A stretch of DNA of 55,832 nucleotides. Source: Verrucomicrobiota bacterium (lineage in GTDB: Bacteria; Verrucomicrobiota; Verrucomicrobiia; Limisphaerales; UBA9464). Shown in pieces: positions 1 through 55,832 of this stretch. How positions within the stretch are numbered: the stretch's first letter is position 1; every line of letters begins with the position of its first letter. Under the pieces are notes generated by a model, which worked only from the letters and a program-made list of their open reading frames with translations, ran no database searches and was not told where the DNA came from. The stretch spans positions 1-55,832 of the forward strand of contig CANIZL010000037.1 in the NCBI GenBank assembly GCA_947471985.1, read 5' to 3'. The translations under genes were made by a program, and so were the position numbers.

Positions 1-94
1 CCGTCTGATCGGTCGACAAATCCAAGGTCCGATTTGCCGACTTTTGCACCTCACCCCGTGAGGGAGGCGACGACGCATCAATATCTCCTTCCAT
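1..94 (-). other. left edge: possible start of a further minus-strand gene
   Basis: Two overlapping minus-strand frames are open to the window edge. One starts with ATG at 94 (31 codons). The other starts with ATG at 78, overlaps the upstream gene's stop as TGATG, and has a good AAGGAG ribosome-binding site 8 bases before it. Neither short peptide resembles a known family, so I cannot choose between them. The stretch may also be non-coding. Confidence 0.2.
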
Positions 95-2651
95 ATCGTT
101 CTGTGGTAACAGGTTGCCAGAAAAACCCACTTCGTCGACTCACGTTTTCAGGTTGAATATTCAACCCCCGCAGGACGCACCCCTTGGCCACCACGCGCAG
201 GCCGTCACTCACCCCGGCCAGCAAGCCATTCAACGTCACCCGGCCACTGACCGGATGCGTCGTGGCGTCGATGGACAGAGTGGTGGTGATTTCCGGGAGG
301 GGACGCGCCGGTTGGATCCACGGAGTTCCGGCCCGCCAACCGGGATCCGAGATGGGAATATCGAACCGGATCACGCTTTTGCCCGCCCGGCGGTTCGCGA
401 ATTCGATGGCACACCGCAACGTCGTTTGCAGGCCCTGGCGGTTCAGATCCACATCGGGAACACCATCGTCGGGATCGGCGTCCGAGGCATCGCCCGTGGT
501 GTTGACCACGAGGTCTGGGTCCGTTGCCGGCTTGTGCCAAATGGCAAAATAGCGGGATCCCCGCCCACCCGCAGCCGTGAACGTACCCGCGAGATACACG
601 CGATCCGCCGTGACGTCCAAGCCGCGGACAAAGGCGTTGCCACCCGTGCCCACGCCGCTGCCCAACGCGTGCCATTGGACGCCGTCCCAGCGGGCCACGT
701 TGTTGACCGCCACGCCGTCGATCCGATCAAACCGTCCGCCGACATACAAATCCGGCCCGTCGAACACGAGGCGATAAATGAAGACGCCCGTGCCGTCGGA
801 CTGAAACACCCCGGGAAGCGTCGCCCACCTCGCGCCGTTCCAGACCCAGACGGAGTTGGTCCGGTCATTACCGGTCTGGCCCACGTAAAGTTGCCCCTGG
901 GAAACCGCGAGAGCGGTGACTCCTGAGCTCGCAACGTAGGGGATTCCCGCGCCCAATTTCCGCCACTGCTTCCCATTCCAGACAGCCACGGCTTCCACCG
1001 TCGCGTCGCCAGCCGTGGTAAAAAATCCCCCCGCGTAGACGTTCGTGCCACTAACCGCCAAACTGTTGACGAACGCCGGCAAACCAGCCGGACTGCGGAA
1101 GGCCCCGCCGAGACCGATCCATCGGGTTCCCTCCAATCGCGCAACGCCATAGCCCGGCCCGAAAACGCCCACGGAATAGAGGTTCGTGCCGGTCGCGGCC
1201 AAGGCACCCTGCGGGCCCGCTTCGCCCACGGGAGACCACCCGCCGCCGTCCCAGCGTTGCACCAACTTCGTCGCCGCCCCGCCGGTCATCGAAACGAATA
1301 GATCGCGCCCGTCGGTCGCCGTGCTCGCCTGCTGGAATTGATTCCAAAGCGGCACGCCGGCCCCCAAAGGCAGCCACCCCGCTCCGGTCCATTCCGCCGC
1401 GCCCCGTACGGTCGTGGGCCCGGCGGTCTGGAATCCACCGAGCGCATACACCCGTGAGCCCACCGTCGTCACCGCATGCGCTCCCTGATTGAGACCCAAG
1501 TCGATGCCGCCACCGGCCGAGATCCAACTGGAACCCGTCCAGCGGGCGACCCCCGATATGCGCAGCCCTCCCGCCTCCTCAAAGAAGCCACCGCAAAACA
1601 CCTCGCTGCCGAAGGGTTCGAGGGCCGCGACATCGGAAAGATTTACCGAGGACACACCTGCTCCCCAACCGATCCAATCCCCCGCGGCGGATAACTCGGC
1701 CACATTTCGCGACGTTGCGTCGCCGAAGCGGGTGAAGCGGCCCCCGACCAAGAGCCGGCCATCAAATCCCCGCAACGCGCGCACGGAAATCGGCGCCGTC
1801 GCGACACCCCGCCATTTTTCCCGGGTGCCCTCCTTGAACCACCGGGCCAGTCCCGGCGAGGTCACCCAGGGATTTCCACCCACCTCGGCAAAATCCCCAC
1901 CCACGAAGAGATTCGTGCCCACGGACCCCAGCGCATAAACCGCGCTCTGTCCGCCACGAACCCCCGTTTCCATCGGCGACCATTTCAATCCATCCCACCG
2001 GGCAATACCACTCGCAGACAAACCCCCGGCGTTCTTGAAGGCCCCGCCCACGTACAACCCGTCATCAAAGCGATGCAACGCGTACACGATACCATCGACC
2101 CCACCGCCGACCGGCAACCACTGCGCCCCATTCCAGCGCGCGAGGTAATTGGCGCTCGCACCGGTGCTGATTCGAAATTCACCACCGGCATAAATCTCGC
2201 CGTGGAATTCCGCGAGCGCCGAAACCTGGCCCGACGCCTGAGTCGAGAGCGATCCCAAGGGGCCCCACTTCTGCCCATCCCAGCGCGCCACATGGACGGC
2301 CGGCACCCCGCCCGCCGTGGCGAAATCACCCCCGGCAATCAGATCCGTGCCGTTGGAAAGAAGCGCGGCGACCCCACCGTCGATGCCGCCCCCCACGGCA
2401 GACCACCGCGTGCCATCCCAAGCCGCGATGCCGCTGGTGACCAAGCCTCCAATCAGGCGAAAGCGGCCGCCCGCATAGAGACGGGTGCCGACGCTGGCGA
2501 AGGCATCGATGCGGCCGTCGACGCCGGGGAGTCGCGCGGACAGCACCTCCCAATTCACATCTTCGGGGCTCGCGCACCGCGCTACCGACAGCAAGCCGGC
2601 CCACGCTGCGATCAGCGAGTGGCAAAAACCCCGTCGGAATGGACGAATCAT
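78..2651 (-). CDS. secreted beta-propeller-like repeat protein with truncated CSLREA/beta-helix tail
   Basis: The start chosen is ATG at 2651, because it puts a clean signal peptide first (Arg-rich n-region, hydrophobic core, end near Ala-Arg-Cys-Ala). The 38 codons upstream in the same frame look non-coding. About 14 repeats of 40-48 residues follow, each built as L-Y-x-G-G-x-F, then A-x-W-[DN]-G-x-x-W, then L-G-x-G, which suggests an extracellular propeller or solenoid. Near residue 735 the protein changes to a module beginning V-N-T-T-G-D and containing TLRCAIEFAN, which matches the CSLREA-type module that normally precedes a right-handed beta-helix. Similarity stops after GLNIQ, and the last 22 or so residues look unrelated, so the tail appears cut off. 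The gene lies 179 bases downstream of the M56 protease gene, possibly in the same transcript. Substrate and role are unknown. Confidence 0.75.
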   Translation of the reverse strand: MIRPFRRGFCHSLIAAWAGLLSVARCASPEDVNWEVLSARLPGVDGRIDAFASVGTRLYAGGRFRLIGGLVTSGIAAWDGTRWSAVGGGIDGGVAALLSNGTDLIAGGDFATAGGVPAVHVARWDGQKWGPLGSLSTQASGQVSALAEFHGEIYAGGEFRISTGASANYLARWNGAQWLPVGGGVDGIVYALHRFDDGLYVGGAFKNAGGLSASGIARWDGLKWSPMETGVRGGQSAVYALGSVGTNLFVGGDFAEVGGNPWVTSPGLARWFKEGTREKWRGVATAPISVRALRGFDGRLLVGGRFTRFGDATSRNVAELSAAGDWIGWGAGVSSVNLSDVAALEPFGSEVFCGGFFEEAGGLRISGVARWTGSSWISAGGGIDLGLNQGAHAVTTVGSRVYALGGFQTAGPTTVRGAAEWTGAGWLPLGAGVPLWNQFQQASTATDGRDLFVSMTGGAATKLVQRWDGGGWSPVGEAGPQGALAATGTNLYSVGVFGPGYGVARLEGTRWIGLGGAFRSPAGLPAFVNSLAVSGTNVYAGGFFTTAGDATVEAVAVWNGKQWRKLGAGIPYVASSGVTALAVSQGQLYVGQTGNDRTNSVWVWNGARWATLPGVFQSDGTGVFIYRLVFDGPDLYVGGRFDRIDGVAVNNVARWDGVQWHALGSGVGTGGNAFVRGLDVTADRVYLAGTFTAAGGRGSRYFAIWHKPATDPDLVVNTTGDASDADPDDGVPDVDLNRQGLQTTLRCAIEFANRRAGKSVIRFDIPISDPGWRAGTPWIQPARPLPEITTTLSIDATTHPVSGRVTLNGLLAGVSDGLRVVAKGCVLRGLNIQPENVSRRSGFFWQPVTTERYGRRY

Positions 2652-2830
2652 AAAGCCGGAAAATGGAAAGAACCCGCACCCAACCTCCGCACCACGGAGC
2701 TCACTGTCCGACGATGGCGGGCCGGGACGAATTGAACAGGCCGGAATCCAGCCGGATCGCGGCAACTTCCACCTCCAGCCGGCGCAGCGGCGACGAATGC
2801 CCGTCGTCCAACCCGCGGAAAGGCTCGGGG

Positions 2831-5800
2831 CTAATCGTTGGGTACCAAAATGGTCCCGAGGTCCAGCAGCTCGCGGCCTTCGGGAATGACCACTTCCTGA
2901 CGGAGCCGAGCCAACAGTTCCGGGCCGGCATCCGGGCGAAAAGATTCACGGCTCGGCGGCTTGGTAACTTCGATGTTCAATTGATACGTCCCCGGCAGGA
3001 CACCCGTCACTTGAAAGGAGCCATCCGGCGCAAATTCCAAAGGATAGGTGCGGGCCAAGCTTAGTGAGGGCATCCGGGCCGTAGCTTCCATCCTCCTCCT
3101 GAGCGCATTGTTGTACCCTTCCAAAGTCGCAAAATCCTCCCGGTTGACGCTTTCCAGTTCAGGAACGGCGGGGAGTTTCAATGTCAGAAAGTGAACATCG
3201 GTCAACCAATTCAACTGCGTCCCGGCAATAGCCGGCTTGGCTCTCCCCTGCACCGTCCGGCCCAGCGAAAGTATGTCGACGGTCACTTTCTGCCCGGGGA
3301 GAACCGTAAGCCGGGTTTGATAGGCATCCACGGCCGTCGATTGCCAACTGCCTTTCTTGGGCACGACCCGTTGCCAGAGCAGGTATTCCCCCGGCGCCAC
3401 CTCCGGAAACCGGTAGCTGCCGTCGGCCGCAGTACTGGCCGAATACTCGAGCTGAAAACCAAGCGTCGGCGAGCACTGCAACGGGCGAAGATTCACGTAG
3501 GCTCCAACCTCGGGTTTACCCGCCACAGTCACCCGGCCAAAGACAGCCCCATAGGCCTCCAGCCGCACCTCCCGCTGTTGTCGCACCTGTTCCAAGGTGG
3601 AGTAGAAAAAGCCATTGGTATGAACGAACAGGATGGGAGCCGCGGCCGGAACGGTGGGGAGGACCAATCGGCCCGCTTCATCGGCGACGACGTGATCCAT
3701 TCCCTGCTGCTCGATTGCGTCATGGCTGAAACGGTTGGAATAGGCAGAAACCGGCAAGGCCCGGGACCAACCGTGCGCTCCGCGCGCCGGCGTCCCGTCC
3801 GGCTGCAAAACAGTCACGACGCGGGAACCCGGTATCGGTCGAAACTTCAGCACCACTTCCTGATCCCCCAGATCACAGTACTTCGTTTCCGTCAGAACCG
3901 ATTCATAGCCGGCCGCTTCCAGGCGCAAGCTGAAGTTAAAGAAGGTATTCGCCCCGGGATTAACGACCTCCGGTCCCAATACAAAATCGCTGGCATTGGT
4001 CTCAATCAAGGGGTGGAATTTCGCTGCGCCGTTGTAGCTGATCCCGACGGACCTCACGCTGACCGGCTGTCCGGATACCGCGTCCTGCGCCCGGATTCGA
4101 AAGCGGGCACTGGAGACGGCGTGGGCACTAAGCACAATCTTCTGCTCCCCACCCGTCTTGGTCAGACGCACGCCGCGCGTGAAATTTCGACTGTCCGAAC
4201 GCACGTCCAAGTCCACCTCCTGATTCGGGGCATTGGACCAGACGATGCGGCCAGCGGCATCGGTCTGGCCGGACCAATCGAGAATCTGCGTCACCGTGCG
4301 AACGCCGACGCGGACCATCGCATCGGCGACGGGTTGATCCTGTGCATCGACCACTTGAGCGACCCAGGGATGAATCGGCGGCAGAACCACGCGGACCTCG
4401 GGCATATCTGGGGTGATCGTGACAACGACAGACGCGGTGGCGAATCCCTCGTTTGAGGCTGTGAAAATCCACTCCGTATCTGACCGATAGGAACGGTAGA
4501 ATCGCCCCTCAGCATCGGCCGAGAATTCCGCGGTCCGTCGCGGGGGGAATCGGCCCTGGCCCTCCCGGATAAGCGCGTGCGGCACCGGACGTCCACTGGT
4601 GTCCACCACGACACCCGTGACGGGAACCAAGTTGGGCATCGTGGTGACGGCCTGCAGTTCCTTCAGCCGCCGCAGGGAAAGCGGCGCCCGCGGGTCATGT
4701 GGGATGAGGACGCGAGCTTCAATCTGATCGGTGGCTCGCAGGGTCCTCCGCGCGCCGCGGGACTGAACAAACGTAAGATCAACCTTCGTTACCTCGGGAG
4801 GAAAAATCGAACTGACCCACCGTCCCGAACGATCCGTCGTGGCCAACACCGTCGATTCATCCGGCATCCACCAATACTCCATCTTATGGGAGGTTTCCTG
4901 GTTTGCCGAATTGCGGCTGTGCAAATAGCGGAGGCCGGGCATCAGCACCTGGATGTTCGCCAGGGGTTCGCCACGCTCATTCTGAACCACGCCACCGACC
5001 GAAACACCGCGGGGCATGCGGAGGGTGGCTTCCGCCGGCAGTTGAGCGTAGACGTTGCCCGCTTCGACATACCACATCTGCCCGCCCGGCACATGATCCG
5101 GGTGATAGGCCGATACGATAAAGGATAGCGGATCCGCTACGGGCGTGGGCTCCCAATGCAACGTGTATCGCCCCAGCGAATCGGTCAGCCGTCGTACGCG
5201 GGGGGCAATGCGCTCGTCGGTATCGGAAACCCGCACGTCCGCTCCCGCCAACGGCTTCCCTTCCGGAGTCAGCACCGTGACCACCATGGTGTACGCCAAA
5301 GCCCGGGCGCCGGCATTGGTCGACGCGGGGTCCGAGCCCAGGCGGACAGTGCGGATCGCTTGATTCGTGGGCGCCTGCGCCCGGGAGTTCGCCGGAGGCG
5401 ATGCCGGCCCGGCGACAACATTCGGCCTTGGAGTCTCCGCATCCGTGAGACTGACAAAGGCCAATCCCGCCGCCACGGCGGTCGACGCGAGCCCCCAACG
5501 GCGCCCGGGGCGATATCGGGCAATCATCTGGATGCGCCAGCGCAGGTCCCCCGAGTTCTCCAGAATGCCGATCAACGCATTCCCTCGCGCCCCCGGGGTC
5601 AGATCCTCCAATAGGTGCAGGATGGTTTGTCCGTATTCCCGGTTCTGATTGCCGCCGACGGCCTCGATCGCGAGTGCGTCACACGCCGCCTCCCGATCCG
5701 AGCGCCAGCGGGCAAAGCCGAGCCAGATGAGCGGATTGAACCAATGCAGGATCTGCAATCCCGTCATCAGCCAGTCGACGAGAATGTCCTGCCGGCGGAG

Positions 5801-6562
5801 GTGGGCCAGTTCGTGGAGAAACACGAAACGCGTTTCCTGCGCGTCGAAGTTCTCCAGGAAACGCGTGGGCAGGATCAAGATCGGTCGCAGAAATCCAAAA
5901 AGCGCCGGAGTCAGGACATCGGTCGACTCCCGAAGGCGCGGGATGCGTCGCACACCCAATTGATGAGCGCACTCCGCGAGCACCTGCTGGACCCGGGCAT
6001 CTTCCGGCGTCGGCAGCTTCCGGCACTGCCGTTGGAATCGGAAGAATCCCCGCAAAACGTGCGCCGACAGCACCGCGATTCCCAACAGCCACGTCCCGAA
6101 CGCCCAAGTCCATCCGGAGATTCGGGCCAGGTCCAAGGATCGCGAAGGTACCGCAGTCGGTGGCGCAGTGGTGGTGGCGGGTACCGAACGGAAATCCACG
6201 GCGCGTGGGCGCGGACCGATGACACTCTCCGGCCGAAGGCGGTCCGCCGCCGGATCGGGAGCGACGGGGCGATCGATGTGGCGCGGGTCGAAAGACTCCG
6301 CCGGAGTGCCCGCGGCATAAACCACCGCCGGTCCGGCGGTGTTCGAACGATTCCAAGCGGGCAGCAGATTAAAAATACTGACGGCGCTCTCCAGCGAAAA
6401 CGGCAGCACCAACCGGGCGACCACCAACAGCCAAAGCGCTGCCCGCCATCGGGCGGTGAGTTGCCGTTGAAAGACCCATTGCACGGCGAAGATCACCAAC
6501 ACCAAAACGCCGGCTTGCCACGAAGTCCGACCGAGGGCGATCAACAGGTCCGGGGTATTCAT
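2831..6562 (-). CDS. BlaR1-like M56 metalloprotease with carboxypeptidase-regulatory-like domains
   Basis: The N-terminal 300 residues are a BlaR1/MecR1-type membrane protease. Membrane segments lie near residues 15-30, 42-56 and 150-170. The zinc motif HELAH is at 250-254, and the third ligand is Glu291 in DREAACD. Another hydrophobic stretch near 365-380 is followed by about 850 residues of Ig-like modules of the CarboxypepD_reg/CnaB type, recognisable by repeated patterns such as G-x-V-x-D-x-x-G-x-P-V. In staphylococcal BlaR1 the extracellular sensor is a penicillin-binding domain; none is seen here and the protein is about twice the usual length. The start overlaps the stop of the BlaI-type gene by 4 bases (ATGA), so the pair is translationally coupled. 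I infer that it cleaves the repressor or another protein in response to an envelope signal. The ligand is unknown. Confidence 0.88.
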   Translation of the reverse strand: MNTPDLLIALGRTSWQAGVLVLVIFAVQWVFQRQLTARWRAALWLLVVARLVLPFSLESAVSIFNLLPAWNRSNTAGPAVVYAAGTPAESFDPRHIDRPVAPDPAADRLRPESVIGPRPRAVDFRSVPATTTAPPTAVPSRSLDLARISGWTWAFGTWLLGIAVLSAHVLRGFFRFQRQCRKLPTPEDARVQQVLAECAHQLGVRRIPRLRESTDVLTPALFGFLRPILILPTRFLENFDAQETRFVFLHELAHLRRQDILVDWLMTGLQILHWFNPLIWLGFARWRSDREAACDALAIEAVGGNQNREYGQTILHLLEDLTPGARGNALIGILENSGDLRWRIQMIARYRPGRRWGLASTAVAAGLAFVSLTDAETPRPNVVAGPASPPANSRAQAPTNQAIRTVRLGSDPASTNAGARALAYTMVVTVLTPEGKPLAGADVRVSDTDERIAPRVRRLTDSLGRYTLHWEPTPVADPLSFIVSAYHPDHVPGGQMWYVEAGNVYAQLPAEATLRMPRGVSVGGVVQNERGEPLANIQVLMPGLRYLHSRNSANQETSHKMEYWWMPDESTVLATTDRSGRWVSSIFPPEVTKVDLTFVQSRGARRTLRATDQIEARVLIPHDPRAPLSLRRLKELQAVTTMPNLVPVTGVVVDTSGRPVPHALIREGQGRFPPRRTAEFSADAEGRFYRSYRSDTEWIFTASNEGFATASVVVTITPDMPEVRVVLPPIHPWVAQVVDAQDQPVADAMVRVGVRTVTQILDWSGQTDAAGRIVWSNAPNQEVDLDVRSDSRNFTRGVRLTKTGGEQKIVLSAHAVSSARFRIRAQDAVSGQPVSVRSVGISYNGAAKFHPLIETNASDFVLGPEVVNPGANTFFNFSLRLEAAGYESVLTETKYCDLGDQEVVLKFRPIPGSRVVTVLQPDGTPARGAHGWSRALPVSAYSNRFSHDAIEQQGMDHVVADEAGRLVLPTVPAAAPILFVHTNGFFYSTLEQVRQQREVRLEAYGAVFGRVTVAGKPEVGAYVNLRPLQCSPTLGFQLEYSASTAADGSYRFPEVAPGEYLLWQRVVPKKGSWQSTAVDAYQTRLTVLPGQKVTVDILSLGRTVQGRAKPAIAGTQLNWLTDVHFLTLKLPAVPELESVNREDFATLEGYNNALRRRMEATARMPSLSLARTYPLEFAPDGSFQVTGVLPGTYQLNIEVTKPPSRESFRPDAGPELLARLRQEVVIPEGRELLDLGTILVPND

Positions 6563-6957
6563 GATTTACGCCCTTTCTGCGCGTCGTCCTCCAACAGGCG
6601 CTTCAGCTCATCCAACTCGCGACGGGTCAATCGACGCGACGCCACGAAATGCGCGAGCATCGGTTGAAGGGATCCACCAAACACCCGATCGAGAAACGAA
6701 GTGCTCGCGACCGCGACACAATCCGCCTCGGCCACGAGCGGTCGATAGACATAGCTGCGTCCCTCCATTTCAAATCCCAGCGCACCCTTTTTCACCAGCC
6801 GGGTGAGCAAAGTCTTGGCCGTCTTCGGATGCCAGGTTGGATCCACCTCCTGCAATCGTTCGATGACCTCGTTGGCAGAGGCCGGATGACGAGCCCAGAT
6901 CGCGCGCATCACTTCCCACTCAGTCTCGGAAATTCGGGGGACGATTTTTGTCTTCAT
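6559..6957 (-). CDS. BlaI/MecI-family transcriptional repressor
   Basis: This 132-residue protein has the family's N-terminal winged helix (pattern ISETEWEVMRAIW, then a recognition helix around WHPKTAKTLLTRL and a wing ending in YVYRPL) and a C-terminal dimerisation region ending RRELDELKRLL. Length is typical for BlaI. In the known system the repressor dimer sits on its own promoter and is removed by proteolysis triggered by the partner M56 protease, which is the next gene and overlaps by 4 bases. A palindromic operator candidate lies directly upstream at 6961-6993. No good Shine-Dalgarno sequence is visible before the ATG. Confidence 0.93.
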   Translation of the reverse strand: MKTKIVPRISETEWEVMRAIWARHPASANEVIERLQEVDPTWHPKTAKTLLTRLVKKGALGFEMEGRSYVYRPLVAEADCVAVASTSFLDRVFGGSLQPMLAHFVASRRLTRRELDELKRLLEDDAQKGRKS

Positions 6958-6960
6958 GGA

Positions 6961-6993
6961 TTACAGATGTAAGCGTTACGCTTACAATCGTAA
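6961..6993 (-). promoter_or_regulatory. candidate BlaI-type operator (compound palindrome)
   Basis: A perfect 17-base inverted repeat, GTAAGCGTTACGCTTAC, lies at 6969-6985. It is flanked by TTACAGATGTAA at 6961-6972 and TTACAATCGTAA at 6982-6993, themselves inverted repeats. The TACA-N2-TGTA form at 6962-6971 resembles the half-site arrangement of BlaI/MecI operators. It ends 3 bases before the repressor start codon, which suits autorepression. Binding is inferred. Confidence 0.6.
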
Positions 6994-7160
6994 TCGATCA
7001 AGCAAAAAGTGTGCAGCACGAACAGATCCGGCTTTTGAACGGATGACAGAAGGCCGTCGAACAGGTCACGACGTGGACCGGGAGCGGCGGAGGATATTAG
7101 CGCCGCGCCAAACTCTTCACGCCGCGTATCACTGCACCGATCTAGCGCTTGGCGCTTCGG

Positions 7161-9509
7161 TCACCCCTTCCGCTGCATCTGCATCCAGAGTTTGATCCGA
7201 CCGTAGTCGACGCGGCCGCCGAGATGCTCGAACACCGTGCGCAGGCCGCCGCCCGATCCACCGCAGGCTTCCACCGCCTTGGCAATGGCCGCGGCATCCT
7301 GTGGGCTCAGGCAGCGCTCCAACTCAAACTTCTCGCCGGCCTCCCACGCCGTGCAGAGATGCCCCACGATGGTGCCCACCGTGAATCCACGGTCCTGGGC
7401 GATTCGTTCGGGCGTACTGCCGGATCGGAATTGTCGCAGGGATTCCAGCACCGTGCCCGTGAGCAATTCGCCCCGTGTCTTCGGCGCGCTGCGCACCGGT
7501 GTTTCGGCCGCGGCCGCGGGAAGCGCCGCGAAGGTCTGTCGGCCATAGGTCCCGATATGCCCGGTGATCTCCTTGAGGAAATCGGCCCCAAAATCCGCGC
7601 GCTTGCGCTCGCCGACGCCAGTGATCCGCCCGAATGCCTCGAGATCCGTGGGATATTGCCGGGCCATCAGCCGCAGCGAGGTATCGCCGAAAATCACATA
7701 CGCCGGCACCGCCCGTTCGTCGGCCAGACGCTTCCGCAGCGTGCGCAGGCGTTCGAATAGAACCATATCGCACTCGATCTCCCCCGCCCGCGCGACCGCG
7801 GGTCCGGCCGGGGCTTCCATGGGCTTCGTCAGTTGGATCGTCGTACGATCCTTGAGGGCGGCCCGCCCCGCATCGGTCAGCTCCAGAATATTGAATCGAT
7901 CCGGATTCTGTCGCAGCAGACCCAGTCGCACCAATTCACGCCCCACCGCACTCCAAACCTCCCGCGGCTGATCCTTGCCGATGCCGTACGTGCTCAGCGT
8001 GTGATGCTCCCATTGCCGGATCTTGTCGGTCTCTCCCCCGGTGAGCACCGCCACCACGTGAGTGAGACCGACACCGAAGTTCCCCTTCTGCTGGATCCGA
8101 TAAACACACGACAGGAATTTCTGGGCCTGGAGGGTGCCGTCGTAGGTCCCACGGGGATCGAGACAGTTGTCACAGGCCCCGCATTGGGAATCCGGGTATT
8201 CCTCGGCAAAATACTCCAAGAGGGCGCACCGCCGGCAGCCGCGGATCTCGGCAAACTGGGCCATCTGCTGCAACTGCGTGGTGGCGATCCGGCGTTCGTC
8301 CTCGCTGGGCTTTTCCTTGATGAATTCGGTCTGTTTGACGACGTCGGCCGCGGACCAGAGGAGCACACATTCCGCCGGCAGACCGTCGCGCCCCGCCCGT
8401 CCGGTTTCCTGATAATATCCCTCCAGATTTTTCGGAAGATCGTGATGAATCACAAACCGGACGTTGGGTTTATTGATACCCATGCCGAACGCGATGGTGG
8501 CGCAGATCACCCGCACCTCGTCGCGCAGGAAGCGTTCCTGATTCCGCTCGCGGTCCAGCTTGTCCAGGCCCGCGTGGTACGCCGCCGCCGCGACGCCATC
8601 CTCCACCAATTGATTGGCCAGCCGTTCGGTCGCCGCCCGGCTGAAACAATACACAATGCCAGAATCCTTCGGCCGAGCCCGCACCACGTCCAAGACTTGT
8701 CGGTACGCCTGCCGACGCGGCGCCACGCGGTAGGTCAGATTGGGGCGATTGAAGCTCGCCACGGCCACGAACGGATCGTGCAGGTGCAGGGCGCGAACCA
8801 TGTCCGCCCTGACCCGTTCGGTGGCGGTGGCTGTCAGGGCCAGAAAAGGCACGTCCGGCAGGCGATCCCGCAGGGTGGCCAACTGACGATATTCGGGCCG
8901 GAAATCATGCCCCCATTCACTGATGCAATGGGCTTCATCGACCGCAATGCACGCCACGCCCCAGCGCCGGAGGGCCTCAAGAATTCCGCCATCCCCGGCA
9001 AACAGCCGTTCTGGCGACAGATACAACAGTTTGTATTCCCGGGCATTGAGCGCCCGCCATCGTGCCTTCCGTTCCTCGTCGGCGAGGCTGGAATTCAGGA
9101 AGGTGGCCGCCACACCGTTCGCGTGCAGTTGATCCACCTGATCCTTCATCAAAGCGATCAACGGTGAGATCACCACGGTCAACCCGGGACGAACGAGCGC
9201 GGGCAGCTGGAAGCAAAGGGATTTGCCGCCACCCGTGGGCAGCAAGGCCACCACATCCTGGCCGGCCAGAGATGCCCGGATGATTTCCTCCTGGTGTGGG
9301 CGAAACGCGGGATAACCCCAGATTTCCTTCAGGGGCGTCAACAAATTCACCTGCGCCGCGGCGGCGCGGCGGGCGGCGACCTCGGCATCGGACGTCACGG
9401 GAACCGCCGCCGCGGGGGCGGCGGTCTGAACGGATTCATGGTCGGCAAACATCGCGGCAAAATCCGGTTCGCCCTCCGACTCAACACGCACGGCAGACAC
9501 GCCGCCCAC
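7161..9509 (-). CDS. recQ: ATP-dependent DNA helicase RecQ
   Basis: This 782-residue protein has the full RecQ layout. A variable leader of about 55 residues is followed by Walker A PTGGGKS at 91-97, DEAH at 191-194, the RecQ-specific loop motif FRPEYRQL, and a second RecA lobe with GMGINKPNVRFVIHHDLPKN and YYQETGRAGRDG. A zinc site follows (cysteines in RGCRRC and QCGACDNC), then an RQC winged helix, an HRDC domain starting near VLFERLRTLRKRLADE, and a C-terminal helicase-associated helix-turn-helix of about 100 residues. RecQ unwinds DNA 3'-5' in recombination repair and restarts stalled forks. It is on the same strand as the upstream sugar kinase gene, with a 127-base gap. Confidence 0.96.
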   Translation of the reverse strand: MGGVSAVRVESEGEPDFAAMFADHESVQTAAPAAAVPVTSDAEVAARRAAAAQVNLLTPLKEIWGYPAFRPHQEEIIRASLAGQDVVALLPTGGGKSLCFQLPALVRPGLTVVISPLIALMKDQVDQLHANGVAATFLNSSLADEERKARWRALNAREYKLLYLSPERLFAGDGGILEALRRWGVACIAVDEAHCISEWGHDFRPEYRQLATLRDRLPDVPFLALTATATERVRADMVRALHLHDPFVAVASFNRPNLTYRVAPRRQAYRQVLDVVRARPKDSGIVYCFSRAATERLANQLVEDGVAAAAYHAGLDKLDRERNQERFLRDEVRVICATIAFGMGINKPNVRFVIHHDLPKNLEGYYQETGRAGRDGLPAECVLLWSAADVVKQTEFIKEKPSEDERRIATTQLQQMAQFAEIRGCRRCALLEYFAEEYPDSQCGACDNCLDPRGTYDGTLQAQKFLSCVYRIQQKGNFGVGLTHVVAVLTGGETDKIRQWEHHTLSTYGIGKDQPREVWSAVGRELVRLGLLRQNPDRFNILELTDAGRAALKDRTTIQLTKPMEAPAGPAVARAGEIECDMVLFERLRTLRKRLADERAVPAYVIFGDTSLRLMARQYPTDLEAFGRITGVGERKRADFGADFLKEITGHIGTYGRQTFAALPAAAAETPVRSAPKTRGELLTGTVLESLRQFRSGSTPERIAQDRGFTVGTIVGHLCTAWEAGEKFELERCLSPQDAAAIAKAVEACGGSGGGLRTVFEHLGGRVDYGRIKLWMQMQRKG

Positions 9510-9636
9510 AATGGCGGGAAAGTCAGAATCCGAAAGCGCTGAGCCGAAAACGATCCATCCTCTGCTACGAAAAATTCGGCGAAGAGTTACGGGGAAAATT
9601 CCGTCCCGCCGAAAAAGTCCGGCCCTTCGGGAACGC

Positions 9637-10548
9637 CTACTTGGCAGGCAGCGTCCCGGGAGCGGATCGCACCGCCGCCGCAGCCGCCCGCAAACCCGCC
9701 TTCAGCCATTGCCTCGGGGAGGCCGATCCCGCCGAAGCCATGATCACGCCCGCGAGCATGGCGTCGCCCGCCCCGACGGTGTTGCGCACGTGGCTGACTT
9801 TGAACGCGGGGGCGGCAATCCTCTCTCCCGTCGCTCCATGGAGCAGTACAGCCCCTGCGGCGCCACGTGAGACCAAAACCCACTCACCGGTTTCCTGCGC
9901 CAGTTCCCGGGCCGCCGCGAGCAACTCCGCCTCCGTACCCAGACTGCGCCCAGCCCAGCCCGATAACTCCAGTTCGTTCGGCTTCACCACCGAAGGATGC
10001 TCCCGCGCCGCAAGTCGGAACGCCTCGCCGTCACAATCCAGAAACACCGGCAACCCCGCCCGGTGCGCCCGGCGAACGAGTCGCGCGTAGGTATCCACCG
10101 GGGCACCGCGCACCAGACTCCCACTGAACACCACGGCGTCGGCATCCTGCCATTTCGCTTCGATGGCCGTCACCAAGCGCTTCACCTCCGCGGCGGACAG
10201 CACCGGCCAGGAGGGATTGAAGCGCAGCTGCGTCCCCACGTCTGGGGTGACCACCACATTCACGCGGGTCGATTGAGCAATCGCAACCGCGGTGAACTCC
10301 AATTTCTCGGCCCGCAGCCCCGCCGCCAACTCCACACCGGTCGCTCCCCCCAACGGCAGCACCAAGTGGGGACGGGCGCCGTGCCATTTCAGCCAGCGCG
10401 CGACATTGATCCCCTTCCCTCCGGGCCAGCGGCGCTCGGAGGAGAGTTCATTCTTCTCCCCCGGCACCACCGCGGGCACCCGCCATTCGGCATCCACCGC
10501 CGGATTCAACGAAACGACGCAAACCCGGGGGCTCGAACGTTCGCTCAT
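9637..10548 (-). CDS. PfkB-family sugar kinase, 1-phosphofructokinase/tagatose-6-phosphate kinase type
   Basis: This 303-residue protein has the ribokinase/PfkB fold. The N-terminal sugar-binding signature contains GGKGINVARWL (43-53), and the C-terminal ATP/anion-hole signature is NTVGAGDAMLAG with catalytic Asp262. The Asn at the start of NPAVD and the central KPNELEL segment are typical of the FruK/LacC branch, which phosphorylates a sugar phosphate such as fructose-1-phosphate. No fructose PTS genes are nearby, so the exact substrate cannot be assigned. The start codon lies 36 bases from the stop of the giant subtilase gene upstream on the same strand. Confidence 0.85.
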   Translation of the reverse strand: MSERSSPRVCVVSLNPAVDAEWRVPAVVPGEKNELSSERRWPGGKGINVARWLKWHGARPHLVLPLGGATGVELAAGLRAEKLEFTAVAIAQSTRVNVVVTPDVGTQLRFNPSWPVLSAAEVKRLVTAIEAKWQDADAVVFSGSLVRGAPVDTYARLVRRAHRAGLPVFLDCDGEAFRLAAREHPSVVKPNELELSGWAGRSLGTEAELLAAARELAQETGEWVLVSRGAAGAVLLHGATGERIAAPAFKVSHVRNTVGAGDAMLAGVIMASAGSASPRQWLKAGLRAAAAAVRSAPGTLPAK

Positions 10549-10584
10549 GATCCCGAAGGTACTGGAAGCCGTGCCCCGACTCGA

Positions 10585-13500
10585 TCAGGGCGCCGGTTGC
10601 TTCGCCGGAATCGTCACGCGATAGAATCGCAACGGATCGCCGAAATTCGTCAGCGTGACGCTCAGCACCGGTTTGTCTCCGAGGATCGGATCACCGTAGG
10701 GCAACCAGGAGAGCGGGACCAAGGACAGGTCCGTCGACGTCTCCACCTGATAATAGACGTTGGGTACCGTCACGCTCCACTGCAACGTGTAGGGATCCCC
10801 GGGAGCCGCCGGCGGAACCAGGGTGCTGACGATTTCCGTGGGCTGCGTCAACTCGGTCAACGTCTTGGCCGTCACCGTCCAATTCGTTGCTCCGCCCGCC
10901 GGACGTTCCACGGTCAGATACCAATCCACGGCCAAGTCCGGGAAGTCGTTGGTCGTGATCGTAACGATCTCCGTCCCCGCACCCGGTTTCCCGGCGCTGT
11001 AAGACTTAAGCGCCGCCCGCGGCAGGGTTCCGCGCGCCACGAAGAGATCGGCCGCTCCGTCGAGTCCGGAGAGCTCGAAGCGAACACCCACAGCGGGATT
11101 GAAGTTGGCGAACCGGTAATCCGTGCGACCGGGTGCGTCCCCGGTGCGCACATCCGGGATGTCGTCAAACAACTCCACCAGATCCGCGGGCGGATAGAGC
11201 ACGCTGGCCAGCACCTGGTAGGTCACCGGCACGCCGGGTTTCACATGGACCCCCAGCAACCAGCGGCCGGGCTGCATCGGCACCGGCGCATCAAAGGCCG
11301 TCACCAGAATCTTCTCGGACAACACCCCGTCGTTGGTCGACGCATAGTCAAACGTCGTGGCCGACGGCAGCAACGCCTCCCAGCGGACGAACAGATCCGC
11401 TTCGCCCGTCAGCCCGGTCAGCTCGAAGCGTCCCGCGATAACGCCCGGGTTCACGTCGATATAATAGTAATCAAACCGGTCACCGATCGCGTTGGTGACC
11501 GACAGCGGGACATCGTTGGTCAACCCGATCAGGGTGGCCCGGTTCTCGCGGGCCACGACCGTGTACTTCGCGGGATTCGTGCTGTTGTTGTAGACCCCGA
11601 GGTACCACGTGCCCGGTCGCAGCGGGATGGGCTGGCTGGTGCCATTTATCTGAATGCGCTCATTGGCCAGACCAAGAGTCTGGCTCGCATAGGTCGACTG
11701 TTCCGGCCGGGGCAGATCCGGTGCGGGACTGAGATACAGATCCACATCCTGATCCGGGCTCAGTACTTCAAACGTCGCGGTGATGGCCTGCGTGGAGACC
11801 ACGAACGAGAAGAAATCCTCGTATCCGCCCAAAAGATTTGTGCGCTGCAGCGCCACGTTGTTGGTCAGCGGCGTAATCGGAATGTCCACATTGACCTGGA
11901 TGACGAACTCATTGGTGGAATCCGCCTGCAGGCTCAGGACCTCCAGATAGTACCGCTGACCGCGCGGCAGGATCGGCGGCTGCGTGGTGGTGATCGCCGT
12001 GGCCTGCGGGCCGGTGACGAACGGCAGCAACAAGACGTCGCCCGGTTGCCGTTGGGCATCGGGGAGACCATCGGCATTATAGAGCAGGCGCAGGGGCAAA
12101 CCGAGGCTCTCCAATTGATTGATGGCCACGTTCGCCTCGAGCGGCACGTCAAAGTAGAAGTAGCTGGGTTGCGCACTGTTGGTGCCGTGATAGGCCACCC
12201 CATTGGTCAACCGCACCACCGGCGGATTCGTGGGAGAGAAGGTCAGGCGCAATTGCCACGACAACAGCTCACCCACCGCCTCGCCCCGGGAGTCGGTCAA
12301 TTCCAAATGCCAATCACCGAAGGCATTCCCTCCCAGCAAGGGCTTCAATGATTCCTCCGGCAGATACAGAATCTCGGCCCCGATCTGCTTCAGTTCGATG
12401 CCGTCCAACTCCAGTCCGTAGGCCAGGATATTGGTATCCGCCCGGCTCAGCAGGGACTCAAAGCTGAAGGTGACATGATTGGTGGCCGCCACGAAGGAGG
12501 TGATGTGATTGGTCCAATCGGCGGTGCCGGCCAGTTCGCGATCAAGATCGCCATTGAACAGGAATCGGGCGGGCACCGGACTCACCTCACCGGCCCGACG
12601 GCGGGTCCTAAAGTTCAATTGGTACTTTTGTCCGGGCGCCGTGCCGAAGAGTCGGGTGATCGAGCCGCCGCCCAATACCAGCCATTGCCGGCCTTCATAA
12701 GCGGTACCACCCGAGTCCACGATGACGGCATTGGTCGTCACGGACCAGCCCTCGACGTTGCTGCCGGCGCGATTGGTGCCCACCGCGGCGGTTTCGAATC
12801 CGCCCGCGACCACGATAACCGGATCCTTCGCCTCACCGGTAAACGGAGGCGTGGCGAACTTGATCAGCTCGGAGGCCCGGTTCGTATTCTCGCTGAAAAC
12901 GGCATAGTTATAGGCCTTGATGAACGGGTTCGTGCTGATCACTCCCGGGCGCGAAATCAGGAAACGCGCGGAGCCGTTGGTATCCACGAGCGCGGCACTG
13001 AAGGATCCTGGTCCACTGCCCAGCGGTTCGTCGAAGCCCACCAGCAGGGCGGGCGCGTAGTAGTTCGTCCGATCCGACCAACCGGCGATCACAATGTTGG
13101 TATTGCCACTCGGCAGAGTAACCCAGCCCTCCAAAGTGAACCCATTGGTACCAACATCGAGCGGCGGCGTGCGGCGCACCACGTTCGTCGAACTGTTGGT
13201 CACCACCGTGGGAATGCCCCCGATGATATTCGTGACCACGAGGTTGCTGATCACGAGGGTGAACGGCTGGTTGTCCGCCAGAGCGAAGCCGTTGGTTCCG
13301 CCGAGTTCCACCGCCCGATCAAATTGGCCCGGTTCAAAGCGCGGATTCGCTCCCAGCAAGGCGTCGGCGCCGTGTCCGGAGGCATCGCGGCCATTGCCAT
13401 CGAAGGGATACCGGGCCGCCTGGGCGACGTCCGCGCCTTTGGCTGTACCCACAAAACCCTGGTTGTAAATGGAGATGATCTCCGTCGGCTGCAGGGAGCG

Positions 13501-16500
13501 CCGCCACATGGCAAAATCATCCAACTGCACCGGGGAATCCGTGGGGGACAAGCGTCCCGATAGATCGCGCCCGAAGATGAAGTCGCCCAGCGTGGCGGGA
13601 TCAAAGCCGAAGAAGGTGTCTTTGGCAACCGGCCGGCCGTTTACATAAAGATTCGCCGCCCCGGTGAGCCGATCAAACGTCAGCGCCACGTGGGTGAAAT
13701 TATAGGTCAGATTATCCGAACCAAACCCGTTGGTATCGGTCAATCCGCGCGCCTCGGCGACGAGCGTCCGTGCACCCGCCGGATTCACCAGATGCACGAA
13801 CAGGTCGGACTCCCGATCATGCGGCAACCGCAAGCCGACTTCCAACGCGGCCACCGGCCGGGAATCGTTGACGAAAATGGAGGACTGCGTCAGGGCTTCG
13901 TCCTTGATGGGGCCATTGGCGGTGCCGCCGGAATTGAAGATGCCGCTGAAACTGCTGTCCAGATCCCGGTCAATAAAGCCGGCGATCCGATAGGTGACCG
14001 CCACGCTGTTGGGATTGCACACGGCGATGAAATATCGCCCGGCTTTCAGCGGCGGAACGTCGCGAATACCCACCGAGACGGTGCCTCCCGGCGGCTCCAG
14101 CGTGGCGAACTTGTCCGAGGTGGTGGGATCGTTGGGATTCGGAATGCCTTCCCGTTTGATGAAGACCCGCAACGGCAGAGCCGGATCCATGTTCGTCACC
14201 ACCACGCGCAGACGGCTGGCGTCGGTGGGCACATTGATCACCTCCAGCTGACAGCGTCCCGGCTGTACCGTGCGCCGCACAAAGAACGGACCGAAATCAT
14301 TGGTCAATGCCCGGATGGTAAAGGAATCGATGCTGCCTTCGTTGCCCAACCGATTGTCCACCGACTGTTGCAACCAGACACCCTGCAAGGGCCGGCCCGC
14401 ATAGTTATTGAGCGAGCCCGGACCATGCGACGGGAAACCACCCGTATCATCACCCGAGCCGGAATCGTCATAGGTCACCTGCCGGCCCACGCCGGAAGAA
14501 TACAGCAGGCCATCCCGTGATCGGAGCAACCGATTGTTCTGCACGACGACATTCTGCTGATCGTGGTTCATTGTGCTGACCAGATCGAGATAGGCACTGT
14601 GGGTGACGGTTTCATCCACGTAGAGCCGGCGCAATTCACCGCCGAGCGTGGCGAGAGACATGGAGAGTCCGTAGCCGGGCTGGGAAGGTGTGCCGTCCGG
14701 AATGGGCTGCTTGATCGCGAAGCCTGGGAACACGAGCTCGCCCTTGCCATTAACGCTGCCGAACGGGCGCTGGCTGCTCAGGGCGATGAAACTATACTCA
14801 CCGCCTTGTTGATCCTCCGACTTCACCCCCACATAAAAGATCTCGTCGAGAGCCACACGGGCGTTGGTAAACACGACCAGCTCCGTCCCACCCCGCTGGG
14901 TGGACTTGAAGGCGCCGGCGATCACACTCGGTTCCAGATTGGTGAGCCGGGAATCACGCGAAACATACATGTCGATGTCCGCCTCCTGCTGACTGCGGGG
15001 CCGGGAGAGATCCGGCGGCAGGAACGTGACAAACGCCACGTTCGGTCCGCTGGTGGCGCCGACGGACACATTGGTCGACGGCAGGTTGGTGAAGACGTAG
15101 AAGCGCCATTGGTTGGTGGTACCGTTCTTGCCGCCCAACAGGGGTGAATTGGCACCGACCCGTTCGTTGTTCTTCACCTCACCGTTGGTGACGCCCACGA
15201 CCAGCGGCGGCTCCGTAAAGAAGCCCGCCTGCACGGTGCCGCCCTCGAATTCCACCGTACCGACGTTATCCGCGAGCAAAGCCCCCTCGCCCGCGAGGAT
15301 CAGGGCGCTGTCCTGAACGATGTTCAGCGGGTCACCCACGGCAGCATTCACATTCACCCGACGGGCGAAAACCGTGACCACGAGATCAGCGTTGGTCTCC
15401 CGAGCCGGAATGATCACGCGCTCGACATTGTTGATGAAATCGTACTGGGCCGTCGGAAGATTCGTGTTGGACGCGCTGTGCGCCTGGCTGAACCGGCTGC
15501 CCGCACCGAAATCATTACCGACATAGAACTCGCCGGTCAGTGTATTGGAGACAATCAGGTCCAGATTGTTGACCAGCTTGATGCTGGCCGCGGGATTTCC
15601 CGGCGGATCCGTCCACGCCAGCGTCAGAGTGAGCGGACGCCCCTTTTCCTTCTCATCGATCTTCAGGCGATACGACTGGCCCTGGCCGGTCGCCAAACCC
15701 TCGCTATTGGGCGCCCGCACCCCGAAGCCGACCACCGGCTGACCACCGAGCTTGAAACCGCCGCCCAAGGCGCGCGGCAGGCTCGGACGTCCCCAGCCCG
15801 CGTAATTAATCGTCGAACGGGTGTCGTAATTATACGTCTCACTGGTGGGCTGGGAGCTGTTGATGAGGATCGCCTTGTAACCCGCGACCGGAATGTGCTG
15901 CGGTGATCGACCGCCCTTGGCGATTTCAAAGTACTCGACGATCTGAGCCAACAGGCCGGAGATCGCCGGCGCCGCCATGGAGGTACCCGATTCATAGCGA
16001 TACCAGTTCGCACCCTCCTGGTTGATCTCGTCATAGATCCGATAGAACTCGTTGGTGGTGGGATCCGACACGAACGAAAACTGGCTGCGCAGATCCCACT
16101 GCTGGGAGCGGGCAGAAAAAATGAAACCACCCGGAGCAACTACGTCCGGCTTGAATCGGCCGAAATCGCCCTCCGTGCCGATACCGACATTGCCGCGGCT
16201 GGAGAAATAGGTCACCTCGTAGTCGGTGTCCGTCTGCGCCGCGAACGGGCGGTTGGTTTGATAGCTATTGGTGGGGCTGTACCCCCGGCCAGGAATGGGT
16301 CCGTTGGCCCAGACCGCCTGGTTGTTGGTATCGTACAGGATGGCATTGGTGAGGAATCGCGCGCTTTCGAGCGCACCGACCGTGATCACGTTCTTGCCGT
16401 TACCCGGCGCCAGCACGCTGTCTTCAAAACCACCGGCACCATTCGAAGCTCCTTCGCCATCATTGCCGGCGGAGAAAACATAGAGAATCGGCTGTTCACC

Positions 16501-17871
16501 CTGATCCTCCGGGAGCGCGTCGCGGCAAGCCAGGTCATAACTGGCGGAAATCGAGGTGTACTCGTAGGCCCCGATGTAACCCCAGCTATTGTTGGAAATG
16601 GGCGCGTTGGTGATTCCGGTGACTTCCCGATTGGTGCGCGCAAACGTCTCCTGCAGGAAGGCGTCCGAAATCGTGGGACCCGTCCGCAGATCGATCGGCA
16701 GGATCATGAGCTTGGCCCCCGGCGCCTTACCGCGGAAACTGGCGTTGGTCACCGAGCCCTGCGGCGGAGCGGTGAGGAGCTTGGACTGCTTGCCATTTCC
16801 CGCAATCGTCGCGGCCACATGAGTACCGTGGCCATCCGGATCGTCGAGGAAGCTGGGATCCGTGGTGAAAACGCGCGAGGCCGGACCGATATCGGGATGC
16901 GTCACATCCAGCCCGGAATCATTGAGATTGACCAGCAAGCCCGCCCCCGTCAGGCCTTCCGTGGCCTCGGTATTCTCGGCATTTGTCACCGATCCGAGCA
17001 CGAGCGCCGTGCGATCATTCAACAGCACCCGCAACCGCGCCTCTTCCAGCAGTGGCACCGAAGGCAGCTGCGCGAGGGCCAGCAGGTTTTTGGGCTGCCG
17101 TACATAGACGAGGGGACCGAACGGACCGCGTTGCACCGATTCAATGTCCTCGCCCAGGTTTTGGATATCCGCCACGCCCTGCTGGCTGGTAACCGAGACC
17201 GCCACCCGGACTTCCGGCGGGAGCGGGGCATCGCGCAGAACGCGGGCCAGCAAACCGGGCTCAAATTTCAGGTAGGGATGATTCGGCAGTACGACACCCA
17301 CTTCCGGCGCGCTGGCGAGGCGTTCGGCCACATCCGCCGCCGCCTCCACCAAAAGCGCATTGTTGGGGATGTACGAAATAACCCGCCCACCTTCCGCCTG
17401 GATGCGCGCGTAGAAGGCCGCATCCACGCCGTCGCGGGCCTGCACGATATAGGTACCCGCCGCACCGGTCGCGATCAGCTTGCCCGGGATGGACAGCGGC
17501 TGGCTGTTGGTGGTGTCGAGCAGCGCGTTGCGCAACAGCAATGCGTGATCGTTTCTCGCGAGGGCACCGATCTTCTCCGGGGTGTTGCGCAAGCGATCCG
17601 GAAAACGGGACTCCCGATACAGCGGAACGGCATCGTCCGCCACCGCCACAACACTCGCCCAGCGCGGCGTGGAGGCAGGTGCCGCCGGCGCCCGGCCGGC
17701 CCGGCTGCTCAGCAGGGGCATGCGGCCCAGCTCCGCCTGCTTGACGTCCACCACCGCCACGGGCGGCACGGATCGCGAGCGCTGGACAGTCCAGCGCCAA
17801 TGGTTCAAGGCAAGCGCGGCCAGCAGGGCGAATCCCAGCCAGAAACGACGACGACGAAAAAGGCGCGTCAT
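10585..17871 (-). CDS. giant multidomain subtilisin-like (S8) serine protease
   Basis: This protein has 2428 residues. An Arg-rich N-terminus and one hydrophobic segment (residues 10-25) suggest secretion or a membrane anchor. A prodomain-like stretch of about 280 residues precedes the S8 domain. Its catalytic triad is visible: Asp318 (LNDSGLDVTHPD), His348 (DGHGTHVA) and Ser631 (GTSMAAPA), with the oxyanion-hole region at ISNNSWG. Downstream modules look like a subtilase beta-sandwich, a proprotein-convertase P-like domain (SSIFVNDSRPVAALEVGLRL), a LamG-like domain (YVNGRPVAKDTFFGF onward), a DUF642-like stretch, and several pre-peptidase C-terminal (PPC) domains with D-L-F/Y-V/L motifs. It lies 85 bases downstream of cassette protein A in the same orientation, so cotranscription and pseudopilus-dependent export are plausible inferences. 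Residues are biased to Asn/Thr, as in other exported proteins of this group. Confidence 0.93.
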   Translation of the reverse strand: MTRLFRRRRFWLGFALLAALALNHWRWTVQRSRSVPPVAVVDVKQAELGRMPLLSSRAGRAPAAPASTPRWASVVAVADDAVPLYRESRFPDRLRNTPEKIGALARNDHALLLRNALLDTTNSQPLSIPGKLIATGAAGTYIVQARDGVDAAFYARIQAEGGRVISYIPNNALLVEAAADVAERLASAPEVGVVLPNHPYLKFEPGLLARVLRDAPLPPEVRVAVSVTSQQGVADIQNLGEDIESVQRGPFGPLVYVRQPKNLLALAQLPSVPLLEEARLRVLLNDRTALVLGSVTNAENTEATEGLTGAGLLVNLNDSGLDVTHPDIGPASRVFTTDPSFLDDPDGHGTHVAATIAGNGKQSKLLTAPPQGSVTNASFRGKAPGAKLMILPIDLRTGPTISDAFLQETFARTNREVTGITNAPISNNSWGYIGAYEYTSISASYDLACRDALPEDQGEQPILYVFSAGNDGEGASNGAGGFEDSVLAPGNGKNVITVGALESARFLTNAILYDTNNQAVWANGPIPGRGYSPTNSYQTNRPFAAQTDTDYEVTYFSSRGNVGIGTEGDFGRFKPDVVAPGGFIFSARSQQWDLRSQFSFVSDPTTNEFYRIYDEINQEGANWYRYESGTSMAAPAISGLLAQIVEYFEIAKGGRSPQHIPVAGYKAILINSSQPTSETYNYDTRSTINYAGWGRPSLPRALGGGFKLGGQPVVGFGVRAPNSEGLATGQGQSYRLKIDEKEKGRPLTLTLAWTDPPGNPAASIKLVNNLDLIVSNTLTGEFYVGNDFGAGSRFSQAHSASNTNLPTAQYDFINNVERVIIPARETNADLVVTVFARRVNVNAAVGDPLNIVQDSALILAGEGALLADNVGTVEFEGGTVQAGFFTEPPLVVGVTNGEVKNNERVGANSPLLGGKNGTTNQWRFYVFTNLPSTNVSVGATSGPNVAFVTFLPPDLSRPRSQQEADIDMYVSRDSRLTNLEPSVIAGAFKSTQRGGTELVVFTNARVALDEIFYVGVKSEDQQGGEYSFIALSSQRPFGSVNGKGELVFPGFAIKQPIPDGTPSQPGYGLSMSLATLGGELRRLYVDETVTHSAYLDLVSTMNHDQQNVVVQNNRLLRSRDGLLYSSGVGRQVTYDDSGSGDDTGGFPSHGPGSLNNYAGRPLQGVWLQQSVDNRLGNEGSIDSFTIRALTNDFGPFFVRRTVQPGRCQLEVINVPTDASRLRVVVTNMDPALPLRVFIKREGIPNPNDPTTSDKFATLEPPGGTVSVGIRDVPPLKAGRYFIAVCNPNSVAVTYRIAGFIDRDLDSSFSGIFNSGGTANGPIKDEALTQSSIFVNDSRPVAALEVGLRLPHDRESDLFVHLVNPAGARTLVAEARGLTDTNGFGSDNLTYNFTHVALTFDRLTGAANLYVNGRPVAKDTFFGFDPATLGDFIFGRDLSGRLSPTDSPVQLDDFAMWRRSLQPTEIISIYNQGFVGTAKGADVAQAARYPFDGNGRDASGHGADALLGANPRFEPGQFDRAVELGGTNGFALADNQPFTLVISNLVVTNIIGGIPTVVTNSSTNVVRRTPPLDVGTNGFTLEGWVTLPSGNTNIVIAGWSDRTNYYAPALLVGFDEPLGSGPGSFSAALVDTNGSARFLISRPGVISTNPFIKAYNYAVFSENTNRASELIKFATPPFTGEAKDPVIVVAGGFETAAVGTNRAGSNVEGWSVTTNAVIVDSGGTAYEGRQWLVLGGGSITRLFGTAPGQKYQLNFRTRRRAGEVSPVPARFLFNGDLDRELAGTADWTNHITSFVAATNHVTFSFESLLSRADTNILAYGLELDGIELKQIGAEILYLPEESLKPLLGGNAFGDWHLELTDSRGEAVGELLSWQLRLTFSPTNPPVVRLTNGVAYHGTNSAQPSYFYFDVPLEANVAINQLESLGLPLRLLYNADGLPDAQRQPGDVLLLPFVTGPQATAITTTQPPILPRGQRYYLEVLSLQADSTNEFVIQVNVDIPITPLTNNVALQRTNLLGGYEDFFSFVVSTQAITATFEVLSPDQDVDLYLSPAPDLPRPEQSTYASQTLGLANERIQINGTSQPIPLRPGTWYLGVYNNSTNPAKYTVVARENRATLIGLTNDVPLSVTNAIGDRFDYYYIDVNPGVIAGRFELTGLTGEADLFVRWEALLPSATTFDYASTNDGVLSEKILVTAFDAPVPMQPGRWLLGVHVKPGVPVTYQVLASVLYPPADLVELFDDIPDVRTGDAPGRTDYRFANFNPAVGVRFELSGLDGAADLFVARGTLPRAALKSYSAGKPGAGTEIVTITTNDFPDLAVDWYLTVERPAGGATNWTVTAKTLTELTQPTEIVSTLVPPAAPGDPYTLQWSVTVPNVYYQVETSTDLSLVPLSWLPYGDPILGDKPVLSVTLTNFGDPLRFYRVTIPAKQPAP

Positions 17872-17956
17872 ATTAAAAAGTGTTTTGTACGTCGAGCGGG
17901 TCTAATGACGAATGTTCACCGAAGCCGGAACCGGACACCATGGAAGGCAGGAGCGG

Positions 17957-20900
17957 TCACTGGGGCGGTGGCAGTACCCGGTGGTCTTCGATCACCGGAC
18001 GGAAACGATTGGCCAGGTTGTCGCTGTTGATCGGCTCGGTGGGCGAACCGTCAAAGCGAACGACCGTGCGCGTGGAAAACTCCCCGGTCACCACATAGTT
18101 GGTGCACAGGTTGAAGAAGGTACCGGGCGCCGTGAGGATCGATCCGGGCGCGGGTTTCAGCGATTGACCGAAGGCATAGATGACGAACTTCGGTTCATCC
18201 TGCCGCAGCAATCCGACGATCTGCTGAGGAATCCGCTCCAGCACCTCATCCGGCACACGCGCCACCTGGGGCGCGTCGCTGTTCGGCCGGTTCTGGGAAC
18301 CATAGACCGGATTGAAGGCCGCCAGGAACGGGGATTGTCCCCGGGCGGCGTAGTTGGGTGATTCCACCGGCACAAATTCGTTGGCGCCGGCCGTCAGCGA
18401 CGGCGCGGAAAAGACATCGCCGACATGCAGGTAGCGCAGGCCCAGGCGATTGGGCGACTGCCGGGATTCATTGATGCTTTCCACGAGGGCACCGAGTTCA
18501 CGGGAGCCGGGCTCAATCACCGGCGTATCCGTCAGGGATTGATTGGTATGCCCCGTGATGGCGCTGAGCGGGACCCGGGAATCTGACAGTACCGGCACAC
18601 CACTCAGGACCGCAGACCACGCGGCCCGGTTGGTATTGTTGACCGACAAGAGCCCCTTCGCCGCGTTTTCATTCAACGCCGTGGTGAACAGATCAAAAAT
18701 CTGCCAATCGTTCTCCGGCCGGGTATAGGGATTGCCCGCCCAGGTCATCCATTGCTTCGCCGCGGTTCCGTCGGACAACGTTTTCAAGTAACGTCCGGCC
18801 AACGTCGGTTGGACCGGCAGAACGATTCCCCGTTGGACCGCCAGTTTAGCGATCCGGGTGGAGGGTCCGGCCGGCATGGCCGATTTCATATAGATGGTCT
18901 GCCAGGGCGTGCCGCGGTGGATCCGGCCCAATTGTCCGAGGGAGGCCATCTTGCCCGTCGGGAAGGCCCAGTCATCGGGCGACTGGATCAGAGGATCCTT
19001 GTAGGCGATGTCATAGCGGAAGCTGGAGGGATCCGCTGCCGACGGCGCCGCGCCAAAGCCCAAGCGGGGTTCCGCACCCCAAGGTGCACGCATCGAGATG
19101 ATCTTGGCCGAGCCGATCTGGTTGGTCCGGAATTGGTTCTTCACGGAGCCCGCCAGTCTGCCGCTCAGTTCGTCGGCCAGCGGAATCCGCCCACCCGCCC
19201 CGGGTGCCACAACCACTTCGACGTACTGTTGCGGATCCGAGCTGATCGTCAGGCCCGGACCCAGATCCTCCATCGTATAATGCACCAATGGGTCATTCGC
19301 CATCCGGCGGTCGGTCAGGAAAATATAATGGGTCGGGTTATAGCCCAACTGCACCTCGTTCCCTTCAAACGACTTCCGGACGGCCGGGTCCGATAACTGG
19401 GACTCCGGCGGAATCGTGCCATACAGGAAGAACAGCAGGCCATCGACCTGATTCTCAATGATGGAATCATTGCGGAAGTTCGAGCCCCGGGCATTACGGG
19501 CCCAATCCCGGGCCGTGGCGCGACCCATGGAGACGAGCAGTTGATCGTCGATGCCCTCGGTATAGGGGCTGGGGATGGCGGAATTCTTGGGCAGCCACAG
19601 ATCGGTGGGCGACACCACCTTGCCCGTCGCGCGACCGGTCAAACCCGGGTCCAAGCCGGGCGTAATCGCACCCGGACGGCGCAGGAAGCCCAGCAGGTCC
19701 GTCTGCTCCATGCGGCTTTCCAAATTTACCATGTCGAGCAAACGGTGCGGCACTGTTGATTCGTCGATGAGCGCGTAAACCAGACGATTGCGCACCTCAA
19801 CAGCAATGTCGAAATACTGGGCCGAAGGATCATTCGCCAGCGCCCAAGGCACGCGATTGGTGGCGCTTCCGGGATAGATCGCCGGACGACCGTTCACGGG
19901 GACCATCAGGAAATTCGTCGCCCAGACGCCCCGCAGCAAAACCTCCGGCACTTCCTTCCAGGAATCCAAGGTGCGATTCGAGGTGAGGCGGTCCGTAAAT
20001 GTGTTGAGCGGGATATAATCGGCAAACGTGCGCAACACGCCCTGGGGCACAGGCGTCGGCAGACGATAGCCAAACCGGTACTCGATGATATTCGTGGCCA
20101 GAATGCGGGTCTTGCGGGTGAACGGAGTCGAATAGGACTTGATGGCATCGGCGCCCACCTGATTGGTGACGTTGAGGACGTATTGCAGTTCCAACCGGCG
20201 GGACTTGGTCGGCGACGGCAGGTCGGTCGCCGCCAGCACTGCCGGCGCGAGCTTCACCGCCCGCACGCGGCGGGTGATATCAATGCCCGTCTGCCAGAAA
20301 CCCTCTTCGAACGTGGGATAGCCCTTCTTGGTTCCCACCACCCACGGCACACCGTAGACGTTGAGGTTGGTCGCGGGCCGGTCCTGAGTGAACGTCGCGA
20401 TGTCGGCATCCAAAGGATTGGCCGGATCCACCCAACGTTGACTGAGGAAGGCTTCGGGCGCGGTAACTTCCTGGAAGCCGGCCAAGCGGATATTGCCGCT
20501 GCGACGGAGACCGTTGGTCGTCACCGGATCAAAATAGAAGGTCGGCCGATAGGTAATCGGGGTTTCGGCACGCCGGTTGGTGGACAGCGTCAGCACATCG
20601 GCATAATCCACGGAACTATAATGAGTGCTTTCGTAGATGTTGGCCGCCAATTGGAACAACTGATGGGGCCGGGCCGAGTAATCGACGCGGGCGTTGGAAT
20701 TGGTGGCGAAATAGCCGTAACCGCGGAGAACCAGAGGATTGATGGCCGGCCGGAACGGGGTCGTGGAGTTTCCATTCACCGCTGGCGTCAAGTACAGCGC
20801 GTTGGTCTCGATCTGTTGAGCGAGCAGGCGTTGCACCGTGTTGGTGAACCACTCGATCGGCGCCCAGCTGCCAAACGGATGCCGCGTCCCCGAGGCGTCC

Positions 20901-22558
20901 TTGAATTCATGCGCCACATCCACCTGGGTTTGCATGTTCGTCGCTGCGAGATCATGCGCGTAATTCAAATTCAACTTCGCCCGGCGGTAATAGACTCCCC
21001 GGAAATCGACGCCGGATTCAAACCGCGCATCCGGTGTGTCGGAGCCGATCGAATCCACCAACCGGTAAAACGTCCCCGAATCATAACTGCTCTTAAGGGT
21101 GGTCGGCAGATCGGTGGGCAGGCGTCCCAGCAGTGTGGTCGATAGGACGCTGTTGCTGAGGAACCCGGGGTTCACCAGTTGGAAGACGTCGGCGAAAATG
21201 CCGGCGGAATCGCTGCCGGGCCAGTCGAGCGTTCCCGAAACCTGATCCAAGGTGGGAAAATTGCTGGTGAGCCGCGCACGCGGATTGAGAATGTCGTTGA
21301 AGCTCAGAAGTACCGGTCCATTGGCATAGAGATCGGAATCAAACTTCCGGTTATCCAGGCGATTGAGGGTCAACGGGGTGGCATTCAAGCCGCCGATAGC
21401 CCGGGCCAGGGAGCTTTGGAAAACATACTCCCGGTTCTTGCGGTAAATGATCGCCGCATCCCAGAACGCCTGACCGCGGTTGTCTGTGACATTCGACAAC
21501 CGGTAGTTGTATTGCAGCCGTCCGTTGGCCGGATTGAACGTGGGCCCAGGCCAATTATTGGTGTTCAGATCCACCAGCAGACCGGCCAGATTCAATTCCC
21601 AGGAACCCAACCCCTGGTTGCGGAGGAAACCGTCTTGAATGTCCTTGTCCGAGGTGGACTGGGCATAGCGGGAGGCTGTCCGGTCATACCCAATCCCCTT
21701 CGCACTGTTGTGGATGAAATTGAGATCCAGCGTCCGGCCGACGGGTTGCACGAAAAAGGCCATTCGACCCACGAAACGATTGCTGCCCGAATGGGGCTCG
21801 TCCGGGTGCTCCAGAATACCGATCCACTCCGGATCACCGAACTGGGCCTGCAGCGGAGCGCCCGTCACCAAAGTGCCATTGCGATTGCGCGGGGCCACCC
21901 AGCCGTTGGTGTCGTATTGGCCGTTGCGATTCAGATCCAGATAGAACTGGTTCTCCAGCGGACCGGAATTGTTCAGCGTATTGCCCAGACCGGTGGAGGT
22001 CGTGAAGACCGGCGCACGGGGATCATAATACAGGCTGCGCAACAACGCCCGGTATTGCGGACTGGATTCATTGCCGGTGAAATTCGGCGGATAAAGGATG
22101 TTGGTCCGATTGGCCCGATTGGCGAAGCTGTTGATGCCACCGGTGGCATCCGCCTGGAGGCGCGCCACCACGGAAGCGATCTCCGCGGCCGGGTTCTGCG
22201 GATTGGCGATCGGCGTCTGCCAGTTGGTGGATACCAGAAAACCAAACTCCGAACGGGCGATGCGTCCGGAATCCGAAATGAACCGGGGGAACTGTCCGGG
22301 ACCCGCTTGGAGTCCGGGTTGCAGCGCGCCCTGCACGAGGCCCATCATACGACCGGACAAATTGGCCTGCGCCCGCGCCAGGGCGACATCCGCCATATAT
22401 TTGGCATCCGCCTGATCCGCGGCGGCAGCCACCGAGGCGCGCTCGCGACGGCTCATGGCCAAAAAGGCGACGGCGGTGATCGTCACCACCGACAGCATGA
22501 TGAGGGTGATGACCAGCGCGACCCCGCGTGCGCGGCGGTGAGACAAGGGAAGGTTCAT
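17957..22558 (-). CDS. Verru_Chthon cassette protein A (giant GspK/PilX-like minor pseudopilin)
   Basis: This 1533-residue protein begins with a prepilin-like leader (basic residues, then RARG before a 20-residue hydrophobic helix VALVITLIMLSVVTITAVAF and an SRRERASV stretch). It lacks the Glu at position +5 found in other pilins, as do GspK proteins that cap pseudopili. A large Asn/Thr/Arg-rich exported region follows. The position at the end of the D-B-C-A gene set and the N-terminus identify it as the Verru_Chthon cassette A family, known from Verrucomicrobia. It starts 7 bases after the stop of protein C. It is far larger than GspK (about 300 residues), so the tip domain presumably has an additional binding or structural role. 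Confidence 0.85.
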   Translation of the reverse strand: MNLPLSHRRARGVALVITLIMLSVVTITAVAFLAMSRRERASVAAAADQADAKYMADVALARAQANLSGRMMGLVQGALQPGLQAGPGQFPRFISDSGRIARSEFGFLVSTNWQTPIANPQNPAAEIASVVARLQADATGGINSFANRANRTNILYPPNFTGNESSPQYRALLRSLYYDPRAPVFTTSTGLGNTLNNSGPLENQFYLDLNRNGQYDTNGWVAPRNRNGTLVTGAPLQAQFGDPEWIGILEHPDEPHSGSNRFVGRMAFFVQPVGRTLDLNFIHNSAKGIGYDRTASRYAQSTSDKDIQDGFLRNQGLGSWELNLAGLLVDLNTNNWPGPTFNPANGRLQYNYRLSNVTDNRGQAFWDAAIIYRKNREYVFQSSLARAIGGLNATPLTLNRLDNRKFDSDLYANGPVLLSFNDILNPRARLTSNFPTLDQVSGTLDWPGSDSAGIFADVFQLVNPGFLSNSVLSTTLLGRLPTDLPTTLKSSYDSGTFYRLVDSIGSDTPDARFESGVDFRGVYYRRAKLNLNYAHDLAATNMQTQVDVAHEFKDASGTRHPFGSWAPIEWFTNTVQRLLAQQIETNALYLTPAVNGNSTTPFRPAINPLVLRGYGYFATNSNARVDYSARPHQLFQLAANIYESTHYSSVDYADVLTLSTNRRAETPITYRPTFYFDPVTTNGLRRSGNIRLAGFQEVTAPEAFLSQRWVDPANPLDADIATFTQDRPATNLNVYGVPWVVGTKKGYPTFEEGFWQTGIDITRRVRAVKLAPAVLAATDLPSPTKSRRLELQYVLNVTNQVGADAIKSYSTPFTRKTRILATNIIEYRFGYRLPTPVPQGVLRTFADYIPLNTFTDRLTSNRTLDSWKEVPEVLLRGVWATNFLMVPVNGRPAIYPGSATNRVPWALANDPSAQYFDIAVEVRNRLVYALIDESTVPHRLLDMVNLESRMEQTDLLGFLRRPGAITPGLDPGLTGRATGKVVSPTDLWLPKNSAIPSPYTEGIDDQLLVSMGRATARDWARNARGSNFRNDSIIENQVDGLLFFLYGTIPPESQLSDPAVRKSFEGNEVQLGYNPTHYIFLTDRRMANDPLVHYTMEDLGPGLTISSDPQQYVEVVVAPGAGGRIPLADELSGRLAGSVKNQFRTNQIGSAKIISMRAPWGAEPRLGFGAAPSAADPSSFRYDIAYKDPLIQSPDDWAFPTGKMASLGQLGRIHRGTPWQTIYMKSAMPAGPSTRIAKLAVQRGIVLPVQPTLAGRYLKTLSDGTAAKQWMTWAGNPYTRPENDWQIFDLFTTALNENAAKGLLSVNNTNRAAWSAVLSGVPVLSDSRVPLSAITGHTNQSLTDTPVIEPGSRELGALVESINESRQSPNRLGLRYLHVGDVFSAPSLTAGANEFVPVESPNYAARGQSPFLAAFNPVYGSQNRPNSDAPQVARVPDEVLERIPQQIVGLLRQDEPKFVIYAFGQSLKPAPGSILTAPGTFFNLCTNYVVTGEFSTRTVVRFDGSPTEPINSDNLANRFRPVIEDHRVLPPPQ

Positions 22559-22565
22559 CGGAAGG

Positions 22566-23690
22566 TTAGCGTATGGCGACCCGAATGGGCACGCGTTGCC
22601 GGAAAATCTGGATCTTGCCGAGGTTGTTCTTCAGGTACTTCTCCCGCGGGCTCGTACCCGTGAGCGCGCCCGTGAGGGCCGGCATGGCCCGGAGTTGGTC
22701 CATCGCCCGGGGTTCCAACACCCCGAGTTCAATCTCCACCGTCGTCGGGACCTGCTCGCCCAGGAAGATGCTGTTCACAAAACGGGTTTCCGGATCGGTC
22801 TGATCATCCGAGGCCAGTCGGCTGGATTGGATGAAAACGGAACTGCCTTTGAGGGCGAAATTATTCGATAGCGTCAAGGAATCGAAGCTCGCCAGCAGCG
22901 GTGGTTTGCGGGGACGGTTCGCCACCTCGGGCGCCGTGCTGTCGAAGTCGGGATAATTCCAGATCGTATGATCCAGCGGCCGGTTGTACTGATCGTAGGC
23001 AGTAATCCGGAAACTGACCACCCCGTCCACCACTCGTGCGAGGTTGGTCTGGGTGGACGACCGGTGAATGGTGCCATCCTCATCCGAACTATTGCTCAAG
23101 GCCGCCTTCGGCCGCTCCAGCAGCCGGAAGGAAAGCAAACGCCGGGCATCCGGCGAGGTCGTGACCACGGGCAGGAAATCGATATTGGCGTCCTTGGTCG
23201 GATTCAGGCTGGCCGTGGGGGCCCGGGGATCCGGATCCTCGTAGCGATACAACGTCCCGACGGGGAATAGGCTGCGATTGGCGCTTTGGTCCTCATTCCG
23301 CACGACGAACCCCACCACTTTCACCCGCTTCGAATCCGTCCGTTGCAGGAAAAAGAGATCCTGGTGAATGGGCACGAGACTGGGGCCGAGCAATTGCGCG
23401 CTCTGCTTGAAAACCTCCCGGGCGGCATCCGTGGAATAGGCGACAAAATTCGGCGCCCCCGCGACGCCGCTCGCCGTCATATTATCCAAATCGCGACTCA
23501 GGATCTCCAGGCCGGAACGCGCCGCCTCCATGACATCCGTCTGATTTGAGTTGGCCCGCATGGCCTTCGTGGTCTGGTTGAACAGCGAGAAGAGGACCAG
23601 TACCACCAGGCTGAGCAGCCCGATGGACACCATCATCTCGACCAACGAGAACCCCGGGGACGGTCGGCGATATGCCTTCATGGGAATCAT
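22566..23690 (-). CDS. Verru_Chthon cassette protein C (GspJ/PilW-like prepilin)
   Basis: This 374-residue protein has a class III prepilin signal: a short basic leader ending SPG, then FSLVEMMVSIGLLSLVVLVL with Glu at +5. The N-terminal helix continues into a long polar domain, including the GLEILSRDLDNM segment typical of PilW/GspJ-like proteins. The start codon overlaps the stop of protein B by 4 bases (ATGA), and protein A follows 7 bases after its stop, so the genes are translationally linked. A second possible start at Met4 would shorten the leader by three residues. Role inferred: minor pseudopilin that primes assembly. Confidence 0.85.
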   Translation of the reverse strand: MIPMKAYRRPSPGFSLVEMMVSIGLLSLVVLVLFSLFNQTTKAMRANSNQTDVMEAARSGLEILSRDLDNMTASGVAGAPNFVAYSTDAAREVFKQSAQLLGPSLVPIHQDLFFLQRTDSKRVKVVGFVVRNEDQSANRSLFPVGTLYRYEDPDPRAPTASLNPTKDANIDFLPVVTTSPDARRLLSFRLLERPKAALSNSSDEDGTIHRSSTQTNLARVVDGVVSFRITAYDQYNRPLDHTIWNYPDFDSTAPEVANRPRKPPLLASFDSLTLSNNFALKGSSVFIQSSRLASDDQTDPETRFVNSIFLGEQVPTTVEIELGVLEPRAMDQLRAMPALTGALTGTSPREKYLKNNLGKIQIFRQRVPIRVAIR

Positions 23691-24568
23691 AGACTATTCG
23701 GCGTGAAATGTTTCAGTCCCAGCCCGGCGGCCCCGAGGTGGCCCACGTCCTGACTGTCGAGATCCATCAACTGGCCAAAGACCTGCGTGCGATAGACCCG
23801 GCGATTATGCCCCACCCGGAGCTTTTCCACCGTCTGATCGAAGCGCAACGCCACCGGCCATTGGATCGTCAGCGAAAGCTCATGAATTTGCTGTGCGGTG
23901 GCGACGGCCTGCGAGAGCGAATTGGCCTCCGGAGCGATCGCCACCGGGGTCAATTCCGGAGTGACCAAATAGCGGAAGGAAAACTCCGTTCGTTGATCGA
24001 GCGTCAGTCCATCCGGGCCGGCCCCTGCCCCGTTCGGAAACGGCGCGATGGGCTTTTCCGTCAGGGCCCCACTGATGGCCCGAACCTGGGCGCGGACGAC
24101 GTTCTGGAAATCTGAATTACCAACCGTGACATACCGGGGCGCGGTCATCAGGGCGACGATCTGGGCCGCGTTGGTCAACAGGATCGGCGAGCTATATCCG
24201 AGAGCCGTCAGCTTCGCTGAATCGTTCCAGAGCTCGGTACGATAGGACCGGCGAAACGTGGGCGTGGCTCCGGGCTGTCCGAGATTATTCACCGGATACC
24301 GTTCCCAGAGAATGAAATCGAAGTTGGTGAGCAGATTCGCGGAACTCACCGAACCGGTGCGCAGGGCGTTGAGCAGCACCTTGCCGTCCTCCGTGACGAT
24401 GGTGTCCTCACGGTTCTGGCGTTGCACATTGAGCCCGGTGGGCAGCACCCCGATGATCGCCACGAGGGCGACGCTGACCACGGCAATGCACAAGGCCAGC
24501 TCGGTCATGGTGAAGCCACCGAGCCGACGACGCGGAAGGCGGGAAGCCGGAAGTCGCAGGGTCATCAT
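23687..24568 (-). CDS. Verru_Chthon cassette protein B (GspI/PilV-like prepilin)
   Basis: This 293-residue protein has a basic leader ending RRLGG, cleavage before Phe, then FTMTELALCIAVVSVALVAI with Glu at +5, and the PTGLNVQRQNRED segment expected after the membrane helix of PilV-type minor pilins. Both ends overlap neighbours by 4 bases (ATGA), with D upstream and C downstream. Small size, order and coupling match the cassette B family. It probably joins C, D and A in a pseudopilus tip complex equivalent to GspH-I-J-K. Confidence 0.83.
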   Translation of the reverse strand: MMTLRLPASRLPRRRLGGFTMTELALCIAVVSVALVAIIGVLPTGLNVQRQNREDTIVTEDGKVLLNALRTGSVSSANLLTNFDFILWERYPVNNLGQPGATPTFRRSYRTELWNDSAKLTALGYSSPILLTNAAQIVALMTAPRYVTVGNSDFQNVVRAQVRAISGALTEKPIAPFPNGAGAGPDGLTLDQRTEFSFRYLVTPELTPVAIAPEANSLSQAVATAQQIHELSLTIQWPVALRFDQTVEKLRVGHNRRVYRTQVFGQLMDLDSQDVGHLGAAGLGLKHFTPNSL

Positions 24569-25485
24569 TGGATGCGGGGTTTGAGGATGCGGGCGCGGCC
24601 GGTGAGCGAGGAAATCACAATCCGGTTGGGGACGTAGGCGTAATTGATGTTCTGGGCGGGCGGGACGCCGGTGATGCGCTTGGGGCCCGGAGTCTCCACC
24701 AGATCCAGCTCGGTCTCGGTCCCGGCGGTACCCGGGATGATCAGGTTGCCGTTGGCATCGCGCGGCAGGAAAACACTGCCGGAGGTGAACGTGATTACGA
24801 AGTCGCCACCGAAAGGTGCGCCGGTAATCTTGTGCCCGGCGGAGGAAAACTGCGGTGTGCCGCCGGCTTCCACCCGTCCAAAGCCATCAAAGGCGATATA
24901 AGGCATCTTAAAATCCAACCGGATGGGCGAATTTTTGTTCGGAAACGCCACCGCCACCGGCAGCGGCGTGATGGGTAGCAACGAGACGTAATTGGTGGGA
25001 TCCGAAAAAGCGGCGGCGTAGGCCTCGGCCGAGGTGCGATCGAACATCGCCTTGGGGAAGACATAACCATCCGGCAGCGATTTCCATTCGGTCAGATATT
25101 GCCAATGCTCGGAACCCGGTTGATCCCCCACCCGCCGACGGGCCAGCAGCGCGTAGCTGGAGTACGGTCCGGCCGCGGCGGACAGGAAGGCCCGCTTCAC
25201 AATTTCGCCCTCCTTGTTCCCGGCCACCGTCATGGCCGTGTTGGCGTGCTGCCAGATGTAGCCGGGCACAAACACCATATAGACCGTCGAGCGATTCTTC
25301 ATCGCCAACTGCCGCGCCAGACCGAGGTCATCCAGCAGTTGACGCTGCGTGGACGTCAGGCTGTTGGATTTCCCCAGACCCTTGAGCGCGGGCAGACTGA
25401 TGGAGGCGATCAGCCCGACGATCGCGAGCACCACCAACAACTCGACGAGCGAGAAACCACGGCGGAGTGGGGTCTGGAGTTTCAT
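24565..25485 (-). CDS. Verru_Chthon cassette protein D (GspH/FimT-like prepilin)
   Basis: This 306-residue protein has a leader ending LRRG followed by FSLVELLVVLAIVGLIASIS with Glu at +5. The next segment (TSTQRQLLDDLGLARQLAMKNR) matches GspH/FimT-type minor pseudopilins, in which an Arg-rich helix follows the membrane part. It is the first gene of the D-B-C-A set and overlaps B by 4 bases. Thirty bases separate its start from the upstream GspG-like gene, which suggests one transcript for all pseudopilins. Confidence 0.85.
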   Translation of the reverse strand: MKLQTPLRRGFSLVELLVVLAIVGLIASISLPALKGLGKSNSLTSTQRQLLDDLGLARQLAMKNRSTVYMVFVPGYIWQHANTAMTVAGNKEGEIVKRAFLSAAAGPYSSYALLARRRVGDQPGSEHWQYLTEWKSLPDGYVFPKAMFDRTSAEAYAAAFSDPTNYVSLLPITPLPVAVAFPNKNSPIRLDFKMPYIAFDGFGRVEAGGTPQFSSAGHKITGAPFGGDFVITFTSGSVFLPRDANGNLIIPGTAGTETELDLVETPGPKRITGVPPAQNINYAYVPNRIVISSLTGRARILKPRIQ

Positions 25486-25515
25486 GATAGTAATTGGCTG
25501 GCCCGAGTGCGGTCC

Positions 25516-26319
25516 TTATTTCCAGCTGTAGATATTGTCTTTATTGACACCCGTCTGGGAATCCAGGGAGCCAGCGACGATGCCTTGACCGTCGGGGCCA
25601 AGCGACCAGACGAACACGGTACCCTTGAGGAACTCCCGCTCATTCCCGCCGACACTGTAGAAGGGATTCCGGACCTGGCCGTCGACGTCGAGGTCGACGA
25701 TGACGATGTAGGGATTGCCCCACGGATCACGGAAGACGCCATCCGCGCCCACCATGGAAGGTTGATTGCCCTGCGTCTGTTGCTGCGGAGACAACGTAGC
25801 GGCGTTGCGAGTGGAGGTCTTGACGTCGAGGAAACTGATGCGGTCCGGATTCAACGCGTGGGCCGGATTAATCGGCTGGCCCCCGATGTTCCGAATTTCC
25901 GGATCATCGGTGAGAATCGCGATCAATTCCCGATTGGAAACCGGCCGGCGAGGGTCCTGCACGTTAGCATTGACCGCAATGCCGGGCTTCGAGGTCATAA
26001 CCTTCATGCCAAAAGGACTTTGGAGATCCCTGTCGTCCGTGCCGTAGATCATGCCGCTGGGATCCGGGTTCGCGGCGGTCTGGGCCACATCCCGGGAGGC
26101 CTTGGTGGCCGGGAGGCGGCTGTACTTGCCTTCGTAGGCATTCACCGCGGCCGCCAGATTGGCCATTTCCGTCTGGGCCTTTTTGATCTTGGCCTTTTTG
26201 ACGGCGCCCGCGATTGCCGGCAACAGCATGCCGGCCAGGATGCCGATGATGGCAATCACCACCAGCAACTCAATCAGCGTAAAGCCGCGGGTTTGGCGGG
26301 AGGAGGAATGAATTTTCAT
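25516..26319 (-). CDS. GspG-like major pseudopilin
   Basis: This 267-residue protein has the signal TRG before FTLIELLVVIAIIGILAGML (Glu +5) and a GspG-like body. The N-terminal helix continues with a Lys-rich turn and AQTEMANLAAAVNAYEGKYSRLP. The C-terminal part contains DPWGNPY and a SLGPDGQG motif, which in GspG shape the calcium-binding loop. Length is nearly twice that of classical GspG (about 140), with the extra residues in the middle. It is probably a structural subunit of the pseudopilus. It lies between the other GspG-like gene (51 bases) and cassette D (30 bases). Confidence 0.88.
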   Translation of the reverse strand: MKIHSSSRQTRGFTLIELLVVIAIIGILAGMLLPAIAGAVKKAKIKKAQTEMANLAAAVNAYEGKYSRLPATKASRDVAQTAANPDPSGMIYGTDDRDLQSPFGMKVMTSKPGIAVNANVQDPRRPVSNRELIAILTDDPEIRNIGGQPINPAHALNPDRISFLDVKTSTRNAATLSPQQQTQGNQPSMVGADGVFRDPWGNPYIVIVDLDVDGQVRNPFYSVGGNEREFLKGTVFVWSLGPDGQGIVAGSLDSQTGVNKDNIYSWK

Positions 26320-26370
26320 GGTCGTCGGACTTGGAGGATTTGTATGGGAAATAGTTAACGGCGGGCGGGC

Positions 26371-27156
26371 TCACTGCCGCCAGTTGCCGATGAGCTTCTT
26401 TTGGTTGTTTTCGACATATTCCGCCCAGAGATCAAACCGTCCCGGATTATTGGTCGGATTGGAGGAAACGTACCGCCACGGATTCAACTGGGGATTGCCC
26501 GGGATCGGCGGCGGAAAACGGCTGTCGCTCCGCGGCCAGGACAGTCCGGAACGTTGGTTGGGCCGGTGGGCGTCGCCCGCCCAGCCCACCGCCAGAACGC
26601 GCAAGTCCGGATTGCCGGTGGACGAGAAGATTTCCGCGGAAGCCGACTCTTTAAATTCCATCCGGAACAGCGACCGCTTGCGCTCCGCCGTCGTGGCGTT
26701 CACGAAGCCATCGCGCCCAAAATACTTCTGCAGATCCGACGACTTCAACCCGGTCGGACCCACGGTATCGCCGAGTGGCACAAAGTAGCCGGAAGACTCA
26801 AAGGGCTTTTCCACGATGACCCCGGTCAGTTCGTAATAGAGCGGATTCAACTCCGGTCGCACCACGAGGTTGCCGTTCGAATCGCGTTGCGGGACCGTGC
26901 CGTTGAGCACCAAACCGTCCGGCGGATAGACCCCGTACTTGGCCTTGTAGCTTTCGATCGCCGATTCCAGCGCCCGCAGCTCGGAGCGCACCCGGGATTC
27001 CCGGGCGCGTTTCATGGCCGCCGGAGCCAGGCCCACGAGCAGTCCAGCCAGGATTCCCATGATGGCGATGACCACCAGCAGTTCGACCAGTGAGAAGGCC
27101 GACCGGCCCGCCACGGTGACCGTGGCGGCGGAGGAGAGGGAACGACTCTGTTTCAT
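26371..27156 (-). CDS. GspG-like pseudopilin with Ala before the cleavage site
   Basis: This 261-residue protein has a membrane helix FSLVELLVVIAIMGILAGLL with Glu +5, then ALESAIESYKAKYGVYPPDG, the usual GspG connection, and late NPWRYVSS and FDLWAEYV motifs that echo the GspG C-terminus. The leader of about 20 residues ends GRSA, so the residue before cleavage is Ala rather than the normal Gly. This may slow or prevent prepilin peptidase processing. It is the first pseudopilin gene after the toxin-antitoxin pair (48-base gap), so a promoter for the pseudopilin series may lie in that gap or upstream of the toxin gene. Confidence 0.85.
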   Translation of the reverse strand: MKQSRSLSSAATVTVAGRSAFSLVELLVVIAIMGILAGLLVGLAPAAMKRARESRVRSELRALESAIESYKAKYGVYPPDGLVLNGTVPQRDSNGNLVVRPELNPLYYELTGVIVEKPFESSGYFVPLGDTVGPTGLKSSDLQKYFGRDGFVNATTAERKRSLFRMEFKESASAEIFSSTGNPDLRVLAVGWAGDAHRPNQRSGLSWPRSDSRFPPPIPGNPQLNPWRYVSSNPTNNPGRFDLWAEYVENNQKKLIGNWRQ

Positions 27157-27204
27157 GGTGCGGGGACAATAAAGGGTTCGCAGGGCGATTGGTCTAGCTC
27201 CTTC

Positions 27205-27492
27205 TCAGCCTTGGCGGTCACGGAGTTCTCGTTCCATGCGCTCGCTGAGCCACTGCTTGATCATGCTCTGGTAATTGAGAAATCGGGACCGGGCGAGACG
27301 CTTGATGCGCCCCAACATCCGGGGATCCATCCGGATCGTGATGGTAATGGAGTCCGACTGCTCGGAACTGGACGAAGCCGCCCGCTCCATGAGGCGGAGG
27401 TCGACCTGATTTTCCGCCCAGAATGACGCCTCCGCCTGTTCGCTGTCGAACAGGGGAACATCGTCCCAACTGGAAATCGGCACCTGATTCAT
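27205..27492 (-). CDS. CopG/BrnA-type antitoxin
   Basis: This 95-residue protein starts at ATG 27492, overlapping the toxin stop by one base (TGATG). The longer open frame upstream is only the shadow of the toxin gene. The N-terminal half has the FDSEQAEASFWAEN pattern characteristic of CopG-type antitoxins that partner BrnT. The C-terminal half is a ribbon-helix-helix DNA-binding motif (SITITIRMDPRMLGRIKRLA, then NYQSMIKQWLSERME). In known pairs it binds the toxin and represses the shared promoter. A palindrome upstream of the toxin gene is a candidate site. Confidence 0.87.
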   Translation of the reverse strand: MNQVPISSWDDVPLFDSEQAEASFWAENQVDLRLMERAASSSSEQSDSITITIRMDPRMLGRIKRLARSRFLNYQSMIKQWLSERMERELRDRQG

Positions 27493-27779
27493 CACGCCTC
27501 CAGGGTTAGCTTCAGTTTCCGCTGATAAAAGTACTCTTCGGACTCCGTGAAAAACCGGGCCACCACCACGCGAATGGTTTTTCCGTTGGTGCGATAGACC
27601 GCGAAGACGCCGGCACCGGCGGCGTTCTTGCCGAGGTTGAAGTAGCGCGCCTGGACCGAGAACCGGCTTGAATCCGGCAGCAGCCGGACCGCAAACGGGT
27701 CCTCGAACGACTCTTCGACATCCCGCGGCCCCAACGGGCCGCCGACCTCGAAGGAAGTATTGATCCAATCGAACTCCAT
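27492..27779 (-). CDS. brnT: BrnT-family ribonuclease toxin
   Basis: This 95-residue protein is of normal length for BrnT. The core matches the family: SFEDPFAV, then a beta strand containing ARYFNLGKN, V-F-A-V-Y-R-T-N-G-K-T-I-R-V-V-V-A-R, and E-S-E-E-Y-F-Y near the end. The N-terminal region, where BrnT usually reads K-x-x-x-N-x-x-K-H-G-V, is diverged (EVGGPLGPRD), so catalytic strength is uncertain. BrnT toxins are RelE-fold mRNA-cleaving RNases neutralised by the next gene. Toxin-first order with a one-base overlap is the usual brnTA arrangement. Confidence 0.8.
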   Translation of the reverse strand: MEFDWINTSFEVGGPLGPRDVEESFEDPFAVRLLPDSSRFSVQARYFNLGKNAAGAGVFAVYRTNGKTIRVVVARFFTESEEYFYQRKLKLTLEA

Positions 27780-27816
27780 TCTTCAGCTCTGTATTCGCGG
27801 ATGGCATTCGTCAGTC

Positions 27817-27834
27817 CAATGTGGTTACATTGTA
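27817..27834 (-). promoter_or_regulatory. candidate operator of the toxin-antitoxin pair
   Basis: CAATGT-GGTT-ACATTG (27817-27832) is a perfect 6-base inverted repeat with a 4-base spacer, overlapped by TACA-T-TGTA at 27826-27834. It lies 38-55 bases upstream of the toxin ATG, in an AT-rich island where the promoter must be. Ribbon-helix-helix antitoxins bind short palindromes of this kind. Binding is inferred. Confidence 0.4.
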
Positions 27835-27884
27835 TTTACGAAACACCAGACCATAAAGACTCTCATGTGTCACGCGGAAATGTG

Positions 27885-27919
27885 AAAAAACGGCCGTCGG
27901 TACCATCCGACGACCGTTT
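27885..27919 (-). terminator. rho-independent terminator after pilC
   Basis: Read on the minus strand, AAACGGTCGTCGG pairs with CCGACGGCCGTTT across a 6-base loop (13 pairs including one G-U), followed by a run of T. It lies 20 bases after the pilC stop and separates the ATPase/platform genes from the toxin-antitoxin and pseudopilin genes. Confidence 0.8.
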
Positions 27920-27938
27920 ATCAGAACAAATCCCGCAA

Positions 27939-29279
27939 TTACTCGCCAGGACCACCACCATCGCTGCCGAGCTTGTCGATCAGAGTGATCAACGGAAGGA
28001 AGAGCGCGATGACGATGGAACCGACGATGACGGCCAGGAACACGATCATGATCGGTTCCAGGAGCGAGGTCATCGCGGACACCGCGTTGTCGACCTCATC
28101 ATCGTAGTTATCGGCGACCTTCAGCAACATCTCCGGGAGTGCGCCGGTTTGCTCACCGACGTCCACCATGGAAATCACCATCGGCGGGAACACGCCAGAC
28201 TTCTCGAGCGGCGCGGTGATCGTCTCACCTTCCTTGACGGATTCGTAAACGGAACCGACGGCGTTGGCGACCACCTGATTACCGGCGGTTTCCTTGACGA
28301 TCGTCAGCGCCTGAAGAATCGGCACGCCCGAGCTGACCAAGGTTCCCAACGTTCGCGTAAAGCGCGCAATCGCAACCTTGCTGATAACGGGACCCAAAAC
28401 CGGGATCTTCAGCTTCACTTTGTCCCACAAATACGAACCTTTCTTCGTCTTGAGCAGGATCTTGAAGCAAATGACGAAGACCACGATCCCGAGCAACACC
28501 GGGCCGGGCAATGGCCAACCACCCGCCCATTCCGGGAACACGATGGTTTGATCCTTCATCGTGTCGGAGATTTTCAGCACCACGTCCGTAAAGGCGGGCA
28601 TGTTACCATCGCCCAACATGTCGGCGAAAATCGTTTTGAACTTCGGCACTACGACGATCATGAGCAGGGCCAGAATGCCGACGGCCACCACCATGACGGC
28701 GACCGGGTAGAACATCGCGGCGACGACCTTGCCTTTGATTTTCTGGGCCTTCTCCATGAACTCGGAGAGGCGGTTCAAGACGACTTCCAGCACACCGCCC
28801 AGTTCGCCCGCCTTCACCATGTTGATGAACAGCTTGTTGAAAACCTTGGGATGCTGAGCCAGACCCTCGGAGAAGGTGCTACCGCCTTCAATGGCGAGGG
28901 AAAGATCCCCGAGAATGCGGCGCAGCGCCGGGTTCCGTTCCTGTTTTTGCAACACCCGCAGACCGCGGAGCAACGGCAGACCGGCGTCCACCAGCGTTGC
29001 CAGCTGCCGGGTGAAGGTGGTCAGCACCTTGGGCTTGACCCCGCTGCCGAGGCCGGGAATGCGAAGGTCCATTCCCCTTTTCTTACCCCCGGCCCCGCCG
29101 CCACCAGGTGCCCCGCCCTTCTTGGGTGCATCCTTGGGCTTCTCCGCCTCGGCGACCTTGGTGGGGAAGAAACCCATCTCCTTCAGCCGCGTGATCGCCT
29201 CGGCCTGGCTGCCGACGTCGAGGACGCCCTTGGTCTCCTTCCCGCGGGAGTCCATTGCCACGTAATTAAATTTCGCCAT
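27939..29279 (-). CDS. pilC: type IV pilus/type II secretion inner-membrane platform protein PilC/GspF
   Basis: This 446-residue protein has an N-terminal cytoplasmic start typical of PilC (MAKFNYVAMDSRGKETKGV), a Gly/Ala/Lys-rich linker near residues 55-70, then two repeated T2SSF domains. Each has FTRQLATLVDAGLPLLRGL- or FTRTLGTLVSSGVPILQAL-type motifs and membrane helices (about 200-225, 260-280 and 415-435). PilC couples ATP hydrolysis by PilB/PilT to pilin extraction from the membrane. It is the last gene of the pilB-pilT-pilB-pilC series, has a GGAGG ribosome-binding site and is followed by a strong terminator. Confidence 0.95.
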   Translation of the reverse strand: MAKFNYVAMDSRGKETKGVLDVGSQAEAITRLKEMGFFPTKVAEAEKPKDAPKKGGAPGGGGAGGKKRGMDLRIPGLGSGVKPKVLTTFTRQLATLVDAGLPLLRGLRVLQKQERNPALRRILGDLSLAIEGGSTFSEGLAQHPKVFNKLFINMVKAGELGGVLEVVLNRLSEFMEKAQKIKGKVVAAMFYPVAVMVVAVGILALLMIVVVPKFKTIFADMLGDGNMPAFTDVVLKISDTMKDQTIVFPEWAGGWPLPGPVLLGIVVFVICFKILLKTKKGSYLWDKVKLKIPVLGPVISKVAIARFTRTLGTLVSSGVPILQALTIVKETAGNQVVANAVGSVYESVKEGETITAPLEKSGVFPPMVISMVDVGEQTGALPEMLLKVADNYDDEVDNAVSAMTSLLEPIMIVFLAVIVGSIVIALFLPLITLIDKLGSDGGGPGE

Positions 29280-29332
29280 AAATGCCTCCGACTTTGCTCT
29301 TGGTGCGGTTCCCGTTTTACCCGGCCTTGCGG

Positions 29333-31030
29333 CTAGGTGTATTTCAAAATCTCCTCCACCGTGGTATCGCCGGCATAGACACTGCGCAGACCGTCATCCC
29401 GGATGGTCACCATGCCCAACTCAATCGCCTTCTGCCGAAGCACCACGGTGGGGGCGCGTTCATTAATCAGATTGCGCACGGCATCGCTAATCACGAGCAA
29501 TTCGTAAATGCCTTTCCGGCCCCGATAACCGGTGTCATTACAATTCGGACAACCGCGACCGTAGAAAAAGCTCTTATCGCCCAGATCATGCGGCGAAAGA
29601 TTCATCTGCTGCAGCTGACCTTCGCTGGGCTCAAACGGCGTCTTGCAGCGGGGACAAATGCGCCGGACCAACCGCTGAGCCATGACCCCGAGCAGGGTTG
29701 ATGAGATCAGGAAGGGTTCCACCCCCATGTCCACCAACCGGGTCACGGCGCCCGCCGAGTCATTGGTGTGCAGAGTGGACAACACCAAGTGACCGGTGAG
29801 GGACGCTTGGATCGCGATCTGCGCGGTTTCCAAGTCACGCATTTCCCCCAGCATGATGATGTCCGGATCCTGACGGAGGAAGGCGCGCAGGGCCTTCATG
29901 AAGGTCAATCCGACGGCCTCGCTCACCTGCACCTGCATGATGCCCTCGATGTCGAACTCCACCGGGTCTTCCGCAGTCAGAAGCTTGGTATCGATGACAT
30001 TCACCCGACGCAAACAGGAATAAAGCGTCGTCGTCTTGCCGGAACCGGTGGGGCCCGTGACGCAAAAGATGCCGTTGGGTTGCTCAATGAACTCCAGCAC
30101 CTGGGCATGGATCTTCGGCGGGAAACCCAGGGATTCGATCTCCAGATTGACCGCGCTCCGATCCAAAACGCGCAACACGATCGATTCACCGAACGCCGTC
30201 GGCAGCGTCGACATACGCAAATCGATCTGCTTGCCCGACACGTTGACCGAGATGCGTCCGTCCTGAGGCAAACGGCGCTCGGAGACGTTGAGGTTCGCCA
30301 TGACCTTGAGACGATTGGTGATCGCCCCGGAAAGGTGCTTCGGCGGTGGAGTCATTTCGTACAAGGCGCCGTCCACCCGGTAACGAATCTTGAACTCATC
30401 CTCAAACGGCTCGAAATGAATGTCCGACGCCCGATCCTGCACCGCCTGCATCAACACCAGGTTGACGAACTTGATCATCGGCGCGGCTTCGCCGCCCTCC
30501 GCCAAGTCCACCAGGGTCACCTTCGAATCCCCGGCATCGTTGAGGTCCATGGTGGTCCCCATCTGCTGGAGGATGTCCAGGTAGCCACCCGATTGGGACG
30601 GATAGTACTTCTCGATCGCCTTGAGAATGTCCGGAGGATTGACCACCACCAGCTGCAACTGCAATTTGAGCGTCGTCGCCAGTTCATCCAGCACCGCTGG
30701 ATTAAGCGGGTCCACCAGAGTGATCTGCAGCGTGTCCCCGTACAGCCCCAAGGGCATGCACTGGTACATCCGCGCGGATTCCATGGGCACCGCCTTCAGG
30801 GTCTCTTCGGTCAGGGATCCCTCATCGATAAAGCCCACCATGGTGCCGAGGTGATCGGCGACAATCTGCAGGAGCGTATCGGCGTCGAGGAATCCGTTGT
30901 TGGTGATGACCTCCAACGCCGGCTTGCCGGTCCGACCCATTTCCTGAACGACTTCGTCCAGCTGGGTGTTATCCAACAACCCGCGCTCTCGGACCAGCGC
31001 CATCAGGGGATCGTTTATCGCGTCAGCCAT
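29333..31030 (-). CDS. pilB: PilB/GspE-type pilus extension ATPase (copy 1)
   Basis: This 565-residue protein has an N-terminal MshEN-like region (DTLLQIVADHLGTMVGFIDE and following), then a RecA-type ATPase domain with Walker [11 protein letters not shown], Asp box, Walker B LGEMRDLETAQIA and His box STLHTNDSAGAVTRL. A tetracysteine zinc motif (CPRC and CPNC) sits before the GRKGIYELL end. PilB hexamers drive pilin polymerisation. It lies 32 bases after pilT and 53 bases before pilC. A second PilB-type ATPase is encoded just beyond pilT. Confidence 0.95.
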   Translation of the reverse strand: MADAINDPLMALVRERGLLDNTQLDEVVQEMGRTGKPALEVITNNGFLDADTLLQIVADHLGTMVGFIDEGSLTEETLKAVPMESARMYQCMPLGLYGDTLQITLVDPLNPAVLDELATTLKLQLQLVVVNPPDILKAIEKYYPSQSGGYLDILQQMGTTMDLNDAGDSKVTLVDLAEGGEAAPMIKFVNLVLMQAVQDRASDIHFEPFEDEFKIRYRVDGALYEMTPPPKHLSGAITNRLKVMANLNVSERRLPQDGRISVNVSGKQIDLRMSTLPTAFGESIVLRVLDRSAVNLEIESLGFPPKIHAQVLEFIEQPNGIFCVTGPTGSGKTTTLYSCLRRVNVIDTKLLTAEDPVEFDIEGIMQVQVSEAVGLTFMKALRAFLRQDPDIIMLGEMRDLETAQIAIQASLTGHLVLSTLHTNDSAGAVTRLVDMGVEPFLISSTLLGVMAQRLVRRICPRCKTPFEPSEGQLQQMNLSPHDLGDKSFFYGRGCPNCNDTGYRGRKGIYELLVISDAVRNLINERAPTVVLRQKAIELGMVTIRDDGLRSVYAGDTTVEEILKYT

Positions 31031-31062
31031 GGAAAAATGTCAGGAACGGTGAACGGGCGACC

Positions 31063-32223
31063 TCAGTGCTTTGCGGGGGCAGCGGCGGGGGCCGGCGCCG
31101 GCGCCGGCGCCGGAGTCCGATTGCGACCGGTCGCTGCGGACTCCTGCTGTGCCGCTTTAATTTCTTGGACCTTCTGATGAATCGTGGTCGGATCCTGGGA
31201 CTTCGCGATGACTTCCTCCTCGGCAATCATGCCGGCGAGCCATTTCTCTACTAGGAAGGAGTCCAGAGTCACCATGCCGTATTTCGCACCGGTCTGAATG
31301 TCGGACTGGATCCGGAACGTTTTGTTATCGCGGATAAGCGCCGCGATGGAGGGCGTGTTGACCATGATTTCAAAGACGGCCACCCGCCCGGGTTTGTCCA
31401 CCCGGGGAAGGAGCAACTGGGAAATCACCGCCTGCAACACTGTGGAAAGCTGAATACGAATCTGCTCCTGCTGATTCTGCGGGAACGCGTTGACGATACG
31501 GTCGATGGTCTTGGCCGCACCCGTGGTGTGCAGGGTTCCGAAGACCAAGTGACCGGTTTCGGCCGCCGTGATGGCCGCTTCCATGGTCTCGAGATCGCGC
31601 AACTCACCCACCAGAATGATATCCGGATCCTGCCGCAAAGCGCGCCGCAGCGCCTCGGCGAAGGTCGGCACATCCACGTTGACCTCCCGTTGGGTTACCA
31701 CGGCCTTCTTGTGCTTGTGGTAATACTCGATGGGATCCTCGATGGTGATGATGTGCGCCTCATCCTTCTCCTCGTTGAGGATGTTGAGGAGGGACGCCAG
31801 TGTGGTGGTCTTGCCGGAACCGGTGGGACCGGTGACCAGAATCAGACCGCGCGGCTTATTCAGCAGGCTGCGGACCGTCACCGGAATGCCGATCTGCTCC
31901 ATGGTGAGCAGTTTCGTGGGAATTTGGCGCAGAACGAGAGCGAAATTACCCTTCTCCTTGAACGCCGACACGCGGAAGCGGGCCAGTTCACCGAACGCAA
32001 AACCGAAGTCCGCCCCACCCTTTTCCCGGATTTGCTGCACGTGATCCTCGGACGTGATCGAACGCATCAGCTCCTCGGTGTCTTCCGGCTTCAAGACCGG
32101 CCCATCAACACGTTGGAGAATGCCGTGAATACGGATGACGGGGGGGATACCCACCCGGATGTGCAGGTCGGCGCCGCCTTCGGCAACCATCAACTGCAAC
32201 AGGTCAGACATCTGATAAGACAT
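31063..32223 (-). CDS. pilT: pilus retraction ATPase PilT
   Basis: This 386-residue protein has the PilT layout without a long N-terminal domain: [19 protein letters not shown] at the start, then Walker [11 protein letters not shown], Walker [11 protein letters not shown] and the His box [15 protein letters not shown]-terminal segment, [16 protein letters not shown], corresponds to the retraction-essential AIRNLIRE motif. The end is a repetitive Ala-Pro tract (about 12 residues) encoded by GCCGGC repeats. PilT depolymerises type IV pili, so the system is likely a dynamic pilus rather than only a secretion pseudopilus. Confidence 0.95.
31087..31113. repeat. GGCGCC microsatellite in the pilT 3' end
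   Basis: About four tandem GCCGGC units encode the alternating Ala-Pro tail of PilT. Hexamer gain or loss would change tail length without breaking the frame. Confidence 0.7.
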
Positions 32224-32339
32224 GGCGAAAAGTAAATCGATGAAGCGTGTTAAGAACTAGTGTCGTGCGACTTGGTTCAGCAGCAAGTGCCTTGCCGTAT
32301 TTGTTCGTGGGGCGCGGGAAAGTGAAAAATTGCCGGTTT

Positions 32340-34106
32340 TCAATGTTCCACCACCGTGGCCCGGACCACCTCTTCGGCCGTGGTAACACCCGCCAACACC
32401 TTGCGGATGCCGTCCTCGCGCAGGGTGCGCATCCCCATTTCCCGCGCCTTGTTGCGCAGGACGTTCGAGGGCACTTTCTCAAAGATCATCTTCCGGGCAG
32501 CGTCATTGATGACGAAGATCTCAAAGATTCCCTGCCGACCCTTGCACCCCGTCTTGTTGCAGGTCGGGCAGCCGCGTCCGCGCCGCGGGGTCGCCGTGGC
32601 CGCCTGCTCCGGCTTCAACCCGAGCATGTCGAGTTCCTTCTCCGTCAGCGTGGTCGGTCCGCCGCAATTCCGGCAGATACGGCGAATCAGACGTTGCGCC
32701 ATCAGACAGCGGGCCGCCGAGGCCACGAGGAAGGGCTTGATCCCGATGTCGATCAAACGCGTCACCGCGCCGGGGGCGTCATTCGTGTGCAGGGTGGAAA
32801 ACACCAAATGGCCGGTCAACGACGCGTTGATGGCGATGGAGGCGGTCTCCATATCGCGAATTTCCCCCAGCATGATCACGTTGGGCGACTGACGCAGCAT
32901 CGAGCGAAGCGCCGAAGCAAACGTAAACCCGATGTGTTCATGCACCTGCACCTGGTTGATACCCGCCAGCATGTACTCCACCGGGTCTTCCACCGTGATG
33001 ATCTTGCGATCCGGACGGTTGATGTAGTTGAGACAGGAATACAGCGTGGTGGTCTTGCCGGAACCGGTCGGTCCGGTCACCAGCAGGATGCCGTCGGGCA
33101 GAGCGATAATCCGTTCAAAGGTCTGTTGGTCATCCGCAAAGAAGCCCAATTCCGCCAAGCCCAGTCGCAGACCTTCCTTGTCGAGAATACGCATGACGAT
33201 CGACTCGCCGTGCGCGGTGGGCAGACAGTTGACGCGAAGATCGATGGTCTTGCCGCCGACGTTGGTTTGGATACGGCCGTCCTGCGGAATCCGTCGTTCC
33301 GCAATCGACATGCCGGACTGGATCTTGAGCCGGGCGATGATGGGGGCCTGGAGCCGCTTGGGCAGGTCCTTCATCTCGACGCACAAACCATCGATCCGGT
33401 ACCGCAGCCGGAATCGCTTGGACAAGGGCTCCAGATGAATATCCGACGCCTTCAGCTTGTAGGCGTCGACGATGATCTGGTTGACGAGTTTGATGATCGG
33501 AGCGTCGGCATCGACCGCTTTGCCATCGGATCCGACATCCCCCTTCATGGAGGTCACCTCAACCTCACCCTCGGTGAGGTTCTGGATCATCATCGAGATT
33601 TCTGAATCCTCGCCACCACCGCGTCCGCCACCCCCACCACCGCTGCCGCCGCCGTAGTACCGGCCGAGGGCGTCCTCAATTTCCTGGGGCGAGGCCACCC
33701 GCAATTCCACGGTCTTGCCCAACGCCAGCTGAAGGCCGTCAATGGCTTCAATGTCGGAAGGATCGGCCACTGCCACCGCCACGGAACCCTCACCCAAGGC
33801 CACGGGCACGGCACTGTACTTCTTGGCGACATGGCGCGGCATGGACTTGATCACCTCATCCGAGAGGCGCATGTCCGCGAGTTGGATGGATTCAACGCCG
33901 AAGTAGTTCGCCTTCGCCATCGTCACCATGGACACATCGAGCAGGCCGCCCTTGACCAGGGTGTCGAGCAGGCCTTCGCCCGTCGACTCGGCATCCGCCC
34001 GCACTCCGTCCACCTGATCCATCGTCAGGAGACCCGTCTCGACCATCTGGTCGATCAAAAAATCATCTTTGGCAGCCACAAGTATGCTCTGGGCGGCACC
34101 GCGCAT
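32340..34106 (-). CDS. pilB: PilB/GspE-type ATPase (copy 2)
   Basis: This 588-residue protein has two MshEN-like N-terminal modules (GLLTMDQVDGV and MAKANYFGVESIQLADMRL), a Gly-rich low-complexity linker of about 15 residues near position 180, then the ATPase core: Walker [11 protein letters not shown], Walker B LGEIRDMETASIA, His box STLHTNDAPGAV and zinc-type cysteines CRNC and CPTC. It heads the series and is divergent from the DUF1499 gene, so the operon promoter should lie in 34107-34242. It may act with or instead of copy 1, or specialise in the pseudopilus that uses the cassette proteins. Confidence 0.94.
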   Translation of the reverse strand: MRGAAQSILVAAKDDFLIDQMVETGLLTMDQVDGVRADAESTGEGLLDTLVKGGLLDVSMVTMAKANYFGVESIQLADMRLSDEVIKSMPRHVAKKYSAVPVALGEGSVAVAVADPSDIEAIDGLQLALGKTVELRVASPQEIEDALGRYYGGGSGGGGGGRGGGEDSEISMMIQNLTEGEVEVTSMKGDVGSDGKAVDADAPIIKLVNQIIVDAYKLKASDIHLEPLSKRFRLRYRIDGLCVEMKDLPKRLQAPIIARLKIQSGMSIAERRIPQDGRIQTNVGGKTIDLRVNCLPTAHGESIVMRILDKEGLRLGLAELGFFADDQQTFERIIALPDGILLVTGPTGSGKTTTLYSCLNYINRPDRKIITVEDPVEYMLAGINQVQVHEHIGFTFASALRSMLRQSPNVIMLGEIRDMETASIAINASLTGHLVFSTLHTNDAPGAVTRLIDIGIKPFLVASAARCLMAQRLIRRICRNCGGPTTLTEKELDMLGLKPEQAATATPRRGRGCPTCNKTGCKGRQGIFEIFVINDAARKMIFEKVPSNVLRNKAREMGMRTLREDGIRKVLAGVTTAEEVVRATVVEH

Positions 34107-34242
34107 CAGTGCGACCAGGGAGAGCTCCGGGAGTTAACGGGCACTGCCTCACGAAGTCAAACACTGTAGAGTTAAGGAATGAAGAAAGAATTTCGTTGTC
34201 CTCGTGACAGATTCCGGGGGCATCGATCAAAGTGCCCGGTGG

Positions 34243-34743
34243 ATGTCCGCCCTTCGCTCCACCGGTCCTGCCCGTTTCCCCGGACGCCGTTGGGCGTGGA
34301 TTCCGGTAGTTGTCTGGCTGTTTCTGTTTCTGATCAACGCCATGCACCCATCACCTGATCTGGGTCCGACCACCGGCCGGCTGCTTCCGTGTCCGTCGTC
34401 GCCGAATTGTGTCTGCAGCCAGGACGATTCGTCGGGGCACGCCATCGCCCCGCTGCTCTGCCCGGGACCGGCCACGGCCACGCAGGAGCTGTCCCGGCTG
34501 CGGCAATTACTCGCCCAGCGCCCCCGCACCCGCCTTTTGGACGAACGTCCGGGTTACCTCCGATACGTGGTTACCACTGCCTGGTTGCGCTTCCGCGACG
34601 ACCTGGAGTTTCTGGCGGATGATGCCCACCAACTCATCCACGTTCGCTCGGCCTCGCGGTTGGGACACGGAGACCTCGGCACGAATCGGCGCCGCGTGGA
34701 AGAGATTCGGGCGCTTTTCAACACCTCCCCCGCCCCCCGCTGA
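34243..34743 (+). CDS. DUF1499 domain protein, membrane-anchored
   Basis: ATG at 34243 gives a 166-residue protein; a GTG at 34204 would add 13 residues but has no ribosome-binding site. One membrane helix lies at about residues 17-32 (IPVVVWLFLFLINAM). The DUF1499 signature follows: CPSSPNCVCSQ, then TAWLRFRDDLEFLADD, IHVRSASRLGHGDLGTNRRR and VEEIR. The function of the family is not established. It is transcribed divergently from the pilus genes and convergently with xerC, 16 bases away. Confidence 0.88.
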   Translation: MSALRSTGPARFPGRRWAWIPVVVWLFLFLINAMHPSPDLGPTTGRLLPCPSSPNCVCSQDDSSGHAIAPLLCPGPATATQELSRLRQLLAQRPRTRLLDERPGYLRYVVTTAWLRFRDDLEFLADDAHQLIHVRSASRLGHGDLGTNRRRVEEIRALFNTSPAPR

Positions 34744-34759
34744 ACCCGTCGGCCGAAGC

Positions 34760-35800
34760 TTAGGCCCGGGGATGGGCGGAACGGTAAACCTTCTGCAGCC
34801 GTTCCAGTGTGACGTGGGTGTACACTTGGGTGGTGGCGAGTTGGGCGTGCCCCAGCAGTTCCTGAACGCTGCGCAGATCGGCGCCACGGTCCAGCAGGTG
34901 GGTGGCAAAGCTGTGCCGCAGTTTATGGGGACTGAGGGCCGGATCCAGCCGGGCGGCCGCGAGATAGAGCTTTAAACGCCGCTGAACGGTCCGCGGCGTC
35001 AGGGGCGCCGGCCCACTTTCGGTGCCCCAGAAAACCGAATCCCGGGCTCCCTGCGGATGGCCGGCCGCGAGCCAGTAGGCCTGCAATGCGGTGACCGCGG
35101 GTCGGCCGAGGGGAACTTCGCGTTCCTTGCGTCCCTTGCCAAACACCCGGGCCACCCGGTGGGTGAGATCCAATTGCTCGACGCGCAGATCGCAGAGTTC
35201 GCTAACTCGCAGGCCCGCGGTGTAAAAAAGTTCAAAAACCGCATGATCCCGCACCCATTCCAGTTTCTCGGCCCGGGACGGCGGTGAATCCCCCTGCAAC
35301 CGCGCCTGCAGTTCCCGCAACGGGGCCGCGAGCAAATCGCGCATCTGGGCCTCCGAAAGAAAGCGTGGCAACATGCGGGGACGACGCGGCAGCAGCACGC
35401 CCCGCACCGGGGAAACCGTCACCACCCCCCGCACCTGCAACCAGCGGTAGAACGTGCGCAACGCGCTGAATCGCAGCGCCACACTTCGGGCGTTGAGCCG
35501 CGAGCGGCCCAGCCAGCGCAGATAGCCGCGAAAGATTTCCCGCGTCAGCGCGGCCCACTCGGGCGGGCTCCCGTGGGTCTGCCGATGCCAGGCGACAAAC
35601 TCGCGGCCCGCCTGCTGGTAATTCCGTAAAGTGTGCGGCGACGCCTGCCGTTCGGCCGCCAAATGGCGCCAAAAATCCTCAAGCTGGGCGTCCGTCACCG
35701 GAGCGGACGAAGGCTGCGATGCGTCAGGCACGCACGCAGCCTGACGCAAACCCAATGACCCGGCCGGGAAAAAATCGACCGAAAATAGGTTTGTGGCCAT
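34760..35800 (-). CDS. xerC: tyrosine recombinase XerC/XerD type
   Basis: This 346-residue protein has an N-terminal SAM-like core-binding domain (DFWRHLAAERQASPHTLRNY) and a C-terminal catalytic domain. All six catalytic residues are visible: Arg198 (GLRVSEL), Lys222 (GKGRKE), His292 and Arg295 (HKLRH), His318 (LLGHAQL) and nucleophile Tyr327 (TQVYTHV). Xer recombinases resolve chromosome dimers at dif. A leader of about 35 residues exceeds the usual length, so a later start is possible. Its start lies 48 bases from tRNA-Tyr, but no island or att duplication is seen, so a housekeeping role is favoured over an integrase. Confidence 0.92.
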   Translation of the reverse strand: MATNLFSVDFFPAGSLGLRQAACVPDASQPSSAPVTDAQLEDFWRHLAAERQASPHTLRNYQQAGREFVAWHRQTHGSPPEWAALTREIFRGYLRWLGRSRLNARSVALRFSALRTFYRWLQVRGVVTVSPVRGVLLPRRPRMLPRFLSEAQMRDLLAAPLRELQARLQGDSPPSRAEKLEWVRDHAVFELFYTAGLRVSELCDLRVEQLDLTHRVARVFGKGRKEREVPLGRPAVTALQAYWLAAGHPQGARDSVFWGTESGPAPLTPRTVQRRLKLYLAAARLDPALSPHKLRHSFATHLLDRGADLRSVQELLGHAQLATTQVYTHVTLERLQKVYRSAHPRA

Positions 35801-35848
35801 CGTGGTGCTTTCCTTTATTGCGGCCCGCCCGAAAGGGCTAGGCCGGGT

Positions 35849-35934
35849 GGTAGGATACCCAAGTGGCCAACGGGGGCAGACTGTAAATCTGCTGGCTTAC
35901 GCCTTCACTGGTTCGAATCCAGTTCCTACCACCA
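35849..35934 (+). tRNA. tRNA-Tyr (GTA)
   Basis: Acceptor strands GGTAGGA and TCCTACC pair, and the D stem is CCC/GGG. The anticodon stem GCAGA/TCTGC encloses loop CTGTAAA with anticodon GTA at 35883-35885. A long class II variable arm follows, and the T arm is ACTGG-TTCGAAT-CCAGT. CCA is encoded. Confidence 0.97.
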
Positions 35935-35989
35935 CCGCTCTCCTCTCCGGAGGGCGGGCCCGGCAAAAAAGCGCTTCCCCGCCGAACCC

Positions 35990-36013
35990 AACGAGTCTCC
36001 TGAACGAGTCTCC
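35990..36013. repeat. 11-base tandem repeat between tRNA-Tyr and the helicase gene
   Basis: AACGAGTCTCC occurs at 35990-36000 and again at 36003-36013, separated by TG. It looks like a simple local duplication. Confidence 0.7.
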
Positions 36014-36100
36014 CCAGCCCGTCTCCGCCCGACCCGTTAAGTCCTGCACCGGCTGCAATCGTTCCTCGCCATCCGTGGCCGCCCCGCCAGATTAGCCCGC

Positions 36101-38335
36101 GTGTCGCGCGAGTACGTCCTGAAACCATCCCCGGAAACCGAATCGCTGCGGATCGATTACCGCGGCGAACTGAACGCGCAGCAATACGCGGCCGTCTCCG
36201 CACCCAACGGTCCGTCGCTCGTCCTGGCGGGTGCCGGCGCCGGTAAGACCCGGACTCTCACGTACCGGGTCGCCTGGCTGCTCGAACACGGCACCGCACC
36301 CGACCGCATCCTGTTGCTTACCTTTACCAACAAGTCCGCCCGGGAAATGATGCAACGCGTCGGCGAACTCCTCCCCGGGGACCTCGGACGCCTCTGGGGC
36401 GGTACGTTCCACTCGATCGGCTTGCGCATCCTCCGTCGGCATCCCGAACGCCTGGGCTACCCGGCCAGCTTCACCGTGGCGGATCGCGAGGATGCCGAGG
36501 ATCTCCTCGAGAGCTGCATCGTCGATGCCGGGATCGACGTGAAGGCCACCCGTTTTCCCAAAGCCGAGGTCCTGGCGGAAATCTTCAGCATGTCGCTCAA
36601 CACCGGCCGCTCGCTGGAAGAGGAACTGACGCACAACCACGCGTCATTTGTGCCCCTGTTGGACGATATCCAACGCATCCACCAGGCCTACGCGGAACGC
36701 AAACGCCGCGCGGCCTTGATGGACTTCGACGATCTCCTCGCGTTGTGGCTGCGACTGCTGCGCGAACAACCGGACATCGCGGAGGTTTATCAGCGCCGTT
36801 TCCAACACGTGCTGGTGGATGAATACCAGGACACCAACCGGCTGCAGGCCGAGCTCCTGGATGCCCTGGCCCTGCGGCACGGCAATCTGATGGCGGTGGG
36901 CGACGATGCGCAGTCGATCTACTCCTGGCGCGGGGCCAACTTCGCGAACATCCTCAATTTTCCGAAGCGCTATCCCAAGGCCCGGGTCTTCAAGGTCGAG
37001 ACCAATTACCGTTCGACGCCGGAGATTCTCGCGCTGGCCAATTCCGTCATCGCACGCAACGTCCGGCAATTTCCCAAGGTGTTACAACCCGCCCGTCCCA
37101 CCGGTGAGAAACCGGCGCTGGTGGTCACCACGGACACCCGGGATCAGGCCTCCTTCATCGCGCAACGCACCCTCGAACTGCGCGACGAAGGCACGCCGCT
37201 GCGTGAAATCTGCGTGCTCTACCGCTCGCATTTCCACGCGCTGGAACTCCAGTTGGAACTGGTGCGCCGCAACATTCCGTTCGTCATCACGAGCGGCATC
37301 CGTTTTTTCGAGCAGGCACACATCAAGGACATCGCCGCCTACCTCAAGTTGGTGAACAACCCCAATGACGAACTGGCGTTCAAGCGTCTGGCGCGACTCC
37401 TGCCCGGCATCGGTGGCCGCGGCGCCGAGAAATTGTGGACGACCTTTACCACTGCGGTGGGCGACGTCCTCCCGGTGATCACTGCCCCCGCCGCCGCCGT
37501 GCCCAGCGCAGCGGTCCCCGCCGTCGAAGTCTCGGACAATGACGGTGAACTGCCGCCGGAGCCGGTGGATGCCGGGCCGGCCGGACCCGTAATTCCCGTG
37601 GCACCCTTCCTCTTCGCCATGGGAAAAGTAATCCCAAAAAAGGCCGCGGAGGGCTGGCGACGCTTCGCTGAAACCATGGCGGAGGCCGAATCCGAGCGGC
37701 TCCGCAACGCCCCGGGCGAATGCCTGCGCCACGTCCTCAAGGCCGACTACGGCGAGCACCTGGAACTCAATTTCGAAAACGCCCAGAAACGCCGCGAGGA
37801 AATCGAGCAGCTCGCCGGCTATGCCGATCAGTTCCGCAGCGGCACGGATTTCCTCAGCCAGCTCGCCCTGCAGACCAACCTTGAGGCCGATCAGGACAAG
37901 CAACGCAATCGACCGGAGGACGATGACGAGCGGCTGCGCTTGTCGACGGTGCATCAGGCCAAGGGCCTGGAGTACGCCGCAGTGTTTGTGATCATGCTCT
38001 GTGATGGGATGTTTCCCAGCGCGCGATCGGTGGAGAACGCCGAGGGCGAGGAGGAGGAACGCCGGCTTTTTTACGTCGCCGTCACGCGCGCCAAAAACGA
38101 ATTGTATCTCTGCCGGCCCCTCCTGCGCTTTATGCCGGGAGGCGGGGATGCCATGCAAATGCCGTCGCGTTTTCTCGAGGAAATTGCCCCGGAATTGCGC
38201 GAGGAAATCAACGTGATCGGTGCCGGAATGGGTTCGCATCGTCCCGACCCGCGGGCCCGGACCGGGCGCGAAGTCGATGGTTTTATCGATGACGGAATCC
38301 AACCGGACGCCGGCGACGATTCCACGCCTTTTTAG
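36101..38335 (+). CDS. UvrD/PcrA/Rep-type superfamily 1 DNA helicase
   Basis: This 744-residue protein starts with GTG. Visible motifs are LNAQQYAAV (Q motif), Walker A GAGAGKTRT, LTFTNKSAREM (Ia), VDEYQDTN (II), GDDAQSIYSWRGA (III), ETNYRSTPEIL (IV), STVHQAKGLEY (V) and FYVAVTRAKNELYL (VI). It moves 3'-5' on single-stranded DNA in excision repair, fork restart and plasmid replication. An Ala/Pro/Val-rich, probably disordered insertion of about 40 residues (near 465-505) interrupts the 2A/2B region. Whether it is UvrD, PcrA or Rep proper cannot be decided here. Confidence 0.94.
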   Translation: MSREYVLKPSPETESLRIDYRGELNAQQYAAVSAPNGPSLVLAGAGAGKTRTLTYRVAWLLEHGTAPDRILLLTFTNKSAREMMQRVGELLPGDLGRLWGGTFHSIGLRILRRHPERLGYPASFTVADREDAEDLLESCIVDAGIDVKATRFPKAEVLAEIFSMSLNTGRSLEEELTHNHASFVPLLDDIQRIHQAYAERKRRAALMDFDDLLALWLRLLREQPDIAEVYQRRFQHVLVDEYQDTNRLQAELLDALALRHGNLMAVGDDAQSIYSWRGANFANILNFPKRYPKARVFKVETNYRSTPEILALANSVIARNVRQFPKVLQPARPTGEKPALVVTTDTRDQASFIAQRTLELRDEGTPLREICVLYRSHFHALELQLELVRRNIPFVITSGIRFFEQAHIKDIAAYLKLVNNPNDELAFKRLARLLPGIGGRGAEKLWTTFTTAVGDVLPVITAPAAAVPSAAVPAVEVSDNDGELPPEPVDAGPAGPVIPVAPFLFAMGKVIPKKAAEGWRRFAETMAEAESERLRNAPGECLRHVLKADYGEHLELNFENAQKRREEIEQLAGYADQFRSGTDFLSQLALQTNLEADQDKQRNRPEDDDERLRLSTVHQAKGLEYAAVFVIMLCDGMFPSARSVENAEGEEEERRLFYVAVTRAKNELYLCRPLLRFMPGGGDAMQMPSRFLEEIAPELREEINVIGAGMGSHRPDPRARTGREVDGFIDDGIQPDAGDDSTPF

Positions 38336-38380
38336 CGGCCGGGTACCGCCCGCGCCGATCCGCACGAGGGCCGGCAGGTT

Positions 38381-41161
38381 TCACGGCGGCCCTGGCGGCG
38401 GTCCCAAATTCGATTGGGGTTCCGCTTCCAACTGCGCCCACCAGTGATGGTACAACCGCTCCAGCGTCTCCCGCGGATCCTCGACCAGCAGCGCCTCCTT
38501 GATCCGGGTCGCGTACATTCCAAACGACAGTGGCGGCACTTGGGGCACGGTCCGCAGCCGGATGGGGCGTTGCCGGGTCGCGAGGTCCTCTAGATACGCC
38601 AGAGCACGCCCCGCATCGAGAAAGCTGTGCTCCGCATCCCGCCGCGCCTCGCGCAGCAGAACGTGATCCGGCTCATGCTGCACCAGCACATTGAAGATTA
38701 CTTCGGTGCTCCATTGCAGTTTACGGACCGTTTTCTGTTCGCTGAAGTGGTTCCGGTAGACCATCAGCCCGGTCTGGGCGGCGGAACGGAAGTGGTATTT
38801 CAACAGATCCGATTTTCCCAAAGACTCCGCGAGATCCGCCCCGAAGCCTTCCGGCGACAGGAGCCCCGGCAAATCCGCGGCGGTCAGCGATTGATCGTCG
38901 GCGACCGTCAGCACAAACCCGTAGTCGTCCGTGGTGGCAACCGCATTGCCGCCGCGCCCCCGGCTGAGTCGGAGCCCCACGACGCGCGACAACGCATCGT
39001 TGGCAGCCCGACCGATCAGGCTGTGAAAAAAATAGTGCCGGGTCGGTGCTGCCACCGGTGCCCGCGGGCCGCGGACCGACCGGCGGGGAGCGGCAGCCGC
39101 GACCTTCGACGGCACCGTGATCGCAGCCATCGCCAACTGCGGCGAGGCATCGATCGGTTCCGCCCGTTCGCGCCCGCGACTCCGGAGCGGTGGTGGATCG
39201 AGTGGATCCACGGCGGTTTCCCTCAACTCTTCCACCAGCAGAAAATCACCCGTGGGAATTTCGCTGACCCCGTGTTGTGCGGCATGGACTCGATAAATCA
39301 CTGCGGCGTTGTTGGCCCCGCAGTCCAGGCGTCGGGCGATCCACGCTTGCACGACGGCGGCGGATTCCCCCGCCTCCAACCGTCCGCGCACCTCGCCGCG
39401 GAAGGCCCGAATCTCCCGCGCCACGCGGTTCGCCAGCGGGAACTTGTTCGCGCCCCAGCGCGGCACCGTGGGCACCGCACCGTCCGCGCGCTCCACCCAG
39501 CACTCCATCAATCCGACCCTTACGAGGCGCACCGGCCGGCCGCCGAGCGTGAACACATCCCCCAGGCGTAACGAGCGCAGAAATCCTTCCTCGACCGATC
39601 CCAATTGCGTCCGGTGCTGGATCACCTGGATCGCCCCGTCATCCGGAATCGTGCCCACGTTCTGGAGGAAATCCCGCCGGGTCGCGCCGGCACGCGTCTC
39701 AAAAACCCCGTCTCCGACGACGACCTTGCCGAACAACTCCGTGTACTGCTGGCGCAGGGAACGCCCGCCACCGGCGAGAAAATCCAACACCGCATCGAAG
39801 TCGGCACGGGGCAGGTCCCGATACGGCCAGGCGCAACGAACCTGGGCAAACGTGGCGTCATTCCCCTGCTCCCCGGTACAACCCAGCCCGACCAAGTGCT
39901 GGGCCAGGACGTCGAGCGGAGCGGTGGGAATCCGCAGGGCGTCCAATTGCCCCCGCCGCGCCAGCACCGCCGTGGCGCAGCACTCGACCAGGTCACCCAC
40001 GTTGGTGGCCATCAACAAGCCGCGACTGATCTGGTGCGGTCCGTGTCCGGCGCGTCCCGCCCGCTGGAGGGCTTTGCTCACGCCCTTGGGAGTGGCCAGC
40101 ATGACCACCAGATCGATGCATCCGATGTCGAGACCCAGTTCCAACGACGTCGAGCAAACCACCGCCCGCAGTTCGCCGCGTTTCAAACGATCCTCGACCT
40201 CCAGCCGGGCCTCGCGATCCAGGGAGGCGTGATGGCATTCCACGGCCAGTTCCGGCAGCTGTTCCTTCAACCAGTAGGTGGCGGATTCCGCCCCGCTGCG
40301 GGTGTTGGTGAAGACCAGGGTGGTGCGGTGGGCGCGGATCAGTTTCGCCAATTCCCGCACCAGACGCACGCCACTGAAACCGGCCGGCGGATACGGCTCC
40401 CGCTGCAACGGACTGTAGACCGAAAGCTGAATCTGCTTGGGAGAGGCCGCCTCGACGAGAGCGCACGGTCGACCCGCGCCGACGAGGAACGAAGCCACCT
40501 CACTCAGCGGATGCACGGTGGCCGACAGGCCGATGCGTTGCAGCGGTGCGCCGGCGGGACGCAAGACTTCCAATCGTTCCAGAGCCAGAGCCAACTGGGT
40601 TCCCCGCTTGTTCTCCGCCAGGGCGTGAATTTCGTCCACGATAACCCACCGGACCGTGGCCAGACGGGACAACCATTTCGGTTGGCTGAGCAACAGGCAC
40701 AGGCTTTCAGGAGTCGTCAGCAGGATTTCCGGGGGCGACCGAAATTGGCCTTCCCGTTCAGCCAAAGGGGTGTCGCCATTGCGAAGTCCGACCCGGATCC
40801 GCGCCCGCTTCGGGTCCTCCAAGGGATAGATTTCGCGGAGTGGGGCGCGCAGGTTTTTTTCCAGATCATAACCCAGCGCCCGGAGGGGCGAGACATACAG
40901 GCAGCGAATCCCGGGAGTAGCTCCCTCGGGTGTCGTCGGACCGGCCAATGCGTGCAACACCGAAAGAAATGCGGCCAGCGTCTTGCCCGTGCCGGTGGGC
41001 GAGACAATGAGCGTGTTGGCGCCCGCACTCAGCCCCGGCCAGGCCGCCGACTGCGCCGGGGTGGGTTCAGGGTAACGCGCATCAAACCACCGCGTGACGG
41101 CGGAATCCCCCAGCAGCACGCGGGCCGTCGGCTTCACCTCCAAAGAACCGCCCTCCTCCAC
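38381..41161 (-). CDS. Lhr-like DEXH-box helicase
   Basis: The open frame extends further upstream, but that part is antisense to the isomerase gene. GTG at 41161, after an AGAGGGG site, is the best start (926 residues); GTG at 41137 is an alternative. Motifs: SPTGTGKTLAAF (Walker A), VDEIHALAENKRG (DEIH and Lhr-type continuation), IGLSATVHP, CSTSLELGLDIG and QRAGRAGHG. An Lhr-core winged helix and a C-terminal domain follow. The length is that of Lhr-core proteins and the ligase-associated DEXH helicases rather than the 1500-residue full Lhr. No ligase, nuclease or phosphoesterase partner gene is adjacent. Probable role in DNA repair. Confidence 0.88.
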   Translation of the reverse strand: MEEGGSLEVKPTARVLLGDSAVTRWFDARYPEPTPAQSAAWPGLSAGANTLIVSPTGTGKTLAAFLSVLHALAGPTTPEGATPGIRCLYVSPLRALGYDLEKNLRAPLREIYPLEDPKRARIRVGLRNGDTPLAEREGQFRSPPEILLTTPESLCLLLSQPKWLSRLATVRWVIVDEIHALAENKRGTQLALALERLEVLRPAGAPLQRIGLSATVHPLSEVASFLVGAGRPCALVEAASPKQIQLSVYSPLQREPYPPAGFSGVRLVRELAKLIRAHRTTLVFTNTRSGAESATYWLKEQLPELAVECHHASLDREARLEVEDRLKRGELRAVVCSTSLELGLDIGCIDLVVMLATPKGVSKALQRAGRAGHGPHQISRGLLMATNVGDLVECCATAVLARRGQLDALRIPTAPLDVLAQHLVGLGCTGEQGNDATFAQVRCAWPYRDLPRADFDAVLDFLAGGGRSLRQQYTELFGKVVVGDGVFETRAGATRRDFLQNVGTIPDDGAIQVIQHRTQLGSVEEGFLRSLRLGDVFTLGGRPVRLVRVGLMECWVERADGAVPTVPRWGANKFPLANRVAREIRAFRGEVRGRLEAGESAAVVQAWIARRLDCGANNAAVIYRVHAAQHGVSEIPTGDFLLVEELRETAVDPLDPPPLRSRGRERAEPIDASPQLAMAAITVPSKVAAAAPRRSVRGPRAPVAAPTRHYFFHSLIGRAANDALSRVVGLRLSRGRGGNAVATTDDYGFVLTVADDQSLTAADLPGLLSPEGFGADLAESLGKSDLLKYHFRSAAQTGLMVYRNHFSEQKTVRKLQWSTEVIFNVLVQHEPDHVLLREARRDAEHSFLDAGRALAYLEDLATRQRPIRLRTVPQVPPLSFGMYATRIKEALLVEDPRETLERLYHHWWAQLEAEPQSNLGPPPGPP

Positions 41162-41230
41162 GCGCCCCTCTGAGCCGTCGCGGAGCACACTCCGACTTGG
41201 CGGCGCGGATTTCCCCGCCACGCTGGCTGA

Positions 41231-42130
41231 ATGATCTCCCGCCGCTCGTTTCTGGCTGCCACAGCAATGGCCACGGTCACCCCTTGGGCCGGGGCTGTCG
41301 AGCCCCTGCACCACCCCAATCCGAACGCGCGACTGCGACTTTCCCTGGCCGCGTATTCCTTCCGCGATGATTTCCCGGAGAAAAAAGACGGCACTCCGGG
41401 GCGCCTCGACATGTTTTCGTTTCTCGATTACTGCGCGGCGCAGGACGTGCCCGGCGCGGAATTGACGAGCTACTATTTCAAACCCAATCCCGACGATGCC
41501 TACCTGACCCAGGTACGCCGGCATGCCCATCTGGCGGGCGTCACCATCAGCGGCACCGCGGTGGGAAATTCCTTCACCCACCCGCCCGGACCGAAGCGCG
41601 AGGCGGAAATCGCCGGCGTCAAAAAGTGGATCCAACGGGCGGCGGTCCTGGGAGCGCCCCATATCCGGGTCTTCGCGGGAACGCTGGCGCCGGGACAGGA
41701 TCCCGCCGAGGCCCGGAAACTTTGCGTCGGCGCGCTGGAGGAATGCGGCGAGACCGCCGCCCAGTATGGCATCTTCCTCGGGGTGGAAAACCACGGGGGT
41801 ATCGTTGCCGAAGCGGACAACATTCTGGAGATCGTCCGGGCGGTGAAATCGCCGTGGGTGGGCATCAATCTGGACACCGGCAATTTCCACACCGCCGATC
41901 CGTGGGGGGACTTGGCCAAGTGTGCTCCCTACGCGGTCAACGTGCAGTACAAGGGGTACGTCCGGGCCCGGAACGCCACCGAAACCGAACCGCCGAATCC
42001 GGCCCGCACCGCCAAACTCCTTCGGGACGCCGGGTACGCGGGGTGGGTCGCCCTGGAGTACGAATTAAAGCCGGATCCGTGGCAGAAAGTTCCCGAGATG
42101 CTGGCCGCCCTGCGCCCCCAGTTGGGCTGA
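41231..42130 (+). CDS. Tat-exported sugar phosphate isomerase/epimerase-like protein
   Basis: This 299-residue protein begins MISRRSFLAATAMATV, a twin-arginine signal with Ala-Gly-Ala near residue 22. The body is a xylose-isomerase-type TIM barrel (AP_endonuc_2 family). Features include SLAAYSFRD, then HIRVFAGT, an acidic metal-binding set around FLGVENHGG and INLDTGNFHTADP, NVQYKGYV, and GYAGWVALEYE near the end. Members act as isomerases, epimerases or 3-keto-sugar enzymes; the substrate cannot be assigned. It is divergent from the helicase gene with about 69 bases between starts. Confidence 0.87.
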   Translation: MISRRSFLAATAMATVTPWAGAVEPLHHPNPNARLRLSLAAYSFRDDFPEKKDGTPGRLDMFSFLDYCAAQDVPGAELTSYYFKPNPDDAYLTQVRRHAHLAGVTISGTAVGNSFTHPPGPKREAEIAGVKKWIQRAAVLGAPHIRVFAGTLAPGQDPAEARKLCVGALEECGETAAQYGIFLGVENHGGIVAEADNILEIVRAVKSPWVGINLDTGNFHTADPWGDLAKCAPYAVNVQYKGYVRARNATETEPPNPARTAKLLRDAGYAGWVALEYELKPDPWQKVPEMLAALRPQLG

Positions 42131-42797
42131 GCGTCCCCGCTTGGGGCCGGCCGCCGTCGTCCGCGAGCCAGCGGGTACTCCCAAGCGAGTACTCCCATTG
42201 ACCCCGAACCACCCCGGGCTCACCGGGTTCCCCTTTTTGTCCCTGGTCGCAGTGACAACTCCGGGGCCCGGGCAAAAAAGGGGTCGCCGAAGTTCCATTC
42301 AGGGGCGTTTAGGGGAACCGAGGGGAAGCGCGAAGAACCACGCCCCGGAGTGCCTGCCGCCGCGCTGGTCAAATTTGGCAAAAACGTCACCAAAATCGGT
42401 TCTCCCACGAGCCGTTTCTTCGCGCAGCGCGGTCCCCCACCAGAACTCTTACCCCCCACCAAGAATCCCCTTATCTCATCCATTTCCAACCTCATCAATA
42501 TCACATAACAAGTTGTAAATTAGACACTAACCGGCATTTATCAGCACCATAAACCCACCAACGGATCGCCCTTGGGTGGGCGACCGGGCCGCCCGACCTC
42601 GCGCCCCATCCCTCGGCCCTCCGCGTCCAAATGCGCAACTAACCAACACATCATCAAGGACCTAGGAAACCACCCGCCAAAAAGCGAAAAATAGCAGGGA
42701 GGAATAGTGTGAATTTTGTTGCCTACAGGAGCCAGTAGGGGTAGAAAACAGGCTCGTCGGCAAGCTTTAGCAGAATTTCACTCCGACACCTCCGTAC
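42131..42797. other. long intergenic region upstream of the dcw cluster
   Basis: No gene is supported in this 667-base stretch. It contains an AT-rich island (about 42480-42560) in otherwise GC-rich DNA and a C-rich run around 42430-42470. I did not find a clear set of the spaced TGGG-type repeats that MraZ binds in other bacteria. A promoter candidate lies at its right end. Confidence 0.6.
42719..42747 (+). promoter_or_regulatory. candidate sigma-70-type promoter of the dcw cluster
   Basis: TTGCCT and TAGAAA are separated by 17 bases, each matching 4 of 6 consensus positions. They end 50 bases before the mraZ start. Prediction only. Confidence 0.4.
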
Positions 42798-43319
42798 ATG
42801 GCCACAGAGCTACCCGAAACGCAAGGAACCTCGCCCGAAACGGCGAACGTTCCGGCGCGGTCGGGCAGCGGACGGGCGTTGTTCGCGGGGCGTTGCTCGC
42901 ACACGGTCGATAGCCAGGGTCGGGTGCAGTTCCCCTCCCGCTGGAAGGTCCGCGCCGGGGATACCGAGTTGCTGGGAATCGCCGTGGAGCATCGGGGGAC
43001 GCAGGACCAGTTCATCCTCGTGCTGAATTGGGATCAATTCGACCAGTTCACAGCGGGGGTATTGAGCGGCTCCTTTACGGACGTCGAGGCCCTCGCCCAT
43101 CGGCACTATGTGGCCGAACGCGTCATGCCGATCGAACTGGACGCCCAGGGACGCTTTTTCATTCCGGCGGAGCTGCGCAAGGTGATTGGCGTCCGGAAGG
43201 AAGTTGAGCTCGTGGGCTCGATTGATCGCTTCGAAATTTGGGCGCCGGAAACCTACGCCGCCGCGCGTGTGAAGGAGAAGGATTTTCTCCGAATGGCAGG
43301 TAAGAACACCATCCTATGA
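42798..43319 (+). CDS. mraZ: MraZ, dcw-cluster transcriptional regulator
   Basis: This 173-residue protein has two MraZ/AbrB-like repeats: SHTVDSQGRVQFPSRWK (about residues 34-50) and ELDAQGRFFIPAELRKVIGV (about 114-133), followed by SIDRFEIWAPETY. A polar N-terminal extension of roughly 25 residues precedes the first repeat. MraZ binds the promoter region of its own operon and is the usual first gene of the dcw cluster, as here. The stop overlaps the start of the next gene by 4 bases. Confidence 0.95.
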   Translation: MATELPETQGTSPETANVPARSGSGRALFAGRCSHTVDSQGRVQFPSRWKVRAGDTELLGIAVEHRGTQDQFILVLNWDQFDQFTAGVLSGSFTDVEALAHRHYVAERVMPIELDAQGRFFIPAELRKVIGVRKEVELVGSIDRFEIWAPETYAAARVKEKDFLRMAGKNTIL

Positions 43320-43879
43320 AGTCCCTCCTGGCCGCAATTTTTGGCAACCGCCCTTCGGGTGGTGCCTTTGGAGTCAAGTCGGCGGGCGTGCAGCCCGGTT
43401 TGTGGTCACCGGAGTCTCCCGCGGTGAGCCCGACCACGCCCGCCGCCGCTCCGACTCCGACTTCCGACGCCGCCAAGGCCGGCCACAACCCGTTCGCGGC
43501 CGCGCCGGAAACTTCTTCGGTACGGAAACCGTTATTCGCCGCCCGCAGCACGCTCCCCGGCCCAGGCCTCTGGGCTCGCATGCAAGGCTGGCTGGGCCTG
43601 CGCAATGGGGCCGTCGCCGGGCGACGTCTGTTTTCCACGAATGATCAGCTGGAGCTGGTTCTGGGTCGGCCCCAGCAACCCGCCCGCAATCGCAATCTAG
43701 AGATCGGTTTGCCCGCCCGCGTCCGCCGTTCGGACGCGACCGTGGGGAAATCCAAGGTCATCTATGAGTCAAAGCCCGCGTCAGGCGCGGATGCCACCCG
43801 TATGATGGAGGAATCGGACCGGGCGTATTCGCGGCTGCGCGGGCGGAGACTGGAATCCATGCGGGTGGCCAACGACTGA
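43316..43879 (+). CDS. uncharacterised dcw-cluster protein between mraZ and rsmH
   Basis: This 187-residue protein is of unknown family. The first 60 residues are Pro/Ala/Ser-rich and probably disordered. A Trp-rich patch (GLWARMQGWLGLRNG) lies at about 83-97. The C-terminal third is basic and charged, with RRLFSTNDQLELVLGRP and a helix ending SRLRGRRLESMRV. No signal peptide or membrane helix is seen. The start overlaps mraZ by 4 bases (ATGA), so it is translated with mraZ, and rsmH follows 30 bases later. GC-rich codon use matches the neighbours, so the gene is likely real. It may be a lineage-specific division or regulatory protein, but nothing in the sequence proves this. Confidence 0.75.
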   Translation: MKSLLAAIFGNRPSGGAFGVKSAGVQPGLWSPESPAVSPTTPAAAPTPTSDAAKAGHNPFAAAPETSSVRKPLFAARSTLPGPGLWARMQGWLGLRNGAVAGRRLFSTNDQLELVLGRPQQPARNRNLEIGLPARVRRSDATVGKSKVIYESKPASGADATRMMEESDRAYSRLRGRRLESMRVAND

Positions 43880-43909
43880 GTTGGCCCAGCCATCAACCCA
43901 CCATGCCCA

Positions 43910-44887
43910 GTGCCCGCCTTTACCCATATCCCGGTGATGCTTCCGGAGGTGCTGAACGCCCTCCAGCCGCGGCCCGGGCAGGTATTCCTGGATGGCACCC
44001 TGGGTGGAGCCGGACACAGCTGCGCCTTGCTGGAACGGATTCTGCCGGACGGTTTCCTGTGGGGGTGCGACCAAGATGGCGACGCCTTGAAGGCGGCCGC
44101 TGAGCGACTGGGGGCAGTTCCCGGCTCGGCCGGACGATGGGCGACGAAAGAGATGAATTTTGCGGGGCTGGCCACCTGGGTGCCAGCCGGCAGTTGTGAC
44201 GGTGTACTGCTCGATCTCGGGGTGTCGAGCCACCAATTGGATACCCCGGAACGCGGTTTTTCTTTTCAACATGACGGGCCGTTGGACATGCGGATGTCAC
44301 ACCGGACCCCGATGACGGCGGCGGATGTGGTAAACGGCTGGGCGGCGGGGGAGCTGGCCCGGGTGTTTTGGGAATTGGGCGACGAACCGGAGGGACGCCG
44401 GATCGCGCGGGCCATTGAACGGGAACGGGCGGTGAGACGATTCGAGACAACGCAGCAATTGGCGGACGCCGTGGCAAAAGTATGCCCGCGCGGCGGGCGC
44501 AAGTCCCATCCTGCCACCCGGGTTTTTCAGGCGCTCCGGCTGGTCGTGAATGACGAGATGGGCGTGCTGGATCAGGGACTCCTGGGCGCCTTCCAGTGCC
44601 TGCGTCCCGGCGGTCGGCTCGCCGTGCTGACCTTCCACTCCCTCGAAGACCGCAAGGTCAAGGCGTTCATGCGCGAGACCGCCCGCGAATACCTGCTCCC
44701 CCCGGGACAACCGGACGATCCGTTGCTCCGTATCCCCTGCACTCCGGCCGCCACCCTGGTCACCCGACGATCCGTCCAACCCAGCGACGCAGAGATCGCC
44801 GCCAACCCCCGCTGCCGCAGCGCCCAACTCCGGGTGCTCGAACGACGTCCCCAACCCCTGACCTCCCCCACTCCCCATGCGCGCTAA
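43910..44887 (+). CDS. rsmH: 16S rRNA (cytosine-1402-N4)-methyltransferase RsmH
   Basis: This 325-residue protein starts with GTG at 43910; a nearby ATG at 43903 is out of frame. Visible RsmH motifs are HIPVMLPEVL at the N-terminus, SAM-binding DGTLGGAGHS, LLDLGVSSHQLD, RGFSFQHDGPLDMRM, RVFQALRLVVNDE and AVLTFHSLEDR. It methylates C1402 in the ribosomal decoding centre. This is its standard place in the dcw cluster. The stop overlaps ftsL by 11 bases. Confidence 0.96.
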   Translation: MPAFTHIPVMLPEVLNALQPRPGQVFLDGTLGGAGHSCALLERILPDGFLWGCDQDGDALKAAAERLGAVPGSAGRWATKEMNFAGLATWVPAGSCDGVLLDLGVSSHQLDTPERGFSFQHDGPLDMRMSHRTPMTAADVVNGWAAGELARVFWELGDEPEGRRIARAIERERAVRRFETTQQLADAVAKVCPRGGRKSHPATRVFQALRLVVNDEMGVLDQGLLGAFQCLRPGGRLAVLTFHSLEDRKVKAFMRETAREYLLPPGQPDDPLLRIPCTPAATLVTRRSVQPSDAEIAANPRCRSAQLRVLERRPQPLTSPTPHAR

Positions 44888-45311
44888 TCGACGACGTGAC
44901 GGCGGCGCCGGCCTGGCCCGCGCCTGCAAAGCCGCCCTGATGTGCAGCCTCCTGGCCGCCGCCGGCATCGGCTACGTGCGCCAGACCATGGACCAGGATC
45001 GCCTCGGCAAAATGGAGAACGAACAGGAGGCCCGCCTGACGGAACTTCGCGAAGAAATGCGCCGTCAAACCGCCATTCGCTCCATGCTGTCCTCGCCGGA
45101 AGCCATTCAGGAGCGGGTCCGCCAGCACCGTTTGAACCTCGTTCTGGCCACGCCCCAACAGCGGTTGTTTCTCACCGTTCCCTCCTCCTTTACCCCGCCC
45201 CCGGCGCTGTCGGGCACCTTCCCTCCCGCCGCTCCCCAGGCCGGCGTAACCGCCGAAGCGGCGGCCAATCCGTCCCGGGTGCCCACTGCCCTGGCGCAAC
45301 TCCCGCACTGA
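44877..45311 (+). CDS. ftsL: FtsL-like cell division protein
   Basis: This 144-residue protein has a basic N-terminus, one membrane helix (about residues 15-34), then a charged coiled-coil (DRLGKMENEQEARLTELREE and following) to about residue 85, and a Pro/Ala-rich tail. The sequence is too variable for motif recognition. Size, topology and position between rsmH and ftsI identify it as the FtsL equivalent, a division scaffold that works with FtsB/FtsQ. The tail of about 50 residues after the coiled coil is longer than in E. coli FtsL. Confidence 0.75.
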   Translation: MRANRRRDGGAGLARACKAALMCSLLAAAGIGYVRQTMDQDRLGKMENEQEARLTELREEMRRQTAIRSMLSSPEAIQERVRQHRLNLVLATPQQRLFLTVPSSFTPPPALSGTFPPAAPQAGVTAEAAANPSRVPTALAQLPH

Positions 45312-45330
45312 GGCTGCCCCCACCCACCGC

Positions 45331-47658
45331 ATGCACACCGCGTCCACTCACCGCCGATTGAGCGCCTTTGCGGCGGCTTTCGCCATGGGCTTCGCCGTGC
45401 TCGCCGTCCGCCTGGTCTACGTCCACGTCATCCAACCCCACAACCCGGAAGCAGGCGAGGATACGGTCGACCACATCGCGCGCCCCGCCCGCCGCGGAAA
45501 TCTGCTGAGCGCGGATGAAAAAGTCCTCGCCTGGTCCGAATCGCTGGTCAGCATCCAGGTGGATCCCGTCGTGCTCGGCACCAATCTGAGCCGGATCCGG
45601 ACGGTCGCCGAACTCATTGCCCAGGAATTCGGCAATGCCACCAACCAGGTCACCGCCGGATCCCTGGTACCCCTGCTCACGCCCCGCACGGAAACCCGCC
45701 GCTGGAGCACCGTCACCACCAACCGATTCGAGCCCATCCTCGATGCCCGTAAGCGTCCCCGTCTGGATACCGCCGGCCAACCGCTGGTGCGCCCGGTGTT
45801 GGTTACCAACTGGAATTCCAACCCCAATTTCACCAATCGGGCGGTGGTCCTTTTCTCCAATGTACCGCCAGCGGACTGGAATCGTTTCCGCAGCAATCTG
45901 CTGAAACTCAAATTTCCCGAACAACCCATCCTGCTCGGGGCCCTCACCAACCTGCGGCACTCCCGGCCTTCCGTGGTGCGGCGCCTGGCGGCCGCCGTGG
46001 GCCGTGAGGCCGGCCCGGTGCGCGAATGGCAGGCGCAGAATCGCGAACTCAACGAGGCCCTGAAGCTGCAGCGATCGGAGCTCAACGAGATCCGTCGCAC
46101 TGCGCTGGTCGCGCAGCCGGTCGAAGTGCGCCTGTACCCGCATGGCTCACTCGCCTCCCATGTGCTGGGTTACACCACCAACGACGACCGCCACCCGCGC
46201 CTTTCCCTGCCCAATCCCATCCTCGGTGCCACCGGCGTCGAACACATGCTGGACGAGGAACTCACCGGTTCCCCCGGGCTATTGGTCACCCACGCAGCCA
46301 AAGGGCGGGAACTGGTCCGTCTCCGCGAACGCGACGTGCCCGCCCAGGATGGACTTTCCGCCCAGCTGACCATCGATACCCGAATCCAGGCCGTCCTCGA
46401 GGACGCGCTGGATAAAGGGTACGCGGAGATCAGCCCCAAAGCGCTGATTGCCATCGTGGTGCGACCCGCCACCGGCGAGATCCTCGCGATGGGCAATCGG
46501 CCCACCTACGACCCCAACCAACTGCGTCTGGCGAGCGTGGACGCCCGCTGGAACCTCGCCATCACCGCGCCCACCGAGCCCGGCTCCACCTTTAAAATCT
46601 GCACCTACGCCACCGCCATCGAACTGGGCAAACTGTCCCTGGACCAGATGATCAACTGCGAAGGCGGGCACTGGAATCCCGGCGTGGGCCGGCCGGTAAA
46701 TGACGTGGAAGGCCACGGCATGGGCCTGGTCGCCGCGGAAGATGCCTTTGCCAAATCGTCCAATGTGGCCGCCGCCAAGATCGGCTTGGGAATGTCCACC
46801 AATGAATTCGTCCACGGGATGGAGCAACTCGGCTTCCTGCACCGCAGCGGCATCTTTTACCGGCGGCGCATTGGCGGCCAGGGAGTGGAGACCGACGATT
46901 GGGGCGGCGAGAATTCCGGCGCAATTCCCGGGCTGATGCGGGATGGTCGAATTGGCACCGAATTGCAGGGACGTCTGAGCTTTGGTTACGGACTGTACGT
47001 CACCCCGCTCCAGACCGCCATGGCCGTCGCTGCCCTGGCCAACAACGGCACCCTGATGAAGCCGCTGCTGGTTCGCGAACTCCGCACCCCGGAGGGACGC
47101 GTGGTCAAGCGGTTCGAACCGACCGTCGCCCGGCAGGCCGTTTCCGCCGCCACGGCCCGGGAGATGCTCCGCGCCATGCGCCATGTCGTCACGTCCGGCA
47201 CCGGCAAGTTGACCGCACTGGCCGACTACGAAGTGGCGGGCAAAACCGGCACCGCCCATAAGCAGTTCAACGGCCAGCAATCCAACGACAAATACATTTC
47301 CACCTTCGTCGGTGTGCTTCCCGTCGAGAAACCCGAACTGTGCATCCTGGTCCTCGCCGACGAACCCCTGAAACGCGGCGCCACCTCCCATTTCGGCGGC
47401 AAGGCCTGCGGCCCCATCTTCACGAACATTGCCGTCCGCGCCGCGGGAATCCTGGCCCTCCGGCCGTCGCCCCCACCGGAGCCGACCGAAGGCGGCAAGC
47501 AGGCTGATGCGGATCCGCGGGCCTCCAAGGACGAGCGATCCACCGCCGGCAATCGCGACCTCGCCATCGATCGCGAGGTCACCTCCCGCCCCGCCGGCCG
47601 CTCCGGACTTCCGCCCACCGCCGCCGTGCCCCGCGAGGCGCGGTACCTCAAGCGATGA
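45331..47658 (+). CDS. ftsI: septal peptidoglycan transpeptidase FtsI/PBP3-like
   Basis: This 775-residue class B penicillin-binding protein has a membrane anchor at about 10-30, then a pedestal domain with RPARRGNLL and a large N-terminal region. The transpeptidase domain carries all three active-site motifs: S419-T-F-K422 (EPGSTFKI), SSN at 476-478 and KTG at 638-640 (VAGKTGTAHK). About 120-150 residues in the N-terminal region (roughly 110-260), with a charged helix near 225-255, exceed the usual FtsI size of about 590. The C-terminal tail of about 60 residues is polar. The stop overlaps the MurE-like gene by 4 bases. Confidence 0.95.
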   Translation: MHTASTHRRLSAFAAAFAMGFAVLAVRLVYVHVIQPHNPEAGEDTVDHIARPARRGNLLSADEKVLAWSESLVSIQVDPVVLGTNLSRIRTVAELIAQEFGNATNQVTAGSLVPLLTPRTETRRWSTVTTNRFEPILDARKRPRLDTAGQPLVRPVLVTNWNSNPNFTNRAVVLFSNVPPADWNRFRSNLLKLKFPEQPILLGALTNLRHSRPSVVRRLAAAVGREAGPVREWQAQNRELNEALKLQRSELNEIRRTALVAQPVEVRLYPHGSLASHVLGYTTNDDRHPRLSLPNPILGATGVEHMLDEELTGSPGLLVTHAAKGRELVRLRERDVPAQDGLSAQLTIDTRIQAVLEDALDKGYAEISPKALIAIVVRPATGEILAMGNRPTYDPNQLRLASVDARWNLAITAPTEPGSTFKICTYATAIELGKLSLDQMINCEGGHWNPGVGRPVNDVEGHGMGLVAAEDAFAKSSNVAAAKIGLGMSTNEFVHGMEQLGFLHRSGIFYRRRIGGQGVETDDWGGENSGAIPGLMRDGRIGTELQGRLSFGYGLYVTPLQTAMAVAALANNGTLMKPLLVRELRTPEGRVVKRFEPTVARQAVSAATAREMLRAMRHVVTSGTGKLTALADYEVAGKTGTAHKQFNGQQSNDKYISTFVGVLPVEKPELCILVLADEPLKRGATSHFGGKACGPIFTNIAVRAAGILALRPSPPPEPTEGGKQADADPRASKDERSTAGNRDLAIDREVTSRPAGRSGLPPTAAVPREARYLKR

Positions 47659-48983
47659 AACTTTCCACGCTCATCCAATACCTGCCGGGGGCCCGCACGC
47701 GGATGTTCCCCCGGGGACGGGCGGCCGCCACGCACGATGTTTGCGGCGTGACCCCGAACCTGCGCGAAGTGCGCCCGGGAATGGCGTATTTCGCCCTGCC
47801 GGAAGATTCCGAAGCAAATCCGCACGCCGCCCATACCGCCTACCAGCGGGGCGCGTCACTCGTGGTTTGCGGCCCGGATCTCGCCCTCCCGGCCCGGGCT
47901 CCGGCCATCCGGGTCGCCGATCCCCACGCCGCCCTGGCCACCGCCGCCGCCGCCTTCCGCGAATTCCCCGCGAATCGACTCCGCCTGCTCGCCGTCACCG
48001 GCGACGAAGCCGGCCGGCGCGGCGTGGCGCACATCGTCGCCAACATCCTCGGCCTCCTGGGCATTCCCACCGGATTGCTCACCCAAAACGGGTTCAACGT
48101 CGGCGGCCGTCACGGCTCCACCGGACTCAACCAATTGGATGCCGCCGAACTCCAGGCCCTGTTGCGGCAACAGGTGAACGCCGGGGGCGGGTGCGTGGTC
48201 ACGGAATTCGATTCAGCGGAGTTTCCCGAGGGATTGAATGGTCTCCAGTTTGCCCGACAGATCATCGTCAGCCCGCCGGCCATCTTCCGCCACACCTGTC
48301 CCCTGCTCTTGAACCCCCGCGGTTCCCGCACCGAGATCCGCGCCTTCTCACCCGCCAAAGCTGCAACCACGCCCCTGATCGGTCGTCGCTCTCTGCTCGC
48401 TCTGGATCGGTCCTGGGAGGACGTGGTGGCCGTGGCGGAATCCTTCGGCCACACCTCGGCCGCCGTCGGCAACACCCTACCCGTCCTCAGCCCGGTCCCC
48501 GGCTGGCTCGAACCGGTCCAGTGCGGTCAACCTTTTGGCGTTTTTGTGGATGGGGCCACCAATGCCGTAGCGCTGACCGCCGCCCTGCGGGACGCCCGGG
48601 AACTGACCCGCGGACGCCTGCACGTCGTCTGCGGCGCCCGCGCCACCGCCTCCGACACCGACAATGCGGCACTGGGCAACGCCGCCCTGGCCCTCGCGGA
48701 TCACGTCCACGTCACCTCGGACAACCCGCATCGACGTCCTTTCCAGGAGCTGGTCGTGGCCTTGATCGGCTCGGAGACGTCCCCGCAGACAACCCTCCAA
48801 AGTGATCGTGCCGCGGCCATCCGTGGCGCCATCCGCAGCGCCCGGGCGGGCGACGTCGTGGTGATTGCCGGCAAGGCGGATGCCCCCGTGCAGGAACTCG
48901 GTCACGTCATCATTCCGTTTGATGACCGGGTGGTGGCCACCCAGGTGCTCAATTCCCGCGGCTACGTGGGCGGGGGCGAATGA
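47655..48983 (+). CDS. murE: MurE-like Mur-ligase homologue with degenerate active site
   Basis: This 442-residue protein occupies the murE position between ftsI and murF, overlapping both by 4 bases. Global similarity to MurE is clear: an N-terminal LREVRPGMAYFALP and RLRLLAVTG, an intermediate central domain, and a C-terminal region containing TSDNP, DRAAAIRGAIRSARAGDVVV and PFDDRVVATQVLNSRGY. The catalytic elements are lost. The P-loop, normally TGTNGKTT, reads TGDEAGRRG (115-123) with one extra residue and no Lys. The usual EVSSHAL is EFDSAEF (184-190). The D-Y-A-H motif is D-G-A-T (299-302). The Arg of DNPR is His359. GKGHE is GKADA (406-410). As read, it should not bind ATP normally or form the UDP-MurNAc-tripeptide. 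It is probably a structural or regulatory pseudoenzyme, with a working MurE elsewhere. Confidence 0.88.
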   Translation: MKLSTLIQYLPGARTRMFPRGRAAATHDVCGVTPNLREVRPGMAYFALPEDSEANPHAAHTAYQRGASLVVCGPDLALPARAPAIRVADPHAALATAAAAFREFPANRLRLLAVTGDEAGRRGVAHIVANILGLLGIPTGLLTQNGFNVGGRHGSTGLNQLDAAELQALLRQQVNAGGGCVVTEFDSAEFPEGLNGLQFARQIIVSPPAIFRHTCPLLLNPRGSRTEIRAFSPAKAATTPLIGRRSLLALDRSWEDVVAVAESFGHTSAAVGNTLPVLSPVPGWLEPVQCGQPFGVFVDGATNAVALTAALRDARELTRGRLHVVCGARATASDTDNAALGNAALALADHVHVTSDNPHRRPFQELVVALIGSETSPQTTLQSDRAAAIRGAIRSARAGDVVVIAGKADAPVQELGHVIIPFDDRVVATQVLNSRGYVGGGE

Positions 48984-50422
48984 GCATGGACCCCCAACCG
49001 CTCAATTGGTTGGCCGCAGCCTGCGGCATAACCCTCGATCCCTCCACCGGCACCACCATGGTGCGGCGGGTGGTGACCGATTCGCGCGTCGCCGGTCCCG
49101 GCGACCTCTTTGTCGCCCTGCGGGGCGAGCGCTTCGACGGACATGATTTTCTCTCCGACGTCGCCGCACGCGGCGTTGCGGGAGTACTCTTTGACGCCAA
49201 ACGCCCCGCACACCTTTCCAAAGGTGTGGTGGCGCTGGAGGTGGCGGACCCGCGGGTTGCCTACGGCCAACTCGCGGGTCGATACCGCCGTCGTTTCACC
49301 CTGCCCGTTATTTGTGTGGGCGGCTCGAACGGCAAAACCACCACCAAGGAGTTGATCGCAGCGGTACTTGCCCCCGGTTTTTCCACCCTCAAGAGCGAGG
49401 CCAGCTTCAACAACGATATCGGAGTCCCGGCCACGTTGCTGCAAATGGAGTCCCACCATGGAGCTGCCGTACTGGAAGCCGGCACCAATCATCCAGGCGA
49501 ACTCGCCCCCTTGGTCCGCTTGATCGCTCCGCGCATCGGAGTCCTCACGAGTTTCGGCCGCGAACACCTCGAATTTTTCGGTGATCTGGCGGGAGTGGTT
49601 CAAGAGGAAGGCACCTTGGCCGAGGAACTCCCCCCCGGTGGCACCCTCGTATTGGACGGCGATTCCCCGTTTACCGACGGCGTGGCCCAACGCACCCAAC
49701 CCGGCGTGAACGTTGTCCGGATTGGCCACGGCCCGCAGAATCACTGGCGGGTGCACTCGGTCAGTCAGGATTGGGACGGACTTACCTTCCGGGTCGACTC
49801 CGTGCCCCATCCCGATTGGTCGGGAGTCTGGCGGGTGCCCCTGCCGGGTGAACACTCGGCCCAAAATGCCACCTACGCGCTGGCCGTCGCCGCCGAACTG
49901 GGGATCAACCCCGCCGCCGCCCGCACGGCGCTGGCCGCTTTCCATCCACCGAAGCAACGGCTGGCCCTGACCCGGGTCGGCGAGCTGCGGATCCTGGATG
50001 ACACTTACAACGCCAATGCCGACTCCATGTTGGCGGCGTTACGAACGCTTTCCGACCTCCCGTGCTCGGGCCGTCGTGTGGCGGTGCTCGGGGACATGGG
50101 CGAACTGGGCCCTATGACCGAGACCGCGCACGTGGAGGTCGGCCAAGCGTCGGCACAGGGCATGGACGCCCTGTTCGCCATCGGCCAATGGGCCACCGCC
50201 ACCGCCGCGGCCGCGCAGTCGGCTGGACTGGGCCGGGCTCACGCCTTCGCGTCCGTGGAGTCCGCGCTGCCGGCTCTTCGGGAATATCTTCAACCAGGCG
50301 ACACCCTCCTGGTGAAGGCATCCCGTTCCGCCCGGCTGGAACAAGTCATCCGCAGCCTGCAGGAAACCGCCACCGCGAACCCACCGGTGAACGCCTCCAC
50401 AGCCGCTTCCGTCGCCGCCTGA
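48980..50422 (+). CDS. murF: UDP-N-acetylmuramoyl-tripeptide--D-alanyl-D-alanine ligase MurF
   Basis: This 480-residue protein has an intact Mur ligase: N-terminal VTDSRVAGPGDLFVALRGER, P-loop GSNGKTT at 115-121 followed by TKE, EAGTNHPGEL, SFGREHLEFFG, the C-terminal DDTYNANADSM signature, LGDMGELG and a VKASRSARLE end. It adds D-Ala-D-Ala to the UDP-MurNAc tripeptide. It serves as an internal control: its catalytic residues are conserved while those of the neighbouring MurE-like protein are not. The ATGA overlap with that gene indicates coupled translation. Confidence 0.96.
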   Translation: MSMDPQPLNWLAAACGITLDPSTGTTMVRRVVTDSRVAGPGDLFVALRGERFDGHDFLSDVAARGVAGVLFDAKRPAHLSKGVVALEVADPRVAYGQLAGRYRRRFTLPVICVGGSNGKTTTKELIAAVLAPGFSTLKSEASFNNDIGVPATLLQMESHHGAAVLEAGTNHPGELAPLVRLIAPRIGVLTSFGREHLEFFGDLAGVVQEEGTLAEELPPGGTLVLDGDSPFTDGVAQRTQPGVNVVRIGHGPQNHWRVHSVSQDWDGLTFRVDSVPHPDWSGVWRVPLPGEHSAQNATYALAVAAELGINPAAARTALAAFHPPKQRLALTRVGELRILDDTYNANADSMLAALRTLSDLPCSGRRVAVLGDMGELGPMTETAHVEVGQASAQGMDALFAIGQWATATAAAAQSAGLGRAHAFASVESALPALREYLQPGDTLLVKASRSARLEQVIRSLQETATANPPVNASTAASVAA

Positions 50423-50425
50423 CTC

Positions 50426-51595
50426 ATGCTTTACCCGCTCAGCCAACTCTTAAAATCGGCCCCCTGGACGCTGCTCCAGTACGTCACCGTCCGGGCCGGT
50501 GGCGCGCTGCTCACCGCCCTGCTGCTGAGTTGGCTCCTGGGGCCCCGTCTCATCGCGTGGCTGCGCGAATTGAAATTTCGCCAGGATTATCGGCCCAAGG
50601 ACGCCTCGACCCAGACGCCGGACGCCGCCGCCGATCTCGCCAAACGCGGCACCCCCACCATGGGCGGCCTGCTCATCGTGCTCGTGCTCGACGTCAGCGT
50701 TCTGTTATGGGCGCGGTGGAACTCCCTCGTCATCCTGACCCTGCTGGTACTGGTCGTTTTCGCCGGTCTCGGATTCTATGACGATTGGATGAAGGTCTCG
50801 CGGCAGAATGCCGAGGGCGCCAAGTCGCACCTGAAATTGATCGTCCAAGGCATCGTGGCCGCGGTGGTGGTGGGTTACCTGGGGTACCTGCCCTCCACCC
50901 GCGCCCTGGTCACCGATCTCAACCTGCCGTTCCTGCCCGCCAAACTGGCCATGATCCATGACCTGGATTTCCTGGGCCGGAAGGACAGCCTCATTGGAAC
51001 GAGTCTCGTGGCCGTGATCGCTCTCGGGATTTCGATGTTGACCATCGTGGGCAGTTCCAATGCGGTGAATCTGACCGACGGCATGGATGGTCTCGCCATC
51101 GGTTGCACGCTCATCTGCACCGCCGCCTTTCTCCCCCTGACGTACGTGGCCGGCAACAAAGTGCTGGCGGCCTACCTGCTGGTTCCCCGGGTTCCCGGGG
51201 CGGAGGAATTGACGGTGATCTGCGCCGCTCTGGTTGGGGCCTCGCTGGGGTTCCTGTGGTTCAACTGCCATCCGGCCCAGGTCTTCATGGGCGACACCGG
51301 ATCCCTGGCCCTCGGCGGCGCCCTGGGGGTGATTGCCGTGGCGATTCACCAACCGTTCACGCTGCTGATCGCGGGCGCCGTTTTTGTGGCGGAAGCCCTG
51401 TCCGTGATCCTCCAGGTCAGCTGGTTCAAGTACACGCGGCGCAAATACGGAACGGGCCGCCGCATCTTCCTGATGAGCCCGCTGCACCACCATTTCCGAA
51501 AAAAGGGCTGGGCGGAATCACAGATCGTCACCCGCTTTTATATCGCCGCCATCCTGTGCGCCGTGCTCGCCGTCAGCACCCTGAAAATCCGCTGA
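50426..51595 (+). CDS. mraY: phospho-N-acetylmuramoyl-pentapeptide transferase MraY
   Basis: This 389-residue polytopic membrane protein (about 10 helices) carries the MraY signatures GTPTMGGLLI, FYDDWMK (aspartate pair), NLTDGMDGLA, NCHPAQVFMGDTGSLALGG and MSPLHHHF. It transfers phospho-MurNAc-pentapeptide to undecaprenyl phosphate, making lipid I. It begins 3 bases after murF, as in most dcw clusters. Its stop forms TGATG with a short open frame downstream. Confidence 0.97.
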   Translation: MLYPLSQLLKSAPWTLLQYVTVRAGGALLTALLLSWLLGPRLIAWLRELKFRQDYRPKDASTQTPDAAADLAKRGTPTMGGLLIVLVLDVSVLLWARWNSLVILTLLVLVVFAGLGFYDDWMKVSRQNAEGAKSHLKLIVQGIVAAVVVGYLGYLPSTRALVTDLNLPFLPAKLAMIHDLDFLGRKDSLIGTSLVAVIALGISMLTIVGSSNAVNLTDGMDGLAIGCTLICTAAFLPLTYVAGNKVLAAYLLVPRVPGAEELTVICAALVGASLGFLWFNCHPAQVFMGDTGSLALGGALGVIAVAIHQPFTLLIAGAVFVAEALSVILQVSWFKYTRRKYGTGRRIFLMSPLHHHFRKKGWAESQIVTRFYIAAILCAVLAVSTLKIR

Positions 51596-51938
51596 TGACT
51601 GTCAAACTTCATCTCGCAAAAACGTCTGCGAAAAAAAACGCGCCGGTAGGGTCCACCCCTCCTTGCGTGAGTCGGGCGGGCCATCTAAATCGCGAGTTGT
51701 GGTCGATGCCGGCGGGGGCGTCGGACAGCGGGAATTCTTTCCCATCTTGGCGCGGCGCGACGGCACTTCGGCAGATCGTCGTCTCGGTCAGGATGACCGC
51801 CTTCACCGGGTGTGCAGGCACGTGGTCCCATTTCCCCTCGAGATTTTCCGCGCCCAGGTCTGGTGAGGGCAGACGTGGTCGCGGTCCATTGATCCCGCTA
51901 GTCCCCACACGTAACGCGCTCGGCGCATCCCGATTGAT
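51596..51938. other. gap in the usual murD position, with a possible 115-codon ORF
   Basis: murD normally follows mraY, but no Mur-ligase sequence is present in any frame. A plus-strand frame (51595-51942) starts in TGATG with the mraY stop and ends in ATGA with the LysM gene start, which would suit coupling. Its protein resembles nothing known, has an odd Ser/Arg/Gly/Pro composition, and uses AGG, AGA, CTA and ATA codons that neighbours avoid. It could be a small foreign gene, a decayed remnant or non-coding spacer. Confidence 0.4.
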
Positions 51939-52871
51939 ATGAGTACTCCCAACCCATTGGCCCCGCAGGGCTCGCTGCTCGAGCAGCAAGCCAAAGGACG
52001 TTCCACCTTCCACGTCATCTCCTTCATCGGCGCCGTCCATGTCATGCTGCTCTGCGGCATCCTCTGGACCGCCTGCAGCAAGGATGAAAAGCCGAAGGTC
52101 GAAACCCCGAACACCGTCGGCAGCACCGATCCCTACGCGGCACCGCCCGCCGATCCGTCCCTGGGCGGCTTGCCCGGCACCGGCGGCCTGCCTCCCGCGC
52201 CTTCGTCCAATTCGCCCAGTGCGTCCCCGGTCACGCCACCCACCACCATCGGCGTCCCGACGCAGCCGCCGACTCCCGCAGGATCGGGACTCGGGGCCGG
52301 CGGTGCCGGCGGCGGTAGTGGTCCGGCCGTGACGCCGAACCTGCCGCCCAGCAACCCGGTGCCCCCGGTCGGCGGCGGCTCGGGTCCCGAAATCACGCCT
52401 CCCACCCCCGCCAGTCCGGCCGGGGAATACAAGATCGCCAAGGGCGACATCGGGGAGAGCGTCGCCAAAAAGCATGGCGTCAGCATGAAAGCCCTCGCCA
52501 CGGCTAATCCCAGCGTCAACTGGAGCCGGCTCAAGGTCGGTCAATCGATCCAGATCCCGGCGGCCAGCGCGGCCACGGGAACTCCCTCCGCTCCGGCCGG
52601 CACGAGCCCGGACGCCGGAGCCACGTCCGGCACCGTCACCTACGTGGTGAAGGCGGGCGACACCGGCACCAAGATCGCCACCAAACACGGCGTCAAATGG
52701 GCCGAAATCCGCAAGGCGAGCCGCCTGACCAGCGACGCGCTGCATCCGGGACAGAAGTTGACCATTCCCGCCCACGCCGGCGGTGCGGCCGCCGCCTCCG
52801 GAGCCGCTCCCTCGGGTAGCCCCGCGCAACCCTCGGCGACGCCCGTGATTCCCAAAGCGCCGGGCCAGTAA
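51939..52871 (+). CDS. membrane-anchored protein with two LysM domains
   Basis: This 310-residue protein has a cytoplasmic N-terminus of about 25 residues, one membrane helix (about 26-45, FHVISFIGAVHVMLLCGILW), then a Pro/Gly/Ser-rich linker of about 110 residues. Two LysM domains follow at about 165-205 (EYKIAKGDIGESVAKKHGV to VGQSIQIP) and 228-275 (TYVVKAGDTGTKIATKHGV to PGQKLTIP). LysM binds GlcNAc-containing glycans, so it probably tethers the inner membrane to nascent peptidoglycan. A place between mraY and ftsW suggests a role at the division site. A Cys near the end of the helix (TACSK) leaves a lipoprotein possible. Confidence 0.87.
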   Translation: MSTPNPLAPQGSLLEQQAKGRSTFHVISFIGAVHVMLLCGILWTACSKDEKPKVETPNTVGSTDPYAAPPADPSLGGLPGTGGLPPAPSSNSPSASPVTPPTTIGVPTQPPTPAGSGLGAGGAGGGSGPAVTPNLPPSNPVPPVGGGSGPEITPPTPASPAGEYKIAKGDIGESVAKKHGVSMKALATANPSVNWSRLKVGQSIQIPAASAATGTPSAPAGTSPDAGATSGTVTYVVKAGDTGTKIATKHGVKWAEIRKASRLTSDALHPGQKLTIPAHAGGAAAASGAAPSGSPAQPSATPVIPKAPGQ

Positions 52872-53007
52872 GCCGTCGCTTCGGTTTGTGCCGGGCCGGT
52901 GGCTTTCCTCAAGGCTCCCGAACCCGGCAACAGACCGCGGCGACCAGCTTCCCACGTTCCGTCCCAGCGACGGATCAGGGGTGGTTGGTCCTCGCGATCT
53001 GACTTCA

Positions 53008-53030
53008 GCCCGCGGATGGATTCCGCGGGC
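53008..53030. other. perfect 9-bp hairpin upstream of ftsW
   Basis: GCCCGCGGA and TCCGCGGGC enclose a 5-base loop, TGGAT. No T-run follows on either strand, so it is not a standard terminator. It may be an mRNA structure between the LysM gene and ftsW, or a dispersed palindromic element. Confidence 0.6.
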
Positions 53031-53113
53031 CGGTTGGTCTGCCTTGATTCAGTCAGCTTCACTCCGTTCCTCCCGCGGAGTTGGCGGTGGTTGCCGGATT
53101 GCCGGCCGTTCGT

Positions 53114-54277
53114 ATGCGCACTGTCACCACGTTTTTGTTGGCCGCGGTTGTGGCCTTGGTCTCGCTCAGCCTGACCATGCTGGCGAGCGCCACGGCCTTG
53201 GATTCCGGAACCAACGCCGACGCTGGCATTCGCAATCAACTGATCGCCACCCTCGTCGGCTTCGTCGGCCTCGGACTGGCCGCTTCCCTCGATTATCGGC
53301 GCACCCGGCGGTTGTCCTGGGTGGTCTACGGCGTGAGTCTGGTACTGCTCGTCCTGGTGCTCACCCCGTTGGGCCACGAAACCAAGGGCGCCCGCCGCTG
53401 GCTCTTCGGCATTCAGCCCAGTGAAGTGGCCAAGCTTTCGCTGATCCTCGCCCTCGCCAGTTACGGAGCCCAACGCCAAAACGTCATCCAGCGATTCTGG
53501 AAGGGCCTCGGGCTGGGTTGCTTGATCGCTCTTCCGATTCTGGCCTTGGTGGCCGCGGAACCCGATCGCGGCACGACCGCCCTGCTGATGTTGGTGACCA
53601 TGATGATCCTGCTGCTCGCCGGCGTCCGCTGGCTGTTCGTGGTGCCGCCCGTCATCATCGGCGTCGCCGCCCTGGGCGCCATGATCTGGGTCAGTCCCAT
53701 GGCCCAATCCCGCTGGAAGGCTTGGTGGGACCCCGACTCCCACAAGGCCACCACCGGTATGCAAGTCCGCAAATCGCTGCAGGCATTTGCTGTTGGGGGC
53801 ATTGAGGGACAGGGTCTGGCCGCCGGCGCCCAGAAGTTCCGCGTTCCCGAAGTCCATACGGATTTCATCCTGCCCGCCGTCGGGGAGGATCTGGGATTGT
53901 TCGGCTCCCTCGGGGTGCTGGCCGCCTATTCCATCATCCTGATCTGCGGGGTGATGATCGCCTTCCGTGCGGCGGATTTGCACGGCTTGCTCCTGGCCGC
54001 CGGCATCACCTTCCTCATCTGCGCCCAGACCACGGTCAATATCGGCGTGGTCACCGCCCTCCTGCCCAACAAGGGCATGCCCCTGCCCTTCGTCAGCCGC
54101 GGCGGATCCAGCATCGCCATTCTCCTCACCCTCGTGGGCATCCTCTTGAGCGTTGCCCGTCAGGCGGGATCCGCCGAGGAATCCGACGCCGCTTCCGAGC
54201 ACTCCGGCCGGTCCCGGAGCCAGAGTCGCAACCGCAACAATCCCTTCGCCAATCCGGATTTCGCCCCGGTGGATTGA
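53114..54277 (+). CDS. ftsW: SEDS-family septal glycosyltransferase FtsW
   Basis: The start is set at ATG 53114, which begins right before the first membrane helix; the open frame has a GTG 33 bases earlier. The protein has 387 residues and about 10 membrane helices. SEDS motifs: TKGARRWLFGIQPSEVAKL, AAEPDRGTTALL, GIEGQGLAAGAQKF, HTDFILPAVGEDLG and LPFVSRGGSS. It polymerises lipid II at the septum with the class B PBP encoded upstream (FtsI). A polar C-terminal tail of about 40 residues follows. Placement next to murG favours FtsW over RodA. Confidence 0.94.
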   Translation: MRTVTTFLLAAVVALVSLSLTMLASATALDSGTNADAGIRNQLIATLVGFVGLGLAASLDYRRTRRLSWVVYGVSLVLLVLVLTPLGHETKGARRWLFGIQPSEVAKLSLILALASYGAQRQNVIQRFWKGLGLGCLIALPILALVAAEPDRGTTALLMLVTMMILLLAGVRWLFVVPPVIIGVAALGAMIWVSPMAQSRWKAWWDPDSHKATTGMQVRKSLQAFAVGGIEGQGLAAGAQKFRVPEVHTDFILPAVGEDLGLFGSLGVLAAYSIILICGVMIAFRAADLHGLLLAAGITFLICAQTTVNIGVVTALLPNKGMPLPFVSRGGSSIAILLTLVGILLSVARQAGSAEESDAASEHSGRSRSQSRNRNNPFANPDFAPVD

Positions 54278-54284
54278 GCCGCCC

Positions 54285-55454
54285 ATGAAGCCCCTCCCAA
54301 CCACCCTCCGTGTGGCCATCGCTTGCGGTGGCACCGGTGGACATTTGTACCCCGGAGTGGCCGTCGGCACCGAACTCGTCGCCCGGGGCGTGGACGTCAC
54401 CCTGCTCGTGTCCCCCAAGGACGTCGATCAACAGGCGATCCGCGGCCTGCGCGATGTGCGCATCATCACCTTGCCGGCCGTGGCCCTGCAGGGCGGCAAT
54501 GTCTCGGAGTTTGTCACCTCCAGCTGGCGCGCCCGGGCGACCGCCAAGCGCCTGTTCGCCGCCCACCCACCCCACGCCGTGCTGGCCATGGGGGGATTCA
54601 CCGCGGCCCCGCCCATTCTCGCCGGAAAATCGTTCGGCGCCGTCACGGCCCTGCACGAATCCAACACCGTCCCCGGACGCGCCAATCGCTGGCTGGCCCA
54701 CGTCGTCGATGAATGCTTCGTCGGTTTTCCCGAGGCCGCCCAGCGTCTCTGGCACCCGCACGTCACCCACACCGGCACGCCCGTCCGTGAGAACTTCATG
54801 GGCGAGATCGATCCCGTCGGCGCCCGAACGTTGTTGGGACTGAAACCCCACGCACCCACGCTCGTGATCATGGGCGGCAGCCAGGGCGCCCGCGGCGTCA
54901 ATCAACTCGTCACTGCCGCCCTGCCCACCTTGGTGAAGTCGATGCCCGGACTGCAGTACCTGCACCTGACCGGCGAGGCCGATATCGACACCGTCCGCGC
55001 CGCCTACGCCACCGTGACCGGCGGTCCGGATCGGCCCCACGCCGTAGTGCGACCGTTCCTAAGCGAAATGGAATTTGCCCTCGCCGCCGCGACGCTGGTC
55101 GTCAGCCGCAGCGGCGCTTCGTCGCTGGCCGAGTTTGCCGCCCGCAGCGTGCCCACCGTCCTGATCCCGCTGCCCACGGCCCAGGACAACCACCAATTCC
55201 ACAATGCCGCCGCCCTCGTCCAAACCGGGGCCGCCGAACTGATCGATCAAAAACAGACCACCCCGGCCGAGTTCGCCACCCGGATCCTGCAACTGTTGCA
55301 GGACGACGGCGCCCGTCAGCGCCTCTCCGAGCAGATCGCCCGCTGGCACATCGCCGACGCCCCGACCCGTATCGCCAACCGACTCGCCGCCCTCCTCGCC
55401 CAGCAGCATCCCCAAGCCCCGATCCTGCCTCCGGCCCCGGCCCCCATCCTCTAA
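54285..55454 (+). CDS. murG: UDP-GlcNAc:lipid I N-acetylglucosaminyltransferase MurG
   Basis: ATG at 54285 gives a 389-residue protein; the longer frame upstream overlaps ftsW and is not needed. GT28 motifs: ACGGTGGHLYPGVAVG at the N-terminus, MGGFTAAPPIL, HESNTVPGRANR, GTPVRENF, MGGSQGARGVNQLV, and the C-terminal donor-binding SRSGASSLAEFAA and PLPTAQDNHQFHNA. It makes lipid II on the cytoplasmic face. It lies 7 bases after ftsW and 1 base before murB. Confidence 0.96.
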   Translation: MKPLPTTLRVAIACGGTGGHLYPGVAVGTELVARGVDVTLLVSPKDVDQQAIRGLRDVRIITLPAVALQGGNVSEFVTSSWRARATAKRLFAAHPPHAVLAMGGFTAAPPILAGKSFGAVTALHESNTVPGRANRWLAHVVDECFVGFPEAAQRLWHPHVTHTGTPVRENFMGEIDPVGARTLLGLKPHAPTLVIMGGSQGARGVNQLVTAALPTLVKSMPGLQYLHLTGEADIDTVRAAYATVTGGPDRPHAVVRPFLSEMEFALAAATLVVSRSGASSLAEFAARSVPTVLIPLPTAQDNHQFHNAAALVQTGAAELIDQKQTTPAEFATRILQLLQDDGARQRLSEQIARWHIADAPTRIANRLAALLAQQHPQAPILPPAPAPIL

Positions 55455-55455
55455 G

Positions 55456-55832
55456 GTGCCCACCGCAATCCCCGTCCCCACACTTTTGTTGAATCTCTCC
55501 CTCGTTCCCCTCAGTGACGCGCAGGCCGCCGAGTGCGATCGGGCACAGGACGTCTCCTGGCTGTTCCGCGATCTCAGCCTGCTCCTGCCGTCCCACACCG
55601 TCCTGCGCCGTGATGAGCCGCTCTCCCGCCGCACCACGCTGCGCGTCGGCGGGCCCGCCGAGATCTACGTCGAGCCGCCCAGCGAAACCGCCCTCGCCAC
55701 GGTGCTCGAAATGTGCGCACTCCGGGGGATTCCGCGGATGATCCTCGGCCGGGGATCGAATCTCCTCGTCCGTGATGGCGGTATCCGGGGCGTGGTGATC
55801 TCCCTCGCCGCCCCGGTTTTCGGCAATATCGA
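55456..55832 (+). CDS. murB: UDP-N-acetylenolpyruvoylglucosamine reductase MurB (partial, runs off right edge)
   Basis: A GTG start at 55456, one base after the murG stop, opens a frame of 125 codons to the window edge. After an N-terminal leader of about 48 residues it matches MurB: LSRRTTLRVGGPAEIYVEP (FAD-binding start), then RMILGRGSNLLVRDGGIRGV, the FAD pyrophosphate-binding loop. The leader is longer than usual, so a downstream start is possible. MurB reduces UDP-GlcNAc-enolpyruvate to UDP-MurNAc. murC, usually between murG and murB, is absent. Confidence 0.9.
   Translation, partial: MPTAIPVPTLLLNLSLVPLSDAQAAECDRAQDVSWLFRDLSLLLPSHTVLRRDEPLSRRTTLRVGGPAEIYVEPPSETALATVLEMCALRGIPRMILGRGSNLLVRDGGIRGVVISLAAPVFGNI

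Follow-up and report, generated by a model that had tools for sequence, protein, structure and literature searches.

Does the gene that occupies the murE position of a Limisphaerales cell-wall cluster still encode a ligase and, if it does not, how is the peptide of the wall precursor made? To our knowledge, MurC, MurD and MurE are regarded as indispensable wherever peptidoglycan is made; the three enzymes are antibiotic targets. The gene (here murE′) lies in the window, i.e. the whole 55,832-nt stretch of Verrucomicrobiota DNA that was analysed.

A MurE homologue with altered ligase motifs

As listed in Table 1, murE′ was located between ftsI and murF, the position of a MurE ligase, and ATGA overlaps joined it to the ftsI stop at its 5′ side and to the murF start at its 3′ side. 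The intact 442-codon frame coupled to both neighbours, as given in a preliminary description of this DNA, was thus confirmed, and so was a codon usage similar to that of the neighbours (GC3 of 0.797 against 0.753–0.828).

Table 1. Wall-cluster genes of the window (ORF starts were called mechanically; some ORFs extend too far)
Feature	Position (bp)	Strand	Evidence
mraZ	42798..43319	+	position and sequence reading
rsmH (mraW)	43910..44887	+	position and sequence reading
ftsL-like ORF	44877..45311	+	position
ftsI, PBP transpeptidase	45331..47658	+	STFK, SSN and KTG motifs present
murE′, putative MurE-derived pseudoenzyme, 442 aa, ATG start	47655..48983	+	open frame, profile searches, alignment, AlphaFold
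murF, canonical	48980..50422	+	TIGR01143, 361.9 bits (cut-off 288.6); P-loop GGSNGKTT
mraY	50426..51595	+	
LysM-domain gene, between mraY and ftsW	51939..52871	+	
ftsW	53081..54277	+	
murG, mechanical ORF start, overlaps ftsW	54153..55454	+	
murB 5′ end, cut by contig end	55456..55830	+	position, BLAST in relatives; no family model

In Pfam searches, Mur_ligase_C was the only domain of murE′ above cut-off (65.6 bits) and the middle domain PF08245 was not matched; the murE model TIGR01085 scored 158.3 bits, under its curated cut-off of 257.3. The P-loop TGTNGKTT was replaced by TGDEAGRRG, VSSHAL by FDSAE and DYAHT by DGATN, the DNPR and GKGHE sites read DNPH and GKADA, and the DH segment of the central domain was deleted. 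An AlphaFold model (mean pLDDT 85.9, pTM 0.80) was predicted to keep the three-domain MurE fold and could be superimposed on E. coli MurE (7b53; Z 31.4, rmsd 5.1, 410 residues aligned); the fold claimed earlier was thus retained in the model, except that the central domain was about 60 residues shorter. The gene is a MurE homologue, having gene order, fold and C-terminal domain in common with MurE ligases (TIGR01085; E. coli 7b53, M. tuberculosis 2wtz), but it differs from them in lacking the P-loop, SSH, DH and DYAH motifs, in its shorter central domain and in scoring below the family cut-off.

Further along the cluster, the LysM-domain gene occupied the place that murD has in clusters retaining murD; it was ruled out as a murD replacement because it adjoins murD in a complete relative (G144). 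The murB gene lay directly 3′ of murG with no murC between them, and in relatives the order was murB–ddl.

Absence of MurC, MurD and MurE

The preliminary description had proposed a search for a second, intact murE; none was found in the host genome, and no MurC or MurD was found there. This genome (6.38 Mb, 96% complete) contained three PF08245 domains only, those of MurF, Mpl and FolC. The pattern was shared by the family: among its 50 genomes, 37 had exactly three PF08245 matches, nine had fewer and four had more, the matches being assigned gene by gene only where fetched. Extra ligases of the MurC, MurD or MurE type were ruled out in G041 and G047, in which the three extra complete genes were MurF-like; in G010 (54% complete) and G023 (80%), some of the additional matches were fragments. 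The genes murF, mraY, murG, ftsW, ftsI, murB, ddl, ftsQ and ftsA were syntenic in the family clusters read far enough.

In a sample of 146 genomes of the order, MurF without MurE was found in 67 and MurF with MurE in 66, at least two of the latter (G063 and G105) carrying a murE without the P-loop. The presence or absence of MurC across the order was judged from the clusters read and from the mpl model, which detects canonical MurC (146.6 bits); the MurE-less genome G095 had a second match to this model. Of 80 named loci, selected as the nearest to a MurF alignment and overlapping with the family genomes, 63 spanned ftsI to ddl; murC was missing from 58 of these, and 48 of the 58 were also without full-length murD and canonical murE. 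The 40 loci of the order were a selected set: 36 came from genomes in which murE was not matched, so their tallies do not represent frequencies. In Limisphaerales a patchwork of partial losses was seen, with the later genes retained in the clusters read: murC-less clusters contained full-length murD and murE, only one of the two, shrunken remnants or none, and murD fragments of 146–153 aa occurred in other families of the order. A SIMPL-domain gene was ruled out as a murE replacement, as it co-occurs with canonical murE (L219 and L249).

From these sequences, a pathway arm (MurC, MurD and MurE) rather than one enzyme appears to have been lost, with many related lake and soil bacteria affected. 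No earlier report of this loss was found in the literature searched by titles and abstract starts, and dcw genes are described as highly conserved in Verrucomicrobiota in PMC12283558.

Mpl and the supply of the wall peptide

Mpl is the UDP-MurNAc:L-Ala-γ-D-Glu-mDAP ligase of murein recycling. The Mpl of the host genome (G000, contig C154) matched TIGR01081 with 431 bits (cut-off 388.7). The E. coli Mpl motifs GTHGKTTT, DEYD-FFDKRSKF and SNGGF--IH were present at 20 of 20 family loci read, and by this sequence evidence the family protein is a clear orthologue of Mpl. Across the order sample, Mpl was matched in 61 of the 67 genomes with MurF but no MurE, and no match at E 1e-30 was obtained in the other six, two of which were 92% complete. 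Mpl also occurs in genomes with MurC, MurD and MurE, so its presence alone proves nothing, and no gene adjoining mpl and conserved family-wide was found. According to PMC8649774, Mpl charges UDP-MurNAc with a whole tripeptide, and every order of Verrucomicrobia has ElsL, a cytosolic L,D-carboxypeptidase that supplies Mpl with tripeptide. In Acinetobacter, Mpl serves recycling beside ordinary synthesis, whereas in the window genome MurC, MurD and MurE are absent.

We propose, with a probability of about 0.55, that MurC, MurD and MurE were lost, that the tripeptide enters in one step through Mpl and that murE′ was retained as a non-catalytic partner. The three ligases would have become dispensable and been lost in this Limisphaerales family; Mpl would charge UDP-MurNAc in one step with preformed L-Ala-γ-D-Glu-mDAP tripeptide, and MurF would then attach D-Ala-D-Ala, with MraY, MurG, FtsW and FtsI proceeding as usual. 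What we infer here is the part of Mpl as main flux carrier, the origin of the tripeptide and the binding role of murE′. Because growth cannot be fed by recycling alone, the cells would require tripeptide from an external or a new source; no such source was found. As for import, AmpG (TIGR00901) was unmatched in all six of the family genomes sampled, and no match exceeded the cut-off among the 146 order genomes; weak AmpG homologues were commoner in genomes without MurE (27/75 against 6/71 with MurE), none of them in the family of the window gene. A precedent for a peptidoglycan precursor from outside is the MurNAc auxotrophy of Tannerella forsythia (PMC5790795), although that species is without the sugar and the Limisphaerales family without the peptide arm.

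Glutamate racemase (MurI) was found over cut-off in none of the 67 genomes with MurF but no MurE (a match of 37.6 bits in G175, under cut-off, was left out) and in 37 of the 66 with both, a comparison to be read with the reservation that order-level Fisher tests ignore kinship. Racemase loss as proof of salvage is weakened by the 29 of 66 MurE-containing genomes that likewise had no MurI. A class IV aminotransferase, which might synthesize D-Glu, was matched in 142 of 146 genomes, seven over the Dat cut-off, so D-Glu may still be made in these cells; with a sub-cut-off match near-universal, D-amino-acid transaminase was useless as a discriminator.

An unlikely but serious alternative is that non-homologous ligases (e.g. 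ATP-grasp enzymes) replaced MurC, MurD and MurE and act stepwise on UDP-MurNAc, with Mpl recycling only. Family genomes of 2.5–6.4 Mb and records from bogs, ponds and groundwater suggest free-living cells, the downstream genes are retained, the aminotransferase might supply D-Glu, and full-length MurD or MurE without murC in some clusters, which a simple one-step bypass leaves unexplained, could mean replacement step by step. However, this reading requires three substitutions, no obvious candidate adjoined murF, murB or mpl among the ORFs annotated there, and glutamate racemase is missing as well.

murE′ in the family and its possible role

The window protein was aligned with 28 relatives, eight more family homologues being left out. 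The P-loop lysine was missing and the Glu of GKGHE gone in 29 of 29 sequences, and the DH column was a gap in 28; the Asp of DYAH was kept in all 29 and the GK of AGK was kept, while DNPR was variable (complete in 13/29, Arg present in 15/29). The stretch from P-loop to DYAH measured 177–192 residues, against 239–241 in canonical MurE, the canonical references being 13 of the order's 20 best-scoring murE loci, taken by a one-strand P-loop pattern, and two from other loci. When both strands of all 20 of these loci were checked, every one retained the P-loop, SSH, DHLD, DYAHT, DNPR and GKGHE. The P-loop loss noted in the preliminary description is therefore no local error, and relatives with an intact P-loop were contradicted within the family; the changes at SSH, DYAH and GKGHE held, but loss of the DNPR arginine proved not to be family-wide.

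For murE′, dN/dS was 0.06–0.22 in ten close pairs (not all independent), for murF 0.10–0.19 in nine; in the g7 pairs L094/L107/L108, murE′ had two- to fourfold the dN/dS of ftsI. The homologues formed one clade with support of 100/99, in a tree in which the window, E. coli and three degenerate sequences were on long branches and the program warned of long-branch joins. Purifying selection on murE′ and family-wide loss of its catalytic motifs are thus supported, in agreement with the earlier view of a maintained rather than decaying gene, and the sequences support its reading as a maintained pseudoenzyme. A role as an indispensable factor is not supported: at seven fetched family loci murE′ was absent and ftsI ran directly to murF (a P0001 match in G005, 5.3e-4, sits inside the murF ORF and was excluded from the murE′ count).

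Catalysis of a new kind in a remodelled central domain (e.g. on mDAP or tripeptide) is improbable for murE′. A selective constraint comparable with that on murF, the conserved Asp and GK and the 13 complete DNPR sites would fit it, but the P-loop lysine is lost in all 29 sequences and the DH column is a gap in 28, invariant central-domain columns were few and scattered in an 11-sequence alignment, and part of the family has no such gene. A sole murE with ligase activity had been named earlier as an outcome against a pseudoenzyme; murE′ does stand alone, and ligase activity without the P-loop is unlikely from its sequence. A smaller chance still is given to cells without ordinary peptidoglycan, the remaining mur genes being relics or serving a different polymer: other members of the superphylum (Pirellulales, Isosphaerales and Gemmatales; PMC12283558) are known to have lost mur genes, but the murF-to-ftsA genes are syntenic in the family clusters read far enough, the catalytic motifs of the window FtsI are intact and murF is itself under constraint. 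Assembly error or an ordinary decaying pseudogene, which the shrinking murD remnants of other families might recall, can be practically dismissed, as the frames are open, 29 genomes share the losses, dN/dS is well under 1 and the homologues form one clade.

Under the preferred reading of Mpl entry, murE′ would be all that survives of the lost arm and would have shed its ligase chemistry early in the family; produced alongside MurF and FtsI, it would most likely be a binding partner in a MurF/MraY/MurG assembly. Its absence from part of the family and its raised dN/dS relative to ftsI in the g7 pairs count against this explanation. Scaffolding of MurF, MraY and FtsI, or regulation of precursor flow, had been proposed earlier as possible roles. 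MurE–MurF fusions and complexes (8f5d; Bordetella) are a precedent in which the two proteins are physically linked, and the Bordetella fusion also binds MurG (PMC6420597); both halves of such fusions are active, whereas murE′ is separately encoded and without catalytic motifs. The top Foldseek match was a plant MurE homologue (identity about 20%). Arabidopsis MurE fails to complement a moss murE mutant, and plastid gene expression falls when it is lost (PMC12681378). Like the proposed murE′, it is a MurE relative with a role beyond wall-peptide ligation, but it is part of a transcription complex, and an RNA-polymerase link of murE′ is without support.

Many lineages thus appear to be without MurC, MurD and MurE yet to keep the later steps. 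Tentatively, a large part of this almost uncultured order may have dismantled the arm and build its wall "peptide first", with free tripeptide, scavenged from other bacteria or made by a novel enzyme, loaded whole by Mpl; in one family MurE may persist without catalysis, organising MurF and the membrane steps. If supply is via Mpl, a recycling enzyme would have become the gateway to wall synthesis and the cells might depend on wall fragments of their neighbours, which would bear on why hardly any are known outside metagenomes; if it is not, novel peptide ligases remain to be found. The partial states across the order form a natural series of a core pathway coming apart.

The gene in the murE position

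The preliminary description placed a MurE without catalytic motifs in the dcw cluster, and this was borne out: murE′ (the MurE-derived gene between ftsI and murF, with its family homologues) was a real ORF with codon use similar to that of neighbouring genes, and its loss of the P-loop lysine ran through the whole family alignment. The protein matched only the C-terminal Mur domain in Pfam, and scored 158.3 bits on the NCBI murE model (TIGR01085) against 257.3 required.

Positions of the genes discussed (window contig or fetched locus)
Gene	Sequence	Position	Strand	Remarks
murE′	window	47655–48983	+	442 codons; ATGA overlap with ftsI and with murF
LysM gene	window	51939–52871		proline-rich, two LysM domains; between mraY and ftsW
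SIMPL-kind gene	L079	8859–9593
SIMPL-kind gene	L092	9510–10262		PF04402 match
SIMPL-kind gene	L089	6407–7219
SIMPL-kind gene	other loci

The MurE motifs have roles in binding UDP-MurNAc-dipeptide, Mg/ATP and the third amino acid. The window protein and 28 homologues from its own family (50 genomes) were aligned with E. coli MurE and with 15 canonical sequences from the order, leaving out 8 further family homologues. The P-loop lysine was absent in all 29 family sequences, and in 28 the DH column fell in a gap, as part of a central-domain deletion of ~60 residues. The Asp of DYAH was retained in 29/29, the complete DNPR in 13 and its Arg in 15, and the Glu of GKGHE in none. All six motifs were present in the control set, the 20 best-scoring murE loci in Limisphaerales, each examined on both strands.

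An AlphaFold2 model of murE′ from 11 sequences had a mean pLDDT of 85.9 and a pTM of 0.80. Its best matches by VIA-align were E. coli MurE chains (7b53: Z 31.4, rmsd 5.1, 410 residues). Foldseek ranked first PAP11, which resembles MurE and belongs to the plastid RNA polymerase of plants, and bacterial MurE next.

The dN/dS of murE′ was 0.06–0.22 in ten close-relative pairs (partly non-independent), compared with 0.10–0.19 for murF (nine pairs) and 0.05–0.16 for ftsI (ten pairs); in three related pairs it was two to four times the ftsI value. In a tree, with long branches flagged by the program, the 29 murE′ formed one clade (support 100/99). These values, this clade and the P-loop lysine loss in 29/29 supported the earlier view of a maintained pseudoenzyme. 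Because the 29 also had a common central deletion, a single early loss of the ligase motifs would be the simplest reading. Seven fetched loci (L087, L088, L089, L090, L100, L101 and L105) had no murE′ between ftsI and murF. Judged from sequence, murE′ was later dropped in some lineages and is under selection where retained, yet dispensable. Its retention beside MurF without ligase motifs suggests, by analogy, a binding role, with precedents in the Bordetella MurE-MurF fusion that binds MurG (accessible text of PMC6420597), a solved MurE-MurF complex (8f5d) and plant PAP11 (accessible text of PMC12681378).

Loss of the MurC-MurD-MurE arm

Beyond the single gene of the preliminary description, the MurC-MurD-MurE arm of the core pathway was lost in the family, and in patches across Limisphaerales. 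A search of titles and abstract openings in one literature library found no earlier report of this loss in Limisphaerales; a 2025 survey describes dcw genes as highly conserved in Verrucomicrobiota (PMC12283558, in the portion available).

The window genome, 6.38 Mb in 180 contigs and estimated as 96% complete, contained three Mur-ligase middle domains (PF08245), those of MurF (window), the murein-peptide recycling ligase Mpl (contig 154) and FolC (contig 44). Genome searches found no murC, murD or murE elsewhere in it, and so no second, intact murE of the kind considered in the preliminary description. Exactly three middle domains were present in 37 of the 50 family genomes, fewer in 9 and more in 4. 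The extra genes that were complete, one from G041 (L104) and two from G047 (L102 and L103), were MurF-like paralogues outside the dcw cluster and scored 176–185 bits, under the murF-model cut-off. The family cluster was ordered mraZ-rsmH-ftsL-ftsI-(murE′)-murF-mraY-LysM-ftsW-murG-murB-ddl-ftsQ-ftsA, the window contig stopping within murB, and no murD or murC was found in the family clusters read. The LysM gene was also present in the order clusters read across that span.

Among 146 Limisphaerales genomes sampled, those with a match over cut-off numbered 68 for murE, 86 for murD, 129 for mpl, 133 for murF and 41 for glutamate racemase. The comparison was restricted to genomes with a MurF match, because a missing dcw contig would otherwise mimic loss, and absence of murE meant no match at E 1e-40. 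Of 67 such genomes without murE, 28 had a murD match and 61 an Mpl match. Glutamate racemase was over cut-off in 0/67, one weak match (G175) being excluded; D-Glu is possibly made by an aminotransferase. Where murE was matched (66 genomes), glutamate racemase occurred in 37 and an Mpl match in 64; at least two of these genomes (G063 and G105) had a murE without the P-loop.

Cluster states in Limisphaerales

Forty order loci were read, 36 picked from genomes without a murE match, and 37 reached from ftsI to ddl. One of these contained murC, murD and murE, and 16 none of the three; 13 had murD only, 2 a murD fragment, 3 murD with a degenerate murE, 1 canonical murE only and 1 degenerate murE only. 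Of 80 named loci from a MurF scan, 63 spanned ftsI to ddl: 5 complete, 37 with none, 9 with murE′ only, 4 with murD and murE without murC, 6 with murD only and 2 with a murD fragment, tallies that are not frequencies, the loci having been chosen by MurF likeness and overlapping the family genomes.

Degenerate murE of other families (L161, L182, L187, L188 and L260) fell outside the murE′ group, and at least two changes are needed on the tree, where long-branch placement is unsure. Where both murC and murE were missing from the cluster, the MurD motifs ranged from intact (L155) to lost (L153 and L173). In four such clusters (L156, L159, L171 and L179) the MurD P-loop read GTNGKG, the Thr being lost, and DSKATN/DSKSTN was retained, which may reflect relaxed selection or a changed function. 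Remnants of 146–153 codons in the murD slot (L175, L180, L229 and L261) were apparent decay stages. The L181 cluster (genome G147) carried canonical murE without murC and murD, and those of L218, L219, L249 and L266 full-length murD and canonical murE without murC. MurD and MurE in murC-less clusters may act on a product not made by MurC, or murC may lie elsewhere. In many Limisphaerales dcw clusters a SIMPL-kind gene stood directly before murF, with or without murE.

A proposed Mpl route

The substrate of MurF is UDP-MurNAc-tripeptide, and Mpl joins UDP-MurNAc to L-Ala-γ-D-Glu-mDAP. Without MurC, MurD and MurE, Mpl would be the remaining enzyme known to supply this substrate, and we infer that it carries the flux in the family. 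The E. coli Mpl motifs were present in 20/20 family Mpl loci read, and family Mpl was over the cut-off of its model (TIGR01081) in the three tested. AmpG, a candidate import route for the tripeptide, was not found in six family genomes sampled; across the order, weak AmpG-like transporters turned up more often where murE was missing (27/75 MurE-minus genomes vs 6/71 others, kinship ignored). In the accessible text of PMC8649774, Acinetobacter Mpl reuses tripeptide freed by ElsL, a carboxypeptidase with orthologues reported from all orders of Verrucomicrobia. A salvage system working before the loss would make MurC, MurD and MurE dispensable in any order, which would fit the patchwork of losses.
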